36,536 bases of DNA, from the IMG/VR virus record IMGVR_UViG_3300036770_003359, positions 1-36,536 of that record; one strand, written 5' to 3'. Below are positions 1 through 36,536 of this stretch, one piece after another. The number at the start of each line of letters is the position of its first letter. Position 1 is the first letter of the stretch. Below the pieces are notes generated by a model. It saw only the letters and a program-made list of their open reading frames with translations. It did no database searches and was not told the origin of the DNA. Source of the stretch: a virus. The translations under genes were made by a program, and so were the position numbers.

Positions 1-32
1 CACCGCCCAAATCCTTTTCACGTTCTAAATAA
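1..32 (+). CDS. 3' end of the small late protein gene (second copy through the terminal repeat)
   Basis: These bases encode the last residues and the TAA stop of the gene that is complete at 36154-36441. They appear here only because the contig ends overlap. Joining the ends restores one gene directly upstream of the tail tube gene. Confidence 0.85.
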   Translation, partial: PPKSFSRSK

Positions 33-127
33 ATTCCATTATGCCAACAACAGGCGTTTTAAATTCCCGTTTGGCAGTAATACAAGTCGGAGCCGCGACC
101 ATTACTTGCCTCGTAGATGCCAATTTG
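1..127. repeat. Left copy of the exact 127-bp terminal direct repeat
   Basis: Bases 1-127 are identical to 36410-36536. The repeat starts inside the end of one tail gene and runs into the start of the next, so it does not look like a purpose-built phage terminus. An overlap of exactly 127 bp is what a k=127 de Bruijn assembler leaves when it closes a circle. I infer a circular or circularly permuted molecule with a unique length of 36,409 bp. Confidence 0.95.
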
Positions 128-454
128 AGTATCTCAATGTCGCCACGCGACACCACTTGCAAAGATACCGATTCGTGGGGCAGTCAGCTTCCCGGCCGGT
201 TGTCGTGGGAAATGTCCGGTAGTGCCATGTTCGCATGGGATAGCACCTACACTTTTGACGACTTGTACGCTTTAATTAACGGCGGCACAACTGCCACAAT
301 CAAATGGGGCACGACCGTATCGGGCGACAAGATTTACTCCGGTACTGGCATGCTTACAAGTCTAAGCGCATCTTCATCCGGAGTGGATGAAAACGTAACC
401 TACGATTTCACTTTTGTAGGCACAGGGGCACTTTCAGAAACAACAAATCCTTAA
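41..454 (+). CDS. Major tail (tube) protein
   Basis: This 137-residue protein is probably the subunit that polymerises around the tape measure to form the tail tube. It is rich in Ser, Thr and Gly with alternating beta-strand character, and has the segment WEMSGSAMFAWDSTYTFDDL followed by a Gly/Thr-rich hairpin region, as in small tail tube proteins of the TP901-1/lambda V type. Position supports the call: it lies after the connector and fibre genes (through the contig junction) and just before the tail chaperone pair and tape measure. A hairpin with a T-run follows immediately and may set its expression above that of the next genes. The family is inferred from context and composition rather than a diagnostic motif. 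Confidence 0.72.
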   Translation: MPTTGVLNSRLAVIQVGAATITCLVDANLSISMSPRDTTCKDTDSWGSQLPGRLSWEMSGSAMFAWDSTYTFDDLYALINGGTTATIKWGTTVSGDKIYSGTGMLTSLSASSSGVDENVTYDFTFVGTGALSETTNP

Positions 455-459
455 TGCTT

Positions 460-494
460 GGCCCGGCTTATGTCGGGCCTTATTTCTTTTTTTG
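460..494 (+). terminator. Hairpin terminator between tail tube and tail chaperone genes
   Basis: GGCCCG (460-465) pairs with CGGGCC (474-479) around an 8-nt loop, followed by TTATTTCTTTTTTT. It lies in the 44-bp gap after the tail tube gene. A partly leaky terminator here would give more tail tube than chaperone and tape measure transcript; that role is inference. Confidence 0.75.
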
Positions 495-498
495 AACT

Positions 499-846
499 AT
501 GGTCAATTATTTAGATTTTAACGGACAACAAACGCCTATCAAATTCGGATTTGGCGCACTTTACCACTACGAAAAATTAACAGGCCGTACAGCTTTACGG
601 GATTTTTCGGAGTCCATTCAAGGCGGTGAGGCAGAAATTAAGATTAGCTTTATTGCCGACCTTGCATTTTCAGGATTTTTAAACGGCGGCAAAGCAACAA
701 AAAAACCTTTTGCGGCATCGGTTGAAGATGTTGCAGACTGGCTAACCGGAGAAACAATCGCTAAAATAATGGAGCTTTTTGCCGAGTCAATGCCGAAGGC
801 GAAAGGAGATGAGGCGCAATCGGGGGAGCCGCAACCGACAGCCTAA
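499..846 (+). CDS. Tail assembly chaperone, upstream product (gpG-like)
   Basis: This 115-residue protein occupies the lambda gpG position: after the tail tube gene and before the tape measure. Such chaperones bind the tape measure and recruit tube subunits. The residues FGFGALYHYEKLTGR near the N-terminus and a helical middle resemble short chaperones of this type. The C-terminus is a low-complexity tail (KGDEAQSGEPQPTA), as is common just upstream of programmed frameshifts. The downstream frame (813-1172) is open and lacks a good start, so a fused G-T product is likely. The family call rests on position and the frameshift arrangement. Confidence 0.7.
   Translation: MVNYLDFNGQQTPIKFGFGALYHYEKLTGRTALRDFSESIQGGEAEIKISFIADLAFSGFLNGGKATKKPFAASVEDVADWLTGETIAKIMELFAESMPKAKGDEAQSGEPQPTA
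820..828 (+). other. Candidate -1 ribosomal frameshift site
   Basis: The zero-frame codons TCG GGG GAG contain a G5 run (822-826) just before the upstream chaperone's stop at 844-846. The -1 frame is open from 813 onwards. Slippage on G GGG GAG, comparable to lambda's GGGAAAG, would join the upstream chaperone to the downstream domain. A slip anywhere between 813 and 846 would also work, so the exact site is inferred. Confidence 0.5.
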
Positions 847-887
847 CGGATTGGGAGTCGCTTGAACAAACGGCGGCTTGGGTTGGT

Positions 888-1172
888 TTGTCGGAGGATG
901 ATTTTTACAATACTTCGCCGCGCTATTTTACTGCAATGGTCAAAGCGAAGAATGATCAAATGAAGGAATCTTGGATTCAAGCGCGTCAAATTGGATACTG
1001 GGCTATATTGCCGCACACAGGCAAAAAAAGAATTAAGCCCACCGATTTAGGGCGTTTTGGATGGGAAGAAAGCAAGTTTAAAGGCATACAGGTAACGGAG
1101 GCGGAGTTAAAAAAACAAGCTGAGTTAATGCTCGCAATGTTTGAAGCAAACACTAAAAGAATTGTAAACTAA
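888..1172 (+). CDS. Tail assembly chaperone, T domain (likely made by -1 frameshift)
   Basis: The reading frame encodes DDFYNTSPRYFTAMVKAKND followed by helical, charged sequence, resembling the C-terminal T domain of tail chaperone fusions, which contacts the tape measure. The only nearby start is TTG at 888. The frame stays open upstream to 813 (adding TDSLTDWESLEQTAAWVGL), overlapping the end of the upstream chaperone in the -1 relation. I therefore expect expression mainly as a fused product starting at 499. The stop overlaps the tape measure ATG by one base (TAATG), indicating translational coupling. Confidence 0.7.
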   Translation: MSEDDFYNTSPRYFTAMVKAKNDQMKESWIQARQIGYWAILPHTGKKRIKPTDLGRFGWEESKFKGIQVTEAELKKQAELMLAMFEANTKRIVN

Positions 1173-3763
1173 TGGCAGTTAGCGACTTAAATGTACGAAT
1201 AGCGGTCTATTTCAGAGAGTTTGACCGCTCGATGAGGCAAGTGGAGCGCAGGATGATGCAAACATCTGAAAAGCTCCGATCTATTGCCGACGATATGTCG
1301 ATGTCAATAACTTTGCCTTTAATTGGAGTAGGAGCCGCCGCAATTAAGGCCGCTGGTGACTTTGAAGCGCTTGACAAGGCATTGAATACTACAATGCGCA
1401 ATGCCGGCTATACAACGCAGCAAGCGACCGAAGAACTCGAAAAGCTTCGCCAAATTGCGCTTGCTCCTGGTATTGACTTGGAACAAGCTGTTAAAGGCTC
1501 CATTCGTTTGCAGTCGGTTGGATTTTCAGCCGAGCGCGCAAGAACGACACTTGTAGAGCTTGCTAACGCCTTAGCCGCGTCGGGCGGTAGTGCGGAGCAG
1601 CTTGACGGAGTTACTCGGCAATTCTCGCAGATGTCGTCTAAAGGCAGAATCTTACAGGAGGACTTGACAATCATCTTGGAAAATATGCCGGGCCTTGCAA
1701 AAACTATCAAAGACACCTTCGGTACAATTAGCGCCGAAGCATTAAGAAAAGCGGGCGTATCAGCGGACGAGTTCATCGACAAAATTACACAGGGACTTGC
1801 AAAAACCGAGCGCGTACAAGGCGGAATTGCAAACGCGGTAAACAATGCGCAAAGCGCGTTAAAGCAGTTTTTTGCAACGATTGGCAACGAAATAAATAAG
1901 GTTTACAATGTCAATGAAGTTGCGGATAGATTTGGAGAAACATTAAATAGACTTGCTACTTATTTTCGCCTACTTGATCCCGAAACAAAAAAAAGTATTT
2001 TAAACTACGCATTATATGCCGCAGCGCTTGGCCCGGCTATTAAAGTGATGCAGTTGTTTTATTCCGGAGGCGTTGCGGTTGTTGCTGGTTTGCGGGCAAT
2101 AGGAGGTGGATTAGAGTTTATAATTAAAAAGATTTCTAAGACAATAGTTGCATTTGTAGAGCTAAATGCAGCGCAAAAAATATTTGCAAGTGCTGGCGCA
2201 ATTATAGCTATTGCCGCAATTGTTCAAGTCTATAACTCCGTTACCGAATCGTTAAACGATTTGCGAAGCGAATATAACTTATTGAACGCAGCGAAAAAAA
2301 CCGAAGCAGAAATAAGGCAACGCGGCAACGAATTAGCGGGCGAAGAATTAGGAAGAGTAAACGCATTAATTGCGGTAGCAAAAAACGAAGCAGCAAGCAA
2401 GGACGAAAGAACGCGCGCTTTACTTGCGCTTCAAAAAGAATACCCAGCATACTTCGCAAATATTAAGGCGGAAAAAATAGATGTTGCGGATCTTGAAAAA
2501 GGATACATTGCGCTAAAAGATTCAATAACAAAAAGTGCGCTTGCAAGAGCTGGCACTGAAAGACTAACAAAGCTTTCAGATGAGCAATTAACACTTGAAC
2601 AAGAACTTACAAAGCAGCAAGAGTACTACAATGAATTTTTGTCAAAAGAAACAGAGTATAGAATATTAAACAATAGTATTACAGAAGCTACAAGAACAAA
2701 GGAATTAAAACTATTAGCAGAAAAGCGCAGATCTTGGAAGATAGAGTTTGACGCAACGCAAAAAGCATTAGAGTACAAGAAAAAAGAAATTGACGCAATC
2801 GCAAACGGAGTAGCATCTGTTCAATCAAGCATCGCAACAACAAACGCAGCAACAACCGCAAATGAAGGCTTAGCGCAATCCAACAACGAAGCAGCAGCGG
2901 CGGCGGCGGCACTGGCAGCAAGCGAAAAAAACAAGAACAAGGTTTTATCCGAACAAAAAGACCGATACAAGGAACTTTTTGACTTAATGGACGAAACAGA
3001 AGCGCGCGCGATAAAATTAGAAGCGGCAACGCGGGCTTATTATGATGCGATTGCAATACAGCGTTTTCAGGGCAATTTTGGAGCAGATCCGACCGCGCCA
3101 AGCGAGGGAGATATTATGTCCGCTTTTCCGCAGGCCGACCAACAAACGCCTGGTATATCATTTACGAACGAAGAGCTTTCAAGTTTAGACGCGCTAAGGG
3201 AAAAGCTAAAGCTAACAAGGGAAGAACAGGAAGCGTTTACCTATTCAACAGGCGATTTTTTTGCGATGTGGAAGGACGGCGGCGAAGCTCAAAAAGCGAT
3301 GACCGATTCCGTTTTAAATTCGATACAGTCGCTAAACAGTCAAGGCTCCGCTTCGTTCCAGGAATATGCAGCGGCGGCGGTTAGTTCTGCATTGCAGGTC
3401 GCAAAATCAATGGCAATTGAAGGTATATTTAAAGCGGTTAGTTCTGCAATGAAGCTACCATTCCCGGCAAACATCGCAGCGGGCGCACTCGCAGCGGGCG
3501 CGGCATCGGCTCTGTTTAACGGCTTACAATCAAAGATACAACCTCCAAAACTTGCTCAGGGCGGTTTGGCATACGGGCCAACGCTTGCAATGGTAGGAGA
3601 TAACAGAATGGCGGGAATAGATCCGGAAGTTATTGCGCCGCTTTCTAAGCTTCAAGATATGTTAGGCGGTTCGCAGCGCGTAGAAGTGATGGGTAAAATA
3701 TCTGGACGCGATTTGATGCTTGTAATGAACAAAGAAATTGAATCAACAAATAGGTATAGATAA
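1172..3763 (+). CDS. Tail tape measure protein
   Basis: This 863-residue protein sets tail length and is threaded through the tail tube. It has the expected build. A conserved helical N-terminal part contains EALDKALNTTMRNAGYTTQQ and a following segment ending GRILQEDLTIILENMPGLAK, typical of tape measure N-domains. Hydrophobic segments lie near residues 279-320 and 338-354. A long Lys/Glu/Ala-rich coiled coil covers about 375-640, and an Ala/Gly-rich hydrophobic stretch lies near 765-790. The C-terminal motif GGLAYGPTLAMVGDN is common at tape measure ends. The gene follows the chaperone pair, and its stop overlaps the next ATG. By the usual 1.5 A per residue rule the tail would be about 130 nm, as an inference. 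Confidence 0.93.
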   Translation: MAVSDLNVRIAVYFREFDRSMRQVERRMMQTSEKLRSIADDMSMSITLPLIGVGAAAIKAAGDFEALDKALNTTMRNAGYTTQQATEELEKLRQIALAPGIDLEQAVKGSIRLQSVGFSAERARTTLVELANALAASGGSAEQLDGVTRQFSQMSSKGRILQEDLTIILENMPGLAKTIKDTFGTISAEALRKAGVSADEFIDKITQGLAKTERVQGGIANAVNNAQSALKQFFATIGNEINKVYNVNEVADRFGETLNRLATYFRLLDPETKKSILNYALYAAALGPAIKVMQLFYSGGVAVVAGLRAIGGGLEFIIKKISKTIVAFVELNAAQKIFASAGAIIAIAAIVQVYNSVTESLNDLRSEYNLLNAAKKTEAEIRQRGNELAGEELGRVNALIAVAKNEAASKDERTRALLALQKEYPAYFANIKAEKIDVADLEKGYIALKDSITKSALARAGTERLTKLSDEQLTLEQELTKQQEYYNEFLSKETEYRILNNSITEATRTKELKLLAEKRRSWKIEFDATQKALEYKKKEIDAIANGVASVQSSIATTNAATTANEGLAQSNNEAAAAAAALAASEKNKNKVLSEQKDRYKELFDLMDETEARAIKLEAATRAYYDAIAIQRFQGNFGADPTAPSEGDIMSAFPQADQQTPGISFTNEELSSLDALREKLKLTREEQEAFTYSTGDFFAMWKDGGEAQKAMTDSVLNSIQSLNSQGSASFQEYAAAAVSSALQVAKSMAIEGIFKAVSSAMKLPFPANIAAGALAAGAASALFNGLQSKIQPPKLAQGGLAYGPTLAMVGDNRMAGIDPEVIAPLSKLQDMLGGSQRVEVMGKISGRDLMLVMNKEIESTNRYR

Positions 3764-6700
3764 TGGCCGCAATACGATTTAAGGCAGAATTTGACAGTTT
3801 TAGCGGCGACCGTTATACGATTGAGATTTGGGACAGATCCTACTCAGGCGATCCAATTCCGTTCAATCCTGACTCGCGTGGATTTGCGCTTACGCACGAA
3901 GCAAGCGACCGTATTAGTACCATAATGGGAACGGAGTGCCAATTCGTTATGTACGCCGAAAATACAGACCACGAGGCGTTTATTACGGATTTGATTGCAA
4001 GTGAGGAAGGGCGATTTGTGGTAAACATAACCAAAGGCACAACGCCGGCGGCATACTGGCGCGGGGTTATACTTCCCGACATTGGCAGCTATGAGGATGC
4101 AAGTTATCCATACCAAATTAACATCACGGCGACCGATGGAATAGCGAGCTTAAAGGATATTAAGTACAACAACGCAGGAACGGCCTACACAGGAAAAGCG
4201 CGCCTAATGGATCATTTAATAAACGCGCTTTCAAAAATCCGATATGCTGATGTACTCTTTACACCAACTCAACACTTTGTAAGTTCCTTCATTGACTGGT
4301 GGGAAAACGATCACGCCGCAACCGCGTCAGATCCTTGTGCATTGTATCAAACGTACGCTGATCACGCCGTTTTTTACAAAGACGAAAAAGGAGTAAAGGA
4401 TTATTTAAGCTGTTACGAGGTAATAGAAAATATCCTGACTAATTTTCAAGCGAGAATCACGTTTAACAACGGAACTTTTTGGATTGAACAGATACCATAC
4501 CGAACCGCCGCGACGGTGGTAGGGCGCAATTACGACCGGTCAAAGAACTATTTAGGATCGGGTAATTTTAGCGCTATTAACACAATCAACCAAACAAACA
4601 CACTCGCGCTCGAAGCGACTGGAAGGTACGAGTTTTTGCCACCGCTAAAAGAACACCGGCATACTTTTTTGGCGCTTGAACGGTTCAATTTGTTGTCAGG
4701 AGTTGCGGCGTTTACAGATACGAATTTCACAGCCGTAACAGTACCAAAGCCGATTAACAGCAACAGCGGAAACACTTATTTTAGGATTTCCGCTAACCTT
4801 CAATTTACACTATCAAGTAACACGGCGCCCGGATCGGCGTTTCAACCTTTTGTTTGTTTATTTAGATTTCGTCTAAAAATAGGCTCACTTTATGCGCGGC
4901 GTACATATACGCTCACTCCGCAATACCAGGTACAATACTCGCAGATTGATTTTGTGTCCGGAGTTGAATACATCTATTATGCCGTACCGATTTCCAACGG
5001 GTTCTTTTTAGGCAATACAACAAGCGCGATATTTAGCTTTACCAATTTGATAGAGCTTGTTACTACTCAAATTGGTATTAATTCGGACAACTTTGAATTT
5101 AACTTTGAGTTTATCAGGTACGAAAAGTACGACGGTACGAGCATAACCGGCACAACATTTGACCTTACCTACCAATTAGGCAATCAAACACTTTTAATCC
5201 TTCCCGACATTGCGACGGATGAATACGAGTACACATCGACAAACTACTTATTCCCAAACAATAGCGTTGTTACTCAAACAAAGTCGCTGTTAGGCACGTC
5301 CGAAAATCCAAACGCATTGGGCGCTTTGTGGGTTTACAAATCAAGCGCTTACGAGCTTGCAAATCTTTGGGGGCCTGGCACAGATCCAAAAAACAAGAGA
5401 TTAGAATATTTACTTTGCGAGTTTATAGTAGCGGGGCAGTATGTACCAATTAGGAAGCTGCAAGGGAACGTTTTTGGGAACCTCACTACATTAGGCCGCG
5501 TCAATTGGCGCTCTTCGGTTTGGTTGTTAATGCGCGGTACTTGGACAGCCAATGACGACACAATGTCGGGTGAGTGGTTTGAGTTAAAGTATGGTACAGG
5601 ATTTAGTACGTCCGCTCCGGTCAAAAAAATAGTCACTGCCAACGATCCGCAAATACCGACCGTTCCACAAACATCAAGCTCAACCGGGCCATCTTACGAA
5701 CTTGTCGCCAAGCCTCCCGGCACTTTGATTGCGCCTTTGTCGCTAACAACGACAAGCGCTTTACAATTGAACGCAGGGCCAATTACTACTATTGGAACGG
5801 CGGCGGCCTTAACCGGCGGAGATATTTACGCGGGAGATACGCTCGTTGTACTTAATCCGCTTACCGGCGATTTTAACGAGTTGACAGTCGCTACCACTCC
5901 AACAACCGGAGCCACGTCAATCGCTGTTACGGGTACACTAACCGCAAGTTATCCGCAAAACTCGTTATTAATAAAAAAACCAAAAATCGGAACTTTTAGC
6001 CTTCCACCAGGTACGGCAAATGATCTACTTTACCACAACGGTACAGAATGGGCGGTATTTCCGGAGGGCAGCGCCTTGCAAGTGTTGCGCGTAAACGCAG
6101 CAGGTACGGCGCTTGAATGGGCAACTATTACAACGGCGTCCGGAACGGTCACAAGTGTAGGTTTAAGTTTGCCGGCTATGTTCACGGTGAGCGGTTCTCC
6201 TGTGACGACATCCGGAACCTTAACGGCGGCCCTCGCTACTCAGTCAATAAATACAGTTTTTGCCGGCCCTTCGACCGGAGCCGCAGCGGCTCCAACGTTC
6301 AGAGTATTAGTAGCAGCAGATATACCAAATTTAGACACGTCTAAACTTACAAGCGGAACTTTGCCAATTGCGCGCGGCGGTACTGGTTTGGCGGCATTGG
6401 GTACAGCCTTGCAAGTATTGCGCGTAAACAGTGGAGCGACCGCGTTAGAGTACGCGACTTTATCAGCCATTACCGGCACTTTGGTAGCGGGCCGAATTGC
6501 CATCGCGGACGGGGCCGGATCGCTAACGACCGATGATGTTTTTTTGTACGACGCCTCCAACAACCGTTTAACAATTGGCAGCACTTTGCACGGATCGTAC
6601 TTGTACAACTTTTTAGGGCCGACACAGTCAAGTGTTTTAAGCTTATTTGACTTTAACGCAACAGTCAACGGCTCCAATGTTTACGGGCAAATTCGGAATG

Positions 6701-7461
6701 GCTCAAACTTTAACTCAAATTCCAACACAATATTAAATATACAGGTTGGAGGTTCCATCGCAGGCGATCCAATAGTACAATGGCAAATACCTGGTACAAG
6801 CGGTACGACGTGGAGCGCTGGTATAGATAATTCAGCCGCCGACGTTTTCCGAATTGCACCGGATAACACGCCATCAGTAGGAAGCGCCGGTCTAACTATT
6901 TCCAAAGATAGTAGAGTTGGCATAAACAACTCAATTCCGATTGTTGGTTTGGATATGGACGCGGTCACGGATGGAATATTGATGCCTAACGGATCAACAG
7001 CGCAACGGCCTACCATTAGCGGCTCTTTAATATCGAAAGTGCTTAGGCACAATAACAATTTTGCAGGACTTGAATATCAGGACGGAAACGCTAAAGTGCA
7101 ACATTTAACAAGTTCTGTATCTGTTTTAGGCACATCCTTGACCTGGTACTCCGGAGCCGGCACAACGGCGGCGACGGGCGTATTGTTTGGAACGGACTCT
7201 AATTTATTTAGCTATCAAATAACATTTACAACCACGTCAAGCCCAACCGGAAACGTGGACGTTTTTAAATATACTTTCCCATCCACAGCGCAACCAAACC
7301 GAATTGGGCGCGTATTTATTACGCCGCGATCCTTCACCGCCGCAAGTCCTTCGCTTTGTTGGTGGGTTAGCGCACAATCTGAAACCGAGTACACAATCGC
7401 AATTGCGGGTACTTTGTCAGCAACTACACAATATATCCTAAATATCGAAGTAAGATACTAA
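3763..7461 (+). CDS. Tail-tip / central fibre protein with C-terminal fibre repeats
   Basis: This 1232-residue protein follows the tape measure, where the distal tail and baseplate hub proteins lie. Residues 1 to about 650 are mixed alpha/beta and include DLIASEEGRFVVNITKGTTP, resembling Bacteroidota phage tail-tip proteins. After about residue 650 the sequence becomes Ser/Thr/Gly/Ala-rich fibre. It contains LPPGTANDLLYHNGTEWAVF, two copies of ALQVLRVNxxG(A)TALEWAT-type sequence near 770-790 and 882-900, and the common fibre motif SKLTSGTLPIARGGTG. The C-terminal 150 residues end in a compact beta domain. It probably combines hub, trimeric fibre and receptor-binding roles. There is no signal peptide, unlike the fibre at 33029. 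Confidence 0.8.
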   Translation: MAAIRFKAEFDSFSGDRYTIEIWDRSYSGDPIPFNPDSRGFALTHEASDRISTIMGTECQFVMYAENTDHEAFITDLIASEEGRFVVNITKGTTPAAYWRGVILPDIGSYEDASYPYQINITATDGIASLKDIKYNNAGTAYTGKARLMDHLINALSKIRYADVLFTPTQHFVSSFIDWWENDHAATASDPCALYQTYADHAVFYKDEKGVKDYLSCYEVIENILTNFQARITFNNGTFWIEQIPYRTAATVVGRNYDRSKNYLGSGNFSAINTINQTNTLALEATGRYEFLPPLKEHRHTFLALERFNLLSGVAAFTDTNFTAVTVPKPINSNSGNTYFRISANLQFTLSSNTAPGSAFQPFVCLFRFRLKIGSLYARRTYTLTPQYQVQYSQIDFVSGVEYIYYAVPISNGFFLGNTTSAIFSFTNLIELVTTQIGINSDNFEFNFEFIRYEKYDGTSITGTTFDLTYQLGNQTLLILPDIATDEYEYTSTNYLFPNNSVVTQTKSLLGTSENPNALGALWVYKSSAYELANLWGPGTDPKNKRLEYLLCEFIVAGQYVPIRKLQGNVFGNLTTLGRVNWRSSVWLLMRGTWTANDDTMSGEWFELKYGTGFSTSAPVKKIVTANDPQIPTVPQTSSSTGPSYELVAKPPGTLIAPLSLTTTSALQLNAGPITTIGTAAALTGGDIYAGDTLVVLNPLTGDFNELTVATTPTTGATSIAVTGTLTASYPQNSLLIKKPKIGTFSLPPGTANDLLYHNGTEWAVFPEGSALQVLRVNAAGTALEWATITTASGTVTSVGLSLPAMFTVSGSPVTTSGTLTAALATQSINTVFAGPSTGAAAAPTFRVLVAADIPNLDTSKLTSGTLPIARGGTGLAALGTALQVLRVNSGATALEYATLSAITGTLVAGRIAIADGAGSLTTDDVFLYDASNNRLTIGSTLHGSYLYNFLGPTQSSVLSLFDFNATVNGSNVYGQIRNGSNFNSNSNTILNIQVGGSIAGDPIVQWQIPGTSGTTWSAGIDNSAADVFRIAPDNTPSVGSAGLTISKDSRVGINNSIPIVGLDMDAVTDGILMPNGSTAQRPTISGSLISKVLRHNNNFAGLEYQDGNAKVQHLTSSVSVLGTSLTWYSGAGTTAATGVLFGTDSNLFSYQITFTTTSSPTGNVDVFKYTFPSTAQPNRIGRVFITPRSFTAASPSLCWWVSAQSETEYTIAIAGTLSATTQYILNIEVRY
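6073..6429 (+). repeat. Internal fibre repeat inside the tail-tip gene
   Basis: The 24-nt block beginning GCCTTGCAAGT at 6073-6096 recurs at 6406-6429 with a single difference. Each copy starts a segment encoding LQVLRVN followed by a short Gly/Ala linker and TALE(W/Y)AT. This is a modular fibre repeat kept similar at DNA level and could act as a recombination point for exchanging fibre domains. Confidence 0.7.
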
Positions 7462-7462
7462 T

Positions 7463-7789
7463 ATGGCTCTAACAACATCAGATACAATCGCAATTTTTGA
7501 GGACGCCGAAGGCATCGACTCGGCCGCGCGGCTCTTTAAAGTAGCATCATTGTCTATCAGCTTTAATCTTGAAAGCAATGACGATATGATATGTCTTTTA
7601 ACCTTAATAGACAACGAAGGCAATAGAGCGGGTAGTAACATTTATCAAATGACAGGCACGGAACTAACAGGTAAAGAGGCATCGTTTACTACTTCGCTTG
7701 CAACCGTTCGAGCGGCGGTTGAAAAAGTACTTAGGGATCGACTTTTAGCAATCCCGGCAAACTCAGGTAAAACCATTACTTACTCTTAA
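7463..7789 (+). CDS. Small late protein of unknown function
   Basis: I do not recognise this 108-residue protein. It begins one base after the tail-tip stop and precedes the lysis genes. It has no membrane segment or signal peptide. The sequence is acidic and Ser/Thr-rich with alternating hydrophobic residues (SLSISFNLESNDDMICLLTL), suggesting a small beta-rich domain. A C-terminal helix contains TSLATVRAAVEKVLRDRLLA. Position suggests a minor tail or fibre-associated component rather than a lysis factor. Confidence 0.65.
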   Translation: MALTTSDTIAIFEDAEGIDSAARLFKVASLSISFNLESNDDMICLLTLIDNEGNRAGSNIYQMTGTELTGKEASFTTSLATVRAAVEKVLRDRLLAIPANSGKTITYS

Positions 7790-7800
7790 ATTATACTATT

Positions 7801-8199
7801 ATGAACATTAAACAGAGCATTAATTCAACTAACTTCTATACCGCTGTTATCCTATTTTTAGGAGGGCTTTTTGTAGGATTTCCGGAGGGGGAAGGTAGAA
7901 CAATTGCAGCGGGCCTTTTTGGGATTATTGGCGCGGCTGGCGCGCTTCGTGTGTATTTCAAAAATGCAAAGTTGGACATTAAACAATGGGCGACCAACGC
8001 AAACACCTGGAACTATCTATTTACAATTTTGAGCGCTTTTTTCCCAGTGCTTACTCCTGAGATGTTTGAAAAGCTCCAATTAATCGCAGCGGCGGCAATC
8101 GGCGGCAACTGGCAGGGCTTAATCCAAGCAGTTATTAGCTTAGTGACAATCCTTTACTTTGCCACAAAAAACAGCGAACCAAAACCAATTCAGGAATGA
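7801..8199 (+). CDS. Putative holin (multi-spanning membrane protein)
   Basis: This 132-residue protein has hydrophobic segments at about 12-27, 34-51, 70-83 and 94-121, and a short charged C-terminal tail (KNSEPKPIQE). Size, membrane topology and location directly upstream of the endolysin, whose ATG overlaps its stop (ATGA), fit a holin that times host lysis. No single holin motif is diagnostic, so the call is contextual. Other membrane candidates for lysis lie at 35774-35893 and 35915-36154. Confidence 0.65.
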   Translation: MNIKQSINSTNFYTAVILFLGGLFVGFPEGEGRTIAAGLFGIIGAAGALRVYFKNAKLDIKQWATNANTWNYLFTILSAFFPVLTPEMFEKLQLIAAAAIGGNWQGLIQAVISLVTILYFATKNSEPKPIQE

Positions 8200-8675
8200 A
8201 CCTACACGCGACCGGAGCCGTACTACCGGAGTTTTTCCGGTTGGAAGAATTTGTACACCCTATTATTTTTCGCACATTCGGAAGTCAGTCGATTAGGATG
8301 GTATCTGCCTTTCAAATCGAATACGCTACCGCGCTACGCAATTTAATGGGGCCTATACGGATAAACAATTGGCATTTGGGCGGCAACTTGCAAAACAGAG
8401 GGACGCGGCCGCGATCCGTCAAGCCAAAAGGCGGAGCGGAGTTTAGTCAACACTACCTAGCCAATGCGCTCGACACAGATACTCCGGATTACAAGCCTTC
8501 GGAAATGGTAGAATGTATACACGACAACTTTGACCTTTTTTTTAATCTTGGCCTACGAGCGATTGAGGACGTAAATTATACTCCTACTTGGCTGCACGGC
8601 GATTGCCGATTATTGTGGCCCGATCAAATCAAGCAAATAAAGGAAAGCAAGAAATTCATAACAGTACGACCTTAG
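8196..8675 (+). CDS. Endolysin, M15-family peptidoglycan peptidase
   Basis: This 159-residue protein probably cleaves cross-link peptides of peptidoglycan at lysis. It carries the zinc-site layout of the M15 family: SQHYLANALD with H86 and D93, and TWLHGD with H134. An acidic residue (E123 or D125) lies in the AIEDVN segment before the third ligand. It is a single catalytic domain without signal peptide or wall-binding domain, as expected for a holin-dependent lysin of a Gram-negative phage. Its ATG overlaps the putative holin stop, and the transcript ends at the strong terminator 18 bp downstream. Confidence 0.82.
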   Translation: MNLHATGAVLPEFFRLEEFVHPIIFRTFGSQSIRMVSAFQIEYATALRNLMGPIRINNWHLGGNLQNRGTRPRSVKPKGGAEFSQHYLANALDTDTPDYKPSEMVECIHDNFDLFFNLGLRAIEDVNYTPTWLHGDCRLLWPDQIKQIKESKKFITVRP

Positions 8676-8692
8676 TTCCTTTTGCCTTTTTG

Positions 8693-8722
8693 ACGTCTTG
8701 TTGTAAAACAGGGCGTTTTTTT
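8693..8722 (+). terminator. Strong intrinsic terminator ending the late operon
   Basis: ACGTCTTGTT (8693-8702) pairs with AACAGGGCGT (8707-8716) over ten base pairs, with G-T wobbles, closed by a GTAA loop and followed by seven T. It lies 18 bp after the endolysin stop and before the early promoter, marking the border between late and early regions. Confidence 0.88.
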
Positions 8723-8760
8723 ATGTATGTTTTATTTTTGTATAAAAACTATGTTAAAAT

Positions 8761-8793
8761 TTTGGAAATAAAGTTGTAATGTATTTACATTTG
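8761..8793 (+). promoter_or_regulatory. Early promoter, Bacteroidota-type (TTTG-N21-TACATTTG)
   Basis: TTTG at 8761-8764 and TACATTTG at 8786-8793 match the -33 and -7 elements (TTTG and TAnnTTTG) with a 21-bp spacer. Transcription should start near 8799-8801, which rules out the upstream ATG at 8779 and supports 8815 as the start of the next gene. The same architecture occurs at 18885-18917, and the 16-nt block TGTATTTACATTTGCA is shared between the two. Confidence 0.75.
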
Positions 8794-8814
8794 CAAAAAC
8801 AAAAACAGCTAATT

Positions 8815-9381
8815 ATGAAGGAAATTAATGAGTTTCGCAAGCGCTGGCGAATTTATGAAGCGCACGGATTAACGTCGCCTATATGGCGCGAAATTGAAGG
8901 TAAGGGAGAAATATACACTCCTTTAACTTTGGTAATTTTTCACAATGGAAATATCAAGGAAGATAACATCCGGTACTACATTGGCAAACTTTATCAGGGT
9001 GGATTTTTGGAGCGCTCACCGGATAATAAAGCGTTTTACCGAGCTAACAAAAAGGCGGTGGAGGGAATGCAGCATATCAGCAAGCAATTAGGAAGCAAGC
9101 TCCAAGCGCAGACATTTTTGAATGCACTTTGCAACGGAACAGGCCGCAAAATATTTGACTGCCTATTTGCAAGTCCTACCAAGTCGGCGACGTTGGCGAA
9201 TATTTACGACTATTGCAAGGCAGACACCGACAACAAACAAAGTACAATTCGTCAATTTGTCGGGAAGTTTGTTCAGGTCAACATCGCACACAAAAACAAA
9301 AAGGTAATTACCTTGAACGCGGACGCGCTCAATATCATTCAACAAATAAAAGAGTTTATTAATGGAACTAACAAAAAGTAA
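8815..9381 (+). CDS. Early protein, possible winged-helix regulator
   Basis: This 188-residue protein is the first gene after the early promoter. The N-terminal half (about 1-85) and C-terminal half (about 100-175) each look like a compact helical domain with a strand at the end. The segment GRKIFDCLFASPTKSATLAN followed by STIRQFVGKFVQVNIAHKNK resembles helix-turn-helix plus wing. I chose the ATG at 8815 because an upstream in-frame ATG at 8779 lies before the expected transcription start. The gene overlaps the Bet gene by 20 bases. DNA binding is inferred; it could instead belong to the recombination block it leads. Confidence 0.65.
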   Translation: MKEINEFRKRWRIYEAHGLTSPIWREIEGKGEIYTPLTLVIFHNGNIKEDNIRYYIGKLYQGGFLERSPDNKAFYRANKKAVEGMQHISKQLGSKLQAQTFLNALCNGTGRKIFDCLFASPTKSATLANIYDYCKADTDNKQSTIRQFVGKFVQVNIAHKNKKVITLNADALNIIQQIKEFINGTNKK

Positions 9382-10075
9382 CCTCCAAGCTCTTGAAAGC
9401 GCGGGAGTAATTCCACCAGGAACGCCACCGGCCCAAGTCGCCATTTTTGCCGAAGCGAGTAGACAACACGGACTAAGTCCTTTTAAGAAGGAAATTTACC
9501 TTACTCGCTATCGTACGCGGGATGGGGATAAGTATGCTATTATCGTGGGTATTGATGGATTCCGGATTAAGGCCGCGCAAACGGGACAGCTCGCAGGATG
9601 TGACGATATAAAATACAATTTAAAAAACGATGGAAGCTTTTTGACCGCCGCCGACATAAAGGAAAGCGGAAAGTTACCACTAACAGCGACCGCGACCGTT
9701 TATCGAGTTATTGCCGGCGTTCGTTGCCCTTTTACCCACACCGCTGTATTTGCCGAGTTTTACCCAAACGTTGTCACCGGTAAAGACTTCTCAAAAGCCG
9801 CTCAAATGCCGCTCCAAATGATTGCCAAGTGTGCGGAGGCGTTCGCGCTTAAAAAAGGATTTAGCGATGAATTAAGCGGACTGAACATCGAAGAGGAAAG
9901 GCAGGCGTTTGAAGGGCCACAGGTGCAAACAATTAGCCTGGATCAAATTGACGTCGAAGCAAAGGTAAAGTCGATTACAAGCGTGGCCGAACTTGGCGCA
10001 CTTTGGAAGGAATTGAATGCTCCGGATTTATATATAGACTTATTCACACAAAGAAAAAAGGAACTAACAAAATGA
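9362..10075 (+). CDS. bet: Single-strand annealing recombinase, Bet/RecT type
   Basis: This 237-residue protein matches lambda Red-beta-like annealing proteins. It has PPGTPPAQVAIFAEASRQHG then LSPFKKEIYLTRYRTRDGDK near the N-terminus, IVGIDGFRIKAAQTGQLAG in the middle, and AAQMPLQMIAKCAEAFALKK in the helical core. Such proteins anneal complementary single strands and work with a 5'-3' exonuclease. The exonuclease gene follows with an ATGA overlap, giving a classic two-gene recombination module for replication, repair and mosaic exchange. The C-terminal 40 residues are a variable tail, where family members usually bind the host single-strand binding protein. Confidence 0.92.
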   Translation: MELTKSNLQALESAGVIPPGTPPAQVAIFAEASRQHGLSPFKKEIYLTRYRTRDGDKYAIIVGIDGFRIKAAQTGQLAGCDDIKYNLKNDGSFLTAADIKESGKLPLTATATVYRVIAGVRCPFTHTAVFAEFYPNVVTGKDFSKAAQMPLQMIAKCAEAFALKKGFSDELSGLNIEEERQAFEGPQVQTISLDQIDVEAKVKSITSVAELGALWKELNAPDLYIDLFTQRKKELTK

Positions 10076-10908
10076 CTAAACAAGAATTAATTGATAAGCT
10101 AAGCGAAGGCGATTACAAACTCTCCTTTTCCGCTTTATCAGCCTTCGCAGTAAGCCCGCGTAATTTCATCGCCTACAAGCTCCAAGAGCGCGCACCAACA
10201 AAGGCAATGATATTAGGCGAAGCGCTGCACGTAGCTGTTTTGCAGCCTCATTTATTCAAAGTACTTTACATTGCCGGGCCAAGCGTAAACGCGGCAACAA
10301 AGGAAGGAAAAAGGGCCTGGTTAGATTTGGCCCAACAGTATATTGACGTTACAGACGAAAAAATGACCGTTGGCGAAATTCAACAAGCAGTCAAAGAGCG
10401 GGCCGGCGTTACGATTTTGGATAATTCAGGCATTGAAGAGTTAAAGCGCAAACAAGAAGCAGTCCTTAACAATTTCGTTTGCAAATCTTTTTTGGATCGT
10501 TTGCAAGTGGCTGAGGTAGATATACCGGAGGTTATTATTAACGATATTACGTTTCGAGGGCGTGTAGATGGGTTAGGCGACGACTTTATAATTGATTTGA
10601 AGAATGTACCGAACGCACAAATAAAACGCGCAGAGAACGAAATTAGAGGGCGTCGCTTGCATTGGCAGGCGTTTATTTATTCTTATGCGTACGATATGAC
10701 AAAGGCGCCCTATATTTTAGCCGTAGACGACGACGGGGAAACGAGCGTACATAAGTTCTCCAACTACCAATTAGACGAAGCAGAGCGGCAAATAATGAAG
10801 CTAACGGACGCTTTTAAACGCCGTTGTCTTGAAGGTTCGTTTGATCCACGCGTTTGGGACAGCTCACAGGATTTTTGGACTCCGGATGGAATTAACCTAA
10901 TTTTATAA
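10072..10908 (+). CDS. PD-(D/E)XK exonuclease, RecE/YqaJ-like
   Basis: This 278-residue protein is the likely exonuclease partner of Bet. The N-terminal part has LSFSALSAFAVSPRNFIAYK and a conserved MILGEALHVAVLQP motif, as in phage exonucleases of the RecE-like/DUF3799 group. The nuclease core shows FRGRVDGLGDDFIIDLKNV, giving the D and DxK residues of the PD-(D/E)XK fold, followed by HWQAFIYSYAY with the conserved Q and Y. I start it at ATG 10072, which overlaps the Bet stop, rather than at an in-frame start further upstream inside Bet. It should resect 5' ends to provide single strands for Bet. Confidence 0.88.
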   Translation: MTKQELIDKLSEGDYKLSFSALSAFAVSPRNFIAYKLQERAPTKAMILGEALHVAVLQPHLFKVLYIAGPSVNAATKEGKRAWLDLAQQYIDVTDEKMTVGEIQQAVKERAGVTILDNSGIEELKRKQEAVLNNFVCKSFLDRLQVAEVDIPEVIINDITFRGRVDGLGDDFIIDLKNVPNAQIKRAENEIRGRRLHWQAFIYSYAYDMTKAPYILAVDDDGETSVHKFSNYQLDEAERQIMKLTDAFKRRCLEGSFDPRVWDSSQDFWTPDGINLIL

Positions 10909-10910
10909 AT

Positions 10911-11357
10911 ATGAAAACTCCACTTGAAAAAATAGAATCCATCATCACGGCGTACAATTCAAAGCGGTGGGAACCACACGAAATAGAACGCTTGGTAAAC
11001 GCTTCCAGGTCTTTGGCGACTGAAATATTTTTTTTCTCGTTCGAGGTAGGCGAACTTCACAAACAAATGACGCGCACCGAGTTCAACCGGAAAGTAATGT
11101 TTGCCCGCTCTTGTCAAATTCTAAACGAAGATAAAAGTAAAGCAGGCGAAAAAGCCGTGCAGACTGTAATTGAGCGCGAAGGACTACTAATGAGTCAAAA
11201 GGTGTTAGAAGAGGAGAAAATGAGTGAAAGCGAATACCAGGCCGCAAAGCTTTTGTTGGATTCCGCACGCGACGTACTCGACGCAATTAGATCACAAATA
11301 TCATATTTTAAAACAGAAAAAGCGCTTGAACAAAGCGCGCAAGGTTCGCAACGATGA
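10911..11357 (+). CDS. Early helical protein of unknown function
   Basis: This 148-residue protein is almost entirely helical and charged, with heptad-like stretches (VNASRSLATEIFFFSFEVG and AAKLLLDSARDVLDAIRSQI), so a dimeric coiled coil is likely. It begins two bases after the exonuclease stop and overlaps the next gene by ATGA. This tight coupling suggests an accessory role in recombination or single-strand DNA handling, but no family is recognised and the function is open. Confidence 0.7.
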   Translation: MKTPLEKIESIITAYNSKRWEPHEIERLVNASRSLATEIFFFSFEVGELHKQMTRTEFNRKVMFARSCQILNEDKSKAGEKAVQTVIEREGLLMSQKVLEEEKMSESEYQAAKLLLDSARDVLDAIRSQISYFKTEKALEQSAQGSQR

Positions 11358-11569
11358 CAACTAAAAACAGATTAACGGAAATTTACTTCACGCTTTTTTT
11401 GATTGGCGTAGAAAATAACATCGACGTTTCGCGATGGTACACCACAATCAATGGCCGCTCGGTTATGTCGGGCGACTCTGAATTACAAGCGACGCGCGTA
11501 ATGTTGTTCCCAGCTATTAACCAGGATGTTATCAATTTAAAACAAGAATATAACAGATTGTATTTATGA
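11354..11569 (+). CDS. Small early protein, unknown
   Basis: This 71-residue protein is coupled to both neighbours by four-base ATGA overlaps. It contains GVENNIDVSRWYTTINGRSV and ends in a short amphipathic helix. No membrane segment or known motif is visible. Tight overlaps make it a real gene even though its function cannot be named. Confidence 0.6.
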   Translation: MTTKNRLTEIYFTLFLIGVENNIDVSRWYTTINGRSVMSGDSELQATRVMLFPAINQDVINLKQEYNRLYL

Positions 11570-12018
11570 AAATCATTATTACAGGGCCGGGCGGAGCCGG
11601 TAAAAGCACGCTTAAAAATATATTCATTGCAAAGGGGGCAAAGTTTGGCCGAATGGTTACGACACGTCCTAAGCGGTTTAGTTCTGAAAATGAATACATA
11701 TTTATCGAATCAGCCGACAAGGATTTAGCCGCTCAAATCAATCAAAAGGATTTAATTACAGAAGAGTACAACGGATGGGTTTATGGCGTTTCGCTTGGAA
11801 CGCTCGAACGCAACGACCTATTTATTTTGCCGCCTGCCATTATCAACAAGTTGCCAAAATCAATTCGCGATCAGTCGATCGTTATTTACGTGAATATGTC
11901 CGAAGCGCTTAGATTTTCACGGCTTTCTAAACGTACTGGTGACAATCCAATGAGGCGAATTGAATCCGACCGGGCCGACTTTGCCAATTTCAAAAACTTT
12001 GACTTAATGATCAACTAA
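11566..12018 (+). CDS. Guanylate-kinase-like P-loop nucleotide kinase
   Basis: This 150-residue protein has the P-loop GPGGAGKST at residues 7-15, then the guanylate kinase signature VTTRPKR and ENEYIFIES. These match the S-x-TTRxxR and GxDYxF motifs that bind GMP in guanylate kinases. A later SKRTGDNPMRRIESD segment resembles the Arg-rich lid region. It is shorter than cellular enzymes (about 200 residues), so it may be a minimal phage enzyme raising nucleotide supply or a kinase for another substrate. It sits in the early operon between unknown small genes, coupled by overlaps. Confidence 0.8.
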   Translation: MKIIITGPGGAGKSTLKNIFIAKGAKFGRMVTTRPKRFSSENEYIFIESADKDLAAQINQKDLITEEYNGWVYGVSLGTLERNDLFILPPAIINKLPKSIRDQSIVIYVNMSEALRFSRLSKRTGDNPMRRIESDRADFANFKNFDLMIN

Positions 12019-12209
12019 TGGAACTAACAGAACAACAAAAACAACTCGTTTTAGCCGAAAAAAAAATACTGGAAACAATTTATTTGGCAGAAAAAGTACT
12101 TTTTAACTTAGGCGAACAAAAAGGACATTTAACAAGCGAACAGGAACAAGCGTACGTCGCTCTCCTAATTCTTAAACTTCATTTCAATTTAGGCGATGAA
12201 AAAAATTAA
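12018..12209 (+). CDS. Small helical early protein, unknown
   Basis: This 63-residue, highly charged helical protein (KQLVLAEKKILETIYLAEKV) starts on the last base of the kinase gene stop and overlaps the next gene by 14 bases. It is predicted soluble and may be a small dimer. Function unknown. Confidence 0.55.
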   Translation: MELTEQQKQLVLAEKKILETIYLAEKVLFNLGEQKGHLTSEQEQAYVALLILKLHFNLGDEKN

Positions 12210-12477
12210 TATACTGATAGCTTTGGCTTTTATAATTTCCTTTGTTTTGCCTTTTATAATTAAATGGTACAAGATAGATTATATGCCTTTTGTATGGGCA
12301 GGAGCAAGTATTTGTTTGCTGGGGGCGGTTTTAACGCTTTACCAAACTGCTGCAGAGATATTTTTGCTTAAAGATGATGGGTATATTGGACTTTTAATTG
12401 TCGCAATGCTTATGTTTTGTGCTGCCGCTTTTGCTTTTTCGCTAACACTTAAAAGCTTTTTTAATTCAATTTACTAA
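12196..12477 (+). CDS. Small membrane protein with three predicted helices
   Basis: This 93-residue protein has hydrophobic segments at about 5-22, 31-49 and 62-85, with a positively charged N-terminus (MKKIN). It is more A/T-rich than the recombination genes upstream, suggesting separate acquisition. An early-expressed inner-membrane protein might act in superinfection exclusion or altered host physiology. That is a guess from location, and no family is recognised. Confidence 0.6.
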   Translation: MKKINILIALAFIISFVLPFIIKWYKIDYMPFVWAGASICLLGAVLTLYQTAAEIFLLKDDGYIGLLIVAMLMFCAAAFAFSLTLKSFFNSIY

Positions 12478-12480
12478 ACG

Positions 12481-12720
12481 ATGAAAAAACTAACTAAATC
12501 AGACATTCCGGATGGTTACAAGTACGCCATTGTTACCGATCGAGGAAACGCGTGGGCGACAATCAAGAAGCCAACATTATATCGGGAATACAAATACGGC
12601 GTTCTTATTGATGTGTATTGGCAATTTATAGATTCTTCATCACGTTTAATCGGCAAAGGATTTGATACGTCAGATTGGCAAAACTCTTTAATTGAAGCAG
12701 ACAATGAGAAAACTAAGTAA
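12481..12720 (+). CDS. Single-copy DIPxGY...FDxxDWxNSLI repeat-domain protein
   Basis: This 79-residue protein consists of one copy of a domain of about 65 residues found five times in this genome. Landmarks are KLTKSDIPDGYKYAIV, then a G-x-A-W/Y-A turn, a KKP motif, and the end GKGFDTSDWQNSLIEA. It overlaps the next gene, whose product begins with a close copy of the same domain. Nucleotide similarity over the first 48 bases of the two genes is high, pointing to tandem duplication. I know of no named family or function. Conserved aromatic and Gly residues suggest a compact beta fold. Confidence 0.68.
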   Translation: MKKLTKSDIPDGYKYAIVTDRGNAWATIKKPTLYREYKYGVLIDVYWQFIDSSSRLIGKGFDTSDWQNSLIEADNEKTK

Positions 12721-13114
12721 ATCGGACATTCCGGAGGGTTATTCCTATGCCGCCGTTGACGCATACGGAACGGCTTACGCATTTAAGCATAAACCATTTA
12801 TAGAAGAAGGTAATTGGTGTAATTTGAATGTAAAAGATGAAATTCTTTTGGGTAGCGATTTTGACACTACTGATTGGTCAATTTCACTTATTACAAATAT
12901 TGAAACAGAATATTTAACAAGTGAGCATATCCCACCTGGCTATAAATACGCCGCGGTAAATCTTGATGGAAAAGCGTACGCCTTTAAAAGTAAGCCATTG
13001 CCCTGTTTTGATTTCTCCTGGCAAACGGTCAAAGATGATGAAGAATTTGAGCGAATTAAAGGCAATTTTGATGCAACAGACTGGCAAAATTCCCTTGTAA
13101 GTGTCGAAGATTAA
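12704..13114 (+). CDS. Two-copy DIPxGY...FDxxDWxNSLI repeat-domain protein
   Basis: This 136-residue protein carries two tandem copies of the domain. The first begins KLSKSDIPEGYSYAAVDAYG and ends SDFDTTDWSISLI. The second begins LTSEHIPPGYKYAAVNLDG and ends GNFDATDWQNSLV. I start it at ATG 12704, which aligns with the first residue of the neighbouring gene's domain and overlaps that gene by 17 bases. Nothing precedes or follows the two units, so the domain itself is the functional part. The promoter of the downstream structured RNA begins inside the 3' end of this gene. Confidence 0.68.
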   Translation: MRKLSKSDIPEGYSYAAVDAYGTAYAFKHKPFIEEGNWCNLNVKDEILLGSDFDTTDWSISLITNIETEYLTSEHIPPGYKYAAVNLDGKAYAFKSKPLPCFDFSWQTVKDDEEFERIKGNFDATDWQNSLVSVED

Positions 13115-13125
13115 TCGTATTTTTG
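13095..13125 (+). promoter_or_regulatory. Promoter of the structured RNA (TTG-N20-TATTTTTG)
   Basis: TTG at 13095-13097 and TATTTTTG at 13118-13125 match the Bacteroidota -33 and -7 elements with a 20-bp spacer. The -7 box fits TAnnTTTG completely. Transcription should begin near 13131, at the first base of the structured segment. The -33 element overlaps the end of the upstream repeat-domain gene. Confidence 0.7.
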
Positions 13126-13130
13126 CAACG

Positions 13131-13266
13131 TCGTAGGACGCGGGCGGGAACCCGTTAAAACGAGAAAAACAATATGCCTTCGGGCGCTGTGGAGCGGTAT
13201 CTCGTACGCTCTTTATTGTATCCTTTTCCCGGAGGATGCAAGCAGCGGCCGAAGGCATTTTTTTTT
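13131..13266 (+). ncRNA. Structured small RNA (5' hairpin plus three-way junction) with intrinsic terminator
   Basis: About 136 nt between a promoter and nine T. The 5' domain pairs TCGT (13131-13134) with ACGA (13160-13163) and CGGG (13141-13144) with CCCG (13151-13154). The 3' domain is a three-way junction. P1 pairs 13174-13183 with 13249-13258 (10 perfect pairs), then a G-G mismatch, then CGCTG (13185-13189) with CAGCG (13243-13247). P2 pairs GAGCG (13192) with CGCTC (13207), extended by TA/TA around a bulged G. P3 pairs 13218-13226 with 13231-13239 over nine pairs with a TCCC loop. P1 followed by T9 (13258-13266) is an intrinsic terminator. A 36-codon reading frame (13174-13284) also spans it. 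It may be a free small RNA or an attenuating leader for the replication genes nine bases downstream. I recognise no known RNA family. Confidence 0.72.
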
Positions 13267-13274
13267 GAATTTTT

Positions 13275-13589
13275 ATGTATATAGCATTTTACAAAGCAGC
13301 TCTTAATATAGGGCTTACTGATGCAGAACTACTGCTTTACATTCGTCTTTCTGATTTAACAAATTTTGGACAAAATTCTGTTGATTTAACTAATAAAAAA
13401 CTTTTAGAGCTTACTGGATGGAGCTTAGGTAAGCTGCAGCAAACTAAAAGACTCTTAAAGGAAAAAGGGATTTTAAAAACTCAACAGTTACAAGATGATT
13501 ACACAGGTCAAGTTTTTACTTATTATATCATTTGTAACTACTCACACCTTTTCCATCTTATGGAAAATAAAAATAACGAACAACTCTAA
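13275..13589 (+). CDS. Winged-helix replication-associated protein
   Basis: This 104-residue protein contains a helix-turn-helix-like core: LTDAELLLYIRLSDLTNFGQ, then LTNKKLLELTGWSLGKLQQT, then KRLLKEKGILKTQQL, which reads as recognition helix and wing. Such single winged-helix proteins often sit beside phage replication initiators. Its ATG follows the RNA terminator by eight bases, and its stop overlaps the initiator start by one base. It probably assists origin recognition or regulates the replication operon. The DNA-binding fold is inferred from sequence pattern. Confidence 0.65.
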   Translation: MYIAFYKAALNIGLTDAELLLYIRLSDLTNFGQNSVDLTNKKLLELTGWSLGKLQQTKRLLKEKGILKTQQLQDDYTGQVFTYYIICNYSHLFHLMENKNNEQL

Positions 13590-14611
13590 TGGCAGAAAGT
13601 CACAGCTTTAATGTAGCACTTGCCTGTGAAATAGGCATAAACGCCGCTCTTATGTTGCAACATTTTCATTTTTTGCAACGTGAAAAAGCCGCTAACAATA
13701 AGCAAGATATAAACGGTACTTATGTTCGCCGTTCCACTCTTGCACTAACAACTACTTACCCATATTGGAGCGAAAAAGTAATAAAAAAGATAGTATCGGA
13801 TTTAGAAGAAAAAGGACTTTTGTTCTCCGAAGTGCTGAACCAAAATAGCTATGATCGAACAAAAAGCTATACTTTGTCAGCCGGCGCACTTGCTTTTTTT
13901 GAAGGCAAAATAAATTCTGTTTTGGGCCATTGCATTGTACCAAATGGTACAATGGATAGTACCAAACAGTCCGATGACATTGTACCAAACGGGCCGATCT
14001 TAAATAATTATACAGATAATTATACAAATAATTATACAGATATTAGTAATAGCGCAAAAGCGCCTTTTTTGGGAAAAGAAGTTTTTTTAAATGTCGATGG
14101 AGAAGCGAACGGTTTAGATTTTAGAACTTACAATCAATATCTTAAATATAGAGATCGGGATAAAACAACAGTCGAAGAAAAACCAGCGATAAAAATTACT
14201 TTCAATTCAACAGAAGAAAAAACGCCTGCAAATAAAATTCCGGACGCATTAAAAAAACCTTTAACATATACGAAAGAGGATTTTTTAAATGAGCTTGAAC
14301 AAAAGGGCGTTGCGACTTGGTACGATAGTTTCAAAAACGTTTGGGGGGAATATATCCGCCATCGCAAAGAGTTAAGGAAGCCGTACAAAAGCGCAAAAAG
14401 CGCCGCAATAGGTTTTAAGGAATTGTTAGAGTTGTCAAATTACAACGTTGAAGCCGGCACGCGCCTGGTAGAACGATCTATTGCAAACGGTTGGCAGGGC
14501 CTGCACCCAGAAAAGCAAAAAGCCAAAAGCGAAGGGAAAAGCAAGATACAAGAGCAACACGAGGACTTAGTAAATTACGTAATGAATAAACGGAATCTAT
14601 TAAATGGATAA
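13589..14611 (+). CDS. Replication initiator protein with internal origin
   Basis: This 340-residue protein has an N-terminal winged-helix region (about 1-112, including YWSEKVIKKIVSDLEEKGLL). A low-complexity linker follows (about 113-165), and a C-terminal helical domain includes SAKSAAIGFKELLELSNYNV then GTRLVERSIANGWQGLHP. That C-terminal pattern is common in phage replication proteins of the DnaD/RepO-like kind. The linker is encoded by iterons and an A/T-rich triplicate, so the gene carries its own probable origin, as lambda O does. The linker residues NNYTDNYTNNYTDIS are a by-product of the A/T repeats. It should bind the iterons and recruit the replisome with the following gene product. 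Confidence 0.82.
   Translation: MAESHSFNVALACEIGINAALMLQHFHFLQREKAANNKQDINGTYVRRSTLALTTTYPYWSEKVIKKIVSDLEEKGLLFSEVLNQNSYDRTKSYTLSAGALAFFEGKINSVLGHCIVPNGTMDSTKQSDDIVPNGPILNNYTDNYTNNYTDISNSAKAPFLGKEVFLNVDGEANGLDFRTYNQYLKYRDRDKTTVEEKPAIKITFNSTEEKTPANKIPDALKKPLTYTKEDFLNELEQKGVATWYDSFKNVWGEYIRHRKELRKPYKSAKSAAIGFKELLELSNYNVEAGTRLVERSIANGWQGLHPEKQKAKSEGKSKIQEQHEDLVNYVMNKRNLLNG
13934..13992 (+). other. Candidate replication origin: iterons in the initiator gene
   Basis: Three direct 14-nt copies occur: ATTGTACCAAATGG (13934), ATAGTACCAAACAG (13956) and ATTGTACCAAACGG (13979), spaced 22 and 23 bp, about two helical turns. An inverted copy overlaps the first, forming the palindrome CATTGTACC-AAAT-GGTACAATG at 13933-13954. 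They lie in the part encoding the initiator's variable linker and directly precede an A/T-rich tandem repeat. This is the same layout as the lambda origin inside gene O. Confidence 0.75.
14004..14039 (+). repeat. A/T-rich 12-bp tandem triplicate, candidate unwinding element
   Basis: ATAATTATACAG, ATAATTATACAA and ATAATTATACAG run head to tail (14004-14015, 14016-14027, 14028-14039), 12 bases after the last iteron. There are only one or two G/C per unit, so the segment should melt easily. Being a multiple of three, it keeps the initiator reading frame. Confidence 0.8.
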
Positions 14612-15341
14612 CAAGCTACAAATTCAATATAACCTCCACCAGGCAACGCTTGAACGCTGGGAGAAAATTAAAACGGTTAGCCCGTGCAAGTTCTCACAGG
14701 CCACCGCGCTCCGTTGCGTTGATATGGTCGCTATTTGGCCGCAACTAAAGCCGGCCACGTTTGACGATGCGATAAAGGCCGACACGCCAACACTTGGCGC
14801 GCTTGGTTTTTACCTGGGAGGCGAACAGGCAGTACAATTAATTGCCGAAATGATAACCGCCGCCGCAATTCTTTTAAACGTAGGTAAAAATCTACAAAAA
14901 CACCAACTTGAACCAATTGCCGAAGTGCTTTACACCGAGTTCAAACTTTTGACCGTTGCCGACTTTCGATGCGCGCTCCGGATGGGGGCGACTGGCAAGT
15001 TTGGCCAAGTGTTTGATCGGTTGGACGTCGAAGTACTATCGAGTTGGTGCGCTCAATATTGGAGCCAAAAGGCAGACTATTGCGAAGGATTGAACGCTCG
15101 AAAGCATAAAGAGAATAAACAACCGCCTTCCAACGCGGTCGCAATGCCGGACTTTTTTAAAGAGTGGATGCAAGAGCGCGAAGGATGGAAGCAGCGCGAA
15201 AAAGCAAAGTTTGAGCCTGATAATGCGTTGTTAAAGCAATGGGAAAAGGAATGGGAAGCGATTGACGATGAGTTAAGGCCGGAATTTGCGCTATATGTCA
15301 AACTTAAAACTCAGATGCTTTTTAAAGATCAATTTAAGTAG
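14604..15341 (+). CDS. Putative replication partner (helicase-loader-like position)
   Basis: This 245-residue helical protein overlaps the initiator gene by eight bases and takes the position of lambda P. It includes SPCKFSQATALRCVDMVAIW, LLTVADFRCALRMGATGKFG and a charged C-terminal region with EWMQEREGWKQREKAKF. The middle segment (TGKFGQVFDRLDVEVLSSW) resembles proteins found beside replication genes in Bacteroidota mobile elements. I see no Walker A motif, so it is not an ATPase loader of the DnaC type. The role in loading the host helicase is inferred from gene order; no DnaB-like helicase is encoded. Confidence 0.6.
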   Translation: MDNKLQIQYNLHQATLERWEKIKTVSPCKFSQATALRCVDMVAIWPQLKPATFDDAIKADTPTLGALGFYLGGEQAVQLIAEMITAAAILLNVGKNLQKHQLEPIAEVLYTEFKLLTVADFRCALRMGATGKFGQVFDRLDVEVLSSWCAQYWSQKADYCEGLNARKHKENKQPPSNAVAMPDFFKEWMQEREGWKQREKAKFEPDNALLKQWEKEWEAIDDELRPEFALYVKLKTQMLFKDQFK

Positions 15342-15345
15342 ATAC

Positions 15346-15376
15346 TTTTTATTTCCACTTATTGTATATGCATTTG
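15346..15376 (+). promoter_or_regulatory. Probable promoter upstream of the helicase-methylase gene
   Basis: TGTATATGCATTTGCA (15363-15378) matches 14 of 16 positions of the TGTATTTACATTTGCA block found at the 8.76 and 18.9 kb promoters. The -7 box reads TGCATTTG, one base from consensus, and the upstream element is a T-run (15346-15350) rather than a clear TTTG. It is likely a weaker member of the same promoter set. The start codon lies 25 bases downstream of the -7 box. Confidence 0.5.
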
Positions 15377-15401
15377 CAATTCAATTTAAAACTTAACTAT
15401 T

Positions 15402-17603
15402 ATGTTACCGGATCAAGATTACTTAGAACTATTACAACGAAAGCTCAAAAAGCACGCCGCCACAGGCGTAGAGGTTGCGCAAAACAACCTAAACGCGCAC
15501 TTATTCCCATTCCAACGTTACATTGTACAACGCGCGCTCAAAGCGGGCAAATACGCCATCTTTGCGGATTGTGGGCTTGGCAAAACGCTTATGCAATTAG
15601 AGTGGGCGAACCAGGTAGTAAAATTTACCCAAAAGCCGGTTTTGATACTGGCGCCATTGGCAGTTAGTCCGCAAACGATTGCACAGGGCGAACGCTTCGG
15701 GATTGAGTGCCAAAAGTACTCCGGACAGACATTGCCGGGCGTGTATATTATCAACTATGAGCAGTTAAAGAACATTGAGTGTTCAATTTTTGGTGGCGTC
15801 GTACTCGATGAAAGCTCCATCCTGAAAAACTTTACTGGCGTTTATAAACAGTTAATTATCGAAGCGTTTACCGGTACACGATTTAAGCTCGCTTGTACAG
15901 CTACTCCCGCGCCTAACGACCTAAACGAGATTGGCAACCATTCCGAGTTCCTTGACGTAATGGATGCAAACGACATGCGAATGAGGTGGTTTGTTCGTGA
16001 CGAGGGTATGAATAATTACCGGCTCAAAGGTCACGCCGAATCGGATTTTTACGGATGGATCGCGAGTTGGAGTAGCGTACTTAGAAGCCCAGCGGATTTG
16101 GGATTTGAGTCGATCGGATATGACCTCCCTTCGCTAAACTTTTTTGAAAAGGAGATTGAAGTCGAAAAACGCGAAAACGGAATGTTATTCAATAGCGCAT
16201 CGGTAAACGCGACCGACTTTAATAAAGAGCTAAGATTGACGATACTTCCAAGAATTGAAGCAGTCGCCGAGATTGTAAACAAGTCCAAAGAGTCGTTTAT
16301 TATTTGGGTAAACCAAGACGCTGAGGAAGATCAAGTACTTAAGCTTATTCCGGAGGCGGTTGGCGTTCGTGGCTCTGAACCACAGGACAAAAAGGAGGCG
16401 AAGTTGATAGGATTTGCCAATGGCGATTTTCGGATTTTGGTTACCAAGAAAAAAATCGCGCAATTTGGCCTTAATTATCAGCATTGCAATAACCAAGTTT
16501 TTGCAAGTCTTGACTTTTCATTTGAAGGTCTATACCAAGCCATTAGGCGTTCGTATCGATTTGGCCAAAAGAATGAAGTAAACATTTACCTTATAACTAC
16601 AAATACAATGGCAAACGTGGTGCAATCCATTGCCAACAAACAAGCTCAATTCGATAAAATGATGAATGAGATTACTAACCAGGTCAATGCAAAAACATTC
16701 GATCTTAAATTAGACTATAACCGCCGGGAAGTTAAAACGGAACACTTCCATATAATTAACGGCGACTCCTGCGAACTCATCAAGGAAATACCGGATAATT
16801 CAATAGACCTAAGCGTGTTTAGTCCTCCATTTAGTACGCTGTTTACATATTCGGATAATATCAGAGATATGGGAAATTGTGAATCCGATGAACAGTTTTT
16901 TGAACAACAACGATTCCTACTCAAAGAGCTTTACCGGATCATTAAGCCCGGACGACTTGTTTGTGTGCACTCCAAAGATTTAGCGCGTTATAAAAACTCG
17001 TCCGGTTTTTCAGGTATGTGGGACTTTACTGGCGCCTATCATCGGGCAATGGAAGAGGCCGGATTCAAATACCATTCCAAGATTACTATTTGGATCGATC
17101 CGGTTTTAGAGATGCAGCGAACCAAAACACAACGCCTATTGTACAAGCAAGTAACGACCGATTCGAGCTACTCCGGAATAGGTATGCCCGAGTACATAAC
17201 CATTTTCCGCAAGTGGGAAGGCGATGAGGCAGAATGGACGCCAATCACCAACAAGACAAAACAAAACTTTGATCTTAATACCTGGCAAAAGTGGGCTTCG
17301 CCGGTTTGGATGGATATTGATCGTACCAACGTACTAAACAACTACAAAGGAGCAAAAGAAGAAAAAGACGAAAAGCATATCGCGCCGCTTCAATTGGACA
17401 TTATAGAACGCTGTATTGCAATGTGGTCAAATCCGGGAGAAACTATCTTTACTCCGTTTTTGGGCATCGGATCCGAAGTGTTCCAAGCGGTTAAGATGAA
17501 CCGTAAAGGCATCGGATTTGAATTAAAAGAGTCCTACTTTGATTTGGCGGCCCGGAATTGCGCGGCGGCGGTTGAGTCTAAAAAACAGCTATCTTTGTTT
17601 TAA
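15402..17603 (+). CDS. SNF2-type helicase fused to a DNA methyltransferase
   Basis: This 733-residue protein joins two enzymes. Residues 35-430 form a superfamily 2 (SNF2-like) motor: Walker A CGLGKT (57-62), motif II VLDESS (134-139), motif III CTATPAP (165-171) and motif VI QAIRRSYRFGQ (379-389). Residues 448-733 form a methyltransferase: SPPF at 474-477 (catalytic motif IV, the type common in N4-cytosine and some N6-adenine enzymes) and FTPFLGIGSE at 683-692 (SAM-binding motif I). Motif IV before motif I is the beta-class order. It probably translocates on phage DNA and methylates it. No cognate restriction nuclease is adjacent, though a VRR-NUC gene lies 237 bases downstream. Protection from host restriction or marking of replicated DNA are both plausible. 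Confidence 0.88.
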   Translation: MLPDQDYLELLQRKLKKHAATGVEVAQNNLNAHLFPFQRYIVQRALKAGKYAIFADCGLGKTLMQLEWANQVVKFTQKPVLILAPLAVSPQTIAQGERFGIECQKYSGQTLPGVYIINYEQLKNIECSIFGGVVLDESSILKNFTGVYKQLIIEAFTGTRFKLACTATPAPNDLNEIGNHSEFLDVMDANDMRMRWFVRDEGMNNYRLKGHAESDFYGWIASWSSVLRSPADLGFESIGYDLPSLNFFEKEIEVEKRENGMLFNSASVNATDFNKELRLTILPRIEAVAEIVNKSKESFIIWVNQDAEEDQVLKLIPEAVGVRGSEPQDKKEAKLIGFANGDFRILVTKKKIAQFGLNYQHCNNQVFASLDFSFEGLYQAIRRSYRFGQKNEVNIYLITTNTMANVVQSIANKQAQFDKMMNEITNQVNAKTFDLKLDYNRREVKTEHFHIINGDSCELIKEIPDNSIDLSVFSPPFSTLFTYSDNIRDMGNCESDEQFFEQQRFLLKELYRIIKPGRLVCVHSKDLARYKNSSGFSGMWDFTGAYHRAMEEAGFKYHSKITIWIDPVLEMQRTKTQRLLYKQVTTDSSYSGIGMPEYITIFRKWEGDEAEWTPITNKTKQNFDLNTWQKWASPVWMDIDRTNVLNNYKGAKEEKDEKHIAPLQLDIIERCIAMWSNPGETIFTPFLGIGSEVFQAVKMNRKGIGFELKESYFDLAARNCAAAVESKKQLSLF

Positions 17604-17604
17604 G

Positions 17605-17844
17605 ATGAGGAAGGAAATTAAAGCCGACATTCAATCCGTTATTGATAATTTTAGCGTCATCAATGAATGGTGTAAAGAATCAGCCGACATACTCAAACGA
17701 ACATGCGAGTTGTATAAATACGACAAACAGAAGATCCAAAGCATATTGCCAACGCTTTATATTTACAGGGGTTATTGCAGCGTCAAAAACGAAGTAGCAA
17801 CGATGCGGCAAATAGATGATTTGATAAAAAATTACTTTGAATGA
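17605..17844 (+). CDS. Small helical protein between methylase and nuclease genes
   Basis: This 79-residue protein starts one base after the helicase-methylase stop; an alternative longer frame would begin inside that gene and is rejected. It is helical and charged, with CKESADILKRTCELYKYDKQ and a C-terminal VATMRQIDDLIKNYFE. It overlaps the VRR-NUC gene by ATGA, so the three genes are co-translated. Function unknown; a link to the methylase or nuclease is inferred only from coupling. Confidence 0.6.
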   Translation: MRKEIKADIQSVIDNFSVINEWCKESADILKRTCELYKYDKQKIQSILPTLYIYRGYCSVKNEVATMRQIDDLIKNYFE

Positions 17845-18182
17845 TTAAGCCCGAAACAGCCAACCAAATACAGGCAAATATTATCCGAGTAGTAAACTTT
17901 CAGCCCGGATGCGTTGCGGTACGCATTAATACCGTAGGCATTTGGGATGCTGCAAAAGGTGTGCATCGAAAGTCGAACGGCGGTAAAGGAACTGAGGACG
18001 TTATTTGCTGTATTCGTGGTAGGTATGTCGGAATCGAAGTGAAAGCCGGCAAAGATCGGCAAAGCGATGACCAAAAGCGACGTCAATTTGAGGTTGAGCG
18101 GGCAGGAGGTATTTACTTTATTGCCCGTTCAACCGATCATTTTTTAGAGTTTTTCACGAGGATTTTAGAACTTTATAAATAA
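17841..18182 (+). CDS. VRR-NUC domain nuclease
   Basis: This 113-residue protein is a single PD-(D/E)XK fold domain of the VRR-NUC type. The core reads GGKGTEDVICCIRGRYVGIE then VKAGKDRQSDDQ, giving the catalytic D and the E-x-K pair, followed by QFEVERAGGIYFIARS, typical of the family's final strand and helix. Stand-alone phage VRR-NUC proteins are thought to cut branched DNA such as Holliday junctions. That would fit resolving recombination intermediates made with Bet before packaging. It is coupled to the upstream small gene by a four-base overlap. Confidence 0.85.
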   Translation: MIKPETANQIQANIIRVVNFQPGCVAVRINTVGIWDAAKGVHRKSNGGKGTEDVICCIRGRYVGIEVKAGKDRQSDDQKRRQFEVERAGGIYFIARSTDHFLEFFTRILELYK

Positions 18183-18189
18183 TTCAACA

Positions 18190-18879
18190 ATGAAAAAACT
18201 AACAGTAAATGACATCCCGGAGGGTTATAAGTTTGCCGCAGTAGATTCTAATGGAATAGCTTATGCCTATGATTCTGCTCCAGTTTGTGATTTTGAAGAT
18301 ATTGTCTGGGATATAATTAATAAAGATACTCTTATGATAATGATAGGGTCTGGATTTGATGCAAGTGATTGGGAAAACAGCCTAATAGAGAAACAAACAT
18401 TAAAGAGGCTAACAATGAGCGACATTCCAAAAGGCTACTCTTATGCCGCTATCGATAGTGATGGCGTTGCTTATGCGTATAAAAAAAAGCCAATTTTTGG
18501 AGGTGGTTTTTATTGGTTTCGCAATACTGAAGATGTAGATCCACCAAAAGAAATAGGAGGCGGATTTGATACAAGCAATTGGAAGAATAGCTTAATAGGC
18601 GGCGATCCGCACGTAATTGAAATCTTAAACAATAAAAAGAAAAGAAAGATGGAAGGCCCAACATTAGAAAGCTGCAAATTCGAGTTTACTCAAGATGCCA
18701 ACTGTTTATCCGATTGCGGCAACATTGAAAAAATCAAAATCAGTCACCAATCTTATTTTGGCTTGGACAAAACGAAAGACGGCTTTTTCGTTCTAAAAAC
18801 AAAAGGCTGGTCTATCAATAGCGAGGATGATATTAAAAAGCTATTAGATAGAATTAGACTTGCTATGAAAAAAGAGTAG
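18190..18879 (+). CDS. Two-copy DIPxGY repeat-domain protein with extra C-terminal domain
   Basis: This 229-residue protein has two tandem copies of the domain also seen at 12481 and 12704. Copy one starts KLTVNDIPEGYKFAAVDSNG and ends SGFDASDWENSLI. Copy two starts LTMSDIPKGYSYAAIDSDG and ends GGFDTSNWKNSLI. Residues from about 150 form a distinct part with ESCKFEFTQDANCLSDCGNI, containing three Cys, and a helical end (DDIKKLLDRIRLAMKKE). The gene is more A/T-rich than its neighbours. The C-terminal addition suggests the repeat serves as an interaction or recognition module. Function unknown. Confidence 0.68.
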   Translation: MKKLTVNDIPEGYKFAAVDSNGIAYAYDSAPVCDFEDIVWDIINKDTLMIMIGSGFDASDWENSLIEKQTLKRLTMSDIPKGYSYAAIDSDGVAYAYKKKPIFGGGFYWFRNTEDVDPPKEIGGGFDTSNWKNSLIGGDPHVIEILNNKKKRKMEGPTLESCKFEFTQDANCLSDCGNIEKIKISHQSYFGLDKTKDGFFVLKTKGWSINSEDDIKKLLDRIRLAMKKE

Positions 18880-18884
18880 ATAAA

Positions 18885-18917
18885 TTTGAAAATGTATTTA
18901 CTTTGTATTTACATTTG
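18885..18917 (+). promoter_or_regulatory. Promoter, TTTG-N21-TACATTTG
   Basis: TTTG (18885-18888) and TACATTTG (18910-18917) have the same sequences and 21-bp spacing as the promoter at 8761-8793. It starts the transcript for the membrane protein and glucosaminidase genes; the first ATG is 24 bases downstream of the -7 box. Confidence 0.75.
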
Positions 18918-18940
18918 CAGTACATTCAATCTATTATATT

Positions 18941-19588
18941 ATGACACACAAAGAGTATCAAATTCAACAAGGCGTTACCCAGCGCGCAGCCGCCTATCGG
19001 CTTAAATTCGTTGGGCTTGAATTTTCGCAGCATCAAGAGTTAACCGACCAACAACTTGAACAACTAAACGAGCGATTTAGTAAAGGCCGCAAAGTTATGC
19101 AACGAAGCAGCCCGCGCCCCACGTTACGCACTCCGGCCAAAAACCATTTTGTTGACGTCAACGAAATGGTCCATTTGGCAGACCTTGCCCAAAAAACATT
19201 GGAATCTAATAAGCAGGAATTAGAAACAAAGCGCAAACGCCTTCCAGCGCGTCAGCTATTACTTGACACAATCAACGCCGTTGAGCTTGTTTTTTTCGCT
19301 TATGGAATGGTTAAACTATTTGGGGCCGCCGGCATCATTCCTGCTCTTATTCCGATCGCATTTTATTTGTTCACAATTCTTGATTTAAAGCAAGGCGGTC
19401 AAAGTTACAGATCCGACGTAGGCTTATTCGTTTGCGCGTTGTTGGCTCTCGGCTTTATGTGGGTACACGCCCAAACATTCAACGCCTGGTTACCAGGTCA
19501 ATTTTACACCAATCTATCATTTGCGGGCGCTGTGAGCGTTATTAGCTGGTTAGCGCTCGTTCAATCAATCAAACAAGATGAAGTCTAA
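18941..19588 (+). CDS. Membrane protein with N-terminal cytoplasmic helical domain
   Basis: This 215-residue protein has a soluble N-terminal half (1-105) with VTQRAAAYRLKFVGLEF, perhaps a small helix-turn-helix, and a charged coiled-coil segment (QKTLESNKQELETKRKR). Four membrane segments follow at about 111-128, 130-147, 160-176 and 190-208. It overlaps the membrane-anchored glucosaminidase gene by 11 bases, so the two are probably made together. A joint role at the host envelope is likely; superinfection exclusion or a lysis accessory are candidates. No family recognised. Confidence 0.65.
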   Translation: MTHKEYQIQQGVTQRAAAYRLKFVGLEFSQHQELTDQQLEQLNERFSKGRKVMQRSSPRPTLRTPAKNHFVDVNEMVHLADLAQKTLESNKQELETKRKRLPARQLLLDTINAVELVFFAYGMVKLFGAAGIIPALIPIAFYLFTILDLKQGGQSYRSDVGLFVCALLALGFMWVHAQTFNAWLPGQFYTNLSFAGAVSVISWLALVQSIKQDEV

Positions 19589-20381
19589 AATCATTCAACT
19601 ATTATACGTTGTTCGGCATCAAATTGAATCGACGCCGCACGGCTTACTTTTGCGCCTTATTGCGCTCGTTGCCCTACTTATTGTGGTATTGGTATGGCTG
19701 CCAAATTCAAGCGTTGAAATTAACATCCGCTTAAACGATGCAGGCCACCGTAACCAAATTGAGCAGCGTAACGAACCGGAACCGACGCAACCGGTAATGG
19801 CGGGGCCGCCAATTGATGCAAGTGTATCATTTTCCATCAATGACAAGCCGAGCGAAGCAAAAGCAAGCAAACGAGAAGCGAAGCTGGGAGAACTAAAAAA
19901 AAAGAGTAAAAAAGCCAAATATCCGGACTGGATGTACCTTCCTGACGCAAAGCAGACCAAAGAGCAGCGATTTGCGGCAAAGTACCTAAGGTTGGCACAA
20001 GTCGAGCGCGAAAAGTACGGTATTCCGGTAAGTATTAAATTAGCTCAGGCGATTTTGGAAAGCAATTCAGGACAAAGTACGTTAGCGTCAAAGGCTAACA
20101 ACTTTTTTGGGATAAAGGGGAAGCACAACGGAAAGTACATACTCCGACACGATGAAGTCGGATGGGGTTTGCAAAAGTTTAGAAAGTACCCGTCGTTGTG
20201 GCACTCCTGGCGCGATCATTCCGAATTTTTGCAGCAACCGAGATACGCTCGATTGAAGAAAGCGAAAAGCTACAAGCAGTACGCGTATGGGTTGAAGGAT
20301 TGCGGATATGCAACCGCGAAACATTACCCAAAAGCGTTAATTCGTATTATTGAACAAAACAAACTATATTTACTTGACTAA
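19578..20381 (+). CDS. Membrane-anchored glucosaminidase (peptidoglycan hydrolase)
   Basis: This 267-residue protein has one N-terminal membrane segment (about 22-41), a Lys/Glu-rich linker (about 55-125) and a C-terminal glucosaminidase domain of the LYZ2/FlgJ type. The domain shows GIPVSIKLAQAILESNSGQS with catalytic Glu161, then ANNFFGIKGK and WHSWRDHSEFL, all family hallmarks. It should cleave the glycan backbone in the periplasm while anchored to the inner membrane. It is separate from the late M15 endolysin and sits in the early/middle region, which is unusual. Possible roles include a second lysin or local wall remodelling. Confidence 0.85.
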   Translation: MKSKIIQLLYVVRHQIESTPHGLLLRLIALVALLIVVLVWLPNSSVEINIRLNDAGHRNQIEQRNEPEPTQPVMAGPPIDASVSFSINDKPSEAKASKREAKLGELKKKSKKAKYPDWMYLPDAKQTKEQRFAAKYLRLAQVEREKYGIPVSIKLAQAILESNSGQSTLASKANNFFGIKGKHNGKYILRHDEVGWGLQKFRKYPSLWHSWRDHSEFLQQPRYARLKKAKSYKQYAYGLKDCGYATAKHYPKALIRIIEQNKLYLLD

Positions 20382-20758
20382 TGAAGCAAATCAAACAGAT
20401 TTACGACTTTCAACAAAGGTACCAACGCGAAGTTGGCGTTTACGGGCAAAAGCCAAGCATGCAAGTATTCGATTTAAGAGTGCAATTAATTAGTGAGGAG
20501 CTTTTTGAGCTTGTAAAAGCTTGGAGGGAGGAGTCGGTAGTTAATTGCTACAAAGAGTTGATCGACTTAATGTATGTCGTATTTGGCGCCGCGTGTGACT
20601 TCGGACTTCATCCGGATTTGGTAGAGCAGATATTTGACGAAGTACACAAATCGAACATGAGCAAAGGCACGAATGGGGAACCGGTTTTTAACGAAGCCGG
20701 GAAAGTATTAAAAGGCTACGATTATACGCCGGCGGATTTATCATTTTTAAAAGTTTAA
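20381..20758 (+). CDS. MazG/PRA-PH-like nucleoside triphosphate pyrophosphohydrolase
   Basis: This 125-residue protein matches the all-alpha NTP pyrophosphatase superfamily. The metal-binding motif is split as usual: ExxE at 40-43 (SEELFEL) and ExxD at 59-62 (YKELIDLMYVVFGAACDFG). The family ending EVHKSNMSKG follows. Such enzymes hydrolyse (d)NTPs to monophosphates. Phage versions may adjust nucleotide pools or remove signalling nucleotides such as ppGpp-related stress products. It starts on the last base of the glucosaminidase stop. The exact substrate is not predictable from sequence. Confidence 0.85.
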   Translation: MKQIKQIYDFQQRYQREVGVYGQKPSMQVFDLRVQLISEELFELVKAWREESVVNCYKELIDLMYVVFGAACDFGLHPDLVEQIFDEVHKSNMSKGTNGEPVFNEAGKVLKGYDYTPADLSFLKV

Positions 20759-20761
20759 ACA

Positions 20762-21106
20762 ATGCAAAATACAAGCCATCAAGCGCGCGAATTAAACGCG
20801 CCAAAAGCGCCTTCACAAAAGGAGCGCATATTCTTACATTTATTGAGCGCCGGCCCGCTCACGGCAAAGGAATTAAGCGGAACGACTCAACTACAAATAA
20901 CGACTGTTTATGCGCGCCTAAACGATTTAAAGCGCGGATTCTATTATAAGGGAGCAAGCTATGAGGCGTACGAACAGGAGATAATTAACGGTGAAATTAG
21001 ATGGGGTATTCGGTTCCAGGTTAGGCAGTTTTCCGAAATAGAGCGCATTGAACAAAAAATAAAATACCTAACTGAAAAGCTCGACGAATTAAAGCGCACG
21101 ATGTAA
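20762..21106 (+). CDS. Winged-helix DNA-binding protein
   Basis: This 114-residue protein contains a clear helix-turn-helix: SQKERIFLHLLSAGPLTAKE, LSGTTQLQITTVYARLNDLK, then a beta wing (GFYYKGASYEAY and WGIRFQV). A coiled-coil tail (EQKIKYLTEKLDELKRTM) probably dimerises it. It is a candidate regulator of the operator-bearing promoters at 21468 and 22521 just downstream. That is inference from proximity and from the symmetric operator, which suits a dimer. It could instead be a replication accessory. Confidence 0.7.
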   Translation: MQNTSHQARELNAPKAPSQKERIFLHLLSAGPLTAKELSGTTQLQITTVYARLNDLKRGFYYKGASYEAYEQEIINGEIRWGIRFQVRQFSEIERIEQKIKYLTEKLDELKRTM

Positions 21107-21115
21107 CTTTGTGCA

Positions 21116-21328
21116 ATGGCAAAGCAAAAGGAAGTTGAAGAGATGCGACCGATTAAAGGTCGATTCACTAAAACGGAATTTATCCGAATTGCAAGGCCAA
21201 CGTATAAAGAGCAAACCGAATTAGTTTTTGAGCAGTTTTTGAATAGCGGAAAGATTGAACCTATTGGAGTAGCAGGTATTGAAGGTAAAGTTTCTATCTT
21301 TTCATGGCGAACAGGGCCGGGCGAATGA
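21116..21328 (+). CDS. Small basic protein of unknown function
   Basis: This 70-residue protein has charged N-terminal residues (MAKQKEVEEMRPIKGRFTK) and a predicted helix-strand core (ARPTYKEQTELVFEQFLN). It follows the winged-helix gene by nine bases. Its stop codon lies inside the loop of a perfect 8-bp G/C-rich hairpin (21313-21338). No membrane segment or recognised motif. Confidence 0.55.
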   Translation: MAKQKEVEEMRPIKGRFTKTEFIRIARPTYKEQTELVFEQFLNSGKIEPIGVAGIEGKVSIFSWRTGPGE

Positions 21329-21338
21329 GTCCGGCCCT
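21313..21338 (+). other. G/C-rich hairpin over the stop codon
   Basis: AGGGCCGG (21313-21320) pairs perfectly with CCGGCCCT (21331-21338), and the TGA stop (21326-21328) sits in the loop. No T-run follows, so it is not a standard terminator. It may stabilise the mRNA 3' end or assist the true terminator about 45 bases downstream. Confidence 0.6.
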
Positions 21339-21381
21339 ATGAGTTTGGTAATTGTTGAATGTCATATATAATAGATTGGTG

Positions 21382-21415
21382 AAAGTAGCCGCCGTAATGG
21401 TCGCTACTTTTTTTT
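21382..21415 (+). terminator. Intrinsic terminator ending the early/middle operon
   Basis: AAAGTAGC (21382-21389) pairs with GCTACTTT (21403-21410), with an inner GCC/GGT helix and a GTAAT loop, followed by eight T. It separates the 18.9-21.3 kb operon from the operator-promoter at 21468. The 235-bp gene-free stretch 21329-21563 contains this terminator, the hairpin before it and the promoter after it; I see nothing else in it. Confidence 0.85.
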
Positions 21416-21467
21416 ATTTTAAAGCGTTGGTTTTCAATACTTAATTAAATAATGTATAAAAAAGTTT

Positions 21468-21518
21468 AAAAAAAATTGTGCAAACACTTGCACAGAATTG
21501 GAAAGCGCCTTATCTTCG
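21468..21518 (+). promoter_or_regulatory. Operator-promoter, copy 1
   Basis: TTG (21488-21490) and TATCTTCG (21511-21518) form -33 and -7 elements with a 20-bp spacer; the -7 box differs from TAnnTTTG at one base. The -33 element lies inside the perfect inverted repeat TGTGCAA-ACAC-TTGCACA (21477-21494), preceded by eight A. The whole 27-nt block 21468-21494 recurs at 22521-22547 with three C/T differences. A dimeric regulator binding there would overlap the -33 contact. Confidence 0.72.
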
Positions 21519-21563
21519 TGTTATAATTAAGACATTCAATAACACTTAAAAATTTACTTTACC

Positions 21564-22046
21564 ATGAATTACGAGAACACAACATTTGAAGTACGCCAAC
21601 TTCCCTCAGGCATTTGCAAGGTTACCGCAACACTTGAAAACGGTGTAACTATTGCAGACTACTGCAAAGAGAATGAAGTTTTCAAAACGCAGATTAAAAT
21701 AGTTAGCCGCCACATGATGTATAGCCTACATAATGTCACAAGAAAAATCAACGCTAGTTATGAGAAAATTATAGCTTGCGAAAGCATTAAAGTAGGTGAC
21801 ATTCTTTCCGGTTCTTTTGGTTACGACTGCACAATACCGGTTTTTTACAAAGTAATTGATAAGAAAAAATCTAAAGTAACACTTCAGGAGCTTCGCACAA
21901 ACTATGTTGACGATTCACATGTGATGCCTTCTGAAAAGGCATACGGTGAGCCATTTACAAAGATTATCAACGGCCTTTATATTCACATACGTTCGGCATC
22001 AGTAACTAAATGGGATGGCCAGCCACGATACAAAAGCGAATACTAA
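21564..22046 (+). CDS. Operator-controlled protein of unknown function
   Basis: I do not recognise this 160-residue protein. It looks like a mainly beta, soluble protein: an N-terminal part (TTFEVRQLPSGICKVTATLE), then CESIKVGDILSGSFGYDCTI and a later VIDKKKSKVTLQELRTNYVD. The KVGDIL-type segment resembles small barrel domains that bind nucleic acid or peptides, but this is weak. It has its own promoter with a palindromic operator, so its expression is probably switched separately from the replication operon. A C/G-rich hairpin follows it. Confidence 0.65.
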   Translation: MNYENTTFEVRQLPSGICKVTATLENGVTIADYCKENEVFKTQIKIVSRHMMYSLHNVTRKINASYEKIIACESIKVGDILSGSFGYDCTIPVFYKVIDKKKSKVTLQELRTNYVDDSHVMPSEKAYGEPFTKIINGLYIHIRSASVTKWDGQPRYKSEY

Positions 22047-22055
22047 ACATAAACC

Positions 22056-22076
22056 GGGCCGGCTAACCACCGGCCC
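22056..22076 (+). other. G/C-rich hairpin between small genes
   Basis: GGGCCGG (22056-22062) pairs perfectly with CCGGCCC (22070-22076) across a 7-nt loop, followed by AAAAATAA. The arm resembles the hairpin at 21313-21338. Without a T-run on this strand it may be an mRNA stabiliser or a weak terminator. Confidence 0.6.
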
Positions 22077-22090
22077 AAAAATAACTAATT

Positions 22091-22336
22091 ATGACAACTC
22101 AACAACTTTGGAGCAAACTACAATTTAAAGCGGAATTTAGCGGCGTTGCTATTTGCCATTGGAATATTGACGGCAAATCAATTATCATCAGGAGTACAGA
22201 TAAGGCAGCCATTGCCGCCGTTGATCGCTTGGAGCGCTGTTTGTTAGATCCAAAAGACTCCTACAATGGATTGACAGTTCGTAAAGCTCTAAATATTTTA
22301 TATAAGCTATGCAAGTCCTATATAAATCCGAAATAA
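22091..22336 (+). CDS. Small protein of unknown function
   Basis: This 81-residue protein has a strand-rich first half (AEFSGVAICHWNIDGKSIII) and a helical second half (AAIAAVDRLERCLLDPKDSY then VRKALNILYKLCKSYINPK). No motif recognised. It is probably co-transcribed from the operator-promoter at 21468 and overlaps the next gene by 28 bases. Confidence 0.55.
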   Translation: MTTQQLWSKLQFKAEFSGVAICHWNIDGKSIIIRSTDKAAIAAVDRLERCLLDPKDSYNGLTVRKALNILYKLCKSYINPK

Positions 22337-22536
22337 CCTACACCGGCAACGGCGCCGGCTTGCTTTATCTGACTAACAAAGAAACGGGAAAACGGATCAA
22401 CTACGACTCGCACATGCCCGCGCATCTTGCATCGGTAAAGTATCAGGAGTTGTTAAAGGTAGATGTTGTCATTGTTAAAGATGTCACTTTACTTGACATT
22501 CCTATATTTTACTTAGCTACAAAAAAAATTGTGTAA
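22309..22536 (+). CDS. Small protein of unknown function
   Basis: This 75-residue protein starts inside the preceding gene (28-base overlap). It contains YTGNGAGLLYLTNKETGKRI and a hydrophobic C-terminal stretch (VVIVKDVTLLDIPIFYLATK) that may be a buried strand-helix or a membrane-seeking segment. Its last codons and stop fall within the second operator block (22521-22547). No family recognised. Confidence 0.5.
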   Translation: MQVLYKSEITYTGNGAGLLYLTNKETGKRINYDSHMPAHLASVKYQELLKVDVVIVKDVTLLDIPIFYLATKKIV

Positions 22537-22571
22537 ATACTTGTACAAGAACTTTCAACTACTTACTTTTG
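22521..22571 (+). promoter_or_regulatory. Operator-promoter, copy 2
   Basis: TTG (22541-22543) and TACTTTTG (22564-22571, full match to TAnnTTTG) are spaced 20 bp. The upstream 27 nt (eight A, then TTGTGTAAATACTTGTACA) repeats the block at 21468 with three transitions, all C to T here. These changes weaken the inverted repeat (arms TGTGTAA and TTGTACA), so a regulator may bind this copy less tightly. Confidence 0.72.
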
Positions 22572-22590
22572 TCAAATAATTGTTACCGAT

Positions 22591-22818
22591 ATGAAATGTT
22601 TATTATTCGCATTACTCACAATTGGCGCTAAATTAAGCGCACAAGGCCCGGCAATCATTCCCGCCGCGCCATTCCACCCACAAGAAGCAGTTAAGAACAT
22701 ACCGACACCAAAGCCCGTGCGAATGAGCGCGGGCGCTCCAAAGATCATTAGTGACAGCATCACTCTTCCACCGGTAAAACCGACATTAGTGGTAAGGCAA
22801 CCGTCAAAGCGGTCGTAA
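22591..22818 (+). CDS. Small secreted proline-rich protein
   Basis: This 75-residue protein begins with a signal peptide (MKCLLFALLTIGAKLSAQ) with a likely cut after the AQ, typical of Bacteroidota exports. The mature part of about 57 residues is proline-rich (PAIIPAAPFHPQEAVKNIP and LPPVKPTLVVRQP) and probably unstructured in the periplasm. Cys3 is too close to the N-terminus to be a lipobox. It is the first gene behind the second operator-promoter. An envelope role such as blocking superinfection is possible, but nothing in the sequence proves it. Confidence 0.6.
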   Translation: MKCLLFALLTIGAKLSAQGPAIIPAAPFHPQEAVKNIPTPKPVRMSAGAPKIISDSITLPPVKPTLVVRQPSKRS

Positions 22819-22833
22819 GATTGCGGAAACAAC

Positions 22834-22853
22834 GGGAGTCAAATGAGGCTCCC
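22834..22853 (+). other. Hairpin upstream of the tRNA-like element
   Basis: GGGAGTC (22834-22840) pairs with GGCTCCC (22847-22853) over seven pairs, one a G-T wobble, with an AAATGA loop. It lies 15 bases after the secreted-peptide stop and five bases before the tRNA-like element, so it may be a processing signal or part of the same RNA. Confidence 0.55.
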
Positions 22854-22858
22854 AAATA

Positions 22859-22938
22859 TCAGGGCAATGGTTAGCGGTTTACACTCACAACTGAGAAGTA
22901 TTTTTCGCCCGCTGCTGGTTCGATTCCGGCGCCTTGAC
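22859..22938 (+). ncRNA. tRNA-like RNA element lacking a standard anticodon arm
   Basis: TCAGGGC (22859-22865) pairs with GCCTTGA (22931-22937) like a 7-bp acceptor stem with one G-T, followed by a discriminator-like C. GCTGG (22914-22918), TTCGATT, CCGGC (22926-22930) form a canonical T arm with the expected loop. A D-loop-like AGCGGTTTA is at 22873-22881. No 5-bp stem with 7-base loop can be formed where the anticodon arm should be. Instead AGCGG (22873-22877) can pair with CCGCT (22909-22913) around a CTCA-CAAC-TGAG hairpin. CCA is not encoded. It could be a degenerate tRNA or a tRNA mimic, recalling the tRNA-like domain of tmRNA. A T7 run follows at 22952-22958. Confidence 0.45.
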
Positions 22939-22961
22939 GTGTGAAAGAATGTTTTTTTGTA

Positions 22962-22987
22962 GGGGCGTGGCGAACGAGTCGCGCTCC
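22962..22987 (+). other. Bulged hairpin before the small membrane gene
   Basis: GGGGC (22962-22966) and GCGA (22970-22973) pair with TCGC (22979-22982) and GCTCC (22983-22987), giving nine pairs with a GTG bulge and an ACGAG loop, followed by TTTCCCTT. It could end the upstream RNA or shield the start of the next gene. Confidence 0.5.
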
Positions 22988-23003
22988 TTTCCCTTAAAAG
23001 ATT

Positions 23004-23135
23004 ATGGATACTCTTAGATATATACTTGGCTTTTTATTTTTACTTACTCATTGCGTGATGTTAATTTGCTTAATGCTGGGCTTTATAGGAGTAATGATAT
23101 TTCTTGTTAATGCGGCCATAAAAGGAGAAATGTAA
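23004..23135 (+). CDS. Small single-pass membrane protein (43 residues)
   Basis: This short frame encodes MDTLRYILGFLFLLTHCVML followed by ICLMLGFIGVMIFLVNAAIK and GEM. It is almost entirely hydrophobic from residue 5 to 38, enough for one long or two short membrane helices. Its stop overlaps the next ATG by one base (TAATG), supporting real translation. A/T-rich composition matches the two genes downstream. Function unknown; small early membrane proteins of phages often modify the host envelope. Confidence 0.6.
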   Translation: MDTLRYILGFLFLLTHCVMLICLMLGFIGVMIFLVNAAIKGEM

Positions 23136-23383
23136 TGATAAAAGAAATAGTCACAGAAACGGCAATTGTTGATTTAGACAATTATGCGGAAGAGCTTGAA
23201 GTTCTTGAAGGCGTGTTGGATCAAAAGCTTAGGTTGATTTATTATAAAGTTTATCGATTGCAGACGTATGAAATAGACTTAATAAAAAAAACAGCCAATT
23301 GCGTTTGGTTAATAATGCCTAATAAAAAAACGCCGCCCGAATTACCTAAAACAACAAAACCTATCAATCAAATAGGCCGATGA
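23135..23383 (+). CDS. Small acidic/basic early protein, unknown
   Basis: This 82-residue protein starts TEV-like with acidic helices (VDLDNYAEELEVLEGVLDQK) and then turns basic (LRLIYYKVYRLQTYEIDLIK), ending in a Lys/Pro-rich tail. It is coupled to the genes on either side (one-base and four-base overlaps). No motif recognised; A/T-rich like its neighbours. Confidence 0.55.
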   Translation: MIKEIVTETAIVDLDNYAEELEVLEGVLDQKLRLIYYKVYRLQTYEIDLIKKTANCVWLIMPNKKTPPELPKTTKPINQIGR

Positions 23384-23631
23384 CTAAATTTAAAGGCGCA
23401 AAACTGAAAGGGTTTAAAGATCCTAAAAAGTTTTTAGAGCTTATTAATCATCCGCTTATAAATGTAATAGACGCAAGTATAAAAGCAATAGAGCCGACTA
23501 ATTGGAACCGTCACGGTTTTGTGGCTTATGTTTTGTACAAAGATGTAAGGTTTTTGTTGCCAACAAATATTACAGGCAGATTAAAGGCGTCAGGAAACTA
23601 TCAATACACAAAAACAAAGATTAAGCGTTGA
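23380..23631 (+). CDS. Small basic early protein, unknown
   Basis: This 83-residue protein is strongly basic (KFKGAKLKGFKDPKKFLELI at the start, YQYTKTKIKR at the end) with a hydrophobic beta core (GFVAYVLYKDVRFLLPTNI). The charge suggests nucleic-acid contact. It is the last gene before the terminator at 23673. Function unknown. Confidence 0.55.
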   Translation: MTKFKGAKLKGFKDPKKFLELINHPLINVIDASIKAIEPTNWNRHGFVAYVLYKDVRFLLPTNITGRLKASGNYQYTKTKIKR

Positions 23632-23672
23632 ATAAAGAAGTTTTCATATTTTTTGGTTAGTTAGTTAAAGTT

Positions 23673-23702
23673 GCCCGGTGCGTTTAGGCGTGCCGGGTTT
23701 TT
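23673..23702 (+). terminator. Terminator ending the small-gene operon
   Basis: CCCGG (23674-23678) pairs with CCGGG (23693-23697) around a 14-nt loop, directly followed by five T. It lies 42 bases after the last early gene and six bases before the next ATG, marking the early/late border. I found no convincing promoter between it and the packaging genes. Confidence 0.7.
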
Positions 23703-23707
23703 GCATT

Positions 23708-23923
23708 ATGAGTGAACGAAAAGAACCTATATTTGTAATAAAGAATGGCATTGAAGTACTCAACGCAAAATCCGGACTATGTATGCTCACTGGCTTTATG
23801 TTTATGTCGAACGAATGGAGTAAAAGAGAGTATGCAGAAGCAAGAAGGAAACGCGGCGTTGATTTTAATGAACGAAGGCGAAAAGGATATAAGGAACAAA
23901 TGCAAAGTAAGGATGCAAAGTAA
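23708..23923 (+). CDS. Small protein, truncated by a 13-bp tandem duplication
   Basis: This 71-residue protein starts at ATG 23708, just after the terminator; an earlier in-frame start lies inside the hairpin and is rejected. It has a beta-rich N-terminus (IFVIKNGIEVLNAKSGLCML) and a basic helical end (REYAEARRKRGVDFNERRRK). It ends MQSKDAK-stop because the 13-bp ATGCAAAGTAAGG is present twice in tandem. Deleting one copy would restore a 94-residue protein running to 24005. So this looks like a recently split gene. Function unknown. Confidence 0.6.
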   Translation: MSERKEPIFVIKNGIEVLNAKSGLCMLTGFMFMSNEWSKREYAEARRKRGVDFNERRRKGYKEQMQSKDAK

Positions 23924-23925
23924 GG
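23900..23925 (+). repeat. Perfect 13-bp tandem duplication
   Basis: ATGCAAAGTAAGG at 23900-23912 is repeated directly at 23913-23925. Each copy begins with ATG. The duplication shifts the frame by one and creates the TAA stop of the upstream gene. Confidence 0.9.
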
Positions 23926-24005
23926 ACGATATTACGGTAACACAGGGTAACGCGCTCGCAACGCTGCAAAGTATTGCGGGCATTATTAAGCACGATATAA
24001 CATGA
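23913..24005 (+). CDS. Downstream fragment of the split gene (30 residues)
   Basis: The frame encodes MQSKDDITVTQGNALATLQS then IAGIIKHDIT and overlaps the HNH gene by four bases (ATGA). The second copy of the 13-bp duplication supplies an ATG 11 bases before the upstream stop, so reinitiation could still make this peptide. I read it as the original C-terminus of the 23708 gene. Confidence 0.5.
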   Translation: MQSKDDITVTQGNALATLQSIAGIIKHDIT

Positions 24006-24334
24006 CACGTATAATAAAGCATCAGCCGCGACCGTGGCAGCCCGAAAGGAAGGCCCAAGAGAGGCGCCGCAATAATAACAACGAGTTTTACAACTCCCAA
24101 GCGTGGAGGAAGTATCGCCGCGCGTTTATAGATAACAATCCTTTGTGCGTTGCATGCGATGGGAATGGATTGTTTGTTGTTGGTACGGTAGTGGATCACA
24201 TTGTACCTATCAACGAGGGCGGCTCTAAATGGGATATATCTAACCTGCAAACGTTGTGCGATAGTTGTCACGCTATTAAGTCAGGAAGGGAGGCCCACAC
24301 CGGGCGCAAACGTCAAGGGGATGGGGGGGTCTAA
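24002..24334 (+). CDS. HNH endonuclease of the packaging module
   Basis: This 110-residue protein has the HNH fold: YNSQAWRKYRRAFIDNNPLC, zinc cysteines C49-x2-C52 and C86-x2-C89, the catalytic DH at 65-66 in VVDHIVPINEGG, and N81-x4-C-x2-CH-x2-K in SNLQTLCDSCHAIKSG. HNH proteins beside terminase genes in HK97-like and P27-type phages help the large terminase nick DNA during cos-site packaging. Here it sits 104 bp upstream of the small terminase, as in those phages. The Gly-rich C-terminus is encoded by a G7 run. Confidence 0.92.
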   Translation: MTRIIKHQPRPWQPERKAQERRRNNNNEFYNSQAWRKYRRAFIDNNPLCVACDGNGLFVVGTVVDHIVPINEGGSKWDISNLQTLCDSCHAIKSGREAHTGRKRQGDGGV

Positions 24335-24438
24335 TCTCTACGCGATCCTGGGCAACACCGCCGCTGCCACTTTTCGTAGGGTCGGGCAGTGTTTTGGGCC
24401 TATGGTATTAAGATTAAATCTAAACAAGCCGTAAAAAC
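24335..24438 (+). other. Non-coding gap between HNH and small terminase, candidate cos region
   Basis: This 104-bp gap follows a G-run at the end of the HNH gene (ATGGGGGGGTC). In many HNH-containing cos phages the cohesive-end site lies close to the HNH and terminase genes, so this is the first place to look. I see no strong palindrome. A frame across it (to 24434) looks spurious. Confidence 0.25.
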
Positions 24439-24903
24439 ATGAGAAAGTTACCGGACAAAGTCAAAGAACAGCGCGGAACGCTTAAAAAAAGCCGCGTCAA
24501 TCCGGGCCAACCAATCGCCCGACAAATAACAACAATTCCAACTCCGCCTCCATCATTGCCGGAATCCGCGCATCGTATTTGGTACGACCAATGTACTAAT
24601 CTTTGCGAGATGGGAATTTTAACGGCCGCCGATCTTGCATTGGTAGAATCCTTTTGCGTCGAGAAAATGAAGTACGACCGAGCGACTGAGTTTCTCGAAA
24701 CAAGCGGACTTAAAAAGCCGGGAGATATGCTTGATAGTACCAATAAGGGAAATACTAAGATGGTATCATTGTACATTAAGATTCAGGATCAAGCGTTGGC
24801 AAACATGATTAAAATAAGTAGCCGGTTTGGATTTGATCCTGTCAGCCGTACAAGTATTGGAGCGTCGGAGGTCAAGAACGATCCGTTAAGTGATTTAATA
24901 TGA
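24439..24903 (+). CDS. Terminase small subunit (P27 family-like)
   Basis: This 154-residue protein recognises phage DNA for packaging. It has the P27-like arrangement: a basic N-terminus (RKLPDKVKEQRGTLKKSR), a Pro-rich linker (PTPPPSLPESAHRIWYDQC), then helices with MGILTAADLALVESFCVEKM and, near the end, SRFGFDPVSRTSIGA, a typical P27 family close. Its stop overlaps the large subunit start (ATGA). HNH-P27-TerL order supports the call. Confidence 0.88.
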   Translation: MRKLPDKVKEQRGTLKKSRVNPGQPIARQITTIPTPPPSLPESAHRIWYDQCTNLCEMGILTAADLALVESFCVEKMKYDRATEFLETSGLKKPGDMLDSTNKGNTKMVSLYIKIQDQALANMIKISSRFGFDPVSRTSIGASEVKNDPLSDLI

Positions 24904-26600
24904 AAGCAGAGGAGGCGCGCAAATTAGTAGATGACTTTATTTCCGAAGGGCTCAATCCGGAATCGGTATTTAGTTCGTGGGCGCGCAAATTAGTAGCTCA
25001 ACACGTTGCAGACTTGGAAGCGGCAAAGTCAAAAGATTATCTTTACTACTTTGACGAGGCCGCCGCAATGCACATTTTACAGTTCTTTGAACATATACAA
25101 TTTTCAGAGGGCAATTTTCGCGGCAAACCTTTTGATCTTCACGGATGGCAGGCTTTTACTTTGTGGTGCGTTTATGGATGGAAGGTAAAGAGTAATGACT
25201 GGCGGCGATATTTTAAAGTATATATCAAAATCGCCCGAAAAAACGGGAAGACAGAGTTTTTGAGTGGAATTGGCATCTACGGGCATCGCTTCGACAAATA
25301 CGAACGCGACGCGCAGGTATATTGGTTTGCGACCGCCAAAAAACAAGCGACAATCGGATTTAGGAAGCAGCAAGCAATGACGCGACTTTTGTGCGCGAAA
25401 TCGCCAACGTATTCGAGTAAAGTTCGCGTCTATACTCATTCAATCTCCGATCGGGACGCCAATGGATTTACGTCGTATTTGGGCCGCGACTCAAAATCTG
25501 AAGATGGAACAAATCCTTTTTACGGTATTTGTGACGAGTACCACGCTCACCCAAATAACGATATGATGGACGTAATTGAATCCGGAATGGGCGCGCGTAA
25601 AAGCCCTTTGATTTGGGTAATTACGACAGCGGGTAAAAATCCGGATGGAGTTTGCGCGACATTTGAAAAAACCTGTAAACAAATACTTGATGGCGTAATA
25701 CCTAATCCAGGTATTTTCCCTTTGATATTCGACATTGACCAAGATGACGACTGGCAGGACGAGCGGATATGGAAAAAGGCAAATCCTTCGCTTGGTGTAT
25801 CCATCTCTTACGACTATCTACGCCGGGAGCTATCAAAGGCGCTCACAGAAGGAACCACCGCAAAAAACAACTTCCTTACCAAAAATCTAAATGTTTGGGT
25901 AACGTCGTTAGATAATTGGATTGATGATGCCGACTGGATGCAAGGCGCTGAGATTGTTACAGAGTCGGAGCTGATTGGCCGCTCTTGTGTTGGCGGGCTT
26001 GATTTGGCATCTAATTCAGATACTTGTTCCCTCATTTGGTTATTCCCTCCCGAAAACGAAGGCGAAAAAATAAAGATATTATTTCGATGTTGGGTCCCTG
26101 AGGATGAAGCGATAAAGGTCACAAAGCTTCGCGGCTTCCCTTACCTTAAATGGATCGAAGATGGCGAACTAACCGCAACTCCTGGCAACGTCACCGACTA
26201 CGACTATATTTTAAAGCAAATTGACGAAGACGCTCAAAAGTTTAAAATTCACTCTATTGGGTACGACCGCTATGGCGCCGGACAAGTTTCTAAACGCCTA
26301 ACTGATTCGGGAATAATGGTTTCTCCGTTTGGTCAGGGCTTTCTATCGATGTCGGCTCCTACAAAGGAATTGGAACGATTAATTAAAAGCGGACAAATCC
26401 AACACGGAGGGAACCAAGTACTACGCTGGATGGCATCTAACGCAGTAGTTCAACAAGATCCACACGAAAACATTAAGGTTGTCAAAGGTGAAGCGTATGG
26501 AAAAGTAGATGGAATTGTTGCGCTTGTTATGGCCTTAGGGCAATGGGTGACTTTTAATGACGAAATAAACACGAATTACAACGTATTCACGATATTATGA
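24900..26600 (+). CDS. terL: Terminase large subunit
   Basis: This 566-residue protein is the packaging ATPase and nuclease. The N-terminal ATPase has the Walker A variant ARKNGKTE (112-119), Walker B with ICDEYHAHP (D212, E213) and the coupling motif near ITTAGKNPDG. The C-terminal RNase H-like nuclease has GGLDLASNSDTCSLIWLF, with its first catalytic Asp near residue 367, and a further acidic site near IGYDRYGAG. This is the Terminase_1/HK97-like group. It pumps DNA into the prohead and cuts at genome ends with the HNH protein. Its ATG overlaps the small subunit stop, and it overlaps thyX downstream. Confidence 0.95.
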   Translation: MKAEEARKLVDDFISEGLNPESVFSSWARKLVAQHVADLEAAKSKDYLYYFDEAAAMHILQFFEHIQFSEGNFRGKPFDLHGWQAFTLWCVYGWKVKSNDWRRYFKVYIKIARKNGKTEFLSGIGIYGHRFDKYERDAQVYWFATAKKQATIGFRKQQAMTRLLCAKSPTYSSKVRVYTHSISDRDANGFTSYLGRDSKSEDGTNPFYGICDEYHAHPNNDMMDVIESGMGARKSPLIWVITTAGKNPDGVCATFEKTCKQILDGVIPNPGIFPLIFDIDQDDDWQDERIWKKANPSLGVSISYDYLRRELSKALTEGTTAKNNFLTKNLNVWVTSLDNWIDDADWMQGAEIVTESELIGRSCVGGLDLASNSDTCSLIWLFPPENEGEKIKILFRCWVPEDEAIKVTKLRGFPYLKWIEDGELTATPGNVTDYDYILKQIDEDAQKFKIHSIGYDRYGAGQVSKRLTDSGIMVSPFGQGFLSMSAPTKELERLIKSGQIQHGGNQVLRWMASNAVVQQDPHENIKVVKGEAYGKVDGIVALVMALGQWVTFNDEINTNYNVFTIL

Positions 26601-27304
26601 TAAACGCAAACAAAGTTGAACTTTTAGGCTATTACGGATCGGACGAAACAATCGCGTTAAGCGCTTGGACTTCAACGAGCCGTGAATTATCGCACGAAAA
26701 GCGCGAACGAATACCAGCGCTAATTAATCAACTTTGGAGCGCCGATCCAGTTCCACACGGAACGCCATTTGAAAAAGGAATGGTGCACTTTTTAGTTACA
26801 GCCGACATTGCAACGCATATTCATTTTTTAAAGCATCGAATTAGCAGCATAAACGCAGAAAGCGCGCGTTACAAAGAATTGAAGGAAGACAAAGTTTTTG
26901 TGCCGGTAGATTTTAAGCACGCTCAATTAAATTATGATGAAATAACAGATCCGGAGGTTAATGCTTTTTTTGTTACGCAATTACACGAACCGTATAACTG
27001 GGGCAGCGCTTTATCATTATTCAGCAACTTATCAAACGCCCTATATCACGAAGCTGTTAAGCAGCTAACGCCGCAACTTGGCAGGAAGCGCGCCAAAGAG
27101 TCGGCAAGGTATTTTAAATTGTATAACTCGCAGATAACCTTTGACGTAATGTTTAATCTTCGATCCTTCCATAATTTCTACACTCAAAGAGCCGACAAGC
27201 ACGCCCAGGTAGAAGTCCGTGAAATTGCCCTACAAATGATGGAATTGATTAAAAGCATTGAGGGCCAACCGTTTAAACACACCTTAAAAGCGTGGGGCGT
27301 TTAG
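26597..27304 (+). CDS. thyX: Flavin-dependent thymidylate synthase ThyX
   Basis: This 235-residue enzyme makes dTMP from dUMP using FAD and methylene-tetrahydrofolate. The ThyX signature RHRx7S appears as KHR (79-81)-ISSINAE-S89 then ARYKEL, with Lys replacing the first Arg. HGTPFEKGMVHFLVTAD precedes it and DKHAQVEVREIALQM, the conserved C-terminal substrate-binding segment, follows. Length is normal for the family. It overlaps the terminase stop (ATGA) and is wedged between packaging and portal genes, an unusual place for a nucleotide enzyme. Late expression would boost thymidine supply during replication and packaging. Confidence 0.9.
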   Translation: MINANKVELLGYYGSDETIALSAWTSTSRELSHEKRERIPALINQLWSADPVPHGTPFEKGMVHFLVTADIATHIHFLKHRISSINAESARYKELKEDKVFVPVDFKHAQLNYDEITDPEVNAFFVTQLHEPYNWGSALSLFSNLSNALYHEAVKQLTPQLGRKRAKESARYFKLYNSQITFDVMFNLRSFHNFYTQRADKHAQVEVREIALQMMELIKSIEGQPFKHTLKAWGV

Positions 27305-27504
27305 TCGAAGCCCGTGAATTTAAAAAACAATACGATGACGCCTGTATAAACGAACCATACAAGGCGCGGTATTTGATTTATAATGAATTAGAACAGGCAT
27401 TTTTTGCGAAAAAAGGGCGTAAAAAGTATAAGAATTACGGAGTTTTCCGAAAATGCCTATCTATTATGCGAAAAAACGAACAGAAAAAGGTTAAACGCCT
27501 ATAA
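27292..27504 (+). CDS. Small basic protein between thyX and portal
   Basis: This 70-residue protein uses a GTG start overlapping thyX by 13 bases. It is helical and Lys/Arg-rich (FFAKKGRKKYKNYGVFRKCL and KNEQKKVKRL). High basic charge suggests nucleic-acid binding. The function is unknown, and the start is less certain than for its neighbours. Confidence 0.5.
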   Translation: MGRLVEAREFKKQYDDACINEPYKARYLIYNELEQAFFAKKGRKKYKNYGVFRKCLSIMRKNEQKKVKRL

Positions 27505-27556
27505 TGTTACCCAAAAAAAGCGGTAAAACGTGCAATATCCTACCATATTTGCACAA

Positions 27557-28792
27557 ATGGCACTATTTGACCAATTCAAGGCCTTAATCGGCTCAAAACC
27601 GGAACAGCGCTCGACGTTGTCGAATCCTTCAAGCTGGTTTATCGAATGGCTTAATGGCGGGCCTTCCGTTGCCGGTCAAAAAGTCAATCCGGAAACAGCA
27701 CTAAAAGTATCTACCGTTTACGCGTGTGTTAGCCTACTTTCTCGCACAATTGCGAGCCTTCAATTAGGATTTTATAGAAAGTTAGAGGACGGCTCCGAAG
27801 AGATTACAGGCACTCCCGAGCAGTACGCCGTATGTATTGAGCCAAACGACCGGATGACATCCTACACTTGGCGGAGTACATTTATGCTCCATTTAATGAT
27901 GAGGGGCAACGCGTATGCCAAATTGAAGTTTGACCGTACAGGCCGCGTTTCCGGATTCCAAATACTCCATCCGGATTTTGTCGAACCGTACCTTTACAAA
28001 GGAAAAATATTTTACAAGAACACAAACGAGGGAGTAAGCGAAACACTCGACTCCGGAGAGGTTCTCCACATTCGGAACTTCTCCGATGACGGCATCGAGG
28101 GTAAAAGCCCGCTAACCTATGCGCGTGAATCCGTTGGAATGGCATTGGCCGCAAATGATTACGCCGCGGCGATGTATGAAAATGGCGGGGGGCTTCGTGG
28201 GATTGTAGAAACTCCTATACCGCTCGATCAAAAGCAGGCCGATTTTATGCGCGAAAATTTCCTTCGTGTAATGCGCAATTATAAAGAAACAGGATCAATC
28301 GGTGTATTAGATCGCGGTGCTAAATTTCAACAAATCGCGCTCAGTCCTAAGGATGCACAATTCATCGAATCGTCAAATATGACTGTTCGCGAAATTGCCC
28401 GTTTTTTTGGAGTTCCGCTCCACTTAATTGGCGACCTTGAACGCGCTACTTTTGGAAATATCGAACACCAATCAATCGAGTTCGTAACGCATACAATTCG
28501 TCCAATCGTCAAGAACTTTGAGGATGAATTGAACCGGCGCGTTATACGCAAATCGGATCGAGCTAACTATTTTTTCCGCTTTAACCTTGATTCCTTGTTA
28601 CGCGGCGACACCCAAGCGCGCGCGCAATACTACTCACAAATGTTAAATGCGGGCGTTATGAGTTTGGACGAAGTTCGCCGCCTTGAAAATATGAATCCAA
28701 TCGCCGACGGGCTTGGCAAAAAGCATTATATCCAGGTCAATATGACTACTCTTGAAAATTTACAAGCTCCTAACAATGACCCACAACAGTAG
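27557..28792 (+). CDS. Portal protein, HK97 family
   Basis: This protein of about 411 residues forms the dodecameric portal through which DNA enters and leaves. Hallmarks are WLNGGPSVAGQKVNPETALK, TVYACVSLLSRTIASLQLGF, then HLMMRGNAYAKLKFDRTGRV and LHIRNFSDDGIEGKSPLTYA. The C-terminal region includes FFGVPLHLIGDLERATFGNI then EHQSIEFVTHTIRPI and LDSLLRGDTQARAQYYSQML, all strongly conserved in HK97-type portals. I prefer ATG 27557 over an in-frame GTG at 27530. Its end overlaps the protease gene by 17 bases. Confidence 0.95.
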   Translation: MALFDQFKALIGSKPEQRSTLSNPSSWFIEWLNGGPSVAGQKVNPETALKVSTVYACVSLLSRTIASLQLGFYRKLEDGSEEITGTPEQYAVCIEPNDRMTSYTWRSTFMLHLMMRGNAYAKLKFDRTGRVSGFQILHPDFVEPYLYKGKIFYKNTNEGVSETLDSGEVLHIRNFSDDGIEGKSPLTYARESVGMALAANDYAAAMYENGGGLRGIVETPIPLDQKQADFMRENFLRVMRNYKETGSIGVLDRGAKFQQIALSPKDAQFIESSNMTVREIARFFGVPLHLIGDLERATFGNIEHQSIEFVTHTIRPIVKNFEDELNRRVIRKSDRANYFFRFNLDSLLRGDTQARAQYYSQMLNAGVMSLDEVRRLENMNPIADGLGKKHYIQVNMTTLENLQAPNNDPQQ

Positions 28793-29453
28793 AACAATAT
28801 CGGACGCAGAAGTACGCCTTGCAAATATTGGAGCGCTCGAACAACGCGCAGAGAATGACAATTCAATGAGAATTGGCGGCACTGCCGCAATATTTGATAC
28901 TTATACTTCGATGGGTTGGTACTTAGAAAAGGTGAACCGTTCCTTTTTTGATGGAATGGACACGTCCAAAACCGCCGCCCTAAAAAACCACGATTCAAAT
29001 TTAGTACTTGGCAGAACCGCAAATAACACACTCCGATTAAAAGTCGATGACAAAGGACTGCAATACGAAGTTGACCTACCGGACACGCAAATAGGCCGCG
29101 ACACTTATGAGGAGGTTAAACGCGGCGATATATTCCAAAGCTCATTCCAATTTACCGTAAAGGACGAAAATTGGAGCGAATTGGATCCGGATGAACTACG
29201 CGGCAAAATTCCGGACGAATGGATTGACCGCGCAATTTACGGCGGTAAAGTACAAGTTAGGGAACTACTAAAAGGCGGCACGCTTTACGACGTTGCGCCT
29301 GTTACGTTCCCAGCCTACCAAGATACAACAGTGGCCAAGCGTTCATTTGAGGGCGCAAAAAAAGTAGAAGCTCCAAAAAACCAAAACATAAACATCCGGT
29401 TGGCAATTGCAAAAGCAAACGCGGCCGCTTTTTTAAATTCAATCAAATTTTAA
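28776..29453 (+). CDS. Prohead maturation protease (S78/HK97 gp4-like)
   Basis: This 225-residue serine protease trims the capsid delta domain during head maturation. It has GGTAAIFDTYTSMGWYLEKV, then KTAALKNHDSNLVLGRT with the catalytic His, DIFQSSFQFTVKDENW with the nucleophile Ser, and LYDVAPVTFPAYQDT, the typical closing motif. I start it at ATG 28776, eight codons inside a longer TTG-initiated frame. It overlaps the portal end and is followed one base later by the capsid gene, the standard HK97 order. Confidence 0.93.
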   Translation: MTHNSRTISDAEVRLANIGALEQRAENDNSMRIGGTAAIFDTYTSMGWYLEKVNRSFFDGMDTSKTAALKNHDSNLVLGRTANNTLRLKVDDKGLQYEVDLPDTQIGRDTYEEVKRGDIFQSSFQFTVKDENWSELDPDELRGKIPDEWIDRAIYGGKVQVRELLKGGTLYDVAPVTFPAYQDTTVAKRSFEGAKKVEAPKNQNINIRLAIAKANAAAFLNSIKF

Positions 29454-29454
29454 A

Positions 29455-30696
29455 ATGAACTTAGAGCAAATCCAAGAACTTAAAAAGCGGCACGACAACG
29501 CAGTTAGTGCCATGAAGGAAGCTGCCTCCGCGCTCAACGTGGAAGGGCTTACCGATGTCCGCAAATCCGAATTAGAGGCAACTTTTGCCCGCGCTGAGAA
29601 GGAGCAGGAAGAAGCCTACCAATCCTTTCAACGCAGCCAAAAAGCTTTTGAAGCTGAAAAACGATCAGCAGAGCTTTTTTATGAGAACGAGGAGAGAGGA
29701 GGTCGCGCAAATGATAAGCGCAATCCTGAGGAAGTAAACGCCGACTTTAACGCCGTTTTCCGCAAATACATGATTCAAGGCGAAGCGCGTATGACAGACG
29801 CCGAGCGTTCTATTTTGGAAAAACGTGGAACTAATACGCTAATCGCTGGCACTAACTCTTTGGGCGGTTTTACCGTTCCTGTAAGCCTTGCAAATCAGAT
29901 CATTGAGTCAATGAAGGCGTATGGCGGTGTTTTGGAAGTTGCAAATTTGCTTTTGACGGATTCCGGAAATACCCTAAATTTCCCTACTAACAATGACACG
30001 AGCGCCAAAGCGGTACTCGTTGCCGAAGGTAGCGCCGCGACTGTTCAAGACACAACCTTCGCGCAGGTTGCCGTTGGTGCGTACACTTACCGCGATCTTA
30101 TTAAGCTTTCAAAGGAGCTTATCCAAGATAGCGCATTTGACATTGAAGCGTATGTGGCTAATTTGATGGGTACGCGTTTTGGCCGTGCTGCAAACGAAAG
30201 TTGTACAACCGGTACAGGGTCTTCCCAGCCTCAGGGAGTTGTAACAGGTTCAACACTTGGTAAAACCGCCGCGTCCGCTACTGCAATTACCTTTGCCGAG
30301 ATTCTCGACTTGGTGCACAGCGTAGATCCTGAATACCGTCGGAACGGTCGCTTTATGATGCACGACAATGTACTTGCGTATATCAAAAAGCTATCAATCG
30401 GAGCATCTGACGCGCGTCCATTATGGCAGCCTTCCTTTATCGTGGGCGAACCTGCAACAATTGACGGATTCCAATACGTCATCAACCAAGACATGGACAG
30501 CACAATCAACACTGCTTCCAAGTTGATCTTGTTCGGCGATTTCAGCAAGTACTTGGTTCGTCAATCTCGCGCGTTGGAAATATTGCGGAATGAGTACTTA
30601 TACATGGGTACTGGCGAAATTGGATTGTTTGGCTTCGCTCGTTGGGACGCGAAACTACTTGACACCGCAGCAGTTAAGCACCTAATCACCGCTTAA
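29455..30696 (+). CDS. Major capsid protein, HK97 fold
   Basis: This 413-residue protein builds the icosahedral shell. Residues 1 to about 105 are a charged coiled coil (the delta scaffolding domain, rich in Glu, Lys and Ala) expected to be removed by the upstream protease. The mature part has TLIAGTNSLGGFTVPVSLAN, then FAQVAVGAYTYRDLIKLSKE and LIQDSAFDIEAYVANLMGTR, classic HK97 capsid motifs, and GTGSSQPQGVVTG in the loop region. No extra decoration domain is evident. Confidence 0.95.
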   Translation: MNLEQIQELKKRHDNAVSAMKEAASALNVEGLTDVRKSELEATFARAEKEQEEAYQSFQRSQKAFEAEKRSAELFYENEERGGRANDKRNPEEVNADFNAVFRKYMIQGEARMTDAERSILEKRGTNTLIAGTNSLGGFTVPVSLANQIIESMKAYGGVLEVANLLLTDSGNTLNFPTNNDTSAKAVLVAEGSAATVQDTTFAQVAVGAYTYRDLIKLSKELIQDSAFDIEAYVANLMGTRFGRAANESCTTGTGSSQPQGVVTGSTLGKTAASATAITFAEILDLVHSVDPEYRRNGRFMMHDNVLAYIKKLSIGASDARPLWQPSFIVGEPATIDGFQYVINQDMDSTINTASKLILFGDFSKYLVRQSRALEILRNEYLYMGTGEIGLFGFARWDAKLLDTAAVKHLITA

Positions 30697-30698
30697 TT

Positions 30699-30890
30699 AT
30701 GACTATTCGTGTTTTAGATAGTCTTGTTGGCCACGATGAGGATGGCGACTTTGGATACGGCAAAGGTATCCATAAAGACGTACCGGAGTCACGCGCCAAG
30801 CGGTTAATCAAAGATGGCTTGGCAGTTATTGCAGAAGTCCTAATTGAAGCGGCCACAGACGCAATCGTAAAAAAAGCAACAAAGCGATAA
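30699..30890 (+). CDS. Small head-region protein
   Basis: This 63-residue protein lies between capsid and connector genes. It has an N-terminal acidic stretch (SLVGHDEDGDFGYGKG) and VPESRAKRLIKDGLAVIAE, a pattern common in small proteins after phage capsid genes. The Lys-rich C-terminus ends KKATKR. It could be a minor head or connector component. The call is by position. Confidence 0.65.
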   Translation: MTIRVLDSLVGHDEDGDFGYGKGIHKDVPESRAKRLIKDGLAVIAEVLIEAATDAIVKKATKR

Positions 30891-30891
30891 A

Positions 30892-31473
30892 ATGAAATAC
30901 TTGCCGTCCGCAATAGAGCTAACCTACTCTTCCTCCTTGCCGGTCACAGTCGATGAGGCTAAAACGCATTTACGCGTTACCGGGAGCGCAGAGGATACTA
31001 TCATAGAGGCCTATTTGCGGGCGGCAATTCGCTTTGTCGAACAGTACTGCCAAATGTCGCTTTTGGGCGCTACGGTAGTGGAAACTTACCGGAGTTTTCC
31101 GGATGATGACCAACCATTTAATTTGACCTACGCGCCATTTAGCTCGCTCACGTCGATAAGTTATTCAGTTAGTACAAATCCGGCGACGTTCACCAATTTG
31201 GCATCGAGCGAATATGTTATTGAGAAGCACACACAAAGTCAAAGGGGAGTAGTCGTTCCGGTTGATGGATGGAACGCAACCGCAGAGCCATTCCAGGTTA
31301 AAGTCACGTACTCGACCGGATATGCGAACGCGGCGGCGGTTCCTGCTAACTTGAAAATAGCTGTTTTTTTGATTTTAGCTGACATTTACGAAAATCGCAC
31401 CGATTCACCGTCGGACGCTGTTATACGCGTATCCGAGCGCTTTATGTCACCCTATACTCGATTTGTGATATGA
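30892..31473 (+). CDS. Head-tail connector (HK97 gp6-like adaptor)
   Basis: This 193-residue protein matches phage connector proteins that dock below the portal. The typical N-terminal helical domain is PVTVDEAKTHLRVTGSAEDT, then IIEAYLRAAIRFVEQYCQMS, followed by a beta insertion (FPDDDQPFNLTYAPFSSLTS) and the ending LKIAVFLILADIYENRTDS. It overlaps the next connector gene by ATGA. Confidence 0.88.
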   Translation: MKYLPSAIELTYSSSLPVTVDEAKTHLRVTGSAEDTIIEAYLRAAIRFVEQYCQMSLLGATVVETYRSFPDDDQPFNLTYAPFSSLTSISYSVSTNPATFTNLASSEYVIEKHTQSQRGVVVPVDGWNATAEPFQVKVTYSTGYANAAAVPANLKIAVFLILADIYENRTDSPSDAVIRVSERFMSPYTRFVI

Positions 31474-31805
31474 TGCGCAACAAAAAAGAAACCATTGGTA
31501 AATTAGACCGCCAAATAACAATACAACGGCGCGCCCTTGTTGAAAATGCAACTGGCGAACGCGTAGAAACGTGGTCTAATTTATTGACTGTTTGGGCGTC
31601 TGTTATATATCCAAAAAGCGGAGTTCGTGAAGATGTCACAGAAGGCGCAGTCTATGCAACTAATCGGGCAAACTTTGAGATTCGTAAAACAGACGTAACG
31701 GTAATTGATCGGATTGTTTACAATGGAGATAATTGGGACATAATACGTATATCCGAGCAAGGAAGAAACGATCGTTTAATACTTGAAACGCAGGTAACAG
31801 AATGA
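31470..31805 (+). CDS. Head closure / head-tail joining protein (SPP1 gp16-like)
   Basis: This 111-residue protein has the joining-protein signature GKLDRQITIQRRALVENATG then GERVETWSNLLTVWASVIYP, and a closing VIDRIVYNGDNWDIIRISEQ then RNDRLILETQV. These proteins plug the portal complex after packaging and provide the tail docking ring. It is coupled by four-base overlaps to both neighbours. Confidence 0.9.
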   Translation: MMRNKKETIGKLDRQITIQRRALVENATGERVETWSNLLTVWASVIYPKSGVREDVTEGAVYATNRANFEIRKTDVTVIDRIVYNGDNWDIIRISEQGRNDRLILETQVTE

Positions 31806-32314
31806 ACGAACAATTAGCAAAGGAAGTCGAGGAGCTGTTAAAAGAATTTAGGCAGATAGCGCGCAACGCCAAGCGCGGCACAAGCGCTATTTTAACCAAA
31901 TCGGCTAAACCCGTAGTAGCAGCCCTTTACCGGGCAGCACCACACGGCCGCGAAGTCCATAAACGGTACAGTACTGCAAAACTCGTTAAGAGTATGCGAG
32001 CGCCAAAGGGCCGCGGCAATGTAGTAGCGACCTATTATCCTGGCAACCTCGCTGCATCGTTTGACGTGCTACGGTTTAGGCAAAGTAAATACGCGGTTTT
32101 TGTAGGTGCGAAATTAGCAAAGGGAACCGCTCAGGGCGTTTTTGGGCCATTTGGCAAAACGGATGGATACTATGCTCACATGATCGAGAAAGGCACGCGC
32201 CACACGCCACCAAGACCGTTTATTTTGCCGACTTGGATAATGATGAAGGAGCGCACACAAAAAACGATTGTAGAGGGCTTAAAAGCCAAAATCAAACGCC
32301 TAAAAAAAGTATAA
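31802..32314 (+). CDS. Tail-joining protein, HK97 gp10-like
   Basis: This 170-residue basic protein has an N-terminal helix (EQLAKEVEELLKEFRQIARN) and the motif AAPHGREVHKRYSTAKLVKS, then YYAHMIEKGTRHTPPRPFIL and a C-terminal helix, as in HK97-gp10/minor tail proteins that join tail to head. It contains the characteristic E-x-G-T-x-x-x-P-x-R-P-F stretch. It is coupled to both neighbours. Confidence 0.88.
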   Translation: MNEQLAKEVEELLKEFRQIARNAKRGTSAILTKSAKPVVAALYRAAPHGREVHKRYSTAKLVKSMRAPKGRGNVVATYYPGNLAASFDVLRFRQSKYAVFVGAKLAKGTAQGVFGPFGKTDGYYAHMIEKGTRHTPPRPFILPTWIMMKERTQKTIVEGLKAKIKRLKKV

Positions 32315-32868
32315 TGAACGTTCAAGGCCCAATCCGAAAAATAATAGCAGATAACACCGACGCGTTTGCCATCTTTGGTACGCGCGTTTATCCGGTCGTG
32401 GCTCCTCAAAACGCGGCCCTTCCATTCGCTGTTGTTACGGTAGTAGGCTCCAATCCAGCGCACAATAAAAGCGCAGCAAGTTGGGTAGATAACGTTTTAA
32501 CAGAGGTTGCAATTTGGGGGACGACATTTGACGAAGCGCGCCAAGCAGAGGAAGCGTTTAGACAGGCAATAGACTTTTTTCGGCGCGATGTTACATTTCA
32601 GCTCGAACTAACAAGTATTGACGGCATTAGATACGAGCAAGTCCGACAAATTTACGACAACGATTCGGGTTATCATTGCCACATTGCACAGTATACAATC
32701 CGGGTTAATCGACAAAACGCAGTCGGCCCACCATTGCCCGTGTACGGTCGTTTTTTCACCCACGATGCCGACGCGCTCGCGGCCGGTATGCAATCGGGCG
32801 ACCTCTACTTTTTATCAATCAATAACTATTACGGCCTTCCTTATGGGGTCGTTAAAATGATAGAATAA
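32314..32868 (+). CDS. Tail terminator / completion protein (DUF3168-like) with extra C-terminal module
   Basis: This 184-residue protein has the DUF3168 pattern: QGPIRKIIADNTDAFAIFGT, then LPFAVVTVVGSNPAHNKSAA and TEVAIWGTTFDEARQAEEAF. Such proteins cap the tail tube. I start it at ATG 32314, which overlaps the previous stop; a longer frame inside the previous gene is rejected. After about residue 130 it carries an extra module, RFFTHDADALAAGMQSGDLYF then SINNYYGLPYGVVKMIE, which is repeated as a separate small gene immediately downstream. Confidence 0.82.
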   Translation: MNVQGPIRKIIADNTDAFAIFGTRVYPVVAPQNAALPFAVVTVVGSNPAHNKSAASWVDNVLTEVAIWGTTFDEARQAEEAFRQAIDFFRRDVTFQLELTSIDGIRYEQVRQIYDNDSGYHCHIAQYTIRVNRQNAVGPPLPVYGRFFTHDADALAAGMQSGDLYFLSINNYYGLPYGVVKMIE

Positions 32869-33032
32869 TGATAGTTAATCCGGACGGCCCACTTCCATCG
32901 ATCAAAGTACGCTTTTTTGATTCGGACGCCGACGCGCTCGCATCAGGTTTGAACGTTGGCGACCTTTATTTTTTGACTGCCAATAATTTTTACGGCCTAC
33001 CTTACGGAATTTTAAAAATTGTATTTGGATGA
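32868..33032 (+). CDS. 54-residue protein duplicating the end of the preceding gene
   Basis: This short gene encodes MIVNPDGPLPSIKVRFFDSD then ADALASGLNVGDLYFLTANN and FYGLPYGILKIVFG. It aligns throughout with the C-terminal module of the tail terminator (PLPVYGRFFTHDADALAAG... GDLYFL...NNYYGLPYG). DADALAxGxxxGDLY sequences are common in Bacteroidota phage tail and fibre proteins. One-base overlap upstream and ATGA overlap with the fibre gene downstream support translation. It may attach a fibre or decorate the neck; that is inference. Confidence 0.75.
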   Translation: MIVNPDGPLPSIKVRFFDSDADALASGLNVGDLYFLTANNFYGLPYGILKIVFG

Positions 33033-35146
33033 GATATATATTAATAATTGCCGCGCTTTTTTGCAGTTTACCGCAAATTTTCGCACAAAATAACATTACG
33101 TACGGCGCTGGCATCAGCTACACCAACGGCGCGCCTTCATTTACACCTCCCGCGCGTACTTCGCGAGTAGCAATTGACACCATAACAGGCAAATGGTATC
33201 ACTACAACACGCCCGGAGGTTGGCAGCTACTTGGCAACACGATTGAAGAAATTGCAGGATGCAGCGCACCAGCATACACGCCCACAAAAGGCGATAGTAG
33301 GGTCGTTATTAATAACTGCACAAGTCCGGAGTTGTACTATTGGACCGGCTCCGCTTGGGTTTGGATTAATGAAGGGACAACCTACTACGCGGGCGAAGGC
33401 ATCCGGATTCAAAATGACAGCATTATTCTTGACAGTCTATACTACTTGCAATTTAGGACAGGCGATACCACCGACTTAGACGCGGGTCGGCTTAGTTGGA
33501 ACGCTCAGGAGGGAACCTTAGACGTTGTAATAAATTCGGGCAACGTCACCGGGCAAGTTTTTGAAGATGTATTTTTTAACTGCAAAAATCAAACAGGCTC
33601 CACAATTACGAGAGGTACAGTAGTAATGGCGGTTGGTACTTTTGGCGCATCGGGCCGTATTTTAATCGCTCCTGCTATTGCCGATGGATCTGTAAACAGT
33701 GAATATATTTTAGGTACAGCGGCTCAAGATATTGCAAATGGTGGCGATGGTTTGGTTTACCATTTTGGCAAAGATAGAGGCTTAAATACAACGGGCGCGA
33801 GTTGTGGTGAAACGTGGGCAGATCGTGACGTACTTTATTGTAGCGCTACAACTGCGGGGTGCTTAACCAAAACAATACCAACAGCGCCTAACTTAAAGGT
33901 TCCTGTTGCTATTGTATTAAATGCAGCAAGCAATGGAACTATATTTGTCAGACCTTCGCACTTCCCAGACCTTAATCAAATAAACGACGTACAACTAACA
34001 AGCCCGACAACAGGACAAACGCTAATTTATAACGCGAGTACAGGCGTTTGGTCAAATCAAACTCCAGCCGATCCAAGCCCTACCAACGAGCTGCAAACGC
34101 TATCAGTAGTAACGAACACAGCTACACTTTCAAGCGGTGGAGGGTCGGTAACTATTGCAGGTGCTGGTATTAATACAGTAGGTACAGCAGGCACTACGAT
34201 TACGGTGACAGGTACGGAGGTAGATGGAAGCGTAAGCAACGAGCTGCAAACATTATCAACTGGAACCAACACTTTAACTTTATCAAATGGAGGCGGCACC
34301 GTTACGGTTGATACCGATCCGTCAAGTGATGTGACAGGGTCAGGCGCGAGCGGACAGGTATCTTTTTGGACAGGTGCGCAGACGCAAAGCGGTGACAATG
34401 GATTATGGTGGGATAACACCAATAAACGATTAGGAATCGGCCCTACTTCGCCAAGCGACAATTTACATATTGTTGCTCGAACAGGAACAAATCCAAGATT
34501 AAAAATTGGAGATGCTGATTTAACAAATCCATTTTCAGGGATTGAGGGCGTAGCAAGTACAATAGGAACTATTGAATTATTTAATATATCAGGCGGAGGA
34601 CTATTGCATAGAGGCTATTCGATGAATAACGCAACTCCTGGAATAGTTTTTTTGGGACTTATAGGAAGTAATACTCCTCAAGCATCTGCAATTGAATTTC
34701 GTTCAGCTAAATTATCTGGAAATACATTTGCAGCTATAGGAGATTCTGAAATAGCTTATAATTTTAGGAATTTTAATGGTACACAAAATTACTTTCAAGT
34801 TAGAGGATCTGGAGATTTTGGAATAAATGCATCACCAGCAGCCCGACTTCACGTAGTCGGCTCCGGCTCAACCTCAACCACTTGGACAGCGCAATTTCAC
34901 AACAGCGATGGCAATAATAACGCCCTGATGGTTCGTAATGATGGAATAGTTTCAATAGGAACTGCAAGCCCTAACGGTTCTGGAGTACTGGAGATTAGCA
35001 GCACCACACAAGGCGTTCTTTTTCCACGCATGACCACCACCCAACGCAACGCAATAACAACACCAGCCGATGGCCTTGTAATTTACAACACAACAGACAA
35101 CAAACTGCAAGTAAGGGCCGCAGGCGTTTGGGTAGACCTTCACTAA
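33029..35146 (+). CDS. Tail fibre protein with N-terminal signal peptide
   Basis: This 705-residue protein begins with a clear signal peptide (MRYILIIAALFCSLPQIFAQ), odd for a virion fibre. Next comes a beta-rich stem (SRVAIDTITGKWYHYNTPGG; YYAGEGIRIQNDSIILDSLY). Around residues 353-430 there are two repeats of NELQTLSxxTNTxTLSxGGGxVTV. A more A/T-rich domain (about 478-600) follows, and the end VLFPRMTTTQRNAITTPADG then LVIYNTTDNKLQVRAAG is a C-terminal module widespread in Bacteroidota phage fibres. It probably binds the host surface. The signal may reflect export for surface assembly or a non-virion role. Confidence 0.82.
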   Translation: MRYILIIAALFCSLPQIFAQNNITYGAGISYTNGAPSFTPPARTSRVAIDTITGKWYHYNTPGGWQLLGNTIEEIAGCSAPAYTPTKGDSRVVINNCTSPELYYWTGSAWVWINEGTTYYAGEGIRIQNDSIILDSLYYLQFRTGDTTDLDAGRLSWNAQEGTLDVVINSGNVTGQVFEDVFFNCKNQTGSTITRGTVVMAVGTFGASGRILIAPAIADGSVNSEYILGTAAQDIANGGDGLVYHFGKDRGLNTTGASCGETWADRDVLYCSATTAGCLTKTIPTAPNLKVPVAIVLNAASNGTIFVRPSHFPDLNQINDVQLTSPTTGQTLIYNASTGVWSNQTPADPSPTNELQTLSVVTNTATLSSGGGSVTIAGAGINTVGTAGTTITVTGTEVDGSVSNELQTLSTGTNTLTLSNGGGTVTVDTDPSSDVTGSGASGQVSFWTGAQTQSGDNGLWWDNTNKRLGIGPTSPSDNLHIVARTGTNPRLKIGDADLTNPFSGIEGVASTIGTIELFNISGGGLLHRGYSMNNATPGIVFLGLIGSNTPQASAIEFRSAKLSGNTFAAIGDSEIAYNFRNFNGTQNYFQVRGSGDFGINASPAARLHVVGSGSTSTTWTAQFHNSDGNNNALMVRNDGIVSIGTASPNGSGVLEISSTTQGVLFPRMTTTQRNAITTPADGLVIYNTTDNKLQVRAAGVWVDLH

Positions 35147-35162
35147 AAAAAACAGACATACA

Positions 35163-35777
35163 ATGAAAAATACACTAATATTTACCCTGCTCTTAACAGC
35201 GCTACAAATGCAAGCGCAAACAATTATAACAGATACTACCTTCATCACGCCAACCGCGCAGGGGTTATACCTTACGCACTTGACAATTGACGATCAAGGC
35301 AAGCGGATGCAAACAGATGTACCCATCACCGATACGGTACAGCAGGCGCAAGCGCTTAGGCGGTTGTCAAGCCAAGAAATAGGCAGGCGGGTAGCAGATA
35401 TGCGAGTAGTACAAAAATACCGGGCAGAGATAGGAGGGATGATTCGAGATGGCAACCAAATAGAAAGCGCCTACGGAGTAATTTTGTTTGACACAACCGG
35501 ACAGAAAGATTTAACGCTGCAAACATGGTCGCTAAAAGGTTACACCCAACAAACAACTATATTTTTTCGAGTGGTTAAAGTGCAGGGTTTAGACCGCTTG
35601 CAATGGTCGTTTACAAAGGCCACAGGCACTTGGAAGCGGGCCTACTACTCACCGGGCTACCTTCGCCTTACGGAATGGGATAGTGAAGGATTTATTGAAT
35701 ATTTCCAAAATGGAAACAACTGGTATTCATTGGGTACGGATTATGTGATTCGGCCCGCAACGGTTGTGAAGCGATGA
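35163..35777 (+). CDS. Secreted protein next to the fibre gene, unknown
   Basis: This 204-residue protein has a signal peptide (MKNTLIFTLLLTALQMQAQ) with an AQ cleavage end like that of the fibre upstream. The mature part includes TTFITPTAQGLYLTHLTIDD, a helical QALRRLSSQEIGRRVADMRV segment, and a beta C-terminus with RAYYSPGYLRLTEWDSEGFI. It follows the fibre gene by 16 bases. It may be a fibre chaperone, a fibre-associated subunit or an exported protein acting on the host surface. Confidence 0.68.
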   Translation: MKNTLIFTLLLTALQMQAQTIITDTTFITPTAQGLYLTHLTIDDQGKRMQTDVPITDTVQQAQALRRLSSQEIGRRVADMRVVQKYRAEIGGMIRDGNQIESAYGVILFDTTGQKDLTLQTWSLKGYTQQTTIFFRVVKVQGLDRLQWSFTKATGTWKRAYYSPGYLRLTEWDSEGFIEYFQNGNNWYSLGTDYVIRPATVVKR

Positions 35778-35893
35778 TAGAATTTTTGAAATACGCGCTT
35801 TTTGGAATTTTCGCCGGTTTTGGATTTATGGCCGGTATGGTCTGTTTTACGTGGATTGAGGATAATTTTAAGCGACCGAAAAAACGATTTTAA
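35774..35893 (+). CDS. Small single-pass membrane protein (39 residues)
   Basis: This short gene encodes MIEFLKYALFGIFAGFGFMA then GMVCFTWIEDNFKRPKKRF: one membrane helix (about 5-26) and a basic tail. Its ATG overlaps the upstream stop by four bases. Shape and late position fit a small holin or spanin-like lysis factor, but no family motif is present. Confidence 0.6.
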   Translation: MIEFLKYALFGIFAGFGFMAGMVCFTWIEDNFKRPKKRF

Positions 35894-35914
35894 GACAAAT
35901 ACCCAAATAAACAA

Positions 35915-36154
35915 ATGCAACAACTATACGACCTCTTCGCCGCAAAGCTAAAAGATCAAGGACTTTCAGTTATTTTTTTCGTTGGTTCAACTTGGTTTTT
36001 TTTCAATATGTGGGGATCGACTGAAAAGAAGTTGGAATCTAAAATCGAAGACCTAAACGCGCTTTTGGTTAATTGTGATCGAGAGCGTAAAGATTTGGCC
36101 GTTGAGGTCGCTAAAATGCAAGAACGCTTAAACGCTATTCAACTTAAAAAGTAA
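35915..36154 (+). CDS. Membrane protein with coiled coil (spanin- or holin-like)
   Basis: This 79-residue protein has a membrane helix at about 17-33 (LSVIFFVGSTWFFFNMWG) followed by a long charged coiled coil (STEKKLESKIEDLNALLVNC then RERKDLAVEVAKMQERL). The layout resembles inner-membrane spanin subunits (Rz-like), which disrupt the outer membrane at lysis. No lipoprotein partner with a lipobox is visible, so this is tentative. Its stop overlaps the next ATG by one base. Confidence 0.65.
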   Translation: MQQLYDLFAAKLKDQGLSVIFFVGSTWFFFNMWGSTEKKLESKIEDLNALLVNCDRERKDLAVEVAKMQERLNAIQLKK

Positions 36155-36441
36155 TGGACAGATACCAATTTATTAAACAATGGGTAGATCAGTCAGCAGG
36201 CGGGAAAATCTATTTACCTGGCTATTGCGTTCGTTTAGGAGCAGACGCAAAGGCCTTGTTAGATCAGGGCATAATAAAACCGATTGCAGACTTTACACTT
36301 TGTCGAAAAAACGCGTTAGCGGATAACGCTTGCACGCCATTGACAGTAGAACAAGCCGCTGTCCTTGAAACGTTTGAGTCGTCAGTAGCTGACGAAATAA
36401 CAATACCTGCACCGCCCAAATCCTTTTCACGTTCTAAATAA
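36154..36441 (+). CDS. Small late protein before the tail tube gene
   Basis: This 95-residue protein contains RYQFIKQWVDQSAGGKIYLP, a Cys-containing GYCVRLGADAKALLDQGIIK segment and a Pro/Ser-rich end (PAPPKSFSRSK). No family recognised. After joining the contig ends it lies eight bases before the tail tube gene, so it may be a minor tail or head-tail component. Confidence 0.65.
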   Translation: MDRYQFIKQWVDQSAGGKIYLPGYCVRLGADAKALLDQGIIKPIADFTLCRKNALADNACTPLTVEQAAVLETFESSVADEITIPAPPKSFSRSK

Positions 36442-36536
36442 ATTCCATTATGCCAACAACAGGCGTTTTAAATTCCCGTTTGGCAGTAATACAAGTCGGA
36501 GCCGCGACCATTACTTGCCTCGTAGATGCCAATTTG
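36410..36536. repeat. Right copy of the exact 127-bp terminal direct repeat
   Basis: Identical to bases 1-127. When the contig is circularised this copy should be removed to give the 36,409-bp genome. Confidence 0.95.
36450..36536 (+). CDS. 5' fragment of the tail tube gene (duplicate through the terminal repeat)
   Basis: These bases repeat the first 29 codons of the tail tube gene at 41-454. The fragment is cut by the contig end and is not a second gene. Confidence 0.9.
   Translation, partial: MPTTGVLNSRLAVIQVGAATITCLVDANL

What the first reader, a model, noticed from the sequence alone, without database searches (positions are those of the whole stretch)
13131..13266. Phage structured RNA: 5' hairpin plus a three-way junction, with its own promoter and terminator
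The sequence shows a complete small transcription unit just before the replication genes: a perfect TAnnTTTG box, about 136 nt, then P1 and nine T. The 3' domain folds as a neat three-way junction: P1 of 10+5 bp around a G-G mismatch, P2 of 5+2 bp with a bulged G, and P3 of 9 bp with a TCCC loop. It matches no RNA family I can name. It could be a stand-alone regulator, an attenuator controlling replication genes (the terminator ends nine bases before their first ATG), or a leader with the 36-codon frame 13174-13284.
Basis: partly seen in the sequence, partly recalled or inferred. Interest (0 to 1): 0.75.

Follow-up and report, generated by a model that had tools for sequence, protein, structure and literature searches.

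The report
Covarying pseudoknotted RNA before replication genes
A small group of bacterial viruses carries a tightly folded RNA, with its own start and stop signals, directly in front of the viral DNA-copying genes; its base pairs have changed in matching pairs between relatives, so it is a genuine and previously uncatalogued RNA, probably a switch for those genes, although this has not been tested in cells.

Summary
Four relatives in IMG/VR carry the same RNA. Across four distinct sequences, 11 of 12 variable base pairs change on both sides and keep pairing; sliding the partners gives at most 2. Two elements were missed: a second 5' hairpin (H0) and a 6-bp pseudoknot between the linker before P1 and the P2 loop. 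The pseudoknot sequence differs in each of the three types but stays complementary only to its own partner. No Rfam family matches. The promoter box, the RNA and the terminator are kept while the downstream replication genes are swapped next to the start codon, and the RNA itself has been exchanged independently of both neighbours. The 36-codon frame is not conserved. Best reading: a structured leader whose terminator gates the replication operon and releases a stable RNA of about 136 nt. A purely trans-acting sRNA is the main rival. Transcription, termination and function are untested. It is a new, narrow RNA family of a recognisable kind.

The parts
13095..13125 (+). Bacteroidota-type promoter candidate: TTG, 20 nt, TATTTTTG
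   Evidence: Same arrangement in all 5 phages (90-100% identity); TAnnTTTG is the published -7 consensus (PMC7366714).
13129..13140 (+).
   Evidence: L003 and L024 RNAs differ at only two bases, and these are the two sides of one pair: C-G to U-A.
13141..13154 (+). H1: 5' hairpin, 4 bp, loop CGGGAA/CGGCAA, directly abutting H0
   Evidence: Two two-sided compensatory pairs between allele types.
13160..13165 (+). Pseudoknot strand 1 (ACGAGA) in the linker before P1
   Evidence: Pairs 13200-13205; 5 of 6 pairs change on both sides across three types; only cognate linker/loop combinations give the full helix.
13174..13258 (+). P1: 10 bp, G-G (or G-A) mismatch, 5 bp; closes the three-way junction and is also the terminator stem
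   Evidence: Invariant in all 5 copies except the mismatch partner, so covariation is uninformative; 15 perfect pairs.
13192..13211 (+). P2 hairpin; its loop holds pseudoknot strand 2
   Evidence: One two-sided compensatory pair, C-G to U-A.
13200..13205 (+). Pseudoknot strand 2 (UCUCGU) in the P2 loop
13216..13241 (+). P3 hairpin, 9 bp
   Evidence: Two two-sided compensatory pairs; one U-C mismatch in type B.
13259..13266 (+). U-tract completing an intrinsic-terminator-like element
   Evidence: At least 8 T after P1 in all 5 phages.
13275..13589 (+). First gene downstream: 104-aa DnaD/replication-initiator-like protein; start codon 9 nt after the U-tract
   Evidence: phrog_186 DnaD-like helicase loader, E 5.4e-7. 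In three of four relatives a non-homologous small ORF begins at the same place.
13589..14611 (+). Replication initiation O-like protein
   Evidence: phrog_678, E 9.8e-16.
12692..13114 (+). Upstream gene: two repeats of an IPEGYKYAAV domain; its end overlaps the promoter region
   Evidence: phrog_1972, E 5.2e-18; present upstream of the RNA in all 5 phages.

Best explanation
It is a real structured RNA of about 136 nt, and most likely the regulated 5' leader of the phage replication operon. Shown by sequence: two 5' hairpins, a linker, and a three-way junction whose P2 loop pairs back to the linker, with P1 also serving as the terminator stem; compensatory changes support all helices except P1, which does not vary; a conserved promoter box before it and a conserved U-tract after it. 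Inferred: RNA polymerase starts near 13128-13131, makes the folded RNA and usually stops at P1 plus the U-tract, releasing a stable RNA. When termination fails or is prevented, the same transcript continues, nine bases later, into the replication genes, which have no other perfect TAnnTTTG box between the RNA and their first start codon. The pseudoknot would set how fast or how firmly P1 closes, and so how often the operon is read. What tips the balance (a phage or host factor, or the pool of released RNA) is unknown. Geometrically, P2 plus the pseudoknot (about 13 stacked pairs) can lie alongside the 16-position P1 with the 8-9-nt linker joining the far ends, so pseudoknot and terminator can plausibly coexist (inference, not modelled).
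For:: 11 of 12 variable pairs are two-sided compensations; 170/172 cells paired in register against at most 92/172 when slid; the pseudoknot is specific to cognate strands, shuffle p = 1.5e-4; the RNA sits before replication genes in all five phages; similarity to three of the relatives stops within a few bases of the start codon, where a non-homologous first gene begins, yet the promoter, RNA, terminator and the short spacing persist; no further perfect TAnnTTTG on the + strand between 13125 and 17590; similar TTG-N17-23-TAnnTTTG arrangements lie just before other gene blocks (8762, 18886, 22541). Precedents: Gifsy-1 IsrK, made from one promoter either as a terminated sRNA or as a read-through mRNA, and P4 CI RNA, which controls termination ahead of replication genes (PMC4825925).
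Against: No transcript data. No antiterminator partner or conserved alternative fold was found: prefix folding puts the linker-loop helix in the minimum-energy fold of window and L005 only, not of type B. RNA type does not track the downstream gene type (type A precedes two different first genes, type B three), which argues against recognition by that gene's product. A small RNA with its own promoter and a strong terminator is equally typical of a trans-acting sRNA.
Confidence: 0.45

Rival explanations
1. A stand-alone small RNA acting in trans on a host or phage target (RNA or protein). Its place next to replication genes would be incidental, and those genes would be read by leak-through from the long upstream operon.
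For: Own promoter-like box and strong terminator; compact tertiary-looking fold; 5' hairpins as in stable sRNAs; the RNA is exchanged independently of both neighbours (L003 against L024: RNA 98.6%, upstream gene 83%, downstream 47%; L003 against window: 80, 91, 90%).
Against: Always within about 12 nt of the first replication ORF in five phages despite replacement of that ORF; no perfect promoter box between the terminator and the replication genes.
Confidence: 0.35
2. A trans-acting leader RNA of the P4 CI / P1 C4 sort: the released RNA pairs through the linker and P2-loop sequences with a nascent leader of the same type and forces termination, giving type-specific control of replication or superinfection. 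The helix scored as a pseudoknot would then be, at least partly, intermolecular.
For: The complementary segments are the most variable part of the RNA (window against L005: 15 of 16 differences lie in linker and P2 loop) yet stay self-matched; whole alleles are swapped between phages; P4 uses a leader RNA to stop transcription into its own replication genes (PMC4825925).
Against: No extra complementary segment found upstream or downstream; no similarity to the C4 or isrK Rfam models; no integrase or lysogeny gene seen among the proteins examined; an ordinary intramolecular pseudoknot explains the same covariation.
Confidence: 0.12
3. A DNA-level element (replication origin or recombination junction) whose symmetry happens to fold well as RNA.
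For: Next to replication genes; the similarity breakpoints lie at its 3' edge.
Against: The pseudoknot, H0 and H1 compensate in a way that matters only to the transcribed strand's fold; terminator U-tract and promoter box are kept; P2 loop and linker vary freely except for complementarity.
Confidence: 0.05

Closest known systems
Gifsy-1 prophage IsrK (isrK RNA)
   Same: Phage promoter, short RNA, intrinsic terminator, then genes reached by read-through of the same transcript (PMC4825925).
   Different: No Rfam isrK match; different fold; downstream genes are replication genes; host group is Bacteroidota-like rather than Salmonella.
Satellite phage P4 CI RNA / P1 C4 antisense RNA (RF01695)
   Same: A structured leader RNA at the head of phage replication genes, with complementary segments inside one transcript and control by termination (PMC4825925).
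   Different: No RF01695 match; no second target segment found; CI RNA is processed from a longer transcript, whereas here promoter and terminator frame the RNA.
Lambda 6S RNA / PR'-tR' leader (own knowledge)
   Same: Constitutive promoter, short terminated RNA, then an operon opened by antitermination.
   Different: The lambda leader is not a covarying pseudoknotted fold; it gates late genes; no Q homologue was seen here.
Terminator-controlling pseudoknot riboswitches such as preQ1-I (own knowledge)
   Same: A loop-to-linker pseudoknot close to an intrinsic terminator in a leader.
   Different: No ligand or metabolic gene association; the terminator stem is P1 itself; no Rfam riboswitch match.

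Membership tests
C4 antisense RNA (RF01695) / isrK RNA (Rfam) | Match to the family covariance model | tested here: not met
   No Rfam hit at gathering; neither family appears even at E up to 10 on 451 bases.
P4 CI-type antisense termination control | Leader segment complementary to another segment of the same transcript | tested here: met
   Linker and P2 loop, 6-7 bp, covarying.
P4 CI-type antisense termination control | Additional complementary target site flanking the RNA | tested here: not met
   No complementarity above chance in the 400 nt downstream; the upstream 365 nt was scanned without a shuffle control and gave only short matches.
IsrK-like dual sRNA/mRNA leader | Both terminated and read-through transcripts from one promoter | not testable with these tools
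   Needs RNA from infected cells.
Type III toxin-antitoxin RNA (ToxI-like) | Repeats followed by a ToxN-like endoribonuclease gene | tested here: not met
   Single unit; the downstream gene is DnaD/replication-initiator-like and changes between relatives.
6S RNA and other known bacterial RNA families | Match to any of 4,227 Rfam 15 models | tested here: not met
Bacteroidota sigma-ABfr promoter | TAnnTTTG at -7 with TTG/TTTG near -33 | tested here: met
   TTG-N20-TATTTTTG, conserved in 5 phages; start site itself untested.
Intrinsic terminator | Stable G+C-rich stem followed directly by a U-run | tested here: met
   P1 15 bp + U8-9 in all copies. The simple scan missed it because its loop exceeds 8 nt.

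The most novel reading that the evidence does not exclude
The RNA is a type-specific control or immunity RNA of tailed phages of Bacteroidota: released copies recognise nascent leaders of their own type through the hypervariable linker/P2-loop helix and stop transcription into the replication genes, and phages swap RNA alleles to change type.
Probability: 0.1. Interest if true: 0.8.

Novelty: new variant of a known kind. Interest (0 to 1): 0.52.

Why it matters
Structured regulatory RNAs of Bacteroidota phages are hardly known, and no published description of this one was found in the papers searched. Here a compact, pseudoknotted RNA that doubles as a terminator is held in front of replication modules while those modules are replaced around it, and it is itself traded between phages. 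If it gates replication, it shows how such phages could time DNA replication through transcription termination, and it gives a testable RNA switch for Bacteroidota genetics.

Tried and rejected
Rfam at gathering and permissive thresholds: no family. BLAST of GenBank phages and plasmids: only chance matches. Four DNA-pattern scans of viral contigs found the same four relatives; the other hits were unrelated sequence. A genome-contig scan gave 38 stretches, none carrying the RNA. The covariance model in Bacteroidota genomes (phylum sample of 395, then order-level samples centred on a Saprospiraceae, a Fulvivirga and a Kaistella genome, about 1,579 searches with some overlap): no hit; strict filters, so weak matches could be lost, and no positive control among them. 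Minus-strand model hits are the mirror of the near-palindromic P1, not a second RNA. Peptide leader: frame not conserved. DNA origin: rejected on the covariation. Type III toxin-antitoxin: no toxin gene. Nearby antisense targets: none above chance. L107 has a distant relative of the upstream protein but no RNA.

Full report
WHAT WAS CLAIMED AND WHAT IS THERE. The window is a virus record of 36,536 bp with a 127-bp terminal repeat, so probably a complete genome. The early and replication genes all run on the + strand. The RNA folds to -61.6 kcal/mol, z = -5.3 against dinucleotide shuffles, and is the strongest fold for its G+C in a both-strand scan of the genome. No Rfam family matches, even with a permissive threshold.

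RELATIVES. A protein search with the downstream gene gave one relative. Its DNA contains the same RNA. Pattern scans with three different segments of the RNA (5' hairpin, P2/J2-3, P3/P1) converge on four relatives in IMG/VR: L003, L005, L024 and L025. Nothing similar was found in GenBank phages, plasmids, or sampled Bacteroidota genomes. The family as known is therefore narrow: five phages and four distinct RNA sequences.

STRUCTURE SUPPORTED BY COVARIATION. In the hand-made alignment, 12 base pairs vary; 11 of these change on both sides and still pair. They lie in H0 (1), H1 (2), P2 (1), P3 (2) and the pseudoknot (5). One P3 pair is a U-C mismatch in type B. Sliding the partners by 1-4 columns drops paired cells from 170/172 to at most 92 and compensated pairs from 11 to at most 2. 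The tool count on the automatic alignment, without the pseudoknot, gives 6 compensated pairs and a covariation score that 1 of 500 shuffles reaches; RNAalifold recovers the same nested helices by itself. P1 does not vary, so covariation is silent about it. The pseudoknot was aligned by hand, so an alignment-free test was made: the best complementarity between linker and P2 loop is 6, 7 and 6 bp in cognate pairs and weaker in every crossed pair; shuffles reach the summed score with p = 1.5e-4. A clean single event is also visible: the L003 and L024 RNAs differ at two bases only, and these are the two sides of one H0 pair.

NEIGHBOURHOOD AND MODULARITY. In all five phages the RNA lies between a gene of the phrog_1972 domain and a small replication-type ORF followed by (or, in L099, fused to) an O-like replication gene. 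With G001, G002 and G003, nucleotide similarity ends at 13277-13278, beside the start codon; the first gene is non-homologous in each. The promoter box, U-tract and short distance to the start codon are nevertheless kept. The RNA has also been exchanged on its own: L003 is closer to the window upstream (91%) and downstream (90%) but its RNA is 80% identical to the window's and 98.6% identical to L024's, whose flanks differ. Between window and L005, 15 of 16 differences are in the linker and the P2 loop.

PROMOTER AND TERMINATOR. TAnnTTTG is the published -7 consensus of Bacteroides (PMC7366714). The box alone is not rare in this genome, but the TTG-N20-TATTTTTG here is conserved and lies before the RNA in every relative, and similar arrangements precede other gene blocks. 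No further perfect box lies on the + strand until 17590. The terminator is P1 plus U8-9.

MECHANISM. Shown: a structured RNA with conserved transcription signals in front of replication genes. Inferred: transcription, termination, and gating of the operon by termination or read-through. The pseudoknot crosses P1, so it could either coexist with it as a compact fold or delay it; prefix folding favours an early linker-loop helix in two of the alleles only. The leader model gets 0.45, the trans-sRNA 0.35, and P4 CI-like self-recognition 0.12. IsrK of Gifsy-1 shows that both isoforms, terminated sRNA and read-through mRNA, can work together (PMC4825925), so the first two readings may not exclude each other.

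MEMBERSHIP AND NOVELTY. It is not a member of any Rfam family tested. It works, on the best reading, like a terminated phage leader (IsrK, P4 CI, lambda 6S), with a fold of its own. New variant of a known kind; interest moderate because function and expression are untested and the family is small.

Noticed in passing
window 21329-21563: Intergenic stretch almost identical in G001: a terminator-like hairpin with T8 (about 21385-21416), then an A+T-rich region with the dyad TTGTGCAAACACTTGCACA (about 21476-21494) that looks like a repressor operator and promoter region.
   Followed up: partly
window 1-127 and 36410-36536: Identical 127-bp terminal repeat, so the record is probably a complete, circularly assembled genome.
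   Followed up: no
window 12481-12720, 12692-13114, 18190-18879: Several copies of a 65-70-aa domain (IPEGYKYAAVNLDGKAYAF...DWQNSL, phrog_1972, unknown function), single or in tandem, also multiplied in the relatives.
   Followed up: partly
window 8692-8793: Terminator-like hairpin with a T-run after the endolysin-like gene, then TATTTTTG and TTG-N-TACATTTG boxes before the recombination/replication gene block: probable start of the early operon.
   Followed up: no
window 13275-14611; L097, L098, L099: Replication initiation genes are exchanged as modules between close relatives (at least four kinds of first gene), including a fusion of the small ORF with the O-like gene in L099.
   Followed up: partly
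window 13184 and 13248: The G-G mismatch in P1 is kept (G-A in type B), while the P1 5' strand could fold on itself as GCC-UUCG-GGC using that G; possibly an early folding intermediate.
   Followed up: partly
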